Shown one piece after another: positions 1-64,000 of a stretch of 64,000 nt of DNA. Each line of letters opens with the position of its first letter. The stretch's first letter is position 1. The position numbers and the translations under genes were made by a program. Where the stretch lies: assembly GCA_029933125.1 (NCBI GenBank), contig JAOZOU010000006.1, positions 124,001 to 188,000 on the forward strand, read 5' to 3'. The DNA comes from a bacterium (GTDB lineage: Bacteria; Arandabacterota; Arandabacteria; Arandabacterales; Arandabacteraceae). The notes beneath the pieces were generated by a model. The model saw nothing but the letters and a program-made list of their open reading frames with translations. It had not been told where the DNA came from and did not search any database.

Positions 1-2
1 AG

Positions 3-512
3 ATTCTTCCTCAAGGGCTAGAGCTTTCACGCCGAATTCGCATTGGAATTAGATACGAATCCCAAGGCGCTGATCTTCACCATCTTGCGATTGCGAGATA
101 TGAGAATGGCAAGGTGGAGCCTCTTGAGTCTTTTGTTGATGCGGAGCAAAGCAAAATATATGCATATACGACTTGCCTCGGAACATTTGGGCTCATAAGG
201 GATGAAAGCATTTCAAGTGATGAATACGACGATTCGATTATAAGAGCCATCTCGAGCAGTCCCAATCCCTTCCTTAACTCAAGCAAGATAAGTTTCGAGG
301 TTACCTCGATTGTCGAACTCGATGTCGCTATTGTTACAATTGATGGCAGACATGTGGTGACTCTCTATCATGGTGAGGCTTATCCCGGGCTTTACAGCTT
401 TGATTGGGATGGCAGAAATGAGGCAGGCAGGAAGGTTGCAAGTGGCGCCTATTTCTGCAGAATCAAAGGTAGCAACGTAAGCCGAGATCATAAGATCATT
501 TTGCTGAGATGA
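3..512 (+). CDS. Secreted/surface protein, C-terminal fragment with FlgD-like/Por-type sorting tail (5' partial)
   Basis: Frame is open from the left edge; C-terminus SSPNPFLNSSKISFEV...GLYSFDWDGRNEAGRKVASGAYFCRIKG...KIILLR is the classic FlgD Ig-like/T9SS-type tail. Confidence 0.8.
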   Translation: MLPQGLELSRRIRIGIRYESQGADLHHLAIARYENGKVEPLESFVDAEQSKIYAYTTCLGTFGLIRDESISSDEYDDSIIRAISSSPNPFLNSSKISFEVTSIVELDVAIVTIDGRHVVTLYHGEAYPGLYSFDWDGRNEAGRKVASGAYFCRIKGSNVSRDHKIILLR

Positions 513-610
513 AAAGTTGCTGGTTGTGAAGCGAGCGCCTTGCTTTCACGTATTGTAAGGTCTCGATCGATTGTAAGGGTTGCTTTGGCGAGATAAGGAT
601 GTGAGGGCAG

Positions 611-1861
611 ATGCGAAAGACTCACTCACTTGTGGCACTTTGCGTTGTCGCGGTCACGATAGTTGTGATAGTGAGCCTAAAGGTTAACAAGAATGGCTCA
701 GCCGAGCCTGAAGCAGCTCAGGTTAACCCGGGCAACTACTATCGCGTTGTAACAGATACGCTTACGAGGGGTGAGTCGCTTTATGAATCCATGATCGCAA
801 ACAGGATCCCTGCATCGAGAGCTTTAGAAGTTCTCAAGGCACTTTCCTCAGAGCTTGATCCACGATTTTGCAAGCCTGGAGACAGCTACTCCGCTTGCAT
901 CGACACCGGTGGCTCCATCATCTCGCTAACATTTCAGCGTGGGCTGACGGAGATCTACGTTGCTGAGCGCGATAGCAATGACTATCGAGTAAGTAGGGAG
1001 CATAGGGCTCTCACGCATCTAACAAGGCGAATCTCAGGAACGATCACAACATCTCTCTGGGAAGCATTTCTTGAGATGGGGGAGGATCCTGAAATTGCTC
1101 TCAAGCTTGCTGATGTCTTCGCCTGGGAGATTGACTTCCTCACCGATCCTCGCAAGGGTGACACTTTTGTCATAATCTTTGATGAGATCTATTGTGATGG
1201 TCGCAAGATCGGCCTGGGGGATATTCTGGGTGCCCGCTATGTCAATCGAGGCAAAGAATTTCTCGCATTTGGTTTTCCTGATGAAGACGGCAAGATGGAA
1301 TACTTTGATGCAGAAGGGAATTCGCTCGAGCGCGTCTTTCTCAAGTCGCCTCTGAGTTACCGCCGCATCTCATCCTATTTCTCGCGCAGGCGCTTCCATC
1401 CAATTCTAAGAATCTATCGTCCCCACTACGGTGTTGACTATGCCGCTCCGACTGGCACACCCGTTGTCTCAATAGGTGACGGGCGCGTCGTCTATGCTGG
1501 TTGGAAGGGGGGATTTGGGAAATACATTGAGATCAGACACAACAATGTCTATACCACATCCTATGGCCACCTTTCTCGATTCGCCCGAGGCATACGCAAG
1601 GGAATGAAAGTCAAGCAAGGACAGGTGATCGGCTATGTTGGGGCGACAGGTTTGGCAACAGGACCTCACCTTGATTTTCGCGTCAAACGCTTCGGTTCAT
1701 ATGTCAATCCTCTAACAGTCAACTATCCAAGAGCAAAACCCTTGCCTGAGCAGAAGAAGACAGAATTCTTTGCAAGAAGAGATATGATACTTTCAGGGCT
1801 TAAGCCCCAACAGGTAGCCTCATTAAGTGATAGCCCCCATGTCTCCTCAAGCAATCAATAG
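611..1861 (+). CDS. M23 family metallopeptidase (LytM-like)
   Basis: N-terminal signal anchor; HPILRIYRPHYGVDYAAPTGTPVVSIGDGRVVYAG...GHLSRFARGIRKGMKVKQGQVIGYVGATGLATGPHLDFRV. Confidence 0.92.
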   Translation: MRKTHSLVALCVVAVTIVVIVSLKVNKNGSAEPEAAQVNPGNYYRVVTDTLTRGESLYESMIANRIPASRALEVLKALSSELDPRFCKPGDSYSACIDTGGSIISLTFQRGLTEIYVAERDSNDYRVSREHRALTHLTRRISGTITTSLWEAFLEMGEDPEIALKLADVFAWEIDFLTDPRKGDTFVIIFDEIYCDGRKIGLGDILGARYVNRGKEFLAFGFPDEDGKMEYFDAEGNSLERVFLKSPLSYRRISSYFSRRRFHPILRIYRPHYGVDYAAPTGTPVVSIGDGRVVYAGWKGGFGKYIEIRHNNVYTTSYGHLSRFARGIRKGMKVKQGQVIGYVGATGLATGPHLDFRVKRFGSYVNPLTVNYPRAKPLPEQKKTEFFARRDMILSGLKPQQVASLSDSPHVSSSNQ

Positions 1862-2001
1862 CAGTCGCAGCAATCACAACAGTCGCAACAATCGCAGCAC
1901 TTCTGGCAGCAATCGTCGCAACATTCGTCGCATGCGGTAATCCAGCAGCAACCTGAGAAGAGGCTGGCTAAGATCAGAAGCATTGCAAGTGCCTTTTTCA
2001 T
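1855..2001 (-). CDS. 48-aa Cys-rich putative lipoprotein, possible metal-binding
   Basis: Manual translation: MKKALAMLLILASLFSGCCWITACDECCDDCCQKCCDCCDCCDCCDCY*; signal peptide with lipobox-like LFSGC; GGAGG 6 nt upstream of ATG; below the ORF-track length cutoff. Confidence 0.75.
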   Translation of the reverse strand: MKKALAMLLILASLFSGCCWITACDECCDDCCQKCCDCCDCCDCCDCY

Positions 2002-2249
2002 CTTCCGCCTCCATGAAATTTCCAGTTCCTAATCACCTGATGAGCAAGTTCCATACCAGAAAGGTTGCAGCATCGCTCCTGCTTAAATCTCTAAGAGAAT
2101 CAAGCACTTAGGTTATCGCTTGAGGATGGGCTTTGAGCACCTGGTGCAACACAACATCACATGGTTGTTTTTGTGACACAGGCTGGTGTGGACACCCCAG
2201 GATGATATCGTATACAATAACTGCATGCTCTTGAGGGAGGCATATCAAG

Positions 2250-2960
2250 TTGGAGATATTTGAGCTAAAGTCTGTAAAAGTCCTGAGAGGTGGGAAGGTA
2301 TTGCTCGGGCCCATTGACTGGAGGATTGAGGAAAGTCGAATAAGTGTAATCCTTGGTCCAAGTGGATCAGGCAAAACCACACTTTTGCGGCTCTTGAATC
2401 GCCTCGATGATCCCACCGAAGGCAGGATAATGTATCAGGGTAAGCCCATTGAGAGCTATCCTATCCCCGACCTTCGTAAGGAAGTTGGTATGGTCTTTCA
2501 GCGTGCCGAGCTCTTCCCGGGTAGTGTAAGGAGGAATATCCTCTGGGGACCTATGATACATAATATGGTTGTGGATCCCCTCGAAGTTGCAGCCATGGTC
2601 GGTCTTTCGAGTGAAATGCTTGACAAGGATGTGAGCGAGCTATCGGGTGGCGAAGCCCAGAAAGTCTCCATTGGTAGAGCCATATCCGTTGGTCCCAAGG
2701 TTCTGCTTCTTGATGAACCCACATCAGGGCTTGATCCAACATCTACGCTTCAGATAGAGGAGCTTGTTAAGCATCTTGTTAGCAAGCTTCATCTGACTTG
2801 CGTGTTCGTAACTCATGATATGGAGCAAGCCCGTCGTGTAGGTGACGATGGGATCCTCCTTATAGAAGGTAAGAAGATAGAGGAAGGCGCTATTGATCGC
2901 CTTCTCACAAATCCACGAGACAGTCGGACTCTAAAATTCATAAGGGGTCAGCTAAAATGA
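2250..2960 (+). CDS. fetA: ABC transporter ATP-binding protein, FetA/YbbL-like
   Basis: Walker A GPSGSGKTT, signature LSGGEAQ, Walker B VLLLDEPTSGLD; ATGA overlap with a UPF0014 permease; TTG start. Confidence 0.85.
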   Translation: MEIFELKSVKVLRGGKVLLGPIDWRIEESRISVILGPSGSGKTTLLRLLNRLDDPTEGRIMYQGKPIESYPIPDLRKEVGMVFQRAELFPGSVRRNILWGPMIHNMVVDPLEVAAMVGLSSEMLDKDVSELSGGEAQKVSIGRAISVGPKVLLLDEPTSGLDPTSTLQIEELVKHLVSKLHLTCVFVTHDMEQARRVGDDGILLIEGKKIEEGAIDRLLTNPRDSRTLKFIRGQLK

Positions 2961-3703
2961 ATCAGCTAGTTGCATCAACAGCCCTGGTAGGCATTGCAAT
3001 TGCAATAATAGAGATCAAGCGTCTTGGCGTCGGTAAGGATTTAATAATTGGATCCATCAGAAGTTTCATTCAGCTCATGGCTGTTGGATTTGTCATAAAG
3101 TTTGTGTTTGACCTCAGGCAGGTGCAGTATCAGGCTCTTCTACTTCTTGCAATGATCTTCATCGCTTCCTTCACTGCAAGAGGAAGGGCAAGGAGCATTC
3201 GGTATGCATTTCCCATTGCCTTTGTTTCCATTCTCGCTGGAACTGCTGCAACCGTTGGCGCCATGCTTGCCCTTGGCATAATAGATACCAGACCAACCTA
3301 TCTTATTCCACTTGGTGGAATGATGATTGGTAACGCCATGAATGCTGTTTCTCTTGGCTTCGACAGAATAGGGGGTGAGGTTAGTGATAAGCGTGGGCAG
3401 GTTGAGGCAGCTCTTAGCCTAGGGGCACCACCTCCGAAGGCTCTTGAGGACATGGTACGCAACTCTGTCAGGGCATCACTCCTACCCTTGATGAACATGA
3501 TGAAGGTTATCGGCTTAGTACATCTTCCAGGTGCGATGACAGGCATGCTGCTTGCGGGTGCTCCGCCGCTGGATGCAGCAAAGATTCAGCTCGTTGTTAT
3601 GTACATGCTTGCTGCCAGTGGAACAATAACTGTTCTTGTCTCATCACTTTTCATCCATCGAGGTTTCTTCAACAGGTCATGGCAGCTCATTATCAACAGT
3701 TAA
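2957..3703 (+). CDS. fetB: FetB/YbbM-like (UPF0014) permease
   Basis: IPLGGMMIGNAMNAVSLGFDR and LPGAMTGMLLAGAPPLDAAKIQLVVMYM are family-typical; adjacent fetA. Confidence 0.88.
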   Translation: MNQLVASTALVGIAIAIIEIKRLGVGKDLIIGSIRSFIQLMAVGFVIKFVFDLRQVQYQALLLLAMIFIASFTARGRARSIRYAFPIAFVSILAGTAATVGAMLALGIIDTRPTYLIPLGGMMIGNAMNAVSLGFDRIGGEVSDKRGQVEAALSLGAPPPKALEDMVRNSVRASLLPLMNMMKVIGLVHLPGAMTGMLLAGAPPLDAAKIQLVVMYMLAASGTITVLVSSLFIHRGFFNRSWQLIINS

Positions 3704-3717
3704 TTTTATTAGGTTGA

Positions 3718-4536
3718 TTGCAGGCTCGGGAAGGGTTAAATTGGCTTCACCATTTAGACCTTACAATCACGAGCGAGGGGGTGGATCTTTTGGCAGCTGA
3801 TCTTAAGAATCTTGACAAGCTAAATCTACATGCTCGCAAAGCTGTGGGCGAGTATTGCACAAAGGTAATGGATGCCATAGGAGAAGAGGTTAGATCCATT
3901 GCTGTCTATGGTAGTGCTACAGGCCCTGACTTCATTCCCAAGCGCTCGAACATCAATCTTGCTGTAGTTGTAAAGATGATCAATCAGCATATGCTCCAGG
4001 CACTTTTTGATACAGTCAAGTGGGGACTCAAGCAGATGATTGTTCCGCCACTGCTGCTTACCGAGCATTACATCCGATCCTCGCTTGATGTGTTTCCCAT
4101 CGAATTTGCTGAGATCAAGGATACGGCTGTCATAGTTTACGGAGATGATTTCTTTAGCCAGCTTGAGTTTGATCGGCAGGATATGCGTCTTGAGTGTGAA
4201 TCACAGTTAAAAGGCGCACTGCTTCGTACTCGCCAGGCGTACCTCGAGATAGGGCACGCCAGAAAAGGTGCGGAACGTGTGCTTCACGCCTCCGTTACCT
4301 CACTCATACCTATTATGAGAGCAATGCTCAGGCTCGGGGGTGTTGAGCCTCCCCGCGCAAAGATCGAAGTCGCTAGAGCTGTTGGTGAGCATTTCAAGGT
4401 AGATTCATCGGTTTTTATTGAGATCCTGAAGGACAGGGCAGGAGATGAGAAGATTGGTGATAAGGAGGCTCACGAGGTTCTCGGACGTTACATCGATCGA
4501 GTGGAGGCTCTTATGAGGAAGGTCGAGGGTATATAG
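3718..4536 (+). CDS. Nucleotidyltransferase-domain-like protein
   Basis: SIAVYGSATGPDFIPKRSNINLAVVV resembles a minimal nucleotidyltransferase motif. Confidence 0.55.
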   Translation: MQAREGLNWLHHLDLTITSEGVDLLAADLKNLDKLNLHARKAVGEYCTKVMDAIGEEVRSIAVYGSATGPDFIPKRSNINLAVVVKMINQHMLQALFDTVKWGLKQMIVPPLLLTEHYIRSSLDVFPIEFAEIKDTAVIVYGDDFFSQLEFDRQDMRLECESQLKGALLRTRQAYLEIGHARKGAERVLHASVTSLIPIMRAMLRLGGVEPPRAKIEVARAVGEHFKVDSSVFIEILKDRAGDEKIGDKEAHEVLGRYIDRVEALMRKVEGI

Positions 4537-4537
4537 T

Positions 4538-5311
4538 ATGATACGAGGCTCCATCAGGAAGATACTGGTTGTCGCCTTTGTCCTTCTCATCTGCGGATCT
4601 ATATCCTCTGCAAAGTTTCCGCGTCCCGTTGGATATGTAAATGACTTTGCAAACATAATCTCACCCGAGGCGGAAAATCTCATTGAAGCCATAGCCTTAC
4701 AGGTTAAGGAAAAAACCGGTGCTGAGATTGCTGTTGTTACAATTGAAACAACGCATGGAGTAGACATCGAGCAATATGCAGTTGATCTCTTTATGGCCTG
4801 GGGAATAGGAGAGCGTGGGAAGGACAACGGGATACTCATTCTCGTCGCTTTCAAGGATAAGAAGCTCTGGATAAAGCCTGGCTATGGGATTGAGGGTGCG
4901 GTACCGGACGCCGAAGCTCACCGTATCTATCGGAAGATTCTTAGACCTGGATTCCAGGCTGGCAGATATGACGATGCTCTCGTTGAGGCAGTCACCGAGA
5001 TAGCAAACCTGATCCTTGCAGATGCAGGGGAGCATCTCAGCCTGAGTGATTCCACACTCCTCACAAGATTCACCCAGCGAAGCGCGGGTGGTAGGCAGGG
5101 GCGCATCTACCCGATGGTCTTACTGGGTATTATCATGCTGGTGTGGCTCTTGGTTTTCATTCGAGCAATTGCAATGCGAGGTTCGCATGTCGGTAGAGGT
5201 GGGGGATTCTGGATTGGTGGCATTGGGGGTTCCTCTGGAGGTTTTGGTGGGGGATTTGGCGGTTTTGGAGGAGGTTCATGTGGAGGTGGTGGAGCCGGAG
5301 GGGGATGGTAA
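4538..5311 (+). CDS. TPM-domain (YgcG-like) membrane protein with Gly-rich C-terminus
   Basis: PVGYVNDFANIISPEAENLIEAIALQVKEKTGAEIAVVTIETTHG... and GGGFGGFGGGSCGGGGAGGGW tail. Confidence 0.88.
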   Translation: MIRGSIRKILVVAFVLLICGSISSAKFPRPVGYVNDFANIISPEAENLIEAIALQVKEKTGAEIAVVTIETTHGVDIEQYAVDLFMAWGIGERGKDNGILILVAFKDKKLWIKPGYGIEGAVPDAEAHRIYRKILRPGFQAGRYDDALVEAVTEIANLILADAGEHLSLSDSTLLTRFTQRSAGGRQGRIYPMVLLGIIMLVWLLVFIRAIAMRGSHVGRGGGFWIGGIGGSSGGFGGGFGGFGGGSCGGGGAGGGW

Positions 5312-5372
5312 ACTGGGGCCGTGCAAACTTAATCTTTAGGGATCTATACTTTGGAAAGGTGGAGGTGAAGCC

Positions 5373-5942
5373 ATGAAGTCAGCAGGAGTTATCGGACTCA
5401 TAGTTGTTGTGATAGTTGCTCTTATCTTTGTTGCGTGGTACATCAACGGACTCAACAAGGTTGTTCGACTGCATGAGGCTGTGAATGAGCGATGGGCTCA
5501 AGTTGAGACAATGATCCAGCGCCGCAACGACTTGATACCGAATCTCGTAAATACTGTGAAGGGCTATATGACCCATGAGCGTGAGCTCTTTGAAGAGATT
5601 ACGCGGCTCCGGAGTCAATGGGCAAATGCCAAAACTGTTGAGGAGAAGATTGAGAATGCCCGCACTCTCGACGCAGCTCTTTCCAGGCTCATGGTGGTTG
5701 TTGAGAATTATCCCGAACTCAAGGCGTCAGAGAATTTTCAGACGCTTCAGGCGCAGCTTGAAGGATCGGAAAACAGGATCGCAGTTGAACGCAAGCGCTA
5801 CAATGAAGCTGTGAAAGCTTTCAACACATATATTCAAGAGGTCTTCGGGAAGTTCTTCGCAAAGAGGCGAGGGCTCGACAAACCCGCTCCTTACTTCGAA
5901 GCTGCACCCGAGGCAAAGAAAGTTCCAGAAGTGAAATTCTAA
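5373..5942 (+). CDS. lemA: LemA family protein
   Basis: [27 protein letters not shown]-like region and [20 protein letters not shown]. Confidence 0.92.
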   Translation: [189 protein letters not shown]

Positions 5943-6050
5943 TGCCGATGATTAGGCCTCTGTAGGTCCGTGGCGCCTTCATGCGCCGAGAAGGCGCCAC
6001 CTCGATTTTCCCCAAATCAATCTTCTCAATCTTGCAAGAACCTACCCGGA

Positions 6051-6079
6051 ACCTTGGCCTTTATGGTGCCTCAGGCGGT
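6051..6079 (+). repeat. 29-bp direct repeat, copy 1
   Basis: accttggcctttatggtgcctcaggcggt, identical to 8730-8758. Confidence 0.85.
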
Positions 6080-6512
6080 TGGATGGGGGCGACATCAGGA
6101 CAACCGTCCTCCAATCTTTTTCGTTGACATTCACGGGAGGCTGCGATACACTAGAAAAGCTCATGGGGATGCTCCAGAGACCGCACACTGCCCACTGGTG
6201 CATGTCTCCATCGCATATTGGGACTACGGGGGACGCTTTGCACTACTCTTCCTGGGTTTTCGCATCACGCAATCCCAGACTCTGCAGACACCGCGTCTTC
6301 TGACAATGAGTTCAGTGTTGACTAACGGTCCGAGTGATCGTATCCCCTTCGCAGTTAGAGCCGAATCTGCAGTCCTGACTTCTTTGGGGTAAGTTGCCTG
6401 TGGGTGGAAGGAGGTAACCCATATGCCCACTTAGCTGCAGTGCTACTGACGGATGGAAGGATTGTGAGGTTTGTTTTGTATTGGGCGTTGTGATAGGAGG
6501 AGGATACGCAAA

Positions 6513-7226
6513 ATGAGGATCAACTCTGTCGTTCCGATAATCTGTTTGCTGCTGACCGGCTCCGCCTTTGCGGTTTCCCCGCCCTGTTCTCCGGTGTTTG
6601 AGGACGACTTCGAGAGCGGCGATTGGTGGTGGTATCGTTGGGCGAGTCACTACATATGCTGGTATGAGTCGTTTTCATTTCAGGTAGTTCTCAGTGGGGT
6701 GGATGACAGCTATGTGCTCTTGCACATGGGTGGATACGGTGAAGTCTACGTTCCTGGATTAGTCGTTGAAAACTGCTCAATTGAGGCGGACATCAGAAAC
6801 GTTGCGGTATACGACGGCCCGACAGCGAAGGTCATGGGATTGGCTCTCAGAATCGACGAGAGCTCGGGTGAGCAGTATATTTGCTGGCTGACGGCTGCCG
6901 GTGATCTATACTTGTACAGGGCTGTTGAATGGACAACCTGTCCGCCAATCATCGCACACACGCTTGTAGACTCCATCGCAGAAGGGACGGAGTTTCACAT
7001 GTCCTTCAGTGTTCTCACTGACGCCTATGGTGATTCGCTCTGTGTGAGGTTGAACGGCGAACTCGTACTCGGCCACAGGGAATCCATTCCTTTGCCTGGT
7101 GGTACTGCTGGAATGCTCGCCGGGGCTGGCACCACTTACTTCGACAATGTGAGCATTTTTGAATGCACTGAGCCATCTGCAGCCGACTCCAAGAGTTTTG
7201 GTGTTATCAAGGCACTATTCCGATAA
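6513..7226 (+). CDS. Secreted concanavalin/LamG-like protein
   Basis: ATG preceded by aggagg; signal peptide; FEDDFESGDWWWYRW...VRLNGELVLGHRESIPLPGGTAGMLAGAGTTYFDNVSIFE. Confidence 0.65.
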   Translation: MRINSVVPIICLLLTGSAFAVSPPCSPVFEDDFESGDWWWYRWASHYICWYESFSFQVVLSGVDDSYVLLHMGGYGEVYVPGLVVENCSIEADIRNVAVYDGPTAKVMGLALRIDESSGEQYICWLTAAGDLYLYRAVEWTTCPPIIAHTLVDSIAEGTEFHMSFSVLTDAYGDSLCVRLNGELVLGHRESIPLPGGTAGMLAGAGTTYFDNVSIFECTEPSAADSKSFGVIKALFR

Positions 7227-7322
7227 GGCGAGAGCACCTGATTCACGGAGAGGAACACTCTTTGTCACCCCGTAGGTGGCGAACGTTGCCATCAGCTGCT
7301 AATTAGGTGGGCCGAACTAGTG

Positions 7323-7370
7323 GGGGGCGGAGCTAAAAACTGCATTTGGCACGATTTTAGCTCCGACCCC
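7323..7370. repeat. REP/MITE-like palindrome
   Basis: gggggcggagctaaaa / ttttagctccgacccc: 16-bp arms with one mismatch, 16-nt loop. Confidence 0.75.
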
Positions 7371-7513
7371 AGTTGGCTACTTGAAGTGGCTTTGATGGTG
7401 CCCCAAGTGCTGGGATTCGTCCCGTGGTGGCAGGTGTCACAGTCTGAACAAAGAACCGTGTGCGTGCTATCGACCCATGGGATCCAATTCACCCGACCAT
7501 AGGTACACAACGG

Positions 7514-8461
7514 CTATGGATAGAGCGTGCCCCAGTAGTTAAAGGTTGCCTCGAAGAGACCCAGCCCTGTTTCCTCATCATAGTGGACATCGTACTCTCC
7601 ATTACCAGACACGTCGTTTGCTGTCTCCCGACGCCAACTACAGTTTAGACACAGCGTGTTGTGGGCATAATCCATGTCAGCATAGACACCCGCCCAGCCA
7701 TTGTTGATGATGTTGTTGCCTTCAATGAGTCCATCACCATAGCCAAGATAGAACAGATCAATGTCTGCGCAGTTCTCTATGGTGTTGAAGCCAATATAGG
7801 GGAGCGGAGTTTTGGATTTCTATTCCTATCGATAAGCAGTCAATGACGTGCTTACCGACGGCACCGAGGCTGTCGGGCGTCCACATTCAACTATCCTAAT
7901 ACCACAGAAACAATCAAGGATCGCATTGCGTTCAGCTGCCGGAGGTGCCTGAATAACGAGGCTCACCAGTGACCCAGATGCCTCTTTTGAGGTGATGGAT
8001 AATATTATTCTTGATTTGCGCATTACTCGAGACAACCCCTATGGCAGCATCCGTGTCTTCGTTTACAGGAAGGGGACTGGCGTCAACGATGGCAAGGCCA
8101 TGGATCCTGCCATCGGCCATGGAATCGCACCTAATACTAGTAATGCCTACGCTATCGGACGTCTCAACCAGGATAGTTGCCTCAGGACCAAGCTCGGAGA
8201 CAGGTGTGACACCATCCTTCAAAAGGATCCAGATGTACTCGCCAGGGGAAAATAACTCTCGTTCCTCTAGTATGTGCCTGCTTCAACGAGCACTGTACCT
8301 TCACAGAAAGCTGAATCTATAGCACCACAGACGGTAGGATGTCCTAAAGGTACGCTTCGCATATTCGCCAGCCTAGAAGTGACAATCACCAGGGAGAGAA
8401 ACAAAGCCATTGACGCTGACGCTCGCTGCGTAAAGCAAGTCAGAAGTTCATGCATTACCAA
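7514..8461 (-). pseudogene. Degraded right-handed beta-helix secreted protein
   Basis: Minus-strand pieces in different frames: ...GAIDSAFCEGTVLVEAGTY / EYIWILLKDGVTPVSELGPEATILVETSD...NAQIKNNIIHHLKRGIWVTGE / FNTIENCADIDLFYLGYGDGLIEGNNIINNGWAGVYADMDYAHNTLC...FEATFNYWGTLYP*. Confidence 0.75.
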
Positions 8462-8729
8462 GGCCTCTTAGTTCAAAAGGGTGCAACATCCACTAACTGC
8501 GGAAAAGCTAAGAATTCTATCCTGAGCGGGAATTGGGAGGGGGAAGGTGACCACCTTCGAGCGCCGAAAACGAGCTGATCCGTCTGTGGTGGGACGAGCC
8601 AGTGCGGATCCCGACGGAGGCGCGCGCTGTCGATGCTCCCATCAAGGCGGCCTGTTTTGCAAGAGATACAAGGACAGCAGGACCTGCCACGGGAATTCCA
8701 TAGGATTGACACTCAACGGTGTTGCCAAA

Positions 8730-8758
8730 ACCTTGGCCTTTATGGTGCCTCAGGCGGT
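8730..8758 (+). repeat. 29-bp direct repeat, copy 2
   Basis: Identical to 6051-6079. Confidence 0.85.
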
Positions 8759-8777
8759 CGAATGGGTGGGAAGAGGA

Positions 8778-9251
8778 TCAGTGAAAAGGAGTATGGGCAT
8801 CGGTGGGTTGCAATCCAGCGTATTGGCGGATGTAGCTCAGAAGCCTTTCGCGATCGTTTGTTCCAAGTATGACCTGTTTCCCATTTCGCAGGCGCAGAAG
8901 CACAGCATCGAATCCTGAGACATTGTAGACAGTTCCATCGGTGCTAAGATGTATGCCCCAACCTTGCAAGAAGGTTGTCCTGTAGGGTTGGACGCTGAGG
9001 ATGTCGCTCAACCTGAAGCGTTTTCTAATTAACCCTATTCCAAAACGTATCTCAAGCGTAGATTCTGTGCCGATTGTAGTGAGCCACGCAAACAGAGCTT
9101 CAAGCACTGCGAAGAGAGCGGCAAGTGTGAAAAATGAATAGGTATTCTTTGTGATACCGAGGTAAATCATAACGACGATCAAGATGTCAAGTGGCAAAAG
9201 AATAGGCATTGCAATCTGAGTATTGCGGTAGACCACAGGCATAGCGAGCAC
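8778..9251 (-). CDS. Small membrane protein with bacterial PH-like domain
   Basis: Two N-terminal hydrophobic segments then LEIRFGIGLIRKRFRLSDILSVQPYRTTFLQGWGIHL...VILGTNDRERLLSYI. Confidence 0.55.
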   Translation of the reverse strand: MLAMPVVYRNTQIAMPILLPLDILIVVMIYLGITKNTYSFFTLAALFAVLEALFAWLTTIGTESTLEIRFGIGLIRKRFRLSDILSVQPYRTTFLQGWGIHLSTDGTVYNVSGFDAVLLRLRNGKQVILGTNDRERLLSYIRQYAGLQPTDAHTPFH

Positions 9252-9275
9252 TCCAACTATTTTCTATTCAACACC

Positions 9276-10913
9276 TTATATGTAGCCAAGCCCTTTGAGT
9301 CGATCGATAACCTCATCTTCCTTCTCATCCTCGTGGACCTCGAGGGGCTCACGACTGAATTGCCTTGGAGGAGGCTGTCTTCGTTGACTGATAAACTCGG
9401 AGGCGAAAGCATTAACAAGTGCCTTACCGTCAAACATCACACTCTGAGGAAGATCCTGGATAAACATGATGGTCGGCAGGATATCCTCGATGGATGCCTC
9501 CATGCGCGTGCCAGCTTTGACTCCAATGCCAGCAAGGGCAAGGATGCCTTCTCTGCGATGGTCACCCTGCTTCCAACTATAACCCTTATCCAGATAGTGA
9601 GGTGCATCTGTTACGGAATAATAGGTTGCATAGAAACTATCATCTTTGAACTCGAAGATGAGATCAGGTTCTTCCTCAGTGTCGCGCACTTTGTAAAGAT
9701 CCTCGACATAGTAAACTTCCTTCATGACGGTCTTGCCATTACCATCAGTGAGAGCAAGGAGTTTCGAACGCAGCTCAGCCCTGAGGTTTTCATATTCTTC
9801 CCCCGGCTCAACAATTCCATACTGGTCTCTGCCCTTGAGGTTGATTCGAATGCCACTTGTTGAATACACATATGCTCTCGTTTTACCCCACAAGATGTTT
9901 GAAGCAGTTTTGTAAATAAGTTCCTTAGCACCTGAGCCCTTTGAGCCTTCAAGTGCCTTGCGTATCTTGCCACTTAAGCCCAAGCGTCTGAGGATCGCTT
10001 TGATTGCAGCACGAGCTGAGTAAGGTGATTTCTCATGGAAGTAGCCTTGCTGCTTAAGCCAGACAGCGGGGTAGAAGTTGCCATGATACTCGCCAAAGCC
10101 ATGATCTGAGCAGATAACGAGAATCCCATCACCTGCGATTCTCTTATATATTTCGCCAACGATCTCATCAATCAGGGAGAAGTGCTCCTGGATACGCTCG
10201 AAGGCTGGTGATGAATCATCCCAGATGTGTTTCCAAAGATAATGCTGAATGCGATCCATGGTTATGAAGTTCACCTGAAAGAGATCCCAGGATTTGTTTT
10301 CAAGAAGGTAAAGAACGGTTCGATAGCGTTGCTCGGTAACATCATGGAGATCATTGAAGAAACGCTTGCCACCATCCGCAAGATATGCTGTAAGGCGCCT
10401 GTCGAGATCTGTCTCCTCATCACGGGCTGCACTTATGTCTATTTTGTAATCAATGCCCTGTGCCCTCAATTCGTCAATCAATCCAGGCGGGTGATAGTAC
10501 CGGCTTTCGCTCGATGGGGTCATAAGACCTGTTATGATGATGCCGTCATGGGGTCGTGGAGGATAGGTCATCGGCACATTGATAGAGATGGTTTTCTTTC
10601 CGAGTTGGGCATAAATGTCAAGTACCGTTGGCACCTTTACCTTGCTACGATTAGCCAGGGATCCAGTTATTACACCATCGCTGTTTTTCATGACGCTATA
10701 GCCGAAGATCCTGTGTTTACCTGGTCCAACCCCCGTAAGGAGACTAGCCCAGGCAACCGGAGTAAGATAGGGGATGGTGGATGCGAGGGTGCCGCTTGCA
10801 CCATTCTCGATAATCTTTGAGATATTGGGCATCAATCCCTTTTCTATGAACCTATTTAGTACCTTCCAGGTACCACCATCTAAGCCAAGCAGAAAAACCT
10901 TTGGTGTCGTCAT
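9276..10913 (-). CDS. Alkaline-phosphatase-superfamily phosphodiesterase/nucleotide pyrophosphatase-like
   Basis: FLLGLDGGTWKVLNRFIEKGLMPNI...TPVAWASLLTGVGPGKHRIFGY...ILVICSDHGFGEYHGNF. Confidence 0.85.
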   Translation of the reverse strand: MTTPKVFLLGLDGGTWKVLNRFIEKGLMPNISKIIENGASGTLASTIPYLTPVAWASLLTGVGPGKHRIFGYSVMKNSDGVITGSLANRSKVKVPTVLDIYAQLGKKTISINVPMTYPPRPHDGIIITGLMTPSSESRYYHPPGLIDELRAQGIDYKIDISAARDEETDLDRRLTAYLADGGKRFFNDLHDVTEQRYRTVLYLLENKSWDLFQVNFITMDRIQHYLWKHIWDDSSPAFERIQEHFSLIDEIVGEIYKRIAGDGILVICSDHGFGEYHGNFYPAVWLKQQGYFHEKSPYSARAAIKAILRRLGLSGKIRKALEGSKGSGAKELIYKTASNILWGKTRAYVYSTSGIRINLKGRDQYGIVEPGEEYENLRAELRSKLLALTDGNGKTVMKEVYYVEDLYKVRDTEEEPDLIFEFKDDSFYATYYSVTDAPHYLDKGYSWKQGDHRREGILALAGIGVKAGTRMEASIEDILPTIMFIQDLPQSVMFDGKALVNAFASEFISQRRQPPPRQFSREPLEVHEDEKEDEVIDRLKGLGYI

Positions 10914-12400
10914 TTGCCTCTTCTCAAGATACGTAAGACAACCTGCTTTTCCTCCTTAAGCCCCAACATATATAGTAGCCCAAGATAGATGCAGAGGAAA
11001 GCGATACATAGAAGCAATGTGCCTTTAAGCGACATCAGTCCCAGATACATGTTAAGGAAATAGATTGAGGCAGCAGTTATGCAACCTGCCAGGACAGGCT
11101 TATAGATGTCGCTTCGGAATGGGGTGAATCCATAGATTATCTTAACCTCAATTACTCTCACAATGTTTATGAGAGCAAGGGAAAGGGCTGTGGCCAACCC
11201 AGCTCCGTTTATACCCCATCTTGGAATCATTACTATATTGAGTGAGACATTGACACCTGCCAGGATGATGGAATTAACCAGATTGAGCTTCTGCCTGCCG
11301 GTCATTGTGAGTACATAGCCTACCGGTCCAACAAGAGCATTAACTATCTGACCAGCAGCAAGGAATCTTAAGGTGGTACCAGCTCTCGCAAATTCGGCTC
11401 CAAAGACGCGAAGCAGGATTGGGCTGAAGAGCTCGAAAATCAAGAAGATGGGAAGACCGATACTGAATACCCATTTTGTTACAGCCTTAAAGGTTTCGCT
11501 CAACTCGCCAAGCCTTTGCTTCTCCCACAGATCTGATGCTATTGGTGCGAATATTCTTGCAAAGGAGTTGAGGCTTATTGAGATGAAGGCAGCGACTGTT
11601 ACAGCTGCGCCGAAAAGTCCAGTGCTTGTGGATTCCTTGAAGTAGCCGACCAGGATGGTATTTGATCTTGCGATGATCACATTCATGAAGCGAGCAAGAA
11701 CAAGCGGAAGAGAATATAGGAAGAGCTCATTTGTGACGAGGCGTGCCTTTGTTCTGAAGAAATCGAATTGAGAAATTCTAATTGCAAAGTAGAGGCCGAG
11801 GAGAGCAGCAAGAACGTATGAAATTACTGTTGCATAGAGCACACCTCTCAATCTGAGACCAATGGCAAACAGTACGATAACCAGAACGAGTCTGACAACC
11901 GGACGGGTGAGAAACTCAACGGTAACACTGTATTTAAGGCTCTTAAAGCCCTGGGTATAGCCATCTGCGACAAGCATGAGTGCATAGAATGGAAGAGCTA
12001 TCATATGAATTCTCAAGACCCAGCTGATGCCCTCGACGTTCTTGAAGACTTTGGTCGCTATCTGGGGTGAGAGAGCGATAACAATAAGCATAAGTACGAG
12101 ACCGAAGCCACCGCTCAGCATCATACCGCTCAGGAGTGTTCCCTTGCTGGCTTGGAAGTCCCTACGTGCGTTGTACTTTGAGGTCAGGCGAACAACACCT
12201 GTATTGAGACCGAAGACCGCAAAGACACCAAGGATAAGGAAGATGCTATTCGAGAGTGAGTACTTGCCAAAGAGCTCGGCTCCGATTGTACGTGTGATGA
12301 TGACACTTGAGATGAACATGAGGACATAGTTTATACCTGTTCCAAAGGTATCAAAGCCCGCATGTTTCACTATGTGGCTAAGGGTTGATTGTTTCATCAC
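10910..12400 (-). CDS. Oligosaccharide flippase (polysaccharide biosynthesis protein)
   Basis: Multi-TM; NYVLMFISSVIITRTIGAELFGKYSLSNSIFLIL... Confidence 0.85.
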   Translation of the reverse strand: MMKQSTLSHIVKHAGFDTFGTGINYVLMFISSVIITRTIGAELFGKYSLSNSIFLILGVFAVFGLNTGVVRLTSKYNARRDFQASKGTLLSGMMLSGGFGLVLMLIVIALSPQIATKVFKNVEGISWVLRIHMIALPFYALMLVADGYTQGFKSLKYSVTVEFLTRPVVRLVLVIVLFAIGLRLRGVLYATVISYVLAALLGLYFAIRISQFDFFRTKARLVTNELFLYSLPLVLARFMNVIIARSNTILVGYFKESTSTGLFGAAVTVAAFISISLNSFARIFAPIASDLWEKQRLGELSETFKAVTKWVFSIGLPIFLIFELFSPILLRVFGAEFARAGTTLRFLAAGQIVNALVGPVGYVLTMTGRQKLNLVNSIILAGVNVSLNIVMIPRWGINGAGLATALSLALINIVRVIEVKIIYGFTPFRSDIYKPVLAGCITAASIYFLNMYLGLMSLKGTLLLCIAFLCIYLGLLYMLGLKEEKQVVLRILRRGK

Positions 12401-12403
12401 CGA

Positions 12404-13522
12404 TTATTTCCTCAAGAGAGCTTCGTAGACTACCTGGGTATCATTGACCATTCTCTCAAGTGTAAGATTTTCCTCGAAGAACCTTCTACCTTCCTTTCCT
12501 ATCTTCTCCCTGAGGTTGCTATCGCCGAGGAGGGTGATAATCTTTTGGGCAAGATCAACAGGGTCGCCAGCTTTTGCAAGCAAGCCGGTGACCCCGTGCT
12601 TCACAAGCTCGGGATTTCCCCCAACCGCGGTAGCAACAACTGGTTTTGCCATTCCCATGTATTCTGCAATGCTGTTTGAAAGCCCTTCACTATAGCAAGG
12701 GTGAGAGGCAAGCACGCATACGTCAAACCATCGAATGAGATCAAGCACATCGCGACGATGACCAAGGAAAAGTGTGCGGTGTGATATTCCAAGGCTTTGA
12801 GCAAGATCTTCATACTCCTGCCTTTTTGCTCCATCACCGACAATGACCGCATAAGCGCTGGGGTAGGCAGCGAAAACCTTAACGAGGGACTTAAGGAATG
12901 TTGGGTAATCTTTGAGGTACGATAGGTTAGCAACATGGCCTATCAGCAAGCCATCAGGTGGCAAGCCAAGCTGTTCACGTGGCTTGATCGAGGTTGCATC
13001 AAAGTCACTTCTTGCATAGCCATTGTAGATTACTACGGTCTTGTGTCTTCCGGGAAAGAATCTGAAGTAATAATCAACACCCGCTCTGGAATTGGAAATG
13101 ATTTTGTCAGATATGAGAAATGCAAGGCGTTCGCTGAAATCAGTGAAACGCCTGCGTGGTCCAGCAATTCGGATTGTTGTTATTACCTTTGCTCCAGCGC
13201 TCTTACCGGCAAGTGATCCATAAAAGCCTGGTAAACCAAGATAGGCATGGACGATTCTTACCTTTTCTCTTCGGATCAGGCTGCGCAGGCGAGCGATGAC
13301 CGATAGATCCCACCTCCACTTGCGCAGAGTGTGATAGACGGGCACGTCGAGTTCTCTGGCTCCGCTTGCGACAGGTCCACCAGGTTCGAGGCAAACGAGG
13401 AGTGGTCTGAATCTAGTTCGATCCAGACCCCGAAGCAATTCAAGGAGCTGGCGTTCTGCGCCGCCTATGAGCCCCGTGTCATGCGCGATATAGAGGATAC
13501 TAGCAATCGTGGGTGGCGCCAT
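12404..13522 (-). CDS. Glycosyltransferase family 4
   Basis: LIGGAERQLLELLRGL...EGLSNSIAEYMGMAKPVVATAVGGNPELVKHGVTGLL. Confidence 0.92.
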   Translation of the reverse strand: MAPPTIASILYIAHDTGLIGGAERQLLELLRGLDRTRFRPLLVCLEPGGPVASGARELDVPVYHTLRKWRWDLSVIARLRSLIRREKVRIVHAYLGLPGFYGSLAGKSAGAKVITTIRIAGPRRRFTDFSERLAFLISDKIISNSRAGVDYYFRFFPGRHKTVVIYNGYARSDFDATSIKPREQLGLPPDGLLIGHVANLSYLKDYPTFLKSLVKVFAAYPSAYAVIVGDGAKRQEYEDLAQSLGISHRTLFLGHRRDVLDLIRWFDVCVLASHPCYSEGLSNSIAEYMGMAKPVVATAVGGNPELVKHGVTGLLAKAGDPVDLAQKIITLLGDSNLREKIGKEGRRFFEENLTLERMVNDTQVVYEALLRK

Positions 13523-13587
13523 TTCATCCTTTCCGTGAAGGCTAAGGAAGTAACAAAATCCATAATATTCTATCGTCAGACAGTTTT

Positions 13588-14964
13588 CTATATCTTAATC
13601 GATTGCCACTTGCCCCCTCTGAATCTCAGGAAGAGTGTCAGGCCAAGAGCAACTATGTAAATTGTCGCGCCTCCCCAGGCACCCAGAGCCCCGCCTTTTA
13701 GCACAAAACCTCCCACATAAGCCAGGGGCACAAACATAAGCCATGCATAGCTCACTACGATAAACATTGGCCACCGAGTATCTCCTGCTCCACGGAGACA
13801 TCCATTACTTACAATTCCTATTCCATCAAAGACTTGAAATACAGCAACCAATCTTAGAATATCTCTGCCAATTGCTACTACCCGGGGGTCAGCATTTATC
13901 AGGGAAATCAATCTATCGGGGATAGCGATAAAAAGCATTGCAATGATGATGGTATAGCCGAATCCAATCCTGAGTGCGGAATTTCCACTTTTTACAGCAA
14001 AGCGGAGCTCCTGTGCTCCCATGTACTGCCCCACCAGTGTGGTCGCTGCTATCGAGAGACCGTAGACTGGCATAAATGAAAGAGACATCAGTCGCAGTGT
14101 GGCCTCACTCGCTGCTAGCTGGGGTGTCCCGATTCTTCCAATCAGGCTTGAGAAGAAAATGAAGCCCCCCATATCGAGTACCCATTGAAGCCCAATCGGT
14201 GCGCCGACACGTGCAAGTCGTCCCATTTCAGAAGGGTGAGGACGCCAGCTAGACCGAGTTCGATAGAGCTCTTCGTTTTTCTTCGAAATGAAGACAAGAA
14301 AGAATATTAGAGCTCCAATTGCGTTTGCTGAGATCGTTGCAATTGCAGCCCCTTGAGTCTCCAGTCTTGGAAATCCAAACTTACCGAATATGAGGGCATA
14401 GTCGCCAATTATGTTAAGCACGTTGGCAAGAAGTGTTATCTTAAGTGGAGTGCGTGTATCCCCCAATCCCCGGAGAAAGGCTGAAAAGCACATCCAGAGG
14501 ATGATGAAGATGCCACCGCGCATTCTTATCCTGAGATAGCTTGAGCCAATTTGCTGTACATCCTTGGCAGGTCCCATCAATCTGAAGAGAGCCCCACTTT
14601 GGTCGCTCAAGAAGTAGAGAATGAGGCCTGAGATCATGGCAAAGTAGATTCCCTGCCACGTGATACTGCCTATTAAATGGTGCTTGCGTGCTCCATACCT
14701 CTGCGCAACGAAAGTGTTTACTCCATTGACAAGACCGTTGAAGAATGAATAGAGACCCCAGACAAGTGTCCCAGCAAGTCCTACACCTGCTAGCTCCACT
14801 GCCCCGAGATGTCCGACCATCGTGGCGTCAGTAAAACTCATGACGGTCTGGCTTATCATGGTGAGGACGGCTGGATAGGCTATGTGCCATACCTCGGCAT
14901 AGCCACCCTTGCGATGTTCTTCAAAGATACGCCTTTCCATCATCATCCTTCCAACCTTGATCAA
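13588..14964 (-). CDS. MATE family efflux transporter
   Basis: IAYPAVLTMISQTVMSFTDATMVGHLGAVELAGVGLAGT... Confidence 0.92.
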   Translation of the reverse strand: MIKVGRMMMERRIFEEHRKGGYAEVWHIAYPAVLTMISQTVMSFTDATMVGHLGAVELAGVGLAGTLVWGLYSFFNGLVNGVNTFVAQRYGARKHHLIGSITWQGIYFAMISGLILYFLSDQSGALFRLMGPAKDVQQIGSSYLRIRMRGGIFIILWMCFSAFLRGLGDTRTPLKITLLANVLNIIGDYALIFGKFGFPRLETQGAAIATISANAIGALIFFLVFISKKNEELYRTRSSWRPHPSEMGRLARVGAPIGLQWVLDMGGFIFFSSLIGRIGTPQLAASEATLRLMSLSFMPVYGLSIAATTLVGQYMGAQELRFAVKSGNSALRIGFGYTIIIAMLFIAIPDRLISLINADPRVVAIGRDILRLVAVFQVFDGIGIVSNGCLRGAGDTRWPMFIVVSYAWLMFVPLAYVGGFVLKGGALGAWGGATIYIVALGLTLFLRFRGGKWQSIKI

Positions 14965-15093
14965 GCCTTTAGAGGCTAATGTGCCTCAAACACACCTGAG
15001 TGTCAACCTCGAGAAAGGAGCTTGCAAAAGGTAACCTTTTAGATTGCCTTATACCAGTATAGGGTATGGGCTGGAATTGAAAGGAGGAAACGA

Positions 15094-15376
15094 ATGATAG
15101 ATAACGAGATTGAGAAGCAAACTCTCAGGCGCCTCAAGCGAATAAAGGGACAGATGGGTGGGATAGAGCGCATGATAGCCGACCGACGTTATTGCATCGA
15201 TGTAGTCATGCAGATCGCAGCAGCCGAGGCTGCACTTCATCGGGTTGCAGAGATAGTCCTTCGGAATCATATCGAAACCTGATCATATCGAAACCTGTGT
15301 CATAAGTGCCTTCAGGTCAAGCGATGAGCATGAGACAAAGGCAAAGATAGATGAGCTCATGCGAGTCTATGGCAAT
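15094..15376 (+). pseudogene. CsoR/DUF156 metal-sensing regulator disrupted by a 16-bp tandem duplication
   Basis: LRRLKRIKGQMGGIERMIADRRYCIDVVMQIAAAEAALHRVAEIVLRNHIET*; removing one 16-bp copy restores ...NHIETCVISAFRSSDEHETKAKIDELMRVYGNLRPR*. Confidence 0.85.
15266..15297 (+). repeat. 16-bp perfect tandem duplication
   Basis: atcatatcgaaacctg x2. Confidence 0.97.
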
Positions 15377-15400
15377 CTCAGACCGCGCTAGGCGGTCAGT

Positions 15401-16237
15401 ATGAGGAGCTTGCTGATTGGATTGGGTCTTATCCTGGGCATTTCGAGAGCTTTTGGCCTTAGCCTTGATGAGGCAACAGGGCAAGCAGTATCCAACAATC
15501 CCGAGTTAAGAGGTGCACTTAAGGCCTGGAAGGCTTCAGAGGCAAAGATTACAGCCCTAAGCAGTCTCCCTGATCCTGCTATTGAGTTTTCGTTTGGCCA
15601 GAGCGGAAGCGCCTATGAGGGTGAAATGACAATGATAGGCATAAGTCAGAAGATACCCTTCCCCTTCAAGATCCTTGAGGCTCGCAAGGGTGCCAGGCTC
15701 TCGAGCAACGCTGCTCGCGAGGTGCTCGAAAGCCGCAAACGTCTCCTTATCGTTGTGCCACTCTGCCTCTTAGCCATTCTCATCATGCTCTATGTTGAAT
15801 TCGATTCCATTGCGATTGCGGGGCTTATCTTCTCTGCCCTGCCGTTCGCATTTGTTGGTGGAATTCTGCTTCAACACATTCTTGGATATAAATTCTCCAC
15901 AGCGGTCTGGGTTGGCTATATTGCCCTTTTTGGTGTTGCAGTTGAAGATGGGCTTGCGCTTGTTAAGCATCTGCGAGCCAAGATGAATACCTGGAAAGGT
16001 AGTACAGCGGATTTGGTAATTGAGGGTGCTTCCTGGAAGCTCAGGCCAATTCTTATGACAACTGTGACGACCGTGCTGGCGCTTGTGCCGATAATGCTTT
16101 CGAGCGGTCCTGGTAGTGAGGTGATGAAGCCAATCGCAACACCTATAGCTGGTGGCATGATAACGGCGACAGTGCTCAACCTCTTTGTTCTTCCCGTCCT
16201 TTACTCCTTCTATCTTGACCACCGAAAGGGATCTTGA
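15401..16237 (+). pseudogene. Chimeric ORF: TolC/CusC-like N-terminus joined in frame to CusA-like (heavy-metal RND) C-terminus
   Basis: N-term LSLDEATGQAVSNNPELRGALKAWKASEAKITALSSLPDPAIEFSFGQSG...; C-term LYVEFDSIAIAGLIFSALPFAFVGGILLQHILGYKFSTAVWVGYIALFGVAVEDGLALV...RPILMTTVTTVLALVPIM. Confidence 0.85.
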
Positions 16238-16318
16238 CCCTTGGAATGTTATCTAGTAGAGTGATTCGAGCTTTGGCAAGATGCCGGCAAGATACATGAC
16301 AATAGAGGGAGGAATAGG

Positions 16319-17839
16319 ATGGCTATCGTAATAGACGGGAAGAGTCTGAGAATAGAGAGTGTTCATGAAGTTGCGAGAAACCATGCGAAGGTCAAACTGT
16401 CGCCTCAAGCCCGCAAAGCGGTGATGAGGTGTAGGAAAGTTGTTGAGGAGCTCGTTGCAAAGAATGCGGTCATCTATGGTGTGACAACAGGGATTGGCGA
16501 GCTAGCACGCGTAAGAGTCCCCGTTGAGGTCAGCATGGAACTCCAGAAGCGAATAGTTTTTAGCCACTCAGCAGGTGTCGGTAAGTTCTTTGATGAAGAT
16601 GAGGTAAGGGGTGCGATGCTTCTCAGGGCAAACACGCTTGCCAAGGGATACTCAGCCGTCCGCCTGAGCACCCTCGAAACTCTGATCAAGATGCTCAACC
16701 GCAATGTAGTACCCGCAATAAATGAGAAGGGTTCGGTTGGAACAAGTGGAGATCTCTCGCCCCTCTCGCAGATAGCTGAGGTTGTGATGGGGGAGGGTCG
16801 AGCCTTCTATCGAGGCAAGCTCATGAGTGGAAAGCGAGCCATGAAGCTGGCTGGGATAAAGCCGGTGATTTTGAGCTATAAGGAAGGCCTGGGACTCATC
16901 AATGGTTCACAGATGTTTACTGCCTGTGGTGCCCTGAGACTTCACGATGCGATGAAGCTAGTCAAGACAGCAATCATTGCCAGCGCTATGTCAGCAGATG
17001 CTCTCCGAACACCCCTTCGGGGTTTTGATAAGCGTATTCATGATGTACGTCCCTATCACGGTCAGCGAATTGTTGCCTCCAACCTGAGGAAGCTGCTGAG
17101 GGGTAGCAAGCTGGCTGGGGCATCTGGCAAGGTGCAAGATGCATACAGTTTGCGATGTATTCCTCAGATCTATGGGCCTTCGGTTGATGCGCTTCTCTAC
17201 GCAAGAGAGCAGATTGAGATAGAGATGAATTCAGCAGCTGACAATCCCCTTTTCTTCCCCGACCACCGTGAGAGGCTTTCCTGCGGGAACTTCCATGGTC
17301 AACCTGTTGCTATGGCACTTGACTTCGCAGCAATTGCCATGAGCGAAATTGGTAGCCTAAGCGAAAGGCATATAAACAGATTGATGAATCCCAACCTCAA
17401 TGTTGGTCTGCCTTCATTTCTAGTTAAGGGCGAAGGCCTCAATTCGGGGCTTATGGTAGCTCAATATACTGCAGCCTCACTCGCTTCTGAGAACAAGCTC
17501 CTCGCTCACCCTGCAGTCACTGACAATTTCAGCATGGCGGCTGACCAGGAGGACCATGTTTGCATGGGACCGATCTCTGCCCGCAAGCTCAAGGAGATCA
17601 TGTGGAATGTGGTACATATCCTTGCCATTGAGATGATGTCAGCTGCTCAAGCCTTTGACTTCCTTGATGCCTGCCCTGGTAGAGGGACGTACGCCGCATA
17701 CAAGACGATCCGCAAAGTTGTCAAACCTTTAAAGAAGGATCGCGTGCTCTGGCCAGACATCCAGGCAATAGCTGATAAGATAGCATCTTGGGAAATCCTC
17801 GAGGCAGTAGAAGGTGAAGTTGGTCCCTTGCAGCTTTAA
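16319..17839 (+). CDS. hutH: Histidine/aromatic amino acid ammonia-lyase family
   Basis: VIYGVTTGIGE, NEKGSVGTSGDLSPLSQIAEVVMGEG (MIO region), MAADQEDHVCMGPISARK. Confidence 0.88.
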   Translation: MAIVIDGKSLRIESVHEVARNHAKVKLSPQARKAVMRCRKVVEELVAKNAVIYGVTTGIGELARVRVPVEVSMELQKRIVFSHSAGVGKFFDEDEVRGAMLLRANTLAKGYSAVRLSTLETLIKMLNRNVVPAINEKGSVGTSGDLSPLSQIAEVVMGEGRAFYRGKLMSGKRAMKLAGIKPVILSYKEGLGLINGSQMFTACGALRLHDAMKLVKTAIIASAMSADALRTPLRGFDKRIHDVRPYHGQRIVASNLRKLLRGSKLAGASGKVQDAYSLRCIPQIYGPSVDALLYAREQIEIEMNSAADNPLFFPDHRERLSCGNFHGQPVAMALDFAAIAMSEIGSLSERHINRLMNPNLNVGLPSFLVKGEGLNSGLMVAQYTAASLASENKLLAHPAVTDNFSMAADQEDHVCMGPISARKLKEIMWNVVHILAIEMMSAAQAFDFLDACPGRGTYAAYKTIRKVVKPLKKDRVLWPDIQAIADKIASWEILEAVEGEVGPLQL

Positions 17840-18197
17840 GAGAGAACGAGGGCTACATGGCTGTCTCTGTCCGACTCCACAAAGAAAACCAGAAGGCAGC
17901 ACGATGTGACTGCCTAAAACCTCCCTGTGGACTCACGCTCTTGCTCGAATCCCCCATTGATGTCTACCAACACAACTTGGCGCATGGAATGTGAGCTATA
18001 ATTTAGCTTGCTTTCGCCACATGAGTGTGTCAAAATATAGCCCGCTAGGCGTGAGAGTTTGCCGGGGAGTGACTCAGGCGGGAGCACCTTTAATTCCTTC
18101 TTGTTTCCAATTAGATGGGTGCTCGTCCCTTTGAAGTTAGTGGCAGTGGCTGCGCTGAGGCAAGGCCTCCACTGATATCGCGAAGGGGGGATGCTTT

Positions 18198-18446
18198 ATG
18201 AGGCTGCGTCTGGTGTTGGTCGGCTTCCTAATACCTGCACTTGTTGGCGTTAGTCTAGCAGCCAGGTACGATGAGCGCCAGACTACCCCTGCCTCCAGTC
18301 CAGACAGGCAGGAGCTGCATGAGTACTGGCCTCCTACTGAACCACCTGTCGCCTTTAAGATGGGTGATCCAGAGTTTCCAATGCTTTTCGGTGTCCAATA
18401 TAATGGACTCTGGTACTGGCTGAGGGTTCTCTTTAGAATCTTCTAG
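18198..18446 (+). CDS. Small secreted protein of unknown function
   Basis: MRLRLVLVGFLIPALVGVSLA signal peptide; aggggggatgctttATG context. Confidence 0.45.
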   Translation: MRLRLVLVGFLIPALVGVSLAARYDERQTTPASSPDRQELHEYWPPTEPPVAFKMGDPEFPMLFGVQYNGLWYWLRVLFRIF

Positions 18447-18669
18447 ATCGCTTTCCCGTCGCGAGTAAAGGCTGGCAGAATCATAGCTGCAAGGCTGGAG
18501 GATCTATTGGGTAAGGGGGTATTTTACCCTCAGGCACTTGCTCAAGCAGGTGTAGTCCTGCCACAGCTCGAGAGGAAGATTGTATTTGGAAAGGTAATTC
18601 CCGAAAAACCAGTTTGCCAGGCCAGGCACTTTGTGCTTAACTTAGAAGGAGAAGTAAGGAGTAGGTGAT

Positions 18670-19734
18670 TTGCGAACCACAGTCTTGCTGGCTTTAGCTC
18701 TTACTGTTTTTCTCGTTTCCAATTGTGGAGAGGACAAAGGTACGGGTCCTCATCTTGAGTGGCTTACCCTCAATGTTGACTCGGTCAGTATTGAGGTGAG
18801 CTCTTCCTTTCAATTTGTAGCAACCCTGGATAGTGAGACAACTCAAGTTGCCTGGTATGTTGCTGGTACTGTTGGAGGAGATCCAGTAAATGGTATGATA
18901 ACTACCGATGGGCTATATATCGCTCCACCTGAGCCTTTACCCGTTGGAACAACCGTCAGGGTTACTGCAAGGACACTTGCCGATACAACAGTGAGCGCAT
19001 CAGCTTTTGTCACCATCACTCAAACTGGACAATCACCATATATCCAGGTCATACCCGCTATGGCAACTCTCAATTTAGGTGATTCACTACACTTTGCTAG
19101 TCATGTCTATAATTGTTCCTCGGACGATGTTATCTGGTCCGTTGAAAAGCTCTGGGGTTCAGAGTCCCAGATAGGGCTCATAAGAACCAACGGTACCTAT
19201 GTAGCCCCTACTTCCATCAGTTCTTCTCTTGTGCTGCTTGTTAGAGCCATGAGCCTTGGTTGTGGTGACAAGATTGGCATTGCTCGAATCAATCTCATAG
19301 GCTCGCCACACCCATTCGATGTGGAGCTCGAAGATTTCACAGATTCACTGAGCCTGAATGGAGAAATCGATCGTATAGTCTGTGGTGCGGCGAGTCGCGG
19401 GATGGCGGTTTGGGGGCTCGACAGCCTCGGCGAATATGTTGATGTTCCAATGAAAGCTCCTGCTGCTGGTCAATATCTCGCTTCAGTTTGGTACTCAGCA
19501 TCACCCGGCGACTCAATAACGGTTAGAGTGACGGTGATTGGGTGCGACGATGAGGATCAAAGCGAGGTATATGTGCTTGATGAGGGCACGGGCATGGGTT
19601 GAACTGAGCGCTATCATGAGGCTGCCGGGAGCAGCCACTTTAAGTTGACTCGCAATCCATGCGTGCTAAGATTTACCCACCTGGGTGGCAAAGGCGGCAG
19701 GATGGATCGTGTTCACTTTGAGCCGGTAAAGTAG
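18670..19734 (+). CDS. Lipoprotein with Ig-like repeats and CBM-like C-terminus, interrupted by in-frame TGA at 19600-19602
   Basis: Lipobox-like LVSNC; Ig-like repeats; readthrough in the same frame gives TERYHEAAGSSHFKLTRNPCVLRFTHLGGKGGRMDRVHFEPVK*. Confidence 0.6.
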
Positions 19735-19806
19735 ATCCTTTCCAATTGAATCTCCAGGAGACTTAAGGCTATCATAGACTATCCGCAGAATCATGAGGAG
19801 AAGGAG

Positions 19807-21156
19807 TTGATGAAGCGACGCTCACTCATCACCTCTGAGATAAAGGAGATACTTGCAGAGGGTAGAAAAGACGATCTCCTCAATTTCCTGAGGCAACAAT
19901 CCCCTCACGATATTGCAGAATATCTCGAAGATCTTGAGCCTAAGATGATTGCTGAGATAGTTCTGGGGCTTGGCTCACCTGCTGGACCAGATGCGTTTCA
20001 GAAGCTTCCCATAGATCTCCAAGTTGAAGTGCTTGAAGAGATGTCAAGAACCGATGGTGCACACTTGCTTGAGGGGATGGATCCCGATGAGCGAACTGAC
20101 CTGGTGAAAGCCTTACCTGAGGAGGAAGCTGAGAAAATCCTTCCTCTGATCGCACAGGCCAAGCGCAATGAGATTGCCAGGCTCTTAACCTATGAAGAGG
20201 GTACAGCGGGTTCGGTTATGACAACCGAATATGCTGCTCTTCCCCAGGATCTCACAATAACCGAAGCACTTTCCGAACTCCGCAAAATTGCGCCCGACCG
20301 CGACACGCTCTACAACGTTTATGTCGTTGACGATGCCCGTCGCCTTGTAGGTGTGATTCCCCTCAAGGACATCTTTGTTCAGCCCAGTCTTGCTCGGCTC
20401 AAGGAAGTGATGCGGACCGATGTAAAGAGTGTTAAGGCAACTGACGACGTTGAGGAGGTTGCACGGCTGGCACGTGACTATGATCTTGTTTCAATACCGG
20501 TTGTCGATGATGAGTCAAAGCTCATAGGGATAGTGACCATTGATGACATCGTTGATGTTTTTGAAGAAGAAGCAACTGAGGATATTTATCACTATGGAGC
20601 TGTTGATGAGCATGTAAGGTATCTTCCCTCGAATCCCTTATGGCTTGCCCGTCAGAGAGTTGTGTGGCTGATATTGCTTGCTGCAGTCGGATTCATATCT
20701 GGTGCGGTTATCGATCGTTATGAATCGATAATAACAAGTGTATTTGCCCTTGCCATATTCATTCCTGTTATCAATGCCTCTGGAGGCAATGCTGGCACTC
20801 AGGCATCGACAGTTATCATAAGAGGGCTCGCAACGGGTGAGATTTCCATTGCTGACTCCTTGAGAATCTTTTCAAAGGAGATCCTTGTTGGCTTAAGTGT
20901 CGGGGTTGTTGTGGCAATTGTCGGAGCCCTTAGAGGCTTCCTGCTTGAGCATAGCATACGCCTTGCAATTACAATTGGGCTAGCGATGGTTGCTGTCGTG
21001 ACCTTTGCGACAGTCCTGGGAGCTGTCTTGCCGCTTCTCTTTAAGCGCCTAAAGCTCGATCCTGCTGTTGTATCTGGCCCCTTTATTGCAAGTGTCCTCG
21101 ATGTTGTCGCTCTTCTCATCTATCTTGAAATCGCCCGCCTGATCCTCAAACTATAG
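19807..21156 (+). CDS. mgtE: Magnesium transporter MgtE
   Basis: MgtE_N repeats, two CBS domains, INASGGNAGTQASTVIIRGLATGEI. Confidence 0.96.
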   Translation: MMKRRSLITSEIKEILAEGRKDDLLNFLRQQSPHDIAEYLEDLEPKMIAEIVLGLGSPAGPDAFQKLPIDLQVEVLEEMSRTDGAHLLEGMDPDERTDLVKALPEEEAEKILPLIAQAKRNEIARLLTYEEGTAGSVMTTEYAALPQDLTITEALSELRKIAPDRDTLYNVYVVDDARRLVGVIPLKDIFVQPSLARLKEVMRTDVKSVKATDDVEEVARLARDYDLVSIPVVDDESKLIGIVTIDDIVDVFEEEATEDIYHYGAVDEHVRYLPSNPLWLARQRVVWLILLAAVGFISGAVIDRYESIITSVFALAIFIPVINASGGNAGTQASTVIIRGLATGEISIADSLRIFSKEILVGLSVGVVVAIVGALRGFLLEHSIRLAITIGLAMVAVVTFATVLGAVLPLLFKRLKLDPAVVSGPFIASVLDVVALLIYLEIARLILKL

Positions 21157-21274
21157 CATCATCGCCTACCATGCGTCGCGGTTGACAAAGACAGCTTGTT
21201 GGTGTAACATGACATACTCTGGTAAGCGCAATATCTCCAGTAAGCTATTACTTGAACCAGCAGAGGAGGAAGGC

Positions 21275-22477
21275 ATGAACCAAGAGGTGATTGAAAGAGC
21301 AAAAAAACACTTCGAGAATCTTGTGCTTGAGCAGCTTGAGCGAGTTGAGCGCATGAAGCAAGCAGAGGATTGGATCGATTACTCGAAGCTTAAGCCCATC
21401 ATCATAGGTGTCATAGGTGGCGACGGTATTGGACCCTACATCGCAGCCGAGGCCCAACGTGTGCTCGAAACCATGCTTGCTGAAGAGGTCAAATCTGGCA
21501 AGGTTGAATTCAGGGTAATTGAGGGCTTGACTATTGAGAACCGTGCGAAAGTTAACAAGCCTATTCCTGACGATGTTCTCGAAGAGATTAAGAAGTGCCA
21601 TGTTACTCTCAAAGGACCCACAACAACGCCGCGCAAGGGCGATCCCTGGCCCAATATTGAAAGTGCAAATGTGGCAATGAGACGCTATCTTGATCTGTTT
21701 GCAAATGTAAGACCGGTCAAGGTGCCGAAGGAGGGGATTGATTGGATATTCTTCAGGGAAAACACTGAAGGTGCATATGTCTTAGGCAGTCAGGGGATAG
21801 AGGTTACAGAAGATCTTGCATTTGATTTCAAGGTGATAACAACACAGGGAGCCGAAAGGATAATAAGACTGGCCTTTGATTATGCTCGCAAGAATGGCAT
21901 TAAACGAGTAACAATCGTGACAAAGGCAAATGTCATAAAGACAACCGATGGCAAGTTCCTCAAGGTGGGGCAGAAGATTGCGGAGGAATATCCTGAGATC
22001 GAGTGCGATGACTGGTATATCGACATTATGACCGCCAAGCTTGTCGACCCCAAACGCCGCCGTGATTTCAAGGTGTTGGTTCTGCCCAATCTCTATGGGG
22101 ACATTTTGACAGATGAGGCTGCCGAGTTCCAGGGTGGTGTGGGAACAGCTGGCAGTGCAAACATCGGCAAACGCTACGCCATGTTTGAAGCGATACATGG
22201 CTCCGCACCTCGGATGGTGAGGGAAGGACGCGCCCAGTATGCTGATCCGTCCAGCATGATTCGTGCTGGTGCGATGATGCTTAACCACATTGGCTTTCCT
22301 GAGAAGGGCAAGCGGCTTGAGATGGCTCTTGACATATGTGGACAATATGAGAAGAAACTCGTTATGACTGGCCGCCCAACCGGAGCCACGGGTAAGGAAT
22401 TTGCTGACTATATCCTGGAGACGGTGAGAGACCCTAAGCTTGAGGAACGCTGGAAGAGCTATGCCCTGGCAGAGTGA
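21275..22477 (+). CDS. icd: Isocitrate/isopropylmalate dehydrogenase family (isocitrate dehydrogenase-like)
   Basis: VIGGDGIGPYIAAEAQRVLE...FRENTEGAYVLG...VLVLPNLYGDILTDEAAEFQGGVGTAGSANIG; internal ATG with RBS preferred over 21182. Confidence 0.9.
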   Translation: MNQEVIERAKKHFENLVLEQLERVERMKQAEDWIDYSKLKPIIIGVIGGDGIGPYIAAEAQRVLETMLAEEVKSGKVEFRVIEGLTIENRAKVNKPIPDDVLEEIKKCHVTLKGPTTTPRKGDPWPNIESANVAMRRYLDLFANVRPVKVPKEGIDWIFFRENTEGAYVLGSQGIEVTEDLAFDFKVITTQGAERIIRLAFDYARKNGIKRVTIVTKANVIKTTDGKFLKVGQKIAEEYPEIECDDWYIDIMTAKLVDPKRRRDFKVLVLPNLYGDILTDEAAEFQGGVGTAGSANIGKRYAMFEAIHGSAPRMVREGRAQYADPSSMIRAGAMMLNHIGFPEKGKRLEMALDICGQYEKKLVMTGRPTGATGKEFADYILETVRDPKLEERWKSYALAE

Positions 22478-22513
22478 AGTTGCAAGAGACTGCCATACGA
22501 TGAGGGGTGTGGA

Positions 22514-24331
22514 TTGAGGCGTTTGTGGGTATTGGCTTTGCTTGCCCTGCTTTCAGGCTTGGCCACATGCGCCTCCCGGCTTGATCCCGGCAGGCTACTT
22601 CATGATTTTGATTGCTATCTTGTGCAGCTCCACATTCATGGCCTTTCCAACCACAATGGCAACAGGTTGCCAGCATCAATGGAATCGCACAGCTCTGAGG
22701 CTCGAAGGTGTAACTTTGATGTCATATGGTGGAGCGATCATGCGCGCATCTTTGAATCCTATGCTGACGACATCAAGGTGCGCTTCCGGAATGCAAGGCT
22801 CAACGGGGACACGCTTATCTTTGCCAAGAAGCGTGAGAGGGCGCTTTCGCGTTTCGCCGTCACTAAGGTTGGTAAAGGCTGCGACATTTCGATCGATAGA
22901 GCAAGTGTAAAGATTGGTTTCACAAGGCTTGAAGAGCCATGTTCTGAGCGTGCTGTAAAGATCAGACTGGCATCTGCACGTGGCAAGGTTCATACACTTG
23001 ATTTCTGCCGACCTGTAGCATCTGGATTGAAAGTCCTTATGTGGGGTGACTTTAGCACCCTCAAGCAAGCCAACTCCTATCTCCGATTCAAGGTTGACCT
23101 CTCGTGGCATCCCAAGGGTCAACACCATCTGATGTGGGTCTTCTCAGGAGAGAAAGAGGGGAGGCTTGAGGTTGTGGGAGATACTCTGGCAAGTAGGGTA
23201 TTGCCACTTGATGGTTCCAAGCACCTGATCACCCTCGACGTGGAAGATCTGGCATCAAACCTCCCCAATGGCTATGACAATACCCTGAGTGATGTTGTGA
23301 TTGAATTCGGAACACACGCATGTGATCCCTTAAGTGTCAGGCTCGATAGCCTTGCGATTCACAGTGATCGACCTCAGGGAGAGAATCAATATGGCCTAGT
23401 TGAGGAACTCGCTCGAAGATATGCTTCCAACTATGGTGTGACGGAATATGTGGGTGTTGAGCTCGGACTCTTCCACACCCCCTTGCTCCCGCACATGAAT
23501 GCCTTCCTGCCCGATAGCACACGAACTTTCTATGACATGAAGATCTGGCGGGGTATGAAGCGGCCAGATTGGGTTGAACTTATTCATGCGAAGGGTGGGC
23601 TTGTCTCCTTCAATCATCCTTTTGGTGCATCTTTAAGGCCTCGCCATGCACCCCTTGACACAATACCGCTTGATGCATCTCCACGCCGCATGTGGCGCAG
23701 CGGAAGAAAGGTAAGTGAGAGTGATTTCTGGAGGGTAGCAAAGCCCCTGCTCGAACATAAGGCTCTCGGTGCAGACATTCTTGAGGTCGGCTATCTTTTT
23801 AGGGCAACTGGGTCGCTTGAAGATCATCTTCGCCTCTGGGATCTTGCCCTTGCGAATGGTATCAAGCTTGTTGGAGATGGTGTAAGCGATAGTCATGGCG
23901 GAAGGTGGGAACCCAATATGGTTCCGGGTGATTTTGCAACATGGATATGGGCTCGCAGCAAGGATGCGGATGACATCATTCAGGCGCTTAGGCATGGAAG
24001 GGTTGCTTTTGGCGATCCCTTCTATTGGAAAGGAAGGTTTGCGTTCGGGATTGACAACACGCTGATGGGTGACACCCTTCATGCGCAAGGTAGTGGCAAA
24101 GCTCGGGCATGGATACTTATGGATCCGCCACGCAGTGATGTTATCGTAAGACTCATCCAGATTGAGATGCGGAAGGCACACGATCTTTCATTCGTTCGTC
24201 AAGATACGATACGTACCCATTTCGATTCGATAGATGTCGAAAAGATCGTACCCAGCTTTGTACGCATCGAGGTTTATGACCTCGATGGAAACCCTCTTAT
24301 TTTCAGCAATCCTGTGTTTATCCTCCGCTAG
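22514..24331 (+). CDS. PHP-like domain secreted protein
   Basis: VQLHIHGLSNHNG...NFDVIWWSDHARIF...HAKGGLVSFNHPFG. Confidence 0.6.
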   Translation: MRRLWVLALLALLSGLATCASRLDPGRLLHDFDCYLVQLHIHGLSNHNGNRLPASMESHSSEARRCNFDVIWWSDHARIFESYADDIKVRFRNARLNGDTLIFAKKRERALSRFAVTKVGKGCDISIDRASVKIGFTRLEEPCSERAVKIRLASARGKVHTLDFCRPVASGLKVLMWGDFSTLKQANSYLRFKVDLSWHPKGQHHLMWVFSGEKEGRLEVVGDTLASRVLPLDGSKHLITLDVEDLASNLPNGYDNTLSDVVIEFGTHACDPLSVRLDSLAIHSDRPQGENQYGLVEELARRYASNYGVTEYVGVELGLFHTPLLPHMNAFLPDSTRTFYDMKIWRGMKRPDWVELIHAKGGLVSFNHPFGASLRPRHAPLDTIPLDASPRRMWRSGRKVSESDFWRVAKPLLEHKALGADILEVGYLFRATGSLEDHLRLWDLALANGIKLVGDGVSDSHGGRWEPNMVPGDFATWIWARSKDADDIIQALRHGRVAFGDPFYWKGRFAFGIDNTLMGDTLHAQGSGKARAWILMDPPRSDVIVRLIQIEMRKAHDLSFVRQDTIRTHFDSIDVEKIVPSFVRIEVYDLDGNPLIFSNPVFILR

Positions 24332-24429
24332 CCTACCGTTTGCAATTGCCCTCGTGCATGGATATAATCCAATCGATATTCTTCAGGTTTTCTCCAGCTA
24401 CGTAGGAGTTAACCTCAACGAGGAAAGCT

Positions 24430-24897
24430 ATGCCTAAGAAGAAGACCGTCATAACCTATGGCACATTCGACCTTTTCCATATTGGTCACCTTCGCCTGCT
24501 CAAGCGAGCTAAGGAGCTCGGGGATCATTTGATTGTGGGTGTATCCACTGATCGCTTCAATGCTATCAAAGGCAAGCGAAGCATCATCCCCTTCGAACAT
24601 CGGGCAGAAATCGTTAAGGCTATTCGTTATGTTGATGAAGTCATAGAAGAAAATTCCTGGGAGCAGAAGGTTGATGACATAAAGAACTACGAGGTTGATA
24701 TCCTTGTAATGGGCGAGGATTGGAAGGGGAAATTCGATCATCTGAAGGAGTACTGTGATGTGGTCTATCTACCCCGTACACATGGGGTATCCTCAACAGA
24801 GCTCAAGACGTCCTTGAGAAATCTCCTTGAGGTCTCTCCTGCCAGGCTGCGTGAAGCCCTAGCCATGCTTGAGCAAATACTCAGAGAGCTGGAATAG
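24430..24897 (+). CDS. tagD: Glycerol-3-phosphate cytidylyltransferase
   Basis: VITYGTFDLFHIGHLRLLKRAKELGDHLIVGVSTDRFN...YLPRTHGVSSTELK. Confidence 0.93.
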   Translation: MPKKKTVITYGTFDLFHIGHLRLLKRAKELGDHLIVGVSTDRFNAIKGKRSIIPFEHRAEIVKAIRYVDEVIEENSWEQKVDDIKNYEVDILVMGEDWKGKFDHLKEYCDVVYLPRTHGVSSTELKTSLRNLLEVSPARLREALAMLEQILRELE

Positions 24898-26110
24898 CCT
24901 TACGATGCTAAGCTTGATCATGAAATCGCACAAAGTTAGAGCCTTGCTCATGTTCCCCATCTATATCTTTTCAAGGTTCGTTAAACGCAATAGGAGAATC
25001 TGGCTATTTGGACCTCTCAATCGAGCATTCCTGGATAATGGTAAGTACTTGTTTCTACATGTTATCGAAAGGCATCCCGAGATTCGCGCCTATTTTGTGT
25101 GTCAGGACAAGAAGCTCCTAGCGGATCTTGAGGCCAGAAACTTACCCTGCCTGTACAAATGGAGTCTCAAGGGGATAGCTTACTGTCTTAGGGCAGGCTA
25201 TTATCTCATAAGTGCCTATGTCGATGACATCAATTTCTGGACATCGCGTGGCGCATGCGTGATTAACCTATGGCACGGCATACCCTTGAAAAGAATCGAA
25301 TTCGATATAACAACTGGACGACTTGCGAGGCGCTATCAAAAGCCGAGCCTAAAAGAACGTCTTTTCAAGCCCTGGCTTTTTCGAAAGCCCGATTTTGTTA
25401 TCTCAACATCTGAAGAGGTAAGCAGGTTGTTCGCATCCGCCTTTCGCGTGTCTCGAGAGAGATGTCTTCCGATGGGCTATCCCAGGACAGATATCTTTTT
25501 CAGCGATGACGCTGAGGTGGTAGCCCATATAAGAAGATATGAGCCGCAAATAGTATTTGACCTCTATGAGAAAATGTTGCAGTACAGGCATGTCCTCATC
25601 TACATGCCAACGTGGCGGGAGGATCGAAGGGATTTTCTAAAAGATGCATTCCCCGATCTTGAGGCTCTCAATTCAGTCCTCGCGTCCCAGAATGCATTGC
25701 TGCTTATTAAACTCCATCCCAACGACATTCTCCCGGGTGACATTGGCGATCTCAGCAATATAGAGGCAGTTGATTCAAAGGTTGACATGTATCCATTGCT
25801 TAAGTTCACGACTGCACTCATAACAGATTACTCATCAATCTATTTTGATTATATGTTACTCAGGAAGCCAATAATTCTTTTCCCGTTTGATTTGGAAGAC
25901 TATCAGCGCATGCGCGGCTTATATTTCGACTACGATGATGTTGCTCCAGGGTATGTAGCGAAGGATTTCGAAAGTCTCCTGGCTTGTGTTTCGCACATCG
26001 ATGATCTTAGGGTGGAGCAAAAGTATTACGATCTGCTTAACCGCTTCTGGAAACACCAGGATGGCAAAAGCAGTGAACGCATTGTCGAGTCTATAGAGAG
26101 GCTCTCATAG
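24869..26110 (+). CDS. CDP-glycerol glycerophosphotransferase family
   Basis: NLWHGIPLKRIEFD...YMPTWREDRRDFL...LITDYSSIYFDYMLLRKPIILFPFDLEDYQRMRGLYFDYDDVAPG. Confidence 0.92.
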   Translation: MSKYSESWNSLTMLSLIMKSHKVRALLMFPIYIFSRFVKRNRRIWLFGPLNRAFLDNGKYLFLHVIERHPEIRAYFVCQDKKLLADLEARNLPCLYKWSLKGIAYCLRAGYYLISAYVDDINFWTSRGACVINLWHGIPLKRIEFDITTGRLARRYQKPSLKERLFKPWLFRKPDFVISTSEEVSRLFASAFRVSRERCLPMGYPRTDIFFSDDAEVVAHIRRYEPQIVFDLYEKMLQYRHVLIYMPTWREDRRDFLKDAFPDLEALNSVLASQNALLLIKLHPNDILPGDIGDLSNIEAVDSKVDMYPLLKFTTALITDYSSIYFDYMLLRKPIILFPFDLEDYQRMRGLYFDYDDVAPGYVAKDFESLLACVSHIDDLRVEQKYYDLLNRFWKHQDGKSSERIVESIERLS

Positions 26111-26173
26111 GCAGGTGTGACTCTAAGATGGATAGCATGTGCCTTGGGGATTCTCTAAATATGAGAGTGCGAC

Positions 26174-27022
26174 ATGTACCCTATCAGTGTCATTGTGAGC
26201 ACATACAAGCGACTTGACTATCTTGAGAAGGCATTGCTCTCGATCGAGTCCCAATCGATTGTTCCTTCAGAGGTAGTGGTTACTGACGATGGCTCCGGCG
26301 AATCCGTCATTGATTGCCTCAGGTCAATATCACCAAGGTTTGATTTCAGGATAAAACTCGTCATGCAAAAGGACATGGGCTTTCGGCTTGCCCGATGCAA
26401 GAACAATGGGATTAGACTTGCTACAAATGAATTTCTGGTGTTTTGGGATCAGGATATAGTCGGGACAAAGCGCTATCTTGAGGTGTTTTGGAGTAACTCC
26501 CGTCGTGGGAGATTTGTCGTCTCATATCCCATAAGGCTTAGTCGGGATCAGACAGAATTGATTAGTGAGGAGACAATTCGTCGGGGAACATTTGCCGATC
26601 TTTTGACCGACGAGCAGATAGCCCAGATTCAAAGGCAATATCGTAAGGACAAATTCTATTACTACATGAGGAAGATATTTCCTCACTCCTACCGGTATCC
26701 TAAGCTGCGGGGAGGTGTCTTCGGCATATTCAAGGATGATATTTTTAGGGTCAATGGTTTTGATGAGCAATATCAGGGATGGGGAAATGAGGACGATGAC
26801 CTTGGGCGTCGACTCTATGCGATTGGTATAGCTGGCTATAATCCCTTTTGCGACGAATTTCCACTACACCTTTATCACCCACCCTATCATCAGGATGGCA
26901 TGAGAGTGAACCTCGAATATCACCGCAGACGTGAGAAGGAGATTCGCAGGGGCAAGGTTAGACCTGTTTTTGGACTGGACAATCCCTCGGGTGATGATGA
27001 GCCTGAGGTAGTCGAATTTTGA
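26174..27022 (+). CDS. Glycosyltransferase family 2 with galactosyltransferase-like C-terminus
   Basis: SVIVSTYKRLDYLEKALLSIESQS...GGVFGIFKDDIFRVNGFDEQYQGWGNEDDDLGRRLYAIG. Confidence 0.9.
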   Translation: MYPISVIVSTYKRLDYLEKALLSIESQSIVPSEVVVTDDGSGESVIDCLRSISPRFDFRIKLVMQKDMGFRLARCKNNGIRLATNEFLVFWDQDIVGTKRYLEVFWSNSRRGRFVVSYPIRLSRDQTELISEETIRRGTFADLLTDEQIAQIQRQYRKDKFYYYMRKIFPHSYRYPKLRGGVFGIFKDDIFRVNGFDEQYQGWGNEDDDLGRRLYAIGIAGYNPFCDEFPLHLYHPPYHQDGMRVNLEYHRRREKEIRRGKVRPVFGLDNPSGDDEPEVVEF

Positions 27023-27056
27023 ACCCTCACTGGCTTGTCTTCAGAGCGTACAGAGT

Positions 27057-30002
27057 TTAGCGGATGATGGCAATCTGGCACTCCAAAACCTGCTCACCAG
27101 CCTTTAGACGTGCGTAGTAGATGCCCGGTGAGACGTGGGTGCCTGCCATATTTTTCCCATCCCACCTGGCAGAGAACTCCTCACCCGAAGGAAGCATGGT
27201 CAAGGTCTGTATGAGTCTTCCTCGCACGTCATAGATCTCGCATTGAGCTTTGCTGCCTCTATAGCCACTAAGGGAGAGCAGCAGTGGGAGGGGCGCGGGG
27301 TTTGGATGGGCAGTGAGAAGAGGAACATCCCCGTGGACTGCGACCCCTGAGATTGACAGGCTATAGGCTGGACTCAGCGCGCTTGCCTTGCCGTGAGGAT
27401 AATCATAGGCGCGTACACGCCAATAGACGGGACCACCTTCAATCAATCTCTGATCTATGACATGAGCGTTTGACTTGATGTTGGAAATGCGATCGATAAG
27501 GCTCTTGAATTGGCGATCTCTTGCCATCTCAAGCTCATACCATCCACCTTCTCCGCATGTCGAGGTCCATGCAAGGGTGGGTTGAGATTCAATCCATGCC
27601 ATATCTGCAGCTTTGGGTGAGCTGGGTGGTGGTGTCATGCACGTAAACTCGTAGCATGCGATATCGCTGATGGAGGTCAGTGAAGCAGATGAACTTGAAG
27701 AAAGGCTGGCTGCAGAGCTGTCGATTGCAACAACAAAGACGAGATGCCTTCCGAGAAGAAGGGGTTGTGTAGTGAGTGTCCACGACACCTCTGTGCCGCT
27801 GTCCATCAAGGTTGCCTCCTGCCATGGGCCACGGAGGTTATCGATCTTGTAAAGGACCTTCATTATGCCATAGGCTCGGGGTGAGCGAAGTGAACTTGCT
27901 GTGCCGGTTAGCGTTGGCGTTCTCGAGGAGGTCGTGTCGCCCGGCAGCGAATCAATTGTAACTATGAGGCGTGGGGTGATTTTGTCTCTGAGCTTTATGA
28001 CCTCAACTGAATTTCTACCGTGGTTGGAGATGTAAAGTTTCTCAAGTACTGGATCATAGGCTATACCGTGGGGTTCCTCCCCGACAGGTATCTTCAAGGC
28101 TGATAGGAAATTGGCATCTATCACAAAAGCATCAGGGTAATCCCAGCTTACCGCATAAACCTTATCAAGGTAGGGATCTACTCTTACACCGAAGAGTCCC
28201 TGCTCACATCTAACAGGCCTTCGTGCATATGTATCCCCGTCTATAACAGTGATTTCACCATCAAGGCCACTTGATACATAGATGGTATTGGTATTGAGAT
28301 TGAGACTTAAGGCTCTGGGCGTTGTCCCTACAGGCACAACGGTGCGTTCGAGTGTCACACCATCTATCACGGATATGGTCCGCTTATTGCTGTCAACACT
28401 GAAGATCTTGTTGGTTAGGGGATTGACATGAACCTGAGTTGGCCCAGGTCCAACCCTGGGAAACTTGGTGGAAAGCAGAGCTCCATCAACCACCGTGAGA
28501 GTCCAGCTTGTTCGATTGGGGATGTAGATCTTGTTTGTTTCAAGATTGATGGCAACATCGCATGGATATGCGCCCGTACGGACAAGGGTTGTATCAAGCG
28601 TCTTGGTGTCGATTATCGTCATGTCACGAGAATATCTGTTGGCTGTATAGACCTTGCCGGTGTTTGTGTTGAGCTCTATGCCATGGGCATAGCTCCCTAT
28701 CGGCACTGTCAGCGTATCCCCATCGGGGTGTTTAATTGTGACTTTGTTCGCCCAGGCACAAAGGATGTAGACATCATCCGCGATTGGATCAACTATCAAA
28801 CAGTTAGGCCCATCAGCCACCTTGAAGTTTGAAACTCCGTTCGTGTAGCCATCTATTACAGTAACGTTGGCGGTGTACCAGTTGGGGGTATAGACCTTGT
28901 GAGTCTCCATGTTAATCACCACAGGACCTGGTCCTCCACCAGCAGCAACTCTCGTGCCTGAATAATTCGCTGCCTCGAGAACACTTACCCTACTGGGTGC
29001 TGATGTTAAGACATAGGCTTTGTTTGTTATGGGATTCAGGATTAGATCCGAAGGTGTGCCAGAGACAGCCACTATGGCCGTATCGCCAGCTGAATTGACT
29101 TCGATTACATGGCCGGGTGAAGGTAGGCTGACAAATGCTCTGTCTGAAAGTGCGTCGATGGAGAGATGATCAGGTGTAGCATGCAGGGCGATCTCAAGGG
29201 TTTCAAAGGAGTTGGTATTCACGATGCATAAAGCGTTGGAAGTGGTTGCGACAAAGAGGTGATGGGTTTCAGGATTGAGTGCAAGGTGAACAGCATTTCC
29301 ACAAATTGGTGTGCTCACCAGGGAGTCACTATCGATTGCCAGCACCTTAAGAGAGTCACTGTCGAGAGCTATGTAAAGTTTGCCTTCGACAGGATCTATC
29401 TCGAGGGAATGGGGATCAGGTCCAACAGCATAATAGGTCGTATCGAGAGTTGATGGGCAGAAGCTAAGGAGAAGATCAGCATCACCTAGCGAGGCAAAGA
29501 TTGTGCCCCGTTTAGGATCAACGGCGATTGCAGAAGGTGAGCCAGGGCATTTCAGGGTATCAGTGATAGCTCCACTTTGGATCGAGTAGATTGCACTATC
29601 GCCATCACACGCCACATAGGCAGCTCCTCTCACCCCATCAACGGCTATCGCTACAGGCGATTGGCCAACGCTTACAAGTGAAGTATCACGCGAGTCCGTA
29701 TTGAGTATAGTAACGAGAGAGGACGGGTGAGCAAGATAGAGAAGGCGGCTTGCCGGATCGATTCCCATAGCGCAAGCCGGAGCAATCATAGGGATAATCT
29801 CGAGGTGTGATGTTGCCTCCTCGATGTAGGCAAGATCGGCGCTAGAAAGCGATATCCAAAAACCCCTTGAAATAGGATCCAGAAGGATAGCCTGAGGGTT
29901 TGATGGAAGATCTATATCGCCGCAGTGCCACATAGTAAAGGCAGGTGGGGTGAGTGCAAGAACAAGAGCGATAGCAACTGCTACCAGGCTGAGATGCTTC
30001 AA
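27057..30002 (-). CDS. Large secreted beta-propeller (YncE/NHL-like) protein with FlgD-like C-terminal tail
   Basis: Repeated VAINLETNKIYIPNRTSWTLTVVDG-type blades; C-term HPNPAPLPLLLSL...CEIYDVRGRLIQTL...WDGKNMAGTHVSPGIYYARLKAGEQ. Confidence 0.85.
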   Translation of the reverse strand: MKHLSLVAVAIALVLALTPPAFTMWHCGDIDLPSNPQAILLDPISRGFWISLSSADLAYIEEATSHLEIIPMIAPACAMGIDPASRLLYLAHPSSLVTILNTDSRDTSLVSVGQSPVAIAVDGVRGAAYVACDGDSAIYSIQSGAITDTLKCPGSPSAIAVDPKRGTIFASLGDADLLLSFCPSTLDTTYYAVGPDPHSLEIDPVEGKLYIALDSDSLKVLAIDSDSLVSTPICGNAVHLALNPETHHLFVATTSNALCIVNTNSFETLEIALHATPDHLSIDALSDRAFVSLPSPGHVIEVNSAGDTAIVAVSGTPSDLILNPITNKAYVLTSAPSRVSVLEAANYSGTRVAAGGGPGPVVINMETHKVYTPNWYTANVTVIDGYTNGVSNFKVADGPNCLIVDPIADDVYILCAWANKVTIKHPDGDTLTVPIGSYAHGIELNTNTGKVYTANRYSRDMTIIDTKTLDTTLVRTGAYPCDVAINLETNKIYIPNRTSWTLTVVDGALLSTKFPRVGPGPTQVHVNPLTNKIFSVDSNKRTISVIDGVTLERTVVPVGTTPRALSLNLNTNTIYVSSGLDGEITVIDGDTYARRPVRCEQGLFGVRVDPYLDKVYAVSWDYPDAFVIDANFLSALKIPVGEEPHGIAYDPVLEKLYISNHGRNSVEVIKLRDKITPRLIVTIDSLPGDTTSSRTPTLTGTASSLRSPRAYGIMKVLYKIDNLRGPWQEATLMDSGTEVSWTLTTQPLLLGRHLVFVVAIDSSAASLSSSSSASLTSISDIACYEFTCMTPPPSSPKAADMAWIESQPTLAWTSTCGEGGWYELEMARDRQFKSLIDRISNIKSNAHVIDQRLIEGGPVYWRVRAYDYPHGKASALSPAYSLSISGVAVHGDVPLLTAHPNPAPLPLLLSLSGYRGSKAQCEIYDVRGRLIQTLTMLPSGEEFSARWDGKNMAGTHVSPGIYYARLKAGEQVLECQIAIIR

Positions 30003-30119
30003 TTAGTCACCTTCCAACAAAAACTGCCGGTGAGTCGGCACAACTCCCGGCTTCCAACACATATGATTTTACCACGCTAAAGCCCTTGAGTCAACTCGAT
30101 CAGACAGGTGTGACGGGGA

Positions 30120-30902
30120 TTATGGGTGGGGACTCAAAGGATTGGTTCCTTCGGGATTGAGCTTCTCCAATATGGTCAGCCCGCTACAATTGGCATAATG
30201 TCTAATTAGCCAGCCATTGACTAAGTCAGTGAAGTTTGCCCTCTCATTGAATCTGCGGTTGAAAAAGCACTCGAGAGCCCTGATCACACCGCGCTTGTTG
30301 TTCCAGCCCAGACCCATCGAGCCATCCTTGCGAAAGAAAATCGTCCTGAGATTTGTGTCGTGGAAAAACACCTTCGCCTTCTTTGAAAGGTAGGGAAACC
30401 AGTGCTCTATTTCAGACAGGGTGTGCTCGAATAAGTGGCTGGTATCGATGAAGAGAATGTCGATGCTGGGATCTATTCCCCTGTCTTCACACCACCTCGG
30501 GAAAGCTCTGGCAAATTCTACGTCATCGCTCTTGACAAATGTCCAATTCTCGTAGGAAGAGGCTTTTGAGCAGTCATTAATGTCAACACTGATAAGCTTT
30601 GCATCACAGAGTCTTGCTACTCGCTCAAATACAAAGGTTGATTCGCCGCCTCTTACACCCAATTCAACTATGAGGTCGGGATTAAATATGAGAGATTCGA
30701 TGAAAATTACCTCGAGGTGATCACTGATCCCTGAACGCTTAAGAGCCCTTTGCCTTATCTCATCAAGCTCACGGAATCCGGATGGGAAAAACCTTCTCTT
30801 GACGGGAATCGAAACAAAGAGATTGTAAAGCTCGGTCAGGAGAAAAAATCCTCCTCTTAAAGGATTCCTGATGGCTTTTTTGATATCAGACTCTTTTGGC
30901 AA
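30120..30902 (-). CDS. Class I SAM methyltransferase / CmcI-like
   Basis: DLIVELGVRGGESTFVFERVARLCDAKLISVDIND...IDILFIDTSHLFEHTLSEIEHWFPYLSKKAKVFFHDTN. Confidence 0.7.
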   Translation of the reverse strand: MPKESDIKKAIRNPLRGGFFLLTELYNLFVSIPVKRRFFPSGFRELDEIRQRALKRSGISDHLEVIFIESLIFNPDLIVELGVRGGESTFVFERVARLCDAKLISVDINDCSKASSYENWTFVKSDDVEFARAFPRWCEDRGIDPSIDILFIDTSHLFEHTLSEIEHWFPYLSKKAKVFFHDTNLRTIFFRKDGSMGLGWNNKRGVIRALECFFNRRFNERANFTDLVNGWLIRHYANCSGLTILEKLNPEGTNPLSPHP

Positions 30903-31208
30903 TTGCTTCCCCCCCCATTGTTTCGTTGGAGATCTTATCGCCTGCCTTCGTCATCCCGACGATCTCAATCTCTTGAGGTCCTGCCTCCGATTATAAGAAA
31001 TTCGCGAAGATTGTTCCATATTTTGATTTCCCACCACTGAAGTTGTGTTCGAATGATCGTTGATTGTAGATGCTTCTAGATTTGCTTGGTGAGAATCCGC
31101 CTTCTGCGCGCTATGACATGCACCTAACAATCTTTGGAGTGGAAGATCCAGAGCCAAGGTGATATAAGCGACAAAGGTGCACTATGAGGGAATACTTGAA
31201 AGGAGAAA

Positions 31209-32438
31209 ATGATGCGATCGCCTGATCTTATGTGGAGCGTGTTTGTTTTGATCTTTGCTGCCTTCCTGTTGCTCTCCTTCGCCTTTGCTAGTACGGGTGA
31301 GAACAAGCATTGGGGAGGCGAGTTGGTAAAGTCACCCAAGATAGAGGCACTTAGGGCAAGGATATCAAAGGCAGATCCCGAAAGAATCGAGAGCATTCTG
31401 GATGAGTTTGTAAGCGAGAACAAAGGAAAGTTTCCTCTGATAGAGGATAATCTTGTGACATTTGTCTATCGTGGAAGGGTTGGACTCAAAGCTACCGTTC
31501 CCTCAGATCTCAATCGCTGGGACGTCAAGGCTCACATTATGAAGCGACTGGATGAGACAGATCTTTATTACTTGACTTTAACTCTCCCAAGGGATGCCCG
31601 GATCGATTACAAATTCTACGTTGACAATCTTTGGATGCTTGATCCTCTCAATCCGCAAACAGTGCTAGGTGGATTCGGTCCCAATTCAGCGTTTGCCATG
31701 CCAGGTTATGTGCCGCCATCCGAGATCGAATATGTAGATTCCATACCTCATGGTAAAGTCACAGAGTACGATTTCACCAGCAATATCCTCAATAACACAC
31801 GCAAGATTCACATCTATCTTCCTCCGGGATATGATTCAGCGGGTGAACATCGCTATCCGGTCGTTTTCGTCCAGGACGGTGGCGAATACATAATGCTCGC
31901 CTCGATGACCAATGTTCTCGACAATCTTATATTTGCCAAACGCATTCCTCCGGCAATTGGCATCTTCATCGATCCGGTAGATCGTAACTATGAATACTAC
32001 GCCAATCCGAAATACGAACGCATGCTCATTGAGGAGTTGATACCTTTTGTACGAAAGAATTATGCCATTGCATCTCGGCCTCGCGAAACTGCGATAATGG
32101 GGGTCTCACTGGGGGGAGCAATCTCACTGATGATTGCTCTCGACCATCCTGAGATATTCGGAAACTGTGGGTCCCAATCCGGTGCTTTTGGCATTGATGA
32201 TGGAAAGCTCTATGATCTCGTCATGAAGCAGCCACTTAAGCGCGTTGCTTTCTATCTGGATTGCGGTAGATTTGGTGATCTACTCGAAGATAATCAGAAA
32301 ATGGTGCATCTGCTCAAAACGAAAGGCTATGCTCTTGAGTACAAGGAGTTCAACGAAGGTCACAGCTGGGGAAATTGGCGAGCTCACATAGATGATATGC
32401 TTGTTTTCTTCTGGGGAAAGGAAGGTGAGGGTCAATGA
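31209..32438 (+). CDS. Esterase-family (enterochelin-esterase-like) alpha/beta hydrolase with N-terminal CBM48-like region
   Basis: KIHIYLPPGYDSAGEHRYPVVFVQDGGEY...AIMGVSLGGAISLMIALDHPE...EGHSWGNWRAHIDDMLVFFW. Confidence 0.85.
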   Translation: MMRSPDLMWSVFVLIFAAFLLLSFAFASTGENKHWGGELVKSPKIEALRARISKADPERIESILDEFVSENKGKFPLIEDNLVTFVYRGRVGLKATVPSDLNRWDVKAHIMKRLDETDLYYLTLTLPRDARIDYKFYVDNLWMLDPLNPQTVLGGFGPNSAFAMPGYVPPSEIEYVDSIPHGKVTEYDFTSNILNNTRKIHIYLPPGYDSAGEHRYPVVFVQDGGEYIMLASMTNVLDNLIFAKRIPPAIGIFIDPVDRNYEYYANPKYERMLIEELIPFVRKNYAIASRPRETAIMGVSLGGAISLMIALDHPEIFGNCGSQSGAFGIDDGKLYDLVMKQPLKRVAFYLDCGRFGDLLEDNQKMVHLLKTKGYALEYKEFNEGHSWGNWRAHIDDMLVFFWGKEGEGQ

Positions 32439-33412
32439 TAAAGTGGCTCCTAATTACGGCGCTCTTATGGGGAGCTCTTAGTACACCTGCACTTGCTACA
32501 TCGAGAGCGAGAGAGGTTGCTACCTTCTCGATTGTAGGATTTGATCCAGCCACTGGAGAGCTTGGGGTGGCAGTCGCATCGAAATTCCTAGCAGTAGGTG
32601 CAGTTGTCCCCTGGGCAAGAGCTGGGGTTGGGGCAATTGCAACTCAGGCATATGCGAATACCACCTATGGACCTGAGGGGCTTAGACTTCTTGAAACTGG
32701 TCTCAGTGCCCATGAAGTCATCGATAGCCTAACAGCCAGGGATGCTGATCGTGAGCGTCGCCAGGTTGGGATCGTTGATGCCCATGGCAATTCTGCAACA
32801 TTTACTGGTAAAGAGTGCATTGCCTGGGCGGGGGGAAGAGCTGGGAAGCATTATGCATGCCAGGGCAACATCCTTGTGAGCGAAGCGACTGTCAACGCGA
32901 TGGCCGAGACCTTCGAGGACACCGAAGGCGAACTTGCTATCCGTCTGCTTAAGGCTCTTAAAGCTGGTGAGGAAGCTGGGGGTGATTCGCGGGGAAAGCA
33001 GTCGGCAGCACTTCTTGTCGTTAAAGAAGGCGGCGGCTATCTTGGTCTTAACGATCGTTACATTGATCTTAGGGTTGATGACAACCCTGAGCCAATCGAT
33101 GAACTCGGAAGACTGCTTAACATACAGCTGTCGTATTCGGCTCTCTTTAAGGCATCATCCCTCAGGGAGAAAGGGGATCTCCAGGGAGCTCTGGATCAAG
33201 CCAAAAAGGCAGTGGAAATAAACCCGGATCTGCCTGAGGCACTCTACGATCTTGCCTGCTATTATTCTTTGAGTGGTCAGAAGCAAGAAGCCCTCAGGGC
33301 ACTTAAGCGAGCTATCGAGCTTGCTCCTCGGTTTAAGCAAATGGCAAAGGAGGATCCTGATCTTGAACCCCTGAAGGAGAACGTAGAATTCAAGGGAATT
33401 ATATCACAATAG
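32435..33412 (+). CDS. DUF1028 protein with C-terminal TPR
   Basis: ATFSIVGFDPATGELGVAVASKFLAVGAVVPWARAGVGAIATQAYANTTYGPEGLRLL; TPR near EALYDLACYYSLSGQKQEALRALKRAIEL. Confidence 0.88.
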   Translation: MIKWLLITALLWGALSTPALATSRAREVATFSIVGFDPATGELGVAVASKFLAVGAVVPWARAGVGAIATQAYANTTYGPEGLRLLETGLSAHEVIDSLTARDADRERRQVGIVDAHGNSATFTGKECIAWAGGRAGKHYACQGNILVSEATVNAMAETFEDTEGELAIRLLKALKAGEEAGGDSRGKQSAALLVVKEGGGYLGLNDRYIDLRVDDNPEPIDELGRLLNIQLSYSALFKASSLREKGDLQGALDQAKKAVEINPDLPEALYDLACYYSLSGQKQEALRALKRAIELAPRFKQMAKEDPDLEPLKENVEFKGIISQ

Positions 33413-33723
33413 ACTTTGGAGCCTAGGCAATATTCTCATGAGAAGGGGTATATTTGCTAGGAGGTTCTGATTTCGAGAGTTCTCCCTGTCGCAAACATTG
33501 CTTCGTTTGCACCAACTGAAAGACGCAAATCCAAAAGTAGATGCAAAGGCTGATTTCTAAGATACCTTATCTTGATAGGTAACTTTAGTTGATGTGCTCG
33601 AAAGCCGATTGGCCACGTCCGAGTGCCCTCCTCAGCGAGCCATGCCAACTCATCATTCCGCCACATCTAGAAAGCCAAGGCTCAGCAACTGGTGTCTTTT
33701 AGAGAATTGTTTTCAAGTGCCTT

Positions 33724-35609
33724 TTGAGAACCGCATCGCCATTCACGCATCTAAAACAACAAGGGGACAGGAGAATACCTGGTAGCAATTACTTTAGAAG
33801 ATCATTCATCCATGCCTTGATCTTCTTGATCATGACCACAATTGCCACCCCTAAAGGAGCTGGAAGCAGTATGAAGGATGAGCGAGGATCGGGTAACAGA
33901 TTGAAGGATTCTAAGAGCCCATATCTGCTTCAGCATGCAGACAATCCGGTTGATTGGTATCCATGGGGAGATGAGGCATTCGAGAAGGCAAAACGCGAAG
34001 ACAAACCCATATTTCTTTCCATTGGCTATTCCACATGCCACTGGTGTCATGTTATGGAACATGAATCGTTCGAGGACAGGGAGGTAGCAAGGCTGCTCAA
34101 CGCTACTTTTGTTTGCATAAAGGTTGACCGAGAGGAACGGCCTGACATTGATGAGATCTATATGTCGGTTTGCCAAATGATGACCGGGCGTGGAGGATGG
34201 CCGCTTACTATAATCATGACGCCAGAGAAACAGCCCTTTTTCGCAGCCACCTATATCCCTCGCGAATCCCGCTATGGCATGACGGGTTTGCTTGAACTCA
34301 TTCCCAGGATCAGGCAACTCTGGGAGAACCGGCGTCATGAAGTTGAGTCCGCTGCAAAACAGATAACGGTAGCACTAAGCGAAGTCAAGCAAACCACCTC
34401 AGATCAGGGGCTCAACGAGGGTATGCTCAAGGCGGCATATGAAGCGCTTGCCACAAGATTTGACAAGCGGAATGGTGGTTTTGGTGGGGCACCCAAGTTT
34501 CCCTCTCCAACTAACCTTGCGTTTCTTCTCAGGTATTGGAGAAGATACGCTGATCCCAAGGCACTGGAGATGGTTGAGAAGACTTTGAGAACCATGCGGC
34601 TTGGAGGGATTTACGACCATGTAGGTTTTGGCTTTCATCGCTATAGCACGGATGCCGAATGGCGAATCCCCCACTTTGAGAAGATGCTCTATGATCAGGC
34701 TCTGCTTCTTATTGCATACAGTGAAGCCTACCAGGCAACCCATAAGCCTTTCTATGCACAGACAGCTCGGGAAATTGCAACCTACGTCTTGCGTGATCTC
34801 AAGGCACCTTGCGGTGGTTTCTATTCGGCTGAAGATGCCGACAGTGAGGGCGAGGAGGGCAAGTTCTATACATGGATGATTTCAGAACTTGAGAAGCCTC
34901 TTGGCAAAGCCGATGCTCGACGAGTTGCCAAGATATTCAATTGCTCAGAGCATGGTAACTTTACCGAGCAAGCGGGCGCATCCCCAAGGAATGTACTTTA
35001 CCGCGGCCCGGGTGAAAACGGCGCATTGGGGATTGATGAGAAGGAGTTGGCAGCCTACATAGAAAAGGTGAGGCAGAAGATGTTTGCCGTGAAGGCACTT
35101 GGAGCAAGACCGCTCCGTGACGAGAAAATTCTCACAGATTGGAATGGGCTTATGATTGTTGCACTTGCTAAGTCGGGAGCAATCCTCGGCGAATCCACTT
35201 ACATTGAGGCAGCAAGGCAAGCTGCCTCTTTTATCCTGGATGAAATGGTAATGGATGATGGAAGGCTTCTCCATCGTTACTATGATGGCGACAAAGCCAT
35301 TGATGGTTATATTCAAGTTTTGATATGGCGTTGGGTCCAGCCTACGAGGTTGTGGTTGTTGGTAGGCGGAATTCCGAGGATTCACAAGAGATATTGAACA
35401 TCTTAAGAAGCGAATTTCTACCCAACAAAGTGGTCCTATTTGTTGAAAGTTCAGATCTGGCTTCTACAACGGGTATCCTCCCCGATTTTGTAAAAGATTA
35501 CACAATGATCAATGACAAAGCGACAGTATATGTCTGTGAGAATTTCTCATGCCAGCAACCCACAAACGATGTAAAGAAGGTGCTCGATCTGCTGGCAATA
35601 TCGCGCTGA
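33724..35609 (+). pseudogene. YyaL/thioredoxin-domain (DUF255) protein with internal deletion and frame change
   Basis: [28 protein letters not shown]...[15 protein letters not shown]...; frame lost at AIDGYIQV; C-terminus resumes in another frame as [41 protein letters not shown]...KATVYVCENFSCQQPT. Confidence 0.85.
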
Positions 35610-35672
35610 GCCATCACATCCTTTGGCTACTCTAGTAGACTGGAGCATTTAAGTTTGTTAGGGTTTTAGCAT

Positions 35673-36434
35673 ATGGCAGAAGGTCCACTGGTTCACTATT
35701 ATGCCTCAAGACTTAAGAGGGTCCTCGATGGAAGATATGCGAGCATAGAGCTTCGGCTCCCCAGGTTCAAACCTTCCGAAGTCTCACTTAAGCGTGTTAA
35801 GGTCAGGGAGGTTGAGGCTTACGGAAAACAGTTTCGGATCTGGTTGGAGGGCGGCAAGGTTCTCTTTGTGCATCTCATGATGTGGGGATCTTGGGGCATA
35901 TATAGAAAAGGGCAACCGTGGGAAAGATCCGGTGAAAGAGCCAGAGCGGTAATAAGAACTAGCACGCACGAGGCTGTTGTCTTCTCAGCCCCTGTTGTTC
36001 GCCTGCTCACACGCGAGGAGTTTGAGAATCATCCGAGATGGGGCAGGGTGGGTCCGGATCCTCTGAGGAAGGATTTTTCAAGAAAAGACTTCTACAATCG
36101 ACTGGCGAAGCGCCCAGAAATGCCCATTGGTGAAGCTCTTCTTGATCAAAGCATAATCTCGGGTGTTGGAAACATTTTGAGGATAGAAGCTCTTTTTCGA
36201 GCAGGCGTTCATCCAAGAAGGAAAACCGCGGCACTCTCACCCCGTGACAGAAGAGCTCTGCTTCGATGGATTGTCTCATTTATGAAAAGATGGTTGGATG
36301 ATAGGAACAGCGCTTCGAGATGGATGAAGATTTATAGAAAATCCGGCAAACCATGCCCAAGGTGCGGTGCGAAGATTGAATCCTTCAGGCAAGCTGGACG
36401 AATAACCTTTGCCTGCCCCAACTGTCAATGCTGA
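35673..36434 (+). CDS. Fpg/Nei family DNA glycosylase (endonuclease VIII-like)
   Basis: Starts MAEGPLVHYYASRLKR; DQSIISGVGNILRIEALFRAGVHP; zinc finger PCPRCGAKIESFRQAGRITFACPNCQC. Confidence 0.92.
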   Translation: MAEGPLVHYYASRLKRVLDGRYASIELRLPRFKPSEVSLKRVKVREVEAYGKQFRIWLEGGKVLFVHLMMWGSWGIYRKGQPWERSGERARAVIRTSTHEAVVFSAPVVRLLTREEFENHPRWGRVGPDPLRKDFSRKDFYNRLAKRPEMPIGEALLDQSIISGVGNILRIEALFRAGVHPRRKTAALSPRDRRALLRWIVSFMKRWLDDRNSASRWMKIYRKSGKPCPRCGAKIESFRQAGRITFACPNCQC

Positions 36435-36459
36435 ATAATGGGTTAGAAGGAGGTGGCAA

Positions 36460-37209
36460 ATGAAGAAATCGAGGTGGATAGTTTTGCTTTCCCTATCCTT
36501 AGTGCTAGCCTCATGCATACTCTATGGCTTGCACTACGTTATCTTCCGTGATGCTCACCATATCTTCATCTACATGCTCGGAGATGTTGCATTCGTACCG
36601 ATCGAAGTGCTTCTGGTCACTGTAATTGTCCATCAACTCTTGAGTCGCAGAGAGATGCGCATTAGGTTTGAGAAACTCAACATGGTAATTGGGGCCTTTT
36701 TTAGCGAGGTTGGAACGGAGCTGTTGCGTCTGTTTTCTCAAGCTGATCCACTTCTGGATACGATAAGGCAGGATCTGCTCATATCCACCGATTGGACCGA
36801 TGAGAGGTTTTCAAGTACTGCAAGTCGACTCCGCCTGTATGAATACAAGATGGATACCAGGAGGCTGGATATCAAGGCGATCAAGGAATTCCTTCTTGAG
36901 CGCAGAGATTTTCTCATGCGGCTTCTTGAGAATCCGACACTCCTTGAGCACGAGTCCTTCACACGCCTTCTAAGAGCTGTATTCCATCTCACTGAGGAGC
37001 TTGCGAGCCGTCCGCAGGTGAGCGACCTGCCTGAAGGCGATAAGGATCATCTTGCAGGTGATGCAAGGCGCTCCTATGTCAGGCTGGTCGATCAATGGAT
37101 TGATTACATGCACCATCTCAAGGCGAACTATCCGTATCTTTTCTCACTTGCGATGAGGGTAAATCCATTCAGTCCCAAGCCCTCGGCAATAATCGAAGGT
37201 AAGCCCTAA
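36460..37209 (+). CDS. Membrane protein of unknown function
   Basis: Two N-terminal TM segments; RBS ggaggtggcaaatg. Confidence 0.5.
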   Translation: MKKSRWIVLLSLSLVLASCILYGLHYVIFRDAHHIFIYMLGDVAFVPIEVLLVTVIVHQLLSRREMRIRFEKLNMVIGAFFSEVGTELLRLFSQADPLLDTIRQDLLISTDWTDERFSSTASRLRLYEYKMDTRRLDIKAIKEFLLERRDFLMRLLENPTLLEHESFTRLLRAVFHLTEELASRPQVSDLPEGDKDHLAGDARRSYVRLVDQWIDYMHHLKANYPYLFSLAMRVNPFSPKPSAIIEGKP

Positions 37210-37263
37210 GGCTTCTATCCCGCTGACAATGAGGCAGAATGATTCGAGGGCACCCTGAGGGGC

Positions 37264-38379
37264 CTATTGGGATTCACGTAAAAGATCCTTATAAAGTGTT
37301 ATATGCTTCAGGGCGGTGTTCTCAATTGAGAACCGGCTTACTGTTTCAATAGCATTTTCCGCCAGTCTTTCTCTTAAGCGAGACTCATCGATCAGTTTGA
37401 TAATTGCATCTGCAAGCGCGTCAGGGTCATTGCTGGGGACAAGGAGCCCATTTGAGTTATCAACAATGATCTCAGCAATCCCCCCAGCTGAAGTTGCAAT
37501 TACAGGCAGTCCACTTGCCATCGCTTCGAGAGCCGCAGTTCCCAGCCCTTCCATTCGGGAGGCAAGAACAAAGATATCAAAAAGCTTATAGATCTGGCTC
37601 ACATTCTCCCTGAATCCGAGGAATAGGAATCGATTCCCGAGCTCCAGTTGGGCATGAATGCGCTCAAGTTTTCCTCTGTCGGGTCCCTCTCCAGCGGCAC
37701 AGAAAATGGCATCTTCTCTATGCCTCAGGACCCTAGCTGCAGCTTCGAGTAAAGTCGGGTAGTCCTTGTGTCCAACCATTGCAGCAACTGTTCCAACCAC
37801 GATTGCCTTCTCTGGTATCTTGTATGTTTGCCTGAGATCTTCGGTCTGAGCTCTCGGTGAGAATCGATTTAGATCGATGCCGCTGTGGATGACAGTAATC
37901 TTTGATTCCTCAACGCCGCATCTTCTCAAAACACTCGCCACATTCTCGGAGACACAGACTATTGTGTTGACCAAACGATTATTGTATTTGAGGGATCCGA
38001 TGAGGGGCTTGCGAACAGGGAAATCGACTCTTCGAGAGGCAATAAGGATAATTTTGGGAAGCAACATTTTTACAAGCAGACCCAACGAGAGGGCATGGGA
38101 TGAATGCGCATGAAGAATCCGGAAACCTTGACTCTTGAGTATCTTCGCAATTTTACCTGCGGCAAGGATGTCCCACGGATTACGTATTTTGACTGCTTCC
38201 ACTGGCAAGCCAGTGCTATCAAAGTGCCTGAGTATTTGCGAGCCCCTTCGACATATGAGGAGTGTGTTTACCCCGTGCTTCAAGAGCTGCCCAACCAGAT
38301 AGGCTATCTGTTGCTGCCCTCCTCGCCATTCGCTAGATGTTTCGAGGTGTGCAACGCTTACTTGCGTGATTTCTCCCAT
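37264..38379 (-). CDS. Glycosyltransferase family 4
   Basis: SEWRGGQQQIAYLVGQLLKHG...EGLGTAALEAMASGLPVIATSAGGIAEIIVDNSNGLLV. Confidence 0.92.
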   Translation of the reverse strand: MGEITQVSVAHLETSSEWRGGQQQIAYLVGQLLKHGVNTLLICRRGSQILRHFDSTGLPVEAVKIRNPWDILAAGKIAKILKSQGFRILHAHSSHALSLGLLVKMLLPKIILIASRRVDFPVRKPLIGSLKYNNRLVNTIVCVSENVASVLRRCGVEESKITVIHSGIDLNRFSPRAQTEDLRQTYKIPEKAIVVGTVAAMVGHKDYPTLLEAAARVLRHREDAIFCAAGEGPDRGKLERIHAQLELGNRFLFLGFRENVSQIYKLFDIFVLASRMEGLGTAALEAMASGLPVIATSAGGIAEIIVDNSNGLLVPSNDPDALADAIIKLIDESRLRERLAENAIETVSRFSIENTALKHITLYKDLLRESQ

Positions 38380-39101
38380 AGCTTGATGTACTTAAGATAG
38401 ACCCCCAAGGCTGAATTCAGGCAGAGCACGAACCCAATCCTGCCGTCAAGGAATCCCAAGTGAAGTATGTACATGCGAAAGAAGCGGAAGGCAGCCCTTG
38501 CGAGCGAACTGATTATGCTGGCTTTCTTTGAGACTCCGCCTTGAGCGGCAAGTGTTGTGTAAAGATTCATCTTCTTGATGTGCTCATCAATCGTAGGATA
38601 GCTATAATGATATAGGGATTCCTCAATGCGCTCCACCGTTCCTGTGAATTCAACAGATTCATGAACGGTCTTGGAATTGAAGTTTCCATGGTTACGATTG
38701 AAAAGCCTTAAGGGGTAATCTCTTTGCCAGCCGCCGTAGCGTATGCGCCTACCCAGGTAGAAAGTATTACGCTTTATTCTATAGGCAACCAGGGGATCTG
38801 CATTTTCCAATATCTTCTCGATACGTCTACGGAGCTCAGGTGTAACCTCTTCATCTGCATCGATCGAGAGGATCCAGTCATGGCTTGCCTGCTCGACTGC
38901 CCAGCGCTTGGTTGCACCAAAACCCAGCCATGATGTCTTTACCACCCTGGCACCGAACTTGCCCGCGATTGCTGGAGTTTCATCTATGCAACCAGTATCA
39001 GCGACTACGATTTCATCGACCCAGTCTAGGGATTTCAGACACCTCTCGATGTTTTCCTGCTCATCTAGCGCAATGATGACCGCTGAGAGCCTGGCTCGCA
39101 T
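38358..39101 (-). CDS. Glycosyltransferase family 2 (LPS core WaaE/KdtX-like)
   Basis: LSAVIIALDEQENIERCLKSLDWVDEIVVADTGCIDETPAIAGKFGARVVKTSWLGFGATKRWAVEQASHDWILSIDADEEV. Confidence 0.9.
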   Translation of the reverse strand: MRARLSAVIIALDEQENIERCLKSLDWVDEIVVADTGCIDETPAIAGKFGARVVKTSWLGFGATKRWAVEQASHDWILSIDADEEVTPELRRRIEKILENADPLVAYRIKRNTFYLGRRIRYGGWQRDYPLRLFNRNHGNFNSKTVHESVEFTGTVERIEESLYHYSYPTIDEHIKKMNLYTTLAAQGGVSKKASIISSLARAAFRFFRMYILHLGFLDGRIGFVLCLNSALGVYLKYIKLWEKSRK

Positions 39102-39391
39102 CTTTTTGAAACCTCCTCGAGCCTTGGGGCTCGTTCTTGCATCGAGCAATACCCATAGTTGGTACCAAGCCAATCGAAGTATACATTTACCTGCGAATGA
39201 AGAGAAGATTGTTTTTGTTTCAAGGCCCCTGAGGGTTCAGATTCAAACAGATTTCAAGTTGCCCTGCGAGGGCACCCTTGGATGAATTGAGGTCGAGAAA
39301 ACAAAGCAGCAAACTGATCTTGCCATCTGATGCTGGGCTTGTTAACCTGAGATATTGATCTACACCGCTAAATAGGTAGAAGAGGCACCAC

Positions 39392-41269
39392 ATGGATTCA
39401 GGAATTCGCGACGGGATTTCACCTTTTAGGGCTGCAGTTGTGCTTGGAGTAATACCTGGTATCTACATTGGTGTATTGATTGGCCTCATGGTAGCAGGGC
39501 TGAACTTCCTCTGGGAGTCGCCAAGGGATGTGATCGTAGCAATCTTCTGGTTCGGCGTTATCTTTGGTGCAATAGGGGCAGTTGCCAGCCTGATTGTCGC
39601 TCTCCTTGCTGCGCTTCTTAAGAAATCACTGCGATGGACAGTTTTCTCCGTGTCTACTGTTGTCGCAAGCGTCTTCATCTTCATAGAAGGGTATGGGAGG
39701 TGCTATGGCTGCCATCAATTTCTCGACTGGCGCGCCCCGCATCTTATCTATACGCCAGGTAGAAGCATTCTGCTGACAGCTGCCCTGGCTCTTGGATGTA
39801 TTGGTGTGGGTGCAGGTATTGGTGGGATCGTCTATGTTCTTTGGGGAGCGTGGAGGAGACGCTTCGTAAGGAGAATTGCCTACTTCGTACTCATTGCTGT
39901 GATCGCCATAGCAATTTCATTAAGCTATCTTTCAACTCCAGGCAGAGGAGAGCACCCTTCGCAGGCGAGTCTTGGGTTAAAGCCTTCCGGTGGCCTCGAT
40001 CATGTTATCGTAATTGTGGACGATGCTGCTACCTGGACGGTTTTCGATTACCTTCTCAAGAATGGGAGTGTACCAGCCCTTCGCAAGATTGTTGAAAATG
40101 GCTCAACTGGCTATCTTAAGACCTTTAGGCCAACGCATTCGCCTCAGATATGGACAACTATGGCTACAGGCAGATCCCCGACTCGTCATGCCATAACCGG
40201 CTTTATCAATTATGCCTTTCCCGGAATGCGTTACGGAATTGCCAACTTCGAGATTCCCTTCGAATGGATGCTCGAGTATCTGTGCCTTAAACTTCATGCC
40301 TTAGGGATTGGCGGAGCAAGAACACTTGGCCCTGAGCGGCGAAGGGTGAAGGCTCTCTGGAATATTGCAAGCGATTTGAAACTTGGTGTAGGTGTCGTCA
40401 ACTGGCATAACACATTGCCAGCTGAGAAGGTAGAGGGCTTCATGTTATCAAACTACTTCTACCTTTCGCTTAGTAAACGGGCAAATGAGTGCGTCTATCC
40501 AGCCGACTTGATCCCCGAAGTGGAGGACATGGTCGCAGCAGCGCATGATTCTTCATTCGACTGGGTCACAGGCTTTAGCAAAGACGAGCTTCCAGGGGGT
40601 AGCGCCGGTGAGCGTGCCGATCTTGTGAGAAAGGTTAGCAACGGCGATTTCACAGCGAATCTTGTTTCAATGCATCTTCATGAGAGATTCAAGCCAGCTC
40701 TTATGATGATGGGACTTAAGGGCCTCGATACAATCGGCCACACAACCTACTGGGAGTACGCCCTACTTCACTATCCTCAAGAATATAAGCTCACTCCCTA
40801 TCTTAGAAAGTTTACTGATGAAGAGCTCATCAAGCACCTCGGTAAAGCGATTGACAACCTCTACATCTTGCACGACAGATTCTATAGGCAGTGGCTCGAC
40901 ATGCTTGGGGGAAACGACGCCATCATCATCGTTTCGGATCACGGCTTTGAGATGAACGGTAATCAGCATGAGTTTGGTCCTCCAGGAGTCATAATGCTTT
41001 ATGGCAAGCCCTTCAAGAAGGGCTATCGAATCGAGAATGCCTCCGTATTCGACATCGCTCCGACTGTGCTCTATCTTTTGGGTCTAGCTGTGGGGGAGGA
41101 TATGGAGGGCAAGATACTTACTGAAGCCCTTGATCCGCAATGGCTTTCGAGCCATCCCATCCGCACAATCGATACATATGAAACTGTTAGGCGAAAACAC
41201 AAGAAAATACCGCGCAAGGTAAGTGAAGAAACCCTCAAGCGCTTAAAGGCCGTAGGATATATCAGATAG
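39392..41269 (+). CDS. Membrane-anchored alkaline-phosphatase-superfamily phosphodiesterase
   Basis: N-terminal TM helices; VIVIVDDAATWTVFDYLLKNGSVPAL...IWTTMATGRSPTRHAITGF...AIIIVSDHGFEMNGNQHEFGPPGVIMLYGK. Confidence 0.85.
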   Translation: MDSGIRDGISPFRAAVVLGVIPGIYIGVLIGLMVAGLNFLWESPRDVIVAIFWFGVIFGAIGAVASLIVALLAALLKKSLRWTVFSVSTVVASVFIFIEGYGRCYGCHQFLDWRAPHLIYTPGRSILLTAALALGCIGVGAGIGGIVYVLWGAWRRRFVRRIAYFVLIAVIAIAISLSYLSTPGRGEHPSQASLGLKPSGGLDHVIVIVDDAATWTVFDYLLKNGSVPALRKIVENGSTGYLKTFRPTHSPQIWTTMATGRSPTRHAITGFINYAFPGMRYGIANFEIPFEWMLEYLCLKLHALGIGGARTLGPERRRVKALWNIASDLKLGVGVVNWHNTLPAEKVEGFMLSNYFYLSLSKRANECVYPADLIPEVEDMVAAAHDSSFDWVTGFSKDELPGGSAGERADLVRKVSNGDFTANLVSMHLHERFKPALMMMGLKGLDTIGHTTYWEYALLHYPQEYKLTPYLRKFTDEELIKHLGKAIDNLYILHDRFYRQWLDMLGGNDAIIIVSDHGFEMNGNQHEFGPPGVIMLYGKPFKKGYRIENASVFDIAPTVLYLLGLAVGEDMEGKILTEALDPQWLSSHPIRTIDTYETVRRKHKKIPRKVSEETLKRLKAVGYIR

Positions 41270-41341
41270 AAATCAGCGCTTCTCGGCCACTTTGATAGGT
41301 TGCGAGGCTATGCTGGAGTTTCGATAAGGGCCCCCAGGACC

Positions 41342-42698
41342 TTACTCTGGGACAAGCTCAATGCCATATTGCCTGAGGCGTTTCCAGAGAGTCACCCGGC
41401 TAATACCCAGCAGCTTTGCAGCCTTACCGCGCTTTCCTTTGGATTTGCGAAGTGCATCGATTATTCGCTGCCTTTCACCACCAGCTCCTTCAAGCTCGTA
41501 ACCCGGCCGAACGCATTCTGAATCAAACAATCTTGGTGGTAGATGTTGGGGTTCGATAAGTCCCTTGGGACAGACAACGAGGGCATACTCGAGAACATTT
41601 ATCAATTCCCGCACGTTTCCAGGTCACTGGTATCTCAACATAGCTTCCGGGGCTGATTCGGAAACGCCGTCAATAGGTTTTTCAGTTCTCACGCGAAGCC
41701 TGCGAATGAAGTGGTCAACGAGGAGAGGTATATCTTCGCTTCGCTTTCGCAGAGGAGGAAAGTGAATGGGTATGACATTGAGACGATAGTAAAGATCTTC
41801 ACGGAAGCTCCCATGGCGAATCATCTTGGTGAGATTTCGATGAGTGGCAGCAATGATACGCACATCAATCTTGATGGGTTTGTGATCGCCGACACGTTCA
41901 ATTTCTTTTTCCTGAAGTACTCTCAGGAGCTTCACCTGAGTGGAAAGTGGAATATCGCCAATCTCATCGAGAAAGATATCACCCTTGTTGGCAGCCTCAA
42001 AGCGTCCCTTGCGATCCCGGCTTGCCCCTGTGAAAGCTCCCTTGACATGCCCAAAAAGTTCACTCTCAAGTAAGGATTCGCTTAGAGCAGCACAGCTAAC
42101 CTTGACAAAAGGGCCTCTTCTGCGCCGACCGAGTTTGTGGATGGCGTCTGCAACGAGCTCCTTACCGCTTCCGCTCTCGCCATAGATGATTATTGGGGCA
42201 TCGGATTGAGCTGCATTTGATATGAGTTCGTAGACTTCCTGCATTGCCTTGCTTTTGCCCACTATTCCGTGAAAGCCCTCATCGCTCGAGAGCATCTGCT
42301 TGAGCTCCGCAATCGTTCTTTCCTTATCCACAAGGTCTGTAAGGTCGGTTAGTGTTTCGACTCCTCCAATCATCTTGCCCTTGCTATCCCGCAAAACAAC
42401 TGCATTCTTGAGCACATGGATGACCCTCCCGTCGGCGGCGCAATTCGCATCGCTTCCTCATCACCTAGCCTAAATTGAAGAGCTCACATTTTTTTCTCAA
42501 ACCGCCCGCATCGTACGCAAGGCAGAGGTTACAGCCAAGGACAGTGCAGGGCTTTCCAATGAGCTCATCATGCTTGGAGCTCGTAAGCTCGCCAACCGCT
42601 CTGTTAGCCGAAACGATGGGTTTGCCAATAGCAGATGTCCTTGGAATCCTTTCAGACAATCTAAAGAATCGCAAAGCGGTTCTCTCACTCTCAGGCAA
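41342..42698 (-). pseudogene. PAS-containing sigma-54-dependent activator, disrupted
   Basis: GESGSGKELVADAIH, ESELFGHVKGAFTGA; in-frame TGA (41624-41626) replaces W of WPGNVREL; HTH tail follows; N-terminal PAS part (VSANRAVGELTSSKHDELIGKPC) lies in another frame. Confidence 0.85.
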
Positions 42699-43588
42699 AC
42701 AGGCAACGGCTTGGGCTAAAGGACTTGATCTACCACATGGGGGTGAGACAGTCCTTTACACTGGTCACATGTATCAACTTGTGCCATTCATCAACGCTAT
42801 GACTACGAGAATGGCGGCTATTTAGGACTCCTGGCTGAGGAATCTCTTCGGGCTGGGTCGCGCAATAAATCGCATCATTGATCTTTCGCGTTTCATGTCC
42901 CTGGGTGCTGGAGGCGAACGCAAGCGTTATGAGGCGATCCTCAGGAATATTGCCATGCTCCTGCACCAGGCAGGAATCAAGTTTGGTTACCTCTATGAGG
43001 AGGAACTCTATACAGGTGCGTTGTTCTACGATGAAGGTGTTGATGAAGTATTTATGGCTCATGCACACTTTGTCTATGAGAGGCTTAAGACGCATGGTGT
43101 GAAAACGGCCATCACCGTTGATCCTCACACGACCAATATGCTAAGAAGTGTCTATCCTGAGATCATAGAAGATTACAGTCTTGAGGTTAAGACCTATATC
43201 GAAGCGCTGGCTGAGGCTGGCTATGTAGGGAATGCTGAGGTTCAAGAGGTTGTTGTTCACGATTCATGCATCTACGCCAGAAGTGAAAATGTTCTTGAAC
43301 AGCCTAGAAGCTTGCTTGAAGCGGCAGGAATGAGCATCAAGGAACCTGAACTTTCGGGAAAGCTAACCCATTGTTGCGGCGGACCCCTGGAGTCCCTATT
43401 TCCTGACAGGGCTTCACGAGATAGGAGCCAAGCGCGTTGACCAGCTTGCTGGATGTGGCAAGCATGTTGTCACTATGTGTCCCATATGTATGGCAAATCT
43501 TAGTCGCTCTTCGAAAGGAAAGATCAAAATCCTTGATTTTGCTGAGTGCCTTGGGAGGCAGGCTGGTTCATTGCCCTGGAGCCTTTGA
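42610..43588 (+). pseudogene. HdrD-like/CCG-domain (Fe-S) oxidoreductase, disrupted
   Basis: ADVLGILSDNLKNRKAVLSL...GGETVLYTGHMYQLVPFINAMTTRMAAI[TAG]DSWLRNLFGLGRAINRIIDLSRFMSLGAGGERKRYEAI...THCCGGPLESLFPDRA[1-nt shift]HEIGAKRVDQLAGCGKHVVTMCPICMANL. Confidence 0.82.
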
Positions 43589-43622
43589 TAATCCAAACCA
43601 GAGTATCCCAGGAAGATAGGCC

Positions 43623-46391
43623 TTAGTCAGATTTCACGCTTAGGGCACCACGATCTATGATCTTGAGTAATCTCTGCTTGGGGAGGATGTTGACAACCAT
43701 TTGCTTTGATTCCCCAGGTCGAAGTTCGATTTCTGTTCGGGATGGGTCGAAGACATAATCAGGTGAAGGGTCTTTGGTTTTTACAACTATTCTCCACTTG
43801 CCTGGCCTTAGGTGGTCAAATGCAACCTCGTGATCATTTCCAACAGGCTCAACAAAGGTCTCATCACCATTTGAGATCTCCATCCAAATGTGGCTAAAAT
43901 CGACTTCGTTTGGCATCAGGGTAGTGCTTAACTGAGACAGAGTCTCATGGGTTGGTGCCCGAGATGTGGTTTCGGCGTGGAACCCAAATCGTGCAGTGAT
44001 GCTGGATCCTCGGACGATCCCTATGGTGATCTTACTCGCTTGGCCGCCTTTGATTGAAAGGACAATGGGTGTTGGTTTGATGGTTGTCATTCCCGTGCCA
44101 AGTGACCGAGGGTCGAGATACAAGGAGTGATTCCCCGGCTTAAGCCCTTGAATCGTGAAGTTGCCATCGCTGTCTGTCACTGCCATATCACCACTGGCGA
44201 TCACAACAACATTGGGAACCGGCGGGTGTCCCGGGATGTCAGCACGGTAGACCTTGCCCTCGAGTGATCCCACGGATTTCTTTCTCGATGAAGGGATGCC
44301 AAGGGCAATTTTGTATTGCAGGAGTAAAGATACCTTTTTCTCCCCATGCCTCCGTGGCTGCTCCAGGTTACCCCGGAGCTCGAAGGTATGTCCTTCTCTT
44401 GGCTTCCACGAGAGGCTGCCGAGAAGATTGTCATAAACCATGTTTGACACTGATAACTGCTTGTACCGGAGAAAGCGGATGCGGAAAACTACACTTCTGG
44501 TCAGATACCATGTAGCTGAGATTCCCATGTTTGTGTATCGCCGTGCTTCAGGTGAATACTGTGTGGTACCCGTATGTCCGTAGAAAGCATAAGTTTGGTT
44601 TGGAAAAGGGTGCCACGTGAGACTGCCTGAGTAGCGCTCAACTTGTTTGACAGTCTTGGCAGCATCATTTGCTAGCTCGCCTCTCTCGGCCGATCCACTG
44701 AAACTGAGGAGGCCTCCTGTATGAGCAGCGGAGAGCCTTATCACCCGTTCGGTGAAATCTGTTGCTGACCTTGCCACATTATCCCATTTAGAGAATCTCC
44801 GAAAGTCCAGGGTGAATCTATGGCCTCCACGCATCGTCCACAGAATGCCTGTCGCCACCTGGCGCTCCCTAATCGCGTCAGCCTTTGAAATGTCATTATC
44901 AAGATTGCGAGCATAGTTGCGGAAATTCGTTCTCCATGAAAAGTGCGTGCTAAGTGGTAGCCTTATTGCTGCAAGCAGATATTCAGTATCATGGTAGTAT
45001 CCCTTGAATTCAGGTTCAGCCCGAATCCATTCAAAGGAGTAGTTTCCATCCTTGCGAATTTTCCCGTGCAGGGTAACATTCTGGGCTGTCTGAGATCTTG
45101 TGAATGTCTTACCTTCTGGGCTCACTGCGACTTCAAAGGAGAGATCTCCTCCAGCCACAGCCAAACTTCCTCCGAGACTGTAAAGGTAATGGCGAGATGA
45201 ATCCACTGAAGCGTTCTTCTTTGAGAGGAAACTTGTTCCTAGGGATACTCTTCGCCCCAGTCCGAAACACAAGCTCATCCCTGCTTCTGTAACAGGTCTC
45301 GGAAGCCAGCGCTTTTGGGCAAAGAAGGCCTTGGCACTAAAGGTCCTCTCCTGGTAAGTGACCTGTGCTCCACGGGCATAATTGTACCTTTCCAGCAAAG
45401 ATGAAAGTGAATAGCCCTGGTCTCCAAGACGAAGGGCGATTGGGCCTCGTTTGTAGTCGATATAGATCCTATCCCGACTGGTGTAGCGCCCAACATCTTC
45501 AATGTCAGGAAGCTTCAGCACGAATCCCAGATGACTATCAGCCTCACTTAGGCTACCCCGCCCTGATAGTTCGATCTGGTATGCGCTCCCTTCTCGATCT
45601 GTTGTGGCAGTGAGTTTAAGATAAGCAGGAATTCTCACATATGGATCAACACGCCTGCTTACTCTCGGGATGACCTCGATGCGGACCGCCTTGCTGAGGC
45701 TCCTTGGCGTGCCTTTGGCTGTCTTGGCGGTTGCTGTTATTCTTATGATACTCTCACTTCTCGTCCTTATGTTCTCGGAGCTTTCAAAGAGCAATTGGCA
45801 CCGCCTTGTCTCGCCTGGTTTGAGGAGGAGATTTCGTGGTTTGCTCACATATCGCATGATCTTGTCCGTTGAGGCTTCAAGCTTCACATGAAGATCGGCA
45901 TTACCGCGATTTTTAAGATTCAGGCCAAGAGCGCATATCTCACCGGCAAGAACGATGTGTGGTATGTCACCCACGCTGAGGGCTAGATCTGCCACTTCGG
46001 AAACTTTGATAAGGATAGTGTCAGCACCTGCTAGGGAGCGATCGCTGAGATTCATCAGATTGTACACCAGTGAATAGGTTCCAGGACCGCATGTTGCTGG
46101 AATTTTGAGAGCCACGAGCCTAACCAGACTCCCATTTGGATCAAGATCGAGTTGGGAGCGATTTGCTGATACTACTTTCCAATTGTGTGGAAGCTGGAAA
46201 GTTTCGACTAATGCCTGGGGTGTGCTTGAATTGTTGACAATCACCAATTTAACGGTCAGGATCTCGCCGGGCTGACTTGACGCATGAGGCGACGGTGATG
46301 TCAGAATGTTTATAGGCTGTGGGTTGGCGCTCGCCCCTGATGTCGAGAAGGCGATGAGGACCAAGATCGCTATCAGCAGCTTGATCATCAC
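43623..46391 (-). CDS. Usher-like large outer-membrane protein (NEW3/Ig-like N-term, predicted beta-barrel, carboxypeptidase-regulatory-like C-term)
   Basis: N-term VKLVIVNNSSTPQALVETFQLPHNWKVVS; long amphipathic strand-rich middle; VGSLEGKVYRADIPGHPPVPNVVVIASGDMAVTDSDGNFTIQGLKPGNHSLYLDPRSLGTGM. Confidence 0.55.
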   Translation of the reverse strand: MMIKLLIAILVLIAFSTSGASANPQPINILTSPSPHASSQPGEILTVKLVIVNNSSTPQALVETFQLPHNWKVVSANRSQLDLDPNGSLVRLVALKIPATCGPGTYSLVYNLMNLSDRSLAGADTILIKVSEVADLALSVGDIPHIVLAGEICALGLNLKNRGNADLHVKLEASTDKIMRYVSKPRNLLLKPGETRRCQLLFESSENIRTRSESIIRITATAKTAKGTPRSLSKAVRIEVIPRVSRRVDPYVRIPAYLKLTATTDREGSAYQIELSGRGSLSEADSHLGFVLKLPDIEDVGRYTSRDRIYIDYKRGPIALRLGDQGYSLSSLLERYNYARGAQVTYQERTFSAKAFFAQKRWLPRPVTEAGMSLCFGLGRRVSLGTSFLSKKNASVDSSRHYLYSLGGSLAVAGGDLSFEVAVSPEGKTFTRSQTAQNVTLHGKIRKDGNYSFEWIRAEPEFKGYYHDTEYLLAAIRLPLSTHFSWRTNFRNYARNLDNDISKADAIRERQVATGILWTMRGGHRFTLDFRRFSKWDNVARSATDFTERVIRLSAAHTGGLLSFSGSAERGELANDAAKTVKQVERYSGSLTWHPFPNQTYAFYGHTGTTQYSPEARRYTNMGISATWYLTRSVVFRIRFLRYKQLSVSNMVYDNLLGSLSWKPREGHTFELRGNLEQPRRHGEKKVSLLLQYKIALGIPSSRKKSVGSLEGKVYRADIPGHPPVPNVVVIASGDMAVTDSDGNFTIQGLKPGNHSLYLDPRSLGTGMTTIKPTPIVLSIKGGQASKITIGIVRGSSITARFGFHAETTSRAPTHETLSQLSTTLMPNEVDFSHIWMEISNGDETFVEPVGNDHEVAFDHLRPGKWRIVVKTKDPSPDYVFDPSRTEIELRPGESKQMVVNILPKQRLLKIIDRGALSVKSD

Positions 46392-47191
46392 TCAATTACC
46401 AGACTGTACTGACCGCCATAGGCACAGTTGGCGCCGTCATCGAGCACAACGAGGGCCTCATACGAACCCTTGCCCACGTTGCTGAGATTGAATATGTGTC
46501 TTACTGAACAATTTGGCAGAATCCGCTTTGCCTGACTCCTTAGCCTCGAGATGAGATTGGCTTTGGCATCGTATATCTCAAGCCACGCATCGGGTCGAAC
46601 CACTTTTGTGCCGGTATTGGCTACGTCTATTTGGAGGACCATGCCACCTGGCGTTTCTTTGAGAGTCTTGCCGATGAACTTGAGTGCAGGTTTCGCAGCC
46701 TTGCCGATGTTAGTGATCACCTGGATGCCATAGCGTGTTCTCGTGGTCACTCCCATGCTGACACCAGTGGCAGCATCAAAGAGCGTATCATGTCTGGAAT
46801 CAGGAACAGGTTCGACCATTATGATGCTCCAGTATGTGCCAGAGAGGGATGTATCATTGGGGACGGTTCCCTGATAGAAGAGCGAGAAACGCTCATGTGC
46901 CGGGATGGTGAGATATTCGTTACTGAGAGAGATCCAGGCTGCATTTGAGCGGCTATTGCTACCGGGTGGGTCATATCGGGAGATGCCATTTGCGGCAAAG
47001 ACATAGTCAGTCTGGTAGATTCGAACCCCTGCATCTTTATCGGCTGTGTTCTTAAGCGTGATTGTTCCACTAAAAGTATCTCCAGGAGCAAGATCTTGCT
47101 CGTGTGTCAGACTTCCCACAACAATCACCTTACCCATGCAAAAATTTGCAAGGCTGAAGATCAAGAGAACCGCAATAATTGAAGCCTTCAA
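46388..47191 (-). CDS. Secreted Ig-fold chaperone-like protein (PapD/DUF916-like)
   Basis: Signal peptide; LAPGDTFSGTITLKNTADKDAGVRIYQTDYVF...ERFSLFYQGTVPNDTSLSGTYWSIIMVEPVP; ATGA overlap with 43623-46391. Confidence 0.55.
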   Translation of the reverse strand: MKASIIAVLLIFSLANFCMGKVIVVGSLTHEQDLAPGDTFSGTITLKNTADKDAGVRIYQTDYVFAANGISRYDPPGSNSRSNAAWISLSNEYLTIPAHERFSLFYQGTVPNDTSLSGTYWSIIMVEPVPDSRHDTLFDAATGVSMGVTTRTRYGIQVITNIGKAAKPALKFIGKTLKETPGGMVLQIDVANTGTKVVRPDAWLEIYDAKANLISRLRSQAKRILPNCSVRHIFNLSNVGKGSYEALVVLDDGANCAYGGQYSLVIE

Positions 47192-47203
47192 CTCACTCCC
47201 TCC

Positions 47204-47662
47204 TCATTGATCGACAATCGTGAAAGTTAGGGTTGTGGAATAGGTACCAGGAGTGATGTCTATTGACGTACCGCTGAGATGGTATTGAACATCGACTCCT
47301 GTGCGATCAAGGCTGCCAGTGAAAAGCTCGGTGTCGGTTGGGGAGACAACGAGGTAAGAGGTTCCGCCAGATATCGTGCCACTCCCGGTCCCATCAGATG
47401 CACGTTTGAGGTAGAGCGTGAAGTCCCCGCTCCAATTGGTGTCAGACCTTCGCACGTTAACTTGATAATTACCAGAAGCTGCGACATCTATCGTTGTTGC
47501 ACTAGTGCTACTGTAATAATCAGTCTGGAGGTTGCTCCCTGCACCTGAGACGAGATCTGAGGCATCGATGGTTTCAGTCCAGCCGCCGACGGCTGCAATG
47601 GTTGCTGCAAGCAGGCTGTGTGCAATGCTAATGAAGGCAGCTGCAAGGAAGGTGGTTCTCAT
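47204..47662 (-). CDS. Secreted beta-sandwich subunit-like protein (putative structural subunit)
   Basis: Signal peptide; NYQVNVRRSDTNWSGDFTLYLKRASDGTGSGTISGG...ITPGTYSTTLTFTIVDQ. Confidence 0.5.
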   Translation of the reverse strand: MRTTFLAAAFISIAHSLLAATIAAVGGWTETIDASDLVSGAGSNLQTDYYSSTSATTIDVAASGNYQVNVRRSDTNWSGDFTLYLKRASDGTGSGTISGGTSYLVVSPTDTELFTGSLDRTGVDVQYHLSGTSIDITPGTYSTTLTFTIVDQ

Positions 47663-47715
47663 CCTTGATCCCCATTTCTCAGACGACTTGCTTCAAATAG
47701 GCTCTAGATCCCCAT

Positions 47716-48240
47716 TTAGCTGTCTGTTAGCGTCAAGGTGACAGTTCTCGAATCCGAAGCAACTACCCCCGCCGAGACCGTCGCTGAAAACGTGTAAGTG
47801 ATAGTCAATCCACTTTCGGCAAGCGTGGCAATCCCTGTTACAAGGTCAGCAGCCGTTGTTGAAAGAGTGACACTTCCAGCACTTGACGCTCCAGTTGGAG
47901 CCGTCAGATTCACCTTAAGCGTGGTATTCGCGGGCATTGCTGCATCGATAGAACCTGTGATCTTCTTGCTAGATTCGTTAGTGGTGATCGAATATGAGGT
48001 GGAGTTGTCAGTTGCATCATCAGGATCCGATCCCGCAGTTGCTGTGCTAATTACGAGATTGCCCGGATTTCCGCTCACGGAGATTTCATTGATTGCCTGG
48101 ACTTCGAATGTGACAGTCTGCGTTGCTGTGTTACCGGCATTGGCAACCTCAAACAAAACAAGCAGTATCACGCCTGCCAGCATAAACGTGCGAACCATGT
48201 CGTTACCCCCCTTGGCAAAATCCATTACTACGGCTTCCAA
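47716..48240 (-). CDS. Secreted beta-sandwich subunit-like protein (putative structural subunit)
   Basis: MVRTFMLAGVILLVLFEVANA signal peptide; TQTVTFEVQAINEISVSGNPGNLVIST...ATLAESGLTITYTFSATVSAGVVASDSRTVTLTLTDS. Confidence 0.5.
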   Translation of the reverse strand: MEAVVMDFAKGGNDMVRTFMLAGVILLVLFEVANAGNTATQTVTFEVQAINEISVSGNPGNLVISTATAGSDPDDATDNSTSYSITTNESSKKITGSIDAAMPANTTLKVNLTAPTGASSAGSVTLSTTAADLVTGIATLAESGLTITYTFSATVSAGVVASDSRTVTLTLTDS

Positions 48241-48451
48241 AGATGTTTATCGAAGCCCTGTGACTCTATCTTTAGCTTTTCTTCGCATTCGATTTCGAAG
48301 TCTTACATTTTATAGGGAGCCATGTGAGGGGCTTGAGAAGATACAGAGCTGCTAAAAAGGCAAAGGTTGCCGACACTTGGGTAGAACTGTCACGCTTAGG
48401 CCAATAGCAGGCATTAAATGCCGACAACACTTCTGGCTTCGACCATATGCT

Positions 48452-48664
48452 CTACATGATACCTTCCCACACCTGCTTGCCACTTCTCTCTTGGGGTGGT
48501 TTTGCTTGCTGAGAAACAGATGCTGCTTCAGGAGTGGTTTGCTGAGGGATATCCCTTTTAGCTTGTCGGTTGCTACCTCTGAAGAGCGATGTCACAAAGA
48601 GGGCAATAACCACTATGAGCAATGCAACAATCAAGTAACCCGTTGTTTGATGCTTGTCCATCAA
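48452..48664 (-). CDS. Small single-TM protein
   Basis: MMDKHQTTGYLIVALLIVVIALFVTSLFRGSNRQ; overlaps the start region of the pseudopilin operon's last gene. Confidence 0.45.
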   Translation of the reverse strand: MMDKHQTTGYLIVALLIVVIALFVTSLFRGSNRQAKRDIPQQTTPEAASVSQQAKPPQERSGKQVWEGIM

Positions 48665-50292
48665 ACTTCCCTCCAGGAGATTGGATGTGGGACTGGCTGG
48701 TCAACTCTAAAGACGGGTGTCAGTGGATAATAGGGTGGAGTAAAGCCCCGTCTATCATATCTGAAATCTCGGCCAAAGCCTGTCATTCCCCACCAGGGAG
48801 AGAAGGTACCAAAAGGACCGTAGTAGCGCTGAACAACGCCACCTCTTAGGTGGACCTGGCCGCTATAGTGACGATATCTGAAATTATCAACAGTGAAGCA
48901 GCCATCTTCGCCTATTGCCATTATGAATGCATCGAGCAGCAGCTCATCAGGCGCTGAGGTGGAAATGCGAACGTCTCCATCAGATGAATAGATGCCAAGT
49001 ACACTTTCAGAGGCCTCATAGGCCTCATAGGTGATGTCGCGGTCGATGACGATGTCACCTTCAGCGGTTATAGTCACCTGAGTTTCGTCATCAAGTGCTG
49101 GTGGTGGGGATCCGTCAACTCTTGCAGGGCCGCCGAGATGGTTTATGTCGCCTGTTGTGTATATCATTCCTCTTGGCAAACCCGTGTAAATGGTAGAATC
49201 AGAGCCGGCATAAACCTTTGTCACGGAATTCACTTTATCGAGCACTATGCGTTTTGTTATGCCGTTTTGATCTGTCATCTCATAGTTTTGAAAGCCATTT
49301 TCATCTATGTAGAGACGCATGTTGTCTGCATCTCCGACTACGTAAATCCCACCCGTGACTGAAGAGCCATCGTTCGGAAGATAAATACCTGCTGGTATGG
49401 GCGAGGGATCGTATGGATCCAGCCCGAGAGCTGCCTTTCTCTCAGAGAGCGTAACAGGAGTTGTATCACCTGGTGCATAACCTAAGGCGGCTCTTTCCTG
49501 ACTGAAGGAGTTGGATGGCAGCGGTATCTCATCAACGCCGCGCATAAAGCCCCCGTAGAAGTTTGGAACATCCCTGTTACCGTTGCGGTCGGCGTCCAAT
49601 TCAATAGGCCAGCCTCTGTTGTAATAGACTGCCTTCTGAGGGACGCATGTAACAAGATCCTCAAAAGTTGGAAAGTAGGCAAATCTTAATTTACCATTGC
49701 TATGCACTCGGCCATCGAAATATCCGCTTGTATGGAACCAGATCTCGTTGCCGTCAGGCGTGTAGTGGATATCGGTGAATATCAGGAAGTCTGCAAAAGT
49801 TCCTCTCGACGCACTTAGACGCAAGGTTCCCTCTGATATGACCTGCTTTCGGCTTCCTTTGAAAGAAATCCCTGACGCAACTGAAGCGTAATGGAAGTTG
49901 AAGGTTTGGCTTGTGGATTCGAGTGAACTATCCGCAAACTCAAATGTTGTCTGAACTTGGAACCTGCCGTTTGGATCGTTAAAGCTTAAGCCTTCCTCGG
50001 GAAAGAAGCTTGCCACATCAGTTATAATTGGCCCTACGCCGGGCCAGCAGTTCTTGAGACTTTCCATCTTGGCTTGGCTAAAGGCTGCCATCTGCTGCTT
50101 CGCGACCTCTATACCGGCATCAGCCATATAGAGCGCCTGTGTGGCGAATTTCTGATTCTGAGTGATTCCCTTCTCAGTTATTGAAAGCGTGGTTATTGCT
50201 AGAGACATTGCGGCCATCATGCCGGCTACAATGATGGCTATCACAAGTGCCACACCAGCTTCACTGTTGTCACTTATCTTCATCACAGACAC
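48661..50292 (-). CDS. PilX-like minor pilin/pseudopilin-associated protein
   Basis: EAGVALVIAIIVAGMMAAMSLAITTLSITEKGITQNQKFATQALYMADAGIEVAKQQM. Confidence 0.8.
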   Translation of the reverse strand: MSVMKISDNSEAGVALVIAIIVAGMMAAMSLAITTLSITEKGITQNQKFATQALYMADAGIEVAKQQMAAFSQAKMESLKNCWPGVGPIITDVASFFPEEGLSFNDPNGRFQVQTTFEFADSSLESTSQTFNFHYASVASGISFKGSRKQVISEGTLRLSASRGTFADFLIFTDIHYTPDGNEIWFHTSGYFDGRVHSNGKLRFAYFPTFEDLVTCVPQKAVYYNRGWPIELDADRNGNRDVPNFYGGFMRGVDEIPLPSNSFSQERAALGYAPGDTTPVTLSERKAALGLDPYDPSPIPAGIYLPNDGSSVTGGIYVVGDADNMRLYIDENGFQNYEMTDQNGITKRIVLDKVNSVTKVYAGSDSTIYTGLPRGMIYTTGDINHLGGPARVDGSPPPALDDETQVTITAEGDIVIDRDITYEAYEASESVLGIYSSDGDVRISTSAPDELLLDAFIMAIGEDGCFTVDNFRYRHYSGQVHLRGGVVQRYYGPFGTFSPWWGMTGFGRDFRYDRRGFTPPYYPLTPVFRVDQPVPHPISWREV

Positions 50293-51152
50293 CTCGGTCT
50301 CACAGTGGATGTGAGTCTGGTCCTATGCAGGCGTGATTGTTCACGCGAAGCGGTCTCAATTGTTACGATGAGTTTCCTTATGAGAGAAGGATCCGATGGC
50401 ATAGCATCGAGGGTTCCATCCTGAAGCCCGTAGTCAAGATCGAATGTCGAAACATATTCAGCAATGACCCTTGGCTCTTGTGTTCCTTCCTGACGCATCA
50501 GCCTTGGACATGTTGAATCCTCGAGGTCAACATAGTAGGTAATGAGGTTGACCTTGAAAACTCTGCTTCCGGGTGCATAGCCTCCTGGTGGCCAGGGTCT
50601 GTGACCTCCAGGCTGATTGAAGGGGGAGCTTGGGTTGTGTTGTAGCATCCTGGCCGAAAGCTGCACATGCGTTACCTGAAAAAGGTTGGCGAATGAGCCG
50701 TTGGTTATGACAACGAGATCGCCTTCGCTGAAACCATCAGCACTTTCGACCTTTATCTCTGAACTTGCATTTGGCATTTGTTGGCGGATTGTCGTCTCCA
50801 CATCTCCAAACTTCCCAAGAATTCTGAAACTCTCATGTTGCCCATTGTTTTCCAGAGGTGCGATAGGATAGAGAATGAGTGAGTCACCATCTTCCTGTGA
50901 TGTTACCACTGGTATGGAGATACCCGTTCCAGCCATTCTTGCCTCTGAAACAATGAAATCAATGGCGGCACGAGCATTCTGGCGAGATTCAAGTACATGG
51001 TCTGTGATGTCACTGGCGTTTCTCGCTCGACCCAGGATGCCGAGTACAACCCCCACTGCTGCAACGAACATCACGCTGGCAACGAGGAGCTCAATCAGGG
51101 TAAATGCCCTTTCGCATTCCCTCGAAAACAATTTCCTGCCATTTGCTTTCAT
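50283..51152 (-). CDS. PilW-like prepilin-type N-methylation protein
   Basis: RAFTLIELLVASVMFVAAVGVVLGILG. Confidence 0.85.
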   Translation of the reverse strand: MKANGRKLFSRECERAFTLIELLVASVMFVAAVGVVLGILGRARNASDITDHVLESRQNARAAIDFIVSEARMAGTGISIPVVTSQEDGDSLILYPIAPLENNGQHESFRILGKFGDVETTIRQQMPNASSEIKVESADGFSEGDLVVITNGSFANLFQVTHVQLSARMLQHNPSSPFNQPGGHRPWPPGGYAPGSRVFKVNLITYYVDLEDSTCPRLMRQEGTQEPRVIAEYVSTFDLDYGLQDGTLDAMPSDPSLIRKLIVTIETASREQSRLHRTRLTSTVRPRCL

Positions 51153-51157
51153 CTTTC

Positions 51158-51544
51158 CTACCTTCCAGCACTGGCCAGTACGGTTGATATGTCAACTTTG
51201 ATTGAAGGTTCGACTTGTGACGTAACTGTAACGGTGATAAACTTGCAGCCAACCATAGGCTGATCCTCGGTTACCTCCCAGGTACGCAGGTATACGCCAT
51301 CTATTGGATTAAGGCTGTCAGCATGGGTATAGCCAGGCTCGAGCTCAGGTGCATCGTATGCAGTCATATGAAAATCCTCGAGCTTCTGTTTGCAGAGCTC
51401 AACAGCCTCGGTTGCCGTTCCCGACTTGTTCACATCTTCCATGGAAAGGGGGAAGACAATTGCTAGTCCCAGAATGCCTATGGCTATGACAGTTAGCGCC
51501 ACTACTATCTCTATGACTGTAAAACCTTCATCAGCTCTTGCCAT
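51158..51544 (-). CDS. PilV-like prepilin
   Basis: GFTVIEIVVALTVIAIGILGLAIVFPLSM. Confidence 0.85.
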   Translation of the reverse strand: MARADEGFTVIEIVVALTVIAIGILGLAIVFPLSMEDVNKSGTATEAVELCKQKLEDFHMTAYDAPELEPGYTHADSLNPIDGVYLRTWEVTEDQPMVGCKFITVTVTSQVEPSIKVDISTVLASAGR

Positions 51545-51547
51545 AGC

Positions 51548-52036
51548 TCAATCCACCTTACAAAGCCCACTGGGTCTAATCTCAATCGTTCTTGATCGAT
51601 CTGCGTTGCTAATAGTGATGTGTCCACCTGTTGTCCCGCTTTTGAGAGTCCCTTTGGGAAGAAAGACGACAACACCCGGTGGGTCAAGATCGATTTCTGA
51701 GAATTCATAATCGTCGCCAAGTTCCCTGGTTGCTAAAATTTCTTCCCCCGTATCTATCTCACCGTCTGCGCGATCCTCAGGTTGCCCGTTACCGTCATCT
51801 ATGAAAATGACATACTCATTGAGATCGGGATCAAAGATGATAGAATGTGCTTGAGAGGTTGCAATTGCCTTCTGGCGCGCCAGCCACAGATCCGTAGCGA
51901 GGCGCAGTGCACTTGACTTAAGTCCACTTGATTGGCTAAATGATTTGAAAGCCGGGATGCTTGTAGCAAGGAGAATGCCCACAATAGCAACAATTGCTAG
52001 CAGTTCAATTAGAGTGTAACCTGTTTGCCTCTGCAT
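51548..52036 (-). CDS. GspH/FimT pseudopilin
   Basis: GYTLIELLAIVAIVGILLATSIPAFKSF...LRLATDLWLARQKAIA...EIRPSGLCKVD. Confidence 0.88.
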   Translation of the reverse strand: MQRQTGYTLIELLAIVAIVGILLATSIPAFKSFSQSSGLKSSALRLATDLWLARQKAIATSQAHSIIFDPDLNEYVIFIDDGNGQPEDRADGEIDTGEEILATRELGDDYEFSEIDLDPPGVVVFLPKGTLKSGTTGGHITISNADRSRTIEIRPSGLCKVD

Positions 52037-52366
52037 CTCATATTCCCACCTTTATGCGGTGTCTCACTTATGGAGCTTTGCATGGACTGTACCAGCATGA
52101 TCACTTTCCATCAGCCCTGAGGTCTGGGTATTTTGTTGTTTTCCAAGGGATTACCCTGCGGACGCGCTTGAGGGTGGAAGCCATCCTTTGCAAGAAGCAC
52201 GTATCAGCCGCAAGATGCAACTTTTTGGAGACTATAGCCCCAAAGCGGAAGGTAACTACATGGTGCAAAAGATCAGCCGACTCAGGCGCCTTACGGGCCA
52301 GGGCAGCAAGCCTGCATTCATGGCTACAATAGTGTGCGGAGCGAGAAGCAGCACCAAACGTAGCAT

Positions 52367-53335
52367 CTATTCTTCCTGACTTGGCAGGTTTCTCATATTA
52401 GGAAGGCTTCTTATATAGAAACATTCCCCTTCATATCTGACCTCAACAAGCTTGCCACTCGCAAGGAGATCCTCAACCGTGCTCCACGAAGCACCTGCCT
52501 TCGCAAGCAATTGGAGAACACTTTGCTTTCTCATAGGGTGAACCGCCGTAGCTCCCAGAATATCGCTTGTAACATCTCCTGTGAAGCCAAAAGGTTGGGT
52601 CTCATGCCCCATAAGGAGCTCGGAACTTAAGGAAAAAGATGTGAATACATGATGAGCCATGTTAAGGGTAGCCTCAGTGGGCGGCCTCACCCAGGGTTCT
52701 GCGGGCGGGCGTGTCGGGACTGATATGTAGCTGGTCTCGGGCTTGATCTGAGAAATGAACTCGGCAATTGATCTAACCTCATCCTCGCTTTCATTTACAC
52801 CTCTTACAAGCATTGTCTCTGTCGTCAAACATCCTTTGAAAGAGCTCGAAAATTCCATGATGCCATCAAGTATTTCGGCCAGCTTCAGCCCACGATAGGG
52901 TCTGTTGATTCTATGCCATGTGCGTGGGCTTACTGCATCTATCTTTACCGACACCCAGTGAGCTCCTGAGATGGCTTGCCTAACTTGAGGCACTGAGAGC
53001 AAAGATGAATTGGTAATGACAGCTACAGGGATCGCAAGATTCTTAAGAAGCTCAATCGTTTCAGCAATTCTCGTGTCAAGTGTCGGTTCGCCGTCAGGAA
53101 CAAAGGATAGGTAATCAATTCCTTCACCATGTGCCCTTAGAGATGCAACTCGCTTGCTGACCTCTTCCGCTATTACCTCAGGATCATAGAACGCTTGCCT
53201 CGAGATTTGCATTCGGTGGGTCCTTCCTATCTGGCAATAGACGCACGAATATGAACATGTCTTAGGTGGAATATTATTTATGCCAAGGCTCTGCCCAAGC
53301 CTCCGCGAAGGTACAGGTCCAAAAACAAGCATCAT
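52367..53335 (-). CDS. Radical SAM protein (COG0731-like)
   Basis: FGPVPSRRLGQSLGINNIPPKTCSYSCVYCQIGRT. Confidence 0.92.
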   Translation of the reverse strand: MMLVFGPVPSRRLGQSLGINNIPPKTCSYSCVYCQIGRTHRMQISRQAFYDPEVIAEEVSKRVASLRAHGEGIDYLSFVPDGEPTLDTRIAETIELLKNLAIPVAVITNSSLLSVPQVRQAISGAHWVSVKIDAVSPRTWHRINRPYRGLKLAEILDGIMEFSSSFKGCLTTETMLVRGVNESEDEVRSIAEFISQIKPETSYISVPTRPPAEPWVRPPTEATLNMAHHVFTSFSLSSELLMGHETQPFGFTGDVTSDILGATAVHPMRKQSVLQLLAKAGASWSTVEDLLASGKLVEVRYEGECFYIRSLPNMRNLPSQEE

Positions 53336-53979
53336 TCAGCCTTCTTGCCTGAGATGACTACGAAGCCACCTTTACCATAGCCGCTCAAGGTTTCCTCAAC
53401 CGTATCGATTTCATCAGGAGACCTAAAAATAGTCTGAAAGAATTCGAAGCTTCTAAAGCCAGCGTCTTTCAGCATCTCCACGATCTCGCTGACGGAGAAG
53501 AACCTTGCAAGCTCATAGAATTTGCTCTTCTTTTTCTGGTATTTCTTTCCGAGAAAGCTTTCGCGATCTATGATGGCAACAATGATCCTCCCCTGGCTCT
53601 TGAGAATGCGTCTTGTCTCGTCTATGACTCTAGCGGGTTCGTCTACAAAGCAGATGGTGATGGCTATCAAGGCATATTCGAATGTTTTATCTTTGAATGG
53701 GAGGTGCTCGCCTAAGGCAGCAACGGCATTGATGCCTCTTTGCTTTGCCAATTTCAGCATGTTTATGGCGGGATCTATACCGAACGGTATTCCAAGGGAA
53801 GAAGCAAATCGACCCGTGCCGACACCAATCTCAAGCCCAACTCCACCATAGGGTAAAGCCTTTCGGATAGCCTTAACCTCTGAAAGATAGACATTCTTAT
53901 TCTTTTCATACCATCGGTCATATTCTTCAAAATGGTCTTCAAAGATGCTCACGGTGTCTCTTTGCACGATCCTTTCCAC
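53332..53979 (-). CDS. Class I SAM-dependent methyltransferase
   Basis: GVGLEIGVGTGRFASSLGIPFGIDPAINMLKLAKQRGINAVAALGEHLPF. Confidence 0.92.
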   Translation of the reverse strand: MERIVQRDTVSIFEDHFEEYDRWYEKNKNVYLSEVKAIRKALPYGGVGLEIGVGTGRFASSLGIPFGIDPAINMLKLAKQRGINAVAALGEHLPFKDKTFEYALIAITICFVDEPARVIDETRRILKSQGRIIVAIIDRESFLGKKYQKKKSKFYELARFFSVSEIVEMLKDAGFRSFEFFQTIFRSPDEIDTVEETLSGYGKGGFVVISGKKAE

Positions 53980-54124
53980 TATTGCTGACTGCCTAATTGT
54001 AATGCTTCCGGTAGCAAAAGCCAGTGCAAAACCAATTCTTCAATTCAGGGAGGTGACCCGAGAGGTTTCTCAGGTAAGAAGTTTTAACTCGCTCGGCATT
54101 CTTTGCTAACATACGCAAAGAACT

Positions 54125-54574
54125 TTGGTCAATGCCAAGGAGAAAGGGGGGTGTGACATCGCAACAAAGAAGCTTCTGGACATGCTGAACAGGGCAATAG
54201 CCCGTGAGATTCAGGTTTCCATTCAGTACATGTGGCAGCATGTTCTCTGGAAAGGTATTGATGGCTTCGCTGTTAAGGACGTACTTAAGAACATAGCCAT
54301 TACAGAGATGAAGCATGCGGAGGATATAGCCGAACGCCTTGCTTGTCTGGGTGGAATTCCCACAACTAAACCTGAGCCCATTTTTGTTGGCAAAACCCTC
54401 AACCAGATGCTCAAGCAGGATGTGAAGGATGAGCAGGGAGCTATAAAGCTCTACAGAGAGATCATCGCCCAAGCAAGAAAAGAAGGCGATGACACTACTA
54501 TGAGGCTCTTCAGAAGGATACTTGAGGATGAGGAAGGGCACCTTGATACCTTCCAGGGACTCCTCGGCAAGTAA
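54125..54574 (+). CDS. Bacterioferritin/ferritin-like domain protein
   Basis: LNRAIAREIQVSIQYMWQHVLW...EMKHAEDIAERLACLGGIPT...EDEEGHLDTFQGLL. Confidence 0.88.
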   Translation: MVNAKEKGGCDIATKKLLDMLNRAIAREIQVSIQYMWQHVLWKGIDGFAVKDVLKNIAITEMKHAEDIAERLACLGGIPTTKPEPIFVGKTLNQMLKQDVKDEQGAIKLYREIIAQARKEGDDTTMRLFRRILEDEEGHLDTFQGLLGK

Positions 54575-54679
54575 CAGGGCGTTTGCTTGACTTTCACCTG
54601 CAAAGGTGATACGATTAGTAATCGGAGCGGGACGCAGGCTGGTGCGTTCCGCTTTTGGCTTTTGTGGAAAGGTCTTGAC

Positions 54680-56695
54680 ATGAGAGAAAAGGCAAACCTG
54701 TTTTGGCTGGTGTTTCTTACCTTGCTCACTCTTGTCTCGATTTTTCCACCAGTTCAAGCTGCACTGCGTACGGTTTTATTGGAGCAGGCAACCAATGTGG
54801 GGTGTGGCTGAGCTGCTTGCCTGAATCCAGGTCTGGATTCACTGCTTGCCGACTACGGCAGGGTTGATGTCGTCATAATTCGCTATCATGGCTGGAAGCC
54901 CTGGGAATTCGATCCTTTCTACAATGCGAATCCAGAAGAGGTCGATGCCCGCATCGCCTACTACGGCATAACCGCTGGACCAGCCCTTTTCGTTGATGGC
55001 GAGCAGACTGAGAACACTTGCCTCTTGGAGAACGTGAAAGACACTGTAGATTTGCGCCTTAGTGTAGTAAGTCCTATCTCGATCGCGGCAATTGACTCAA
55101 TAGGTGCTGACTCTGGCTTCGTCGATGTCACCGTTGTTGCTGAGTCGTCACCCTCCTCTGATTCACTTGTGTTAAGAGCTGCTGTTATCGAGGATAGCAT
55201 CTATTATGAGGCTCCCAATGGCCAAACTATTTTCAATGCTGTCTTCAGAAAATTCATCGATGATCCAGATGGTTTTCCTATCGATATTGCTCAGGGAGAC
55301 ACTGTCAGGATGAATCTTGCATTTGAGGTGGACGCTGATTGGGAGCCTGCAAACCTGAGTGTGATCGTCTTTGTTCAGGATGAATCAACTAAAGCCATCT
55401 TAGGAGCAACTTCATCGAAAGAGCGCCCTGAAGGTTGGGCACGCTATGTTGCTCCCATTCAGGGTAGAGTCGAAAGATGTGGGTATTCGGTAACTTTTCC
55501 ATCAACCCTTTTCAACAGGGGCTCGGATACCGATACCTTCGACATAGAACTTCAAACCGACATGCCTCAGGATTGGTCAGCTAATCTTGCTATCTCAGGG
55601 GGCATTCCACTAGGCTCGAGCGTTGTGCTTGAACGCGACAGCTCATGTACGATTGATGTCACGATTGAGTGTGGCTATGAGCCAGGGACCGGGAATGCCA
55701 GGGTAAGAGCTCAGTCTCGGCGGGATCCATCTTTTGAGCGCTCTCTTGCTTTCTTTGCAGCAGCCGGCATCTGTGGCTTACTTGTGGATGATGATGGTGG
55801 CCAGAGCCTCGAGACCTATTTCGAAAGCGCCCTCGATTCTCTTGGTATCTCCTACGGGGTATGGGATCGCAGCGTCACCTTGCCGCAGACATCAGACCTT
55901 GATCTCGTTGATTTCACAATCTGGTTTACTGGAAGTCATGCACCAACGCTTAAGTCTGACGACCGTCAAGTGCTTGCATCCTATCTCAGCGGTGATGGTA
56001 GACTCTTTATAACTGGACAGGACATTGGCTATGGTCTATGTGACATAATCAGCGAAGAACACAGTGAAGAAAGCCAGGACTTCTATGAAACCTATCTTCA
56101 CGCAAGTTTTGTCCAATCCAATTCTAATCTTTTCGAGCTCTTCGGCAGACCAGGTGATCCCATAAGTGATGGGCTCGCACTTTCAATTGAGGGCGGGGAT
56201 GGAGCCAACAATCAGAATTTTCCTGATGTGATAGATTCAATTGCTCCTGCAAGGGTTATCTTTGATTATGGCGATCCCCTTAAACATGGTGGCATACGAT
56301 ATGAATCTGACTCATCGAAGGTTGTCTATCTCTCCTTTGGCTTTGAGGCAATCTCAAGCGCTGCCGACAGAATCACTCTGCTATCTCGGATTCTCAACTG
56401 GTTTGGAGGACTTAGCGCTATTGGTCCTGCCGATATCAAGCCCTCTATCAATGTTTATCCCAATCCAGCTCTTACCTATTCAGTTATCGCAATGGCAGGT
56501 CATAGCAAGCCCCAGGAAGTTAAAATCTATGATGCCCTCGGAAGGCTTGTGAGAAGTGCCATAGTTGGTGGAGGCAAAACCTATACATGGGATTTGAAGG
56601 ACACCCATGGCAGGGACGTCTCACCAGGCATCTATTTCCTCAAGGCTGGTGAGGAGACAAGGGCGAGGAGAATCAAACTCATCATTCTCAGATAG
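54680..56695 (+). CDS. Putative secreted thioredoxin-like selenoprotein (Sec at TGA 54809-54811) with FlgD-like C-terminal tail
   Basis: Same frame on both sides of TGA: MREKANLFWLVFLTLLTLVSIFPPVQAALRTVLLEQATNVGCG-U-AACLNPGLDSLLADYGRVDVVIIRYHGWKPWEF...YYGITAGPALFVDG...VYPNPALTYSV...WDLKDTHGRDVSPGIYFLKAGEETRARRIKLIILR*. Confidence 0.82.
54809..54841 (+). promoter_or_regulatory. bSECIS-like element: UGA plus hairpin TGAATCCA-GGTC-TGGATTCA
   Basis: Perfect 8-bp stem at 54822-54829/54834-54841, loop GGTC, 18 nt between UGA and loop. Confidence 0.82.
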
Positions 56696-56871
56696 GCGGT
56701 CTCGAGCCTAAGAGGCTAAAAGCAAATTAGCCGGCTTTACTGTGTCCCCTTTCAAGAGTTCGCCTCCTACCGGCATCACGAGCTTGACAAGCAATCGCTT
56801 TACCCTTATGCTCGACTTTATAGATTACGCTTTTTCTATTCAATATCTGGGAACATCTCTTCCAGGAGATT

Positions 56872-57408
56872 GTGATGGTTCGTGAAAAGTGCAAGCACAG
56901 CTGGAAGATGACCAATGTTCGCGATGGATTCATTGTTACAGAAAGGTGCTACCACTGTAATAAGTTGCGCGTTTTCTTTTCCTATGAGGAAGTTCCTCCC
57001 AAGGATGAATACAAGGAGGGCGAGCACTATTGGAACTACGCTGGAAGTGCTCAGTCGTTCAAATTCGACATGGAGTGTACAAAGTGTGGTAAATCAGTCT
57101 CATTCGAATCCCTGATGGGACTTATGCACTGCGTAGGATGCAATGCCCGTTGCCACCTAAATATTCTTTCACAGATTGGTGAAATGCAGAACATTTGGCT
57201 TTTTGCTGCGCTTGCTTATCATCTTGGAAACGAGATAGATCTGCCGATTGAGAATCTGGAGGTGCTCACCGACTATTTCACTTCAAGGTTGCGTACGCCG
57301 GGTAAGAAGATTTTGGTTGTGCCCGGCTCATTAAGGCACGATCCTGATACTTGCCGTGGTGAGATGCTGAAGGATGTTGGCATGTTGAGCCTTACCCCAG
57401 AGACTTAA
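56872..57408 (+). CDS. Zinc-ribbon-containing conserved protein upstream of the Nuo-Hdr operon
   Basis: CKHSWKMT...CYHCNKLRVF...MECTKCGKSVSFESLMGLMHCVGCNARCH. Confidence 0.55.
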   Translation: MMVREKCKHSWKMTNVRDGFIVTERCYHCNKLRVFFSYEEVPPKDEYKEGEHYWNYAGSAQSFKFDMECTKCGKSVSFESLMGLMHCVGCNARCHLNILSQIGEMQNIWLFAALAYHLGNEIDLPIENLEVLTDYFTSRLRTPGKKILVVPGSLRHDPDTCRGEMLKDVGMLSLTPET

Positions 57409-57430
57409 TAAAAACCAAGGAGGCTGAGTC

Positions 57431-57769
57431 GTGACTGTCAAGGAACTCCAGTCCAAACTGAAACTGAAACCGCTAAACGATGTAAATGACAAGGAAATCG
57501 AGGGAGCCTTCATCTCCGATATGGTCAGTGATGTCATGGCTGGAGCACAACCTGGAAACGTGTGGGTAACAGTCCAAACCCACAAGAACATTATAGCAGC
57601 TGCAAATCTTGTTGATATCCCTGCCATCATCGTCGTCCGCAACAAGCAGGTGCCCGAAGATACATTGCAAATGGCTGATCGGGTCGGTGTAACGGTTTTT
57701 AATACCGATTTAGATTCATACAGCATTGCCATAAAGCTCTATGAAGCAGGCATAAAGCCCGCAGGCTAG
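57431..57769 (+). CDS. DRTGG-domain-like protein
   Basis: KGxFISDMVSDVMAGAQPGNVWVTVQTHKNIIAAANLVDIPAIIVVRNKQVPEDTLQMADRVGVTVFNTD. Confidence 0.78.
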   Translation: MTVKELQSKLKLKPLNDVNDKEIEGAFISDMVSDVMAGAQPGNVWVTVQTHKNIIAAANLVDIPAIIVVRNKQVPEDTLQMADRVGVTVFNTDLDSYSIAIKLYEAGIKPAG

Positions 57770-57835
57770 TCCAGATTCACACATATAGCGGGGCCGGCTC
57801 AGCGGCTGGCTCAGCGAACAGAGGTGTGATGGGGT

Positions 57836-58201
57836 TTGCCAAAACTTGATGCCAGGAAATTGCTTGACCTGAAGGAATCCCTCAAAGCCTCAAAACAAGC
57901 AAAGCCCCTGATCGTTGTCCACATGGGAACTTGCGGAATAGCATCTGGTGCCGAAGAGGTGCTCACCTACTTGCTGGAGCTTGTGCGTGAGAGTGGCGAC
58001 GACATCATAATCAAAACCTCGGGTTGTGCTGGTCTCTGCTCGAGGGAACCCATGATCACGGTTAAGATGCCAGAGAAGCCACCTGTCAAGTACTGTCAGA
58101 TTGACAGGTCGAAGGCTAAACGCATATACGCTGAACATGTGAAGGGTGGTAAGCCTGTCAGGGAATACGCTATCGGCTACGGTTGCGAAATGCTCTATTA
58201 G
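57836..58201 (+). CDS. (2Fe-2S) ferredoxin, thioredoxin-like fold (HndB-like)
   Basis: IVVHMGTCGIASGAEEVL...TSGCAGLCSREPMITV. Confidence 0.85.
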   Translation: MPKLDARKLLDLKESLKASKQAKPLIVVHMGTCGIASGAEEVLTYLLELVRESGDDIIIKTSGCAGLCSREPMITVKMPEKPPVKYCQIDRSKAKRIYAEHVKGGKPVREYAIGYGCEMLY

Positions 58202-58219
58202 CTTTCCAAGGACAAGACG

Positions 58220-59101
58220 TTGGTTGAACTTGTAGTCTTTGTTTTCGAGCAACTAGCGAAGAGACGTCAAGAGCTTCAAGAGGCATTCCAATCTCAGGGC
58301 TACAGGGTTCATGCCGCTGCCGAGAGCGCTGATCTCGTTTCGGAGATTCAAGCCCTTCGACCTCACCTCGTGGTTCTTGATCTCGACCTGCCACAGGATC
58401 GAGGTCTTGCTTTGCTCAAGAGCATCCACGATATGATGCCTTCGCTACCTGTTGTGGCAGAAACTACCAGACCGACAGTTGAGGGAGCAGTCGAGGCGAT
58501 GCGGAGAGGTGCTTACAACTACGTATCCAAGCATTCACCACCTCAGGTCATCGTCGATACCGCGGCTCATGCGCTTGAGAAGGAACGGCTGCGAGTGGAA
58601 GCCCTAGTTAAGACACAGGAGAGAAGAGTTCGGTCCATAGATTATCCTGAAATGGTTGCTGAGATTGAATATATTCTTGCCAATAAGGGACACTCTGAAG
58701 CAGCCCTGATTTCGTGTCTTCAAGATATCCAGAAAGAGCTCAACTACTTGCCTCAGGATGCTCTGAAACTTGTCGCTGCTAGGGTTGGTGTGGGTCTTCC
58801 CCGTGTCTATGCGATCGCCACCTTCTACAAATCTTTCAGCCTCCGTCCGCGTGGAAGGCACCTGATACACGTGTGTCTCGGGACAGCATGCCATGTCCGT
58901 GGGGGAGCCAAGCTCCTCGAAAGCTTTGAGCGGGAGCTTGGCCTGCAAACCGGTGGCACGACTTATGACAACCGTTTCACGCTTGAGTCAGTGCGATGTG
59001 TGGGGTGCTGTGGGCTGGCACCGGTTGTCATGGTAGATGGTAAGTTTTATGGCAAAGTAACCCAGGAAAAGGTCCCCGAGATTATTCAACGCTATGATTA
59101 G
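58220..59101 (+). CDS. Receiver (REC)-like domain fused to NuoE/HydC-type [2Fe-2S] subunit
   Basis: N-term LRPHLVVLDLDLPQDRGLALLKSIHDMMPSLPVVAETTRPTVEGAVEAMRRGAYNYVSK; C-term IQKELNYLPQDALKLVAARVGVGLPRVYAIATFYKSFSLRPRGRHLIHVCLGTACHVRGG...VRCVGCCGLAPVV. Confidence 0.88.
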   Translation: MVELVVFVFEQLAKRRQELQEAFQSQGYRVHAAAESADLVSEIQALRPHLVVLDLDLPQDRGLALLKSIHDMMPSLPVVAETTRPTVEGAVEAMRRGAYNYVSKHSPPQVIVDTAAHALEKERLRVEALVKTQERRVRSIDYPEMVAEIEYILANKGHSEAALISCLQDIQKELNYLPQDALKLVAARVGVGLPRVYAIATFYKSFSLRPRGRHLIHVCLGTACHVRGGAKLLESFERELGLQTGGTTYDNRFTLESVRCVGCCGLAPVVMVDGKFYGKVTQEKVPEIIQRYD

Positions 59102-60947
59102 GAAGGCAAAACATAAGACGCCTCGTAAGACGAAGGCCAAAGTAGCAAGCAAGACAATCAACATCTGCCACGGCACATCCTGCATCGAGGCTGGTTCGGG
59201 GCAGTTGGAAGTGGCTTTTGAAGCTGCCCTGCGACACAAGAGCTTATCAGCTGATGTCAAAGTGCGACCAGGCAGGTGTATGGGATATTGTCATGTGGCG
59301 CCTGTTCTGACAATTGAACCTGATGGTGTCACCTACGGGAATGTGAAGTTGAGTGATGTAGAAAGGATCATAGACAAGCATGTGATAGGTGGGAAGATCT
59401 TGAAAGACCTGCTTGTGCCTGCTGAACCCGCCTATCCCTCACTTCAGCCGCTTAGCAGGGCTGGATTTTTCGAGAAGCAAGTTCTTATCGTCATGCGGAA
59501 CAGAGGCAGGATCGATCCCGAATCGATTGAGGACTACATCGCCAATGATGGTTATCAAGCACTGGCTAAAGCGGTCTCGGAGATGGAACCTGAGCAGGTG
59601 ATTGATGAGGTCAAGCGGGCTGACCTCAGGGGTAGGGGTGGAGCTGGCTTTCCAACGGGACTCAAATGGGAGATCTGCAGGCGATCGAAGACTTCCGAAA
59701 CCAAGTACATTGTCTGCAACGCCGACGAGGGGGATCCCGGCGCCTTCATGGATAGAAGTCTACTGGAGTCAGATCCTCACGCTGTCGTCGAAGGGATGAT
59801 TCTCGGCGCGTACGCAATAGGTGCCTCTCATGGTTTTGTCTACGTAAGAGAAGAATATCCCATAGCCCTTGAGCGCATAGTTGGAGCCATCGAGGCTGCG
59901 AGGGACTATGGATTGCTGGGAGAAGGCATCCTTGGCTCTGATTTCTCCTTTGATATATCGGTGGTGAGGGGTGCGGGAGCCTTTGTTTGCGGTGAAGAGA
60001 CTGCTCTGATGGCTTCGATCGAGGGTAAGGATGGTCGACCCAGACCTCGTCCTCCTTTTCCAGCCGAAAGGGGGTTATGGGGGTGTCCAACCAATATCAA
60101 CAACGTTGAGACATGGGCAAATGTACCGCCAATCATCCTGAAAGGTGGTGAGTGGTATGCCTCCATAGGAACTGCGAAGAGCAAAGGAACAAAGGTCTTC
60201 TCGCTGGTGGGCAAGGTGAAGAACACAGGTCTGATTGAGGTCCCGATGGGAACAACTTTGAGGGAGATCATCTACGACATCGGTGGCGGTGTATTGCGTG
60301 ATCGAAAGCTCAAGGCTGTTCAGACGGGAGGTCCTTCAGGAGGATGCATACCAGCTTCCCTCATAGACCTTCCTGTTGATTATGAAGAGCTCAGCAAGGC
60401 GGGCTCAATCATGGGTTCAGGTGGACTCATCGTCATGGACGAAGATACCTGTATGGTTGATGTTGCCCGCTATTTTGTGAGGTTCCTTGAAGAGGAATCC
60501 TGTGGCAAGTGTACCCCATGCCGTGAAGGCCTTACACGGATGAGGCAAATCCTTGATAGAATCGTTGAGGGCAAGGGCAAGAAGGGCGATATCGAGCTTC
60601 TTGAAGCGCTTGCCAAGGTTGTCAAGGATGCATCGCTATGTGGTCTCGGGGCAACAGCTCCCAATCCCGTATTGAGCACGCTAAAATATTTCCGCGACGA
60701 GTATGAAGCTCACGTCTATAGAAAGAGATGCCCGGCCAAGGTATGTAAGGCACTCATTGTCTACAGAGTTATCCCTGAGAAATGCACAGGTTGCCAAAGG
60801 TGTGTGCGTGCCTGTCCTGTTGGGGCAATATCAGGTCCAAGGGCTCAACCTCACAATCTTGATCAATCTTTGTGTATAAAATGTGGAGCGTGCTACGAGG
60901 TGTGTAAATTCGATGCTATTGCCGGCGATGCTATCTATGTGGAGTAA
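59094..60947 (+). CDS. nuoF: NuoF/HydB-like NADH-binding flavoprotein with N-term 2Fe-2S and C-term 2[4Fe-4S] domains
   Basis: ADLRGRGGAGFPTGLKWE, NADEGDPGAFMDRSLLESDPH, GAGAFVCGEETALMASIEG, ESCGKCTPCREG, CTGCQRCVRACPVGAI. Confidence 0.93.
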   Translation: MIRKAKHKTPRKTKAKVASKTINICHGTSCIEAGSGQLEVAFEAALRHKSLSADVKVRPGRCMGYCHVAPVLTIEPDGVTYGNVKLSDVERIIDKHVIGGKILKDLLVPAEPAYPSLQPLSRAGFFEKQVLIVMRNRGRIDPESIEDYIANDGYQALAKAVSEMEPEQVIDEVKRADLRGRGGAGFPTGLKWEICRRSKTSETKYIVCNADEGDPGAFMDRSLLESDPHAVVEGMILGAYAIGASHGFVYVREEYPIALERIVGAIEAARDYGLLGEGILGSDFSFDISVVRGAGAFVCGEETALMASIEGKDGRPRPRPPFPAERGLWGCPTNINNVETWANVPPIILKGGEWYASIGTAKSKGTKVFSLVGKVKNTGLIEVPMGTTLREIIYDIGGGVLRDRKLKAVQTGGPSGGCIPASLIDLPVDYEELSKAGSIMGSGGLIVMDEDTCMVDVARYFVRFLEEESCGKCTPCREGLTRMRQILDRIVEGKGKKGDIELLEALAKVVKDASLCGLGATAPNPVLSTLKYFRDEYEAHVYRKRCPAKVCKALIVYRVIPEKCTGCQRCVRACPVGAISGPRAQPHNLDQSLCIKCGACYEVCKFDAIAGDAIYVE

Positions 60948-60953
60948 GGTGGA

Positions 60954-61604
60954 ATGAAGCGTGAAGATAGTATGCGAATAACCATTGATGGGCGCAGGAG
61001 AAGAGCTGAGAGAGGGCAGACAATTCTTGAGGTTGCTCGTGAAGCAGGGATTGAAATCCCAACCCTGTGCTATCATGAAGCACTCACGCCCTGGGGAGCA
61101 TGTAGGTTATGTGTTGTCGAGACCAGCATGGGGGGTAGGACACGCATCGTTGCCTCCTGTGTTACGCCTGCTGAGGATGGAATGGTTGTTAGGACTGACA
61201 CCGATAGGATCAGGGATATACGCAAGATGATAATAACTCTGCTTCTTGCACGCTGCCCTGGAATTGAGATTCTTAAGAGCTATGCCAGGCAATTCGGAAT
61301 TAAGAGGATTCCGTTTGAGAAAGGTAGTGAAGATTGTTTTCTCTGTGGCATGTGTGTAAGAGCTTGTTCTGAGATTGTGGGTGTGGGCGCTATCGATTTC
61401 GCCTATCGGGGAGTAAAGACCGACGTTGAACCGCCCTTCGGGGTTACCTCTAGTGCATGCATAGGGTGTGGAACATGTACAACCATATGCCCAGCAAGAA
61501 CTCTGACACTTGAGAAGGTTTTTGCCAGACGGACAATGCATTGCAAAAAGGAAGAGATCGTGGGCAGATGCACAATTTGTGAAAGCTACTATTCGGGAGT
61601 CTGA
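60954..61604 (+). CDS. Short NuoG/HydA-N-like iron-sulfur protein
   Basis: ITIDGRRRRAERGQTILEVAREAGIEIPTLCYHEALTPWGACRLCVVE; CFLCGMCVRACSEIVG; CIGCGTCTTICPA. Confidence 0.88.
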   Translation: MKREDSMRITIDGRRRRAERGQTILEVAREAGIEIPTLCYHEALTPWGACRLCVVETSMGGRTRIVASCVTPAEDGMVVRTDTDRIRDIRKMIITLLLARCPGIEILKSYARQFGIKRIPFEKGSEDCFLCGMCVRACSEIVGVGAIDFAYRGVKTDVEPPFGVTSSACIGCGTCTTICPARTLTLEKVFARRTMHCKKEEIVGRCTICESYYSGV

Positions 61605-63266
61605 ATGCCCAAAGCAGCAAGTAAAGACAAGGCATCTTCGAAGGTTGGTATCATAATTTCCCAGTTTGAGGGCGATCTGGCTCATATATTTGATCTTCCT
61701 GCAATTTCAAAAGCTGCAAAAGCCAATCCACAGGTTGGTGCTTTTGAGATTCAATCCTTTCCCTCCTCGAGAAAGCAGGTTGCCGAAATAGCCGAGCGCC
61801 TTACCAGAAAGGGAATTAAGAGGTTTGTGGTAGCCGGCTGCAGCGAGCGTCTTTATGGGAAAGTCTTTCGAGACACCTTTGCCCAGTTTGGTGTACCAAG
61901 GACAATGATTGAATTTGCAGACATCCTTACAGGTCGAGTTTGCCGAAAGGGAGCCAAGGCGGACACTTCGACTGCGATAGAATTGATAAACCTGGCACTT
62001 GCTAAAGTCACAACGGCGTTGGAACCAGAGATAATTTCGGTTGATATAAAACCTCTGGCTGTTGTCATAGGTGGTGGCATTGCTGGGATTTCAGCTGCTT
62101 TGGGCCTGGCTACGCGTGGAGTAAAAGTTAAGATCATAGAGCGCGGCGACCGTCTTGGCGGACGTCTCAATCTCCTTAACAGGATCTTTCCTACCTACAG
62201 TCGTGCATCTCAGTTTCTCGAGGAGCAGGTTAAAAATCTTAAAGAGGCTGGTGTTGATGTCCTTACGGGTGTTGAGCCCATCGGTCTTGAAGGACACGTC
62301 GGCAACTACACACTTGAGCTCGCGGATGGAAGTAGCATTGATTGTGGGGTAATCATTGTTGCTACCGGTGCTGATCTTTTTGTTCCAAAGGGAATGTATG
62401 GCTATGGAGAAAGACAAAATGTAATCACACAGCTCGAGCTCGAAAGGAAACTCCTCAACAATGAGAAGCCTGGCTCCAACATAGTCATGATTCAGTGTGT
62501 TGGCTCACGTAACGACGAGCGTCCATATTGTTCCCGTATATGCTGCACAGCTTCAATCAAGAACACCATTACAATTAAGGAGCAATTTCCCAAGGCACGC
62601 CTAACTGTGCTTTCGAGAGGAATTGCTGAATATGCTGGCGATCTTGACAGAGCAAGGGACATGGGGGTTGAGATAATCCGCTACTCGCCCGAGAGGCCTC
62701 CGCTTATCAGGGAAAACATGGTTGAGGTCTTCGATGAGATATCAGAAATGGAAACCCATATTCCTTTTGACCTTGTGGTGCTTGCCGTGCCTATGGTGCC
62801 TTCTGAATCTAATCGTAAGCTGGCGGAAATTCTACGCATTCCCCTTGATCCCTATGGTTTCATGATCGAGCCGCACCTGCGCCTAAGACCTGAAGAGCGG
62901 GCGCCAAGAGGCATTTTCGTTGCTGGAACCGTCCACTGGCCTGCAACAATAACTGAATCAGTTGTTCAAGGGTATGGAGCCGCCTCAAGGGCTTTCGAGC
63001 TCTTGCGAGCTGGCAAGATCACACGTGAGGCTATAACAGCAAGGGTTGTTGAGGAGCTTTGCAGAGGATGCAGGCGGTGCTATGACGCCTGTGAGCACAG
63101 CGCAATAGAAATGGTGGAAGATGACATACCTGTTGCGAGGGTCGTAAAGATCCACTGCACGGGATGTGGAGTTTGCGTCTCTGTCTGCCCATCTGGGGCG
63201 ATGACCCTGCCGGAGATTACGCCTCAGAGTCTGAAAGCCACCGTTGAAGTCTTGAGGAGGAACTAG
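61605..63266 (+). CDS. hdrA: HdrA-like FAD/iron-sulfur protein
   Basis: AVVIGGGIAGISAALGLATRGVKVKIIERGDRLGGRL; IQCVGSRNDERPYCSRICC; CTGCGVCVSVCPSGAM. Confidence 0.92.
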   Translation: MPKAASKDKASSKVGIIISQFEGDLAHIFDLPAISKAAKANPQVGAFEIQSFPSSRKQVAEIAERLTRKGIKRFVVAGCSERLYGKVFRDTFAQFGVPRTMIEFADILTGRVCRKGAKADTSTAIELINLALAKVTTALEPEIISVDIKPLAVVIGGGIAGISAALGLATRGVKVKIIERGDRLGGRLNLLNRIFPTYSRASQFLEEQVKNLKEAGVDVLTGVEPIGLEGHVGNYTLELADGSSIDCGVIIVATGADLFVPKGMYGYGERQNVITQLELERKLLNNEKPGSNIVMIQCVGSRNDERPYCSRICCTASIKNTITIKEQFPKARLTVLSRGIAEYAGDLDRARDMGVEIIRYSPERPPLIRENMVEVFDEISEMETHIPFDLVVLAVPMVPSESNRKLAEILRIPLDPYGFMIEPHLRLRPEERAPRGIFVAGTVHWPATITESVVQGYGAASRAFELLRAGKITREAITARVVEELCRGCRRCYDACEHSAIEMVEDDIPVARVVKIHCTGCGVCVSVCPSGAMTLPEITPQSLKATVEVLRRN

Positions 63267-63268
63267 AG

Positions 63269-63679
63269 ATCGCAGCAAAAATCACAATTGTAGCCTGTAA
63301 ATGGCATCCGCTAACAGCCATGGAGAATGCTGCCAAGGATGGCTTCTGCCTCAACCCGGGCACAAGTGTTATTCCTGTCAAATGTAGCGGGCTCATAAAG
63401 GTTTCATTCCTTCTTAGACTTTTTGCCAAAGGCTCCGACGGAGTTCTTGTTCTTGGTTGTCTCGAACAGGATTGTAGATACTTCAATGGCAGTATTCGTT
63501 GCGGCAAAATTGTGGATGAGACTCGCAAGATACTTGAGCTTGCTGGAATCGATGCGACAAGGCTTGGCTTCCATCTCATCTCAGAGAGCCAGGGGAGAGA
63601 GTTCAAGAAGATATTCAGACGATTCGTAAAGCAGTTTAGCAAGCGAGGGCGCCGTGTCGCTACGTCAAGCAGTCGTTAG
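63269..63679 (+). CDS. MvhD/FrhD-like hydrogenase iron-sulfur subunit, probable ATC start
   Basis: ITIVACKWHPLTAMENAA...IPVKCSGLIKVSFLLRLFAKGSDGVLVLGCLEQDCRYFNGS. Confidence 0.75.
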   Translation: MAAKITIVACKWHPLTAMENAAKDGFCLNPGTSVIPVKCSGLIKVSFLLRLFAKGSDGVLVLGCLEQDCRYFNGSIRCGKIVDETRKILELAGIDATRLGFHLISESQGREFKKIFRRFVKQFSKRGRRVATSSSR

Positions 63680-64000
63680 GTCTCGAGCATATCTTTGCCT
63701 TGAATGCGGTATCTGTACAGGGAGCTGCCCCGTATCACGATTCAATGCAGCATATTCACCGCGCCTGACGGTTGAAAGAGCACTTCTACTTGATGAAGAA
63801 GAAAGCCTCCATGATCATGAGATTTGGGCATGCCTTACCTGTGGGACTTGTGATGTGCGGTGTCCATCGACTGTTGACTTCACTGGCTTCATGAGGGATT
63901 TAAGAGAGCGAGCGAGAAAGGCTGGAAATGATGGTATCTGTACTCATGCCGAGACAATTGAAGCAGTTCTGGATCTACAACTTTCCCCCAACTTCAGAAG
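63654..64000 (+). CDS. hdrC: HdrC-like iron-sulfur protein (3' partial)
   Basis: VSLRQAVVRSRAYLCLECGICTGSCPVSRFNAAYSPRLTVERALL...IWACLTCGTCDVRCPSTVDFTGFMRDLRERA; runs off the right edge. Confidence 0.85.
   Translation, partial: MSLRQAVVRSRAYLCLECGICTGSCPVSRFNAAYSPRLTVERALLLDEEESLHDHEIWACLTCGTCDVRCPSTVDFTGFMRDLRERARKAGNDGICTHAETIEAVLDLQLSPNFR

Follow-up and report, generated by a model that had tools for sequence, protein, structure and literature searches.

Proteobacteria are the main group from which chaperone-usher pili are known. The archaic class of these pathways is found also in Cyanobacteria and Deinococcus-Thermus, and Arg89, in strand F of D1, is conserved in archaic and alternative chaperones (PMC4654587). 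In the classical (FGS/FGL) chaperones there is a basic anchor pair, R8/K112 in PapD. The same pair is Arg20/Lys139 in Caf1M (PMC4654587). The other described system that comes close is that of the WxL/WxLIP clusters of Gram-positive bacteria, where a hairpin strand of WxLIP is predicted to fill a gap in WxL and so complete the sandwich of the latter (PMC10599100). The word "chaperone" is never used in that paper.

I propose that a four-gene cassette within the 64,000 nucleotides of DNA analysed here (the window) builds, by chaperone-usher-like donor-strand assembly, a thin fibre of protein or a polymer at the surface, using a WxLIP/PapD-superfamily chaperone and, as outer-membrane platform, a protein outside Pfam Usher. 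I would put the probability of this reading at about 0.66. Fibre formation, the barrel, strand donation and secretion are inferred, there being no expression or microscopy data. The genes, and the domains of the largest product, are these:

47716..48198 (-): subunit 1 candidate, 160 aa from its ATG start (ORF open to 48240, 174 aa); signal sequence, beta-rich, C-terminal strand RTVTLTLTDS; family F1, found in loci L017, L018, L057, L058 and L061
47204..47662 (-): subunit 2 candidate, 152 aa; signal sequence, beta-rich, C-terminal strand YSTTLTFTIVDQ; family F2
46388..47191 (-): chaperone-like protein of the periplasm, WxLIP/PapD superfamily; 267 aa in two beta-sandwich domains
43623..46391 (-): candidate for an usher-like protein of the outer membrane, 922 aa
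46047..46313 (-): first NEW3-type Ig domain of the 922-aa protein (about residues 27-115; NPCBM_assoc and Ig_VWA7 matches, modelled strands)
45669..46022 (-): second Ig-type domain of the 922-aa protein (about residues 124-241; Cep192_D3 match, modelled strands)
44307..45533 (-): strand-rich middle of the 922-aa protein, candidate transmembrane barrel (residues 287-695, 24 modelled strands; first strands at pLDDT below 50)
43980..44270 (-): C-terminal domain 1 of the 922-aa protein, prealbumin/CarboxypepD_reg type (about residues 708-804; CarboxypepD_reg-like match at residues 722-759)
43677..43895 (-): C-terminal domain 2 of the 922-aa protein, beta-sandwich (about residues 833-905)

An earlier note, made without database searches, had placed four reverse-strand ORFs here, and the ORF listing bears this out: they are co-directional and tightly packed on the minus strand from 43623 to 48240. 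In cassette order the genes are separated by 53 bp, then 12 bp, and then overlap, and since all lie on a single strand, they likely form one operon. A scan of the cassette for promoters and terminators gave nothing better than chance level. Two details of the note need correction. The first small protein was given 174 aa; its gene probably begins at the ATG at 48198 (160 aa, MVRTFMLAGVILLVLFEVANAG...) rather than at the TTG at 48240. The ATG is preceded by GGGGGG, and the TTG has no such site. Nor do the 267-aa and 922-aa genes overlap by ATGA. Their junction reads GTGATGATC, which contains GTGATG, so the overlap is either GTGA (GTG start, 4 bases) or TGATG (ATG start, 1 base). All four proteins have N-termini that look, by eye, like Sec signals.

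A type IV pilus minor pilin cluster (N_methyl/GspH prepilins) adjoins the cassette on the same strand, at 48661-52036. The cassette was considered as part of this cluster and the idea rejected; in G003, a genome of the same family, the two are not adjacent.

The gene order is conserved. All four genes are found in identical order in G003 (L018) and in a genome of the same genus (G001; L017 and L025, the large gene being divided between these two contigs). The short contig L013 of G006 holds a partial cassette, the chaperone and large protein preceded by the end of a subunit-2-like ORF, while G007 lines up two subunit-like ORFs, the chaperone and an 886-aa protein. A Thermus-like genome (G026) encodes, in order, a 294-aa protein, the chaperone (280 aa), a 162-aa protein and a 1070-aa protein. 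The 386 genomes sampled, a set centred on the window's relatives and not random, include 54, from many families, in which a profile of eight sequences finds relatives of the chaperone. Forty chaperone neighbourhoods were retrieved for comparison, and in most of them a gene encoding 770-1070 aa comes after the chaperone, with genes for small secreted proteins before it. An HMM of the large protein's C-terminal domains, seeded only with the window, L018, L013 and L058, finds a same-strand match downstream of the chaperone in 21 of the 42 loci, seed loci accounting for three of these, and has just two other matches in the 42. Pfam adds five loci with a partner (L021, L063, L070, L090, L094), for 26 of 42. 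Among the chaperone loci that lack a partner are contig ends and a tandem/secretin type.

Then there are the plasmids of Deinococcus. Deinococcus sp. NW-56 (C3K08_RS15405 to RS18840), Deinococcus sp. D7000 and D. psychrotolerans each carry a plasmid-borne four-gene cassette in which every gene is annotated "hypothetical protein", with E-values of 2e-58 or better for the chaperone HMM and 4e-43 or better for the large-protein HMM. These cassettes are of the same kind as the window's; the subunit sizes differ. A three-gene form is found on a plasmid of D. deserti VCD115 (DEIDE_RS15110-15120, annotated as hypothetical, FimB/Mfa2 family and carboxypeptidase regulatory-like). The window's own large protein finds no match in plasmids by tblastn, and a contig scan of genomes turned up three sister MAGs only. 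With the same order in relatives and the same architecture in distant genomes and Deinococcus plasmids, the cassette recurs beyond chance. The lack of co-conservation that the earlier note said would refute it is thus not seen, and its confinement of the system to one Gram-negative candidate lineage does not survive.

For the chaperone, a profile built from the 26 barrel-linked members of its family matches EfmWxLIP1 of Enterococcus faecium (PDB 9i25, 9i1y) over both domains (positions 34-266, E 8e-14), and the next chaperone match is EcpB (E 0.006). By hhalign, the family aligns with FimC and four chaperones adjoining canonical ushers over 211 columns at a probability of 99.4, which falls to 0.2 in the reversed control. 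WxLIP-type Pfam matches of single members mostly fall under the cut-off. An AF2 model made from four sequences shows two beta-sandwiches (pLDDT 74), and Foldseek ranks WxLIP first, followed by CsuC (from CsuC-CsuA/B), YadV, CfaA, FimC and Caf1M, with some other Ig proteins interspersed. The TM values are only 0.3-0.4 (query-normalised), perhaps owing to a different orientation of the domains. The protein meets what defines the PapD superfamily, two Ig-like domains with full-length profile similarity, and the resemblance to PapD and DUF916 noted earlier stands on profile, fold and hhalign evidence. The family is homologous to both FimC-type chaperones and WxLIP and is positioned between PapD and WxLIP.

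The anchor residues of the described chaperone classes are missing from it. The position equivalent to K112 is Q157 (K in 4 of 26 members), so the classical pair is absent, and S122 occupies the column of the archaic/alternative Arg89, as set by the EcpB alignment, with Arg in none of the 26. The family has a signature of its own: W86 (24/26), R153 (19/26, in the presumed G1 strand), N192-x-G194, P226 and G242-x-Y244. There is no C-terminal membrane helix; the protein ends in GGQYSLVIE. Because WxLIP is predicted to complement WxL with a strand (PMC10599100), strand donation would be expected of the 267-aa protein as well.

An alternative view is that the cassette is the diderm counterpart of a WxL cluster, in which small WxL-like proteins are kept at the cell surface by a WxLIP-like protein, forming a fixed complex for adhesion or in the cell wall, and the large protein serves as their anchor in the outer membrane rather than as a polymerising usher. 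In its favour, the closest match of the chaperone in both sequence and fold is WxLIP, not PapD, and WxL clusters likewise encode WxLIP together with WxL proteins both small and large (PMC10599100). Against it, the WxL domain (PF13731) was found in none of 192 sample genomes, that of the window (G000) included, with a positive Lactococcus control; the 267-aa protein has no membrane helix at its C-terminus; and a large barrel-like partner is no part of a WxL cluster as PMC10599100 describes it. I consider this view unlikely.

What of the large partner? Its AF2 model, made from four sequences, places an Ig pair at residues 27-241, 24 strands at 287-695 and two sandwiches at the C-terminus, though with low confidence (pLDDT 62, pTM 0.36). 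The domains named in the earlier note (NEW3-like Ig domains, a strand-rich middle, a carboxypeptidase-regulatory-like domain and a further beta domain) are all present, and this layout is shown. The note's reading of a plug-like domain is wrong for these domains: the last two lie C-terminal to the strand-rich middle, not inside it. No domain-sized insertion interrupts the strands in the low-confidence model. Foldseek puts FimD structures first (E 7e-11), with PapC also high and LptD later. The best TM is about 0.2, so the match to ushers is local, without global superposition. A count of amphipathic strands discriminated too little to be of use. An usher-like barrel is probable but rests on the prediction of a weak model and is not shown; still, a model without a barrel would have refuted the reading, and this was not the outcome.

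Two C-terminal beta-sandwich domains, as in chaperone-usher platforms, are present, and by hhalign they match the C-terminal region of canonical ushers at probabilities of 97-98 (reversed control, 0-0.1). The middle region alone reaches 24-45, short of detectable homology to canonical ushers. All 20 partner proteins scanned with Pfam have prealbumin-type domains (SdrD_B, CarboxypepD_reg or SpaA type) toward the C-terminus. Their N-terminal module varies: a NEW3-like Ig pair, Cu_amine_oxidN1, T2SS-T3SS_pil_N or TPR.

Could this be an ordinary chaperone-usher operon whose true usher (PF00577) has strongly diverged? FimD and PapC as top Foldseek matches, the similar C-terminal domains and the PapD-type chaperone all speak for it. 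Against it, Pfam Usher matches none of the 29 partner proteins scanned, the 922-aa protein included, and there is no PF00577 match anywhere in the window's genome; the absence of a canonical usher claimed earlier holds. Among the N-terminal modules just listed an usher NTD is not reported, no plug insertion is seen in the (low-confidence) model, and of the chaperone anchors, Arg89 is missing from all 26 members and the K112 equivalent from all but four. This alternative too is improbable.

The subunits are more elusive. Searches of Pfam, NCBIfam and PDB sequences with single cassette proteins were weak or empty, leaving the subunits without a meaningful relative in Pfam or PDB. They hold up as secreted and beta-rich, as had been claimed, while their sandwich fold is inferred, no subunit structure having been predicted. 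By hhalign, family F2 connects with subunits whose genes neighbour this chaperone in distant genomes (F2-F4 69-86%, F2-F7 85%, F4-F7 95%); F1 is linked to none of the other subunit families. No link to SCPU or FimA was found by hhalign, a comparison of low power, as the positive control, SCPU with FimA, itself gave just 8-14. SCPU (PF05229) is absent from the window's genome. A strand of the form [YFLWV]T[LIVMA] within 6 residues of the C-terminus occurs in 27 of 31 subunits, compared to 78 of 515 general ORFs (15%). The 31 were chosen by position and not by motif; related sequences were counted separately, and beta-rich proteins are favoured. The motif is compatible with a last strand at the extreme C-terminus, as an incomplete Ig fold might have.

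Prealbumin and NEW3 domains are common among unrelated surface proteins. It could be argued, then, that the cassette encodes an outer-membrane complex handling surface carbohydrate or another ligand, its likeness to chaperone-usher systems reflecting no more than generic beta-sandwich and barrel folds; NEW3, CarboxypepD_reg and SdrD_B are indeed generic. The chaperone match, however, is specific and full length, and the order of subunit(s), chaperone and large protein is repeated across lineages, which leaves this explanation very little room.

Under the chaperone-usher-like model, the two small proteins would be exported by Sec and arrive in the periplasm as incomplete beta-sandwiches, and the 267-aa chaperone would lend them a beta strand from its G1 region (about residues 144-162). 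The complex would dock at the 922-aa protein, proposed to have its Ig pair on the periplasmic side and its barrel in the outer membrane, with the two prealbumin-type domains at its C-terminus. At the pore, the N-terminal strand of a subunit would displace the strand of the chaperone, and the growing fibre would exit. Strand donation, polymerisation and secretion by the cassette are inferred. The suggestion of a divergent or undescribed fibre-assembly system is thus supported overall, fibre assembly itself remaining an inference.

Of those 386 genomes, 8 have a Pfam Usher match (7 above cut-off) and 54 the WxLIP-like chaperone, and therefore a whole fibre-assembly branch may go unannotated. SCPU was found in 5 of 289 genomes. 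The cassette probably lies outside the described Pfam Usher family and yet is widespread, while databases mostly label its genes "hypothetical". No description of it was found in the literature searched, which was limited to open-licence papers, so an earlier one is not excluded. The chaperone joins two fields, since this analysis places WxLIP, the 267-aa family and PapD together in a single superfamily, and the culturable Deinococcus carriers make the cassette testable. A bolder reading is that this is a separate, widespread class of chaperone-usher-like export in diderms, in which a WxLIP-type chaperone works with interchangeable platforms in the outer membrane (here a barrel whose modules may be Ig, pilus-N or others, elsewhere a secretin), and that WxL/WxLIP complexes and chaperone-usher pili share a donor-strand ancestor. 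I am inclined to stop a little short of it.

How, then, does the cassette stand beside known systems? The neighbouring type IV minor pilin cluster also encodes surface-fibre components on the same strand and is a separate system. The Gram-positive WxL/WxLIP clusters (DUF916-DUF3324) contain the nearest solved relative of the chaperone, with small beta-rich partners encoded alongside; the cassette differs in lacking both a WxL domain and a C-terminal transmembrane helix, and in having an additional large protein of outer-membrane type. From the archaic (sigma, Csu) and alternative (alpha, CFA/ECP) chaperone-usher pathways it differs in having no PF00577, SCPU match, chaperone Arg89 or modelled plug, and in its N-terminal module. 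It shares with them the order of subunit, chaperone and outer-membrane protein, the fold of the chaperone (CsuC, CfaA) and the two C-terminal domains of the platform, and it most likely operates as they do, by an inferred formation of fibres, without belonging to the Pfam Usher family.

Immediately upstream of the cassette, and on the same strand, lies a cluster of minor pilin genes, listed here with two other features of the window.

48661-52036, minus strand: minor pilin cluster resembling those of type IV pili, made up of GspH/PilV/N_methyl proteins plus a DUF4900/PilX-like protein of 543 aa
39392-41269, plus strand: 625-aa protein whose domain match, at E 6e-12, is to type I phosphodiesterase/nucleotide pyrophosphatase
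41342-42415, minus strand: sigma-54 activator-like ORF pair, adjoining the phosphodiesterase-domain gene

A homologue of the 543-aa gene also precedes the cassette in G001, a relative from the same genus; in G003, from the same family, the pilin cluster is absent at the corresponding place. The 625-aa protein has hydrophobic segments towards its N-terminus.

The chaperone homologue of Deinococcus deserti carries a fimbrial label in its database annotation.

NC_012529.1 88292-89062 (L127:5953-6723): 'FimB/Mfa2 family fimbrial subunit'

That label probably stems from a borderline Mfa2 match, 21.7 bits against a cut-off of 21.2.

Some usher-like proteins, the large partners at L063, L064, L070, L073 and L094, begin with a T2SS-T3SS_pil_N domain. 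The periplasmic module therefore appears to be exchanged among lineages.

At L023, L024, L076 and L079, loci around chaperone relatives, tandem WxLIP-like proteins (540-580 aa) unite two chaperone units in a single chain; that of L079 passes the WxLIP_PGBD cut-off. STN/Secretin genes adjoin the first two.

L023:682-5336, minus strand: tandem WxLIP-like locus (Secretin E 1e-37)
L024:204-3965, minus strand: tandem WxLIP-like locus (Secretin E 6e-41)

This adjacency suggests a chaperone-secretin variant, with a secretin in place of the barrel.
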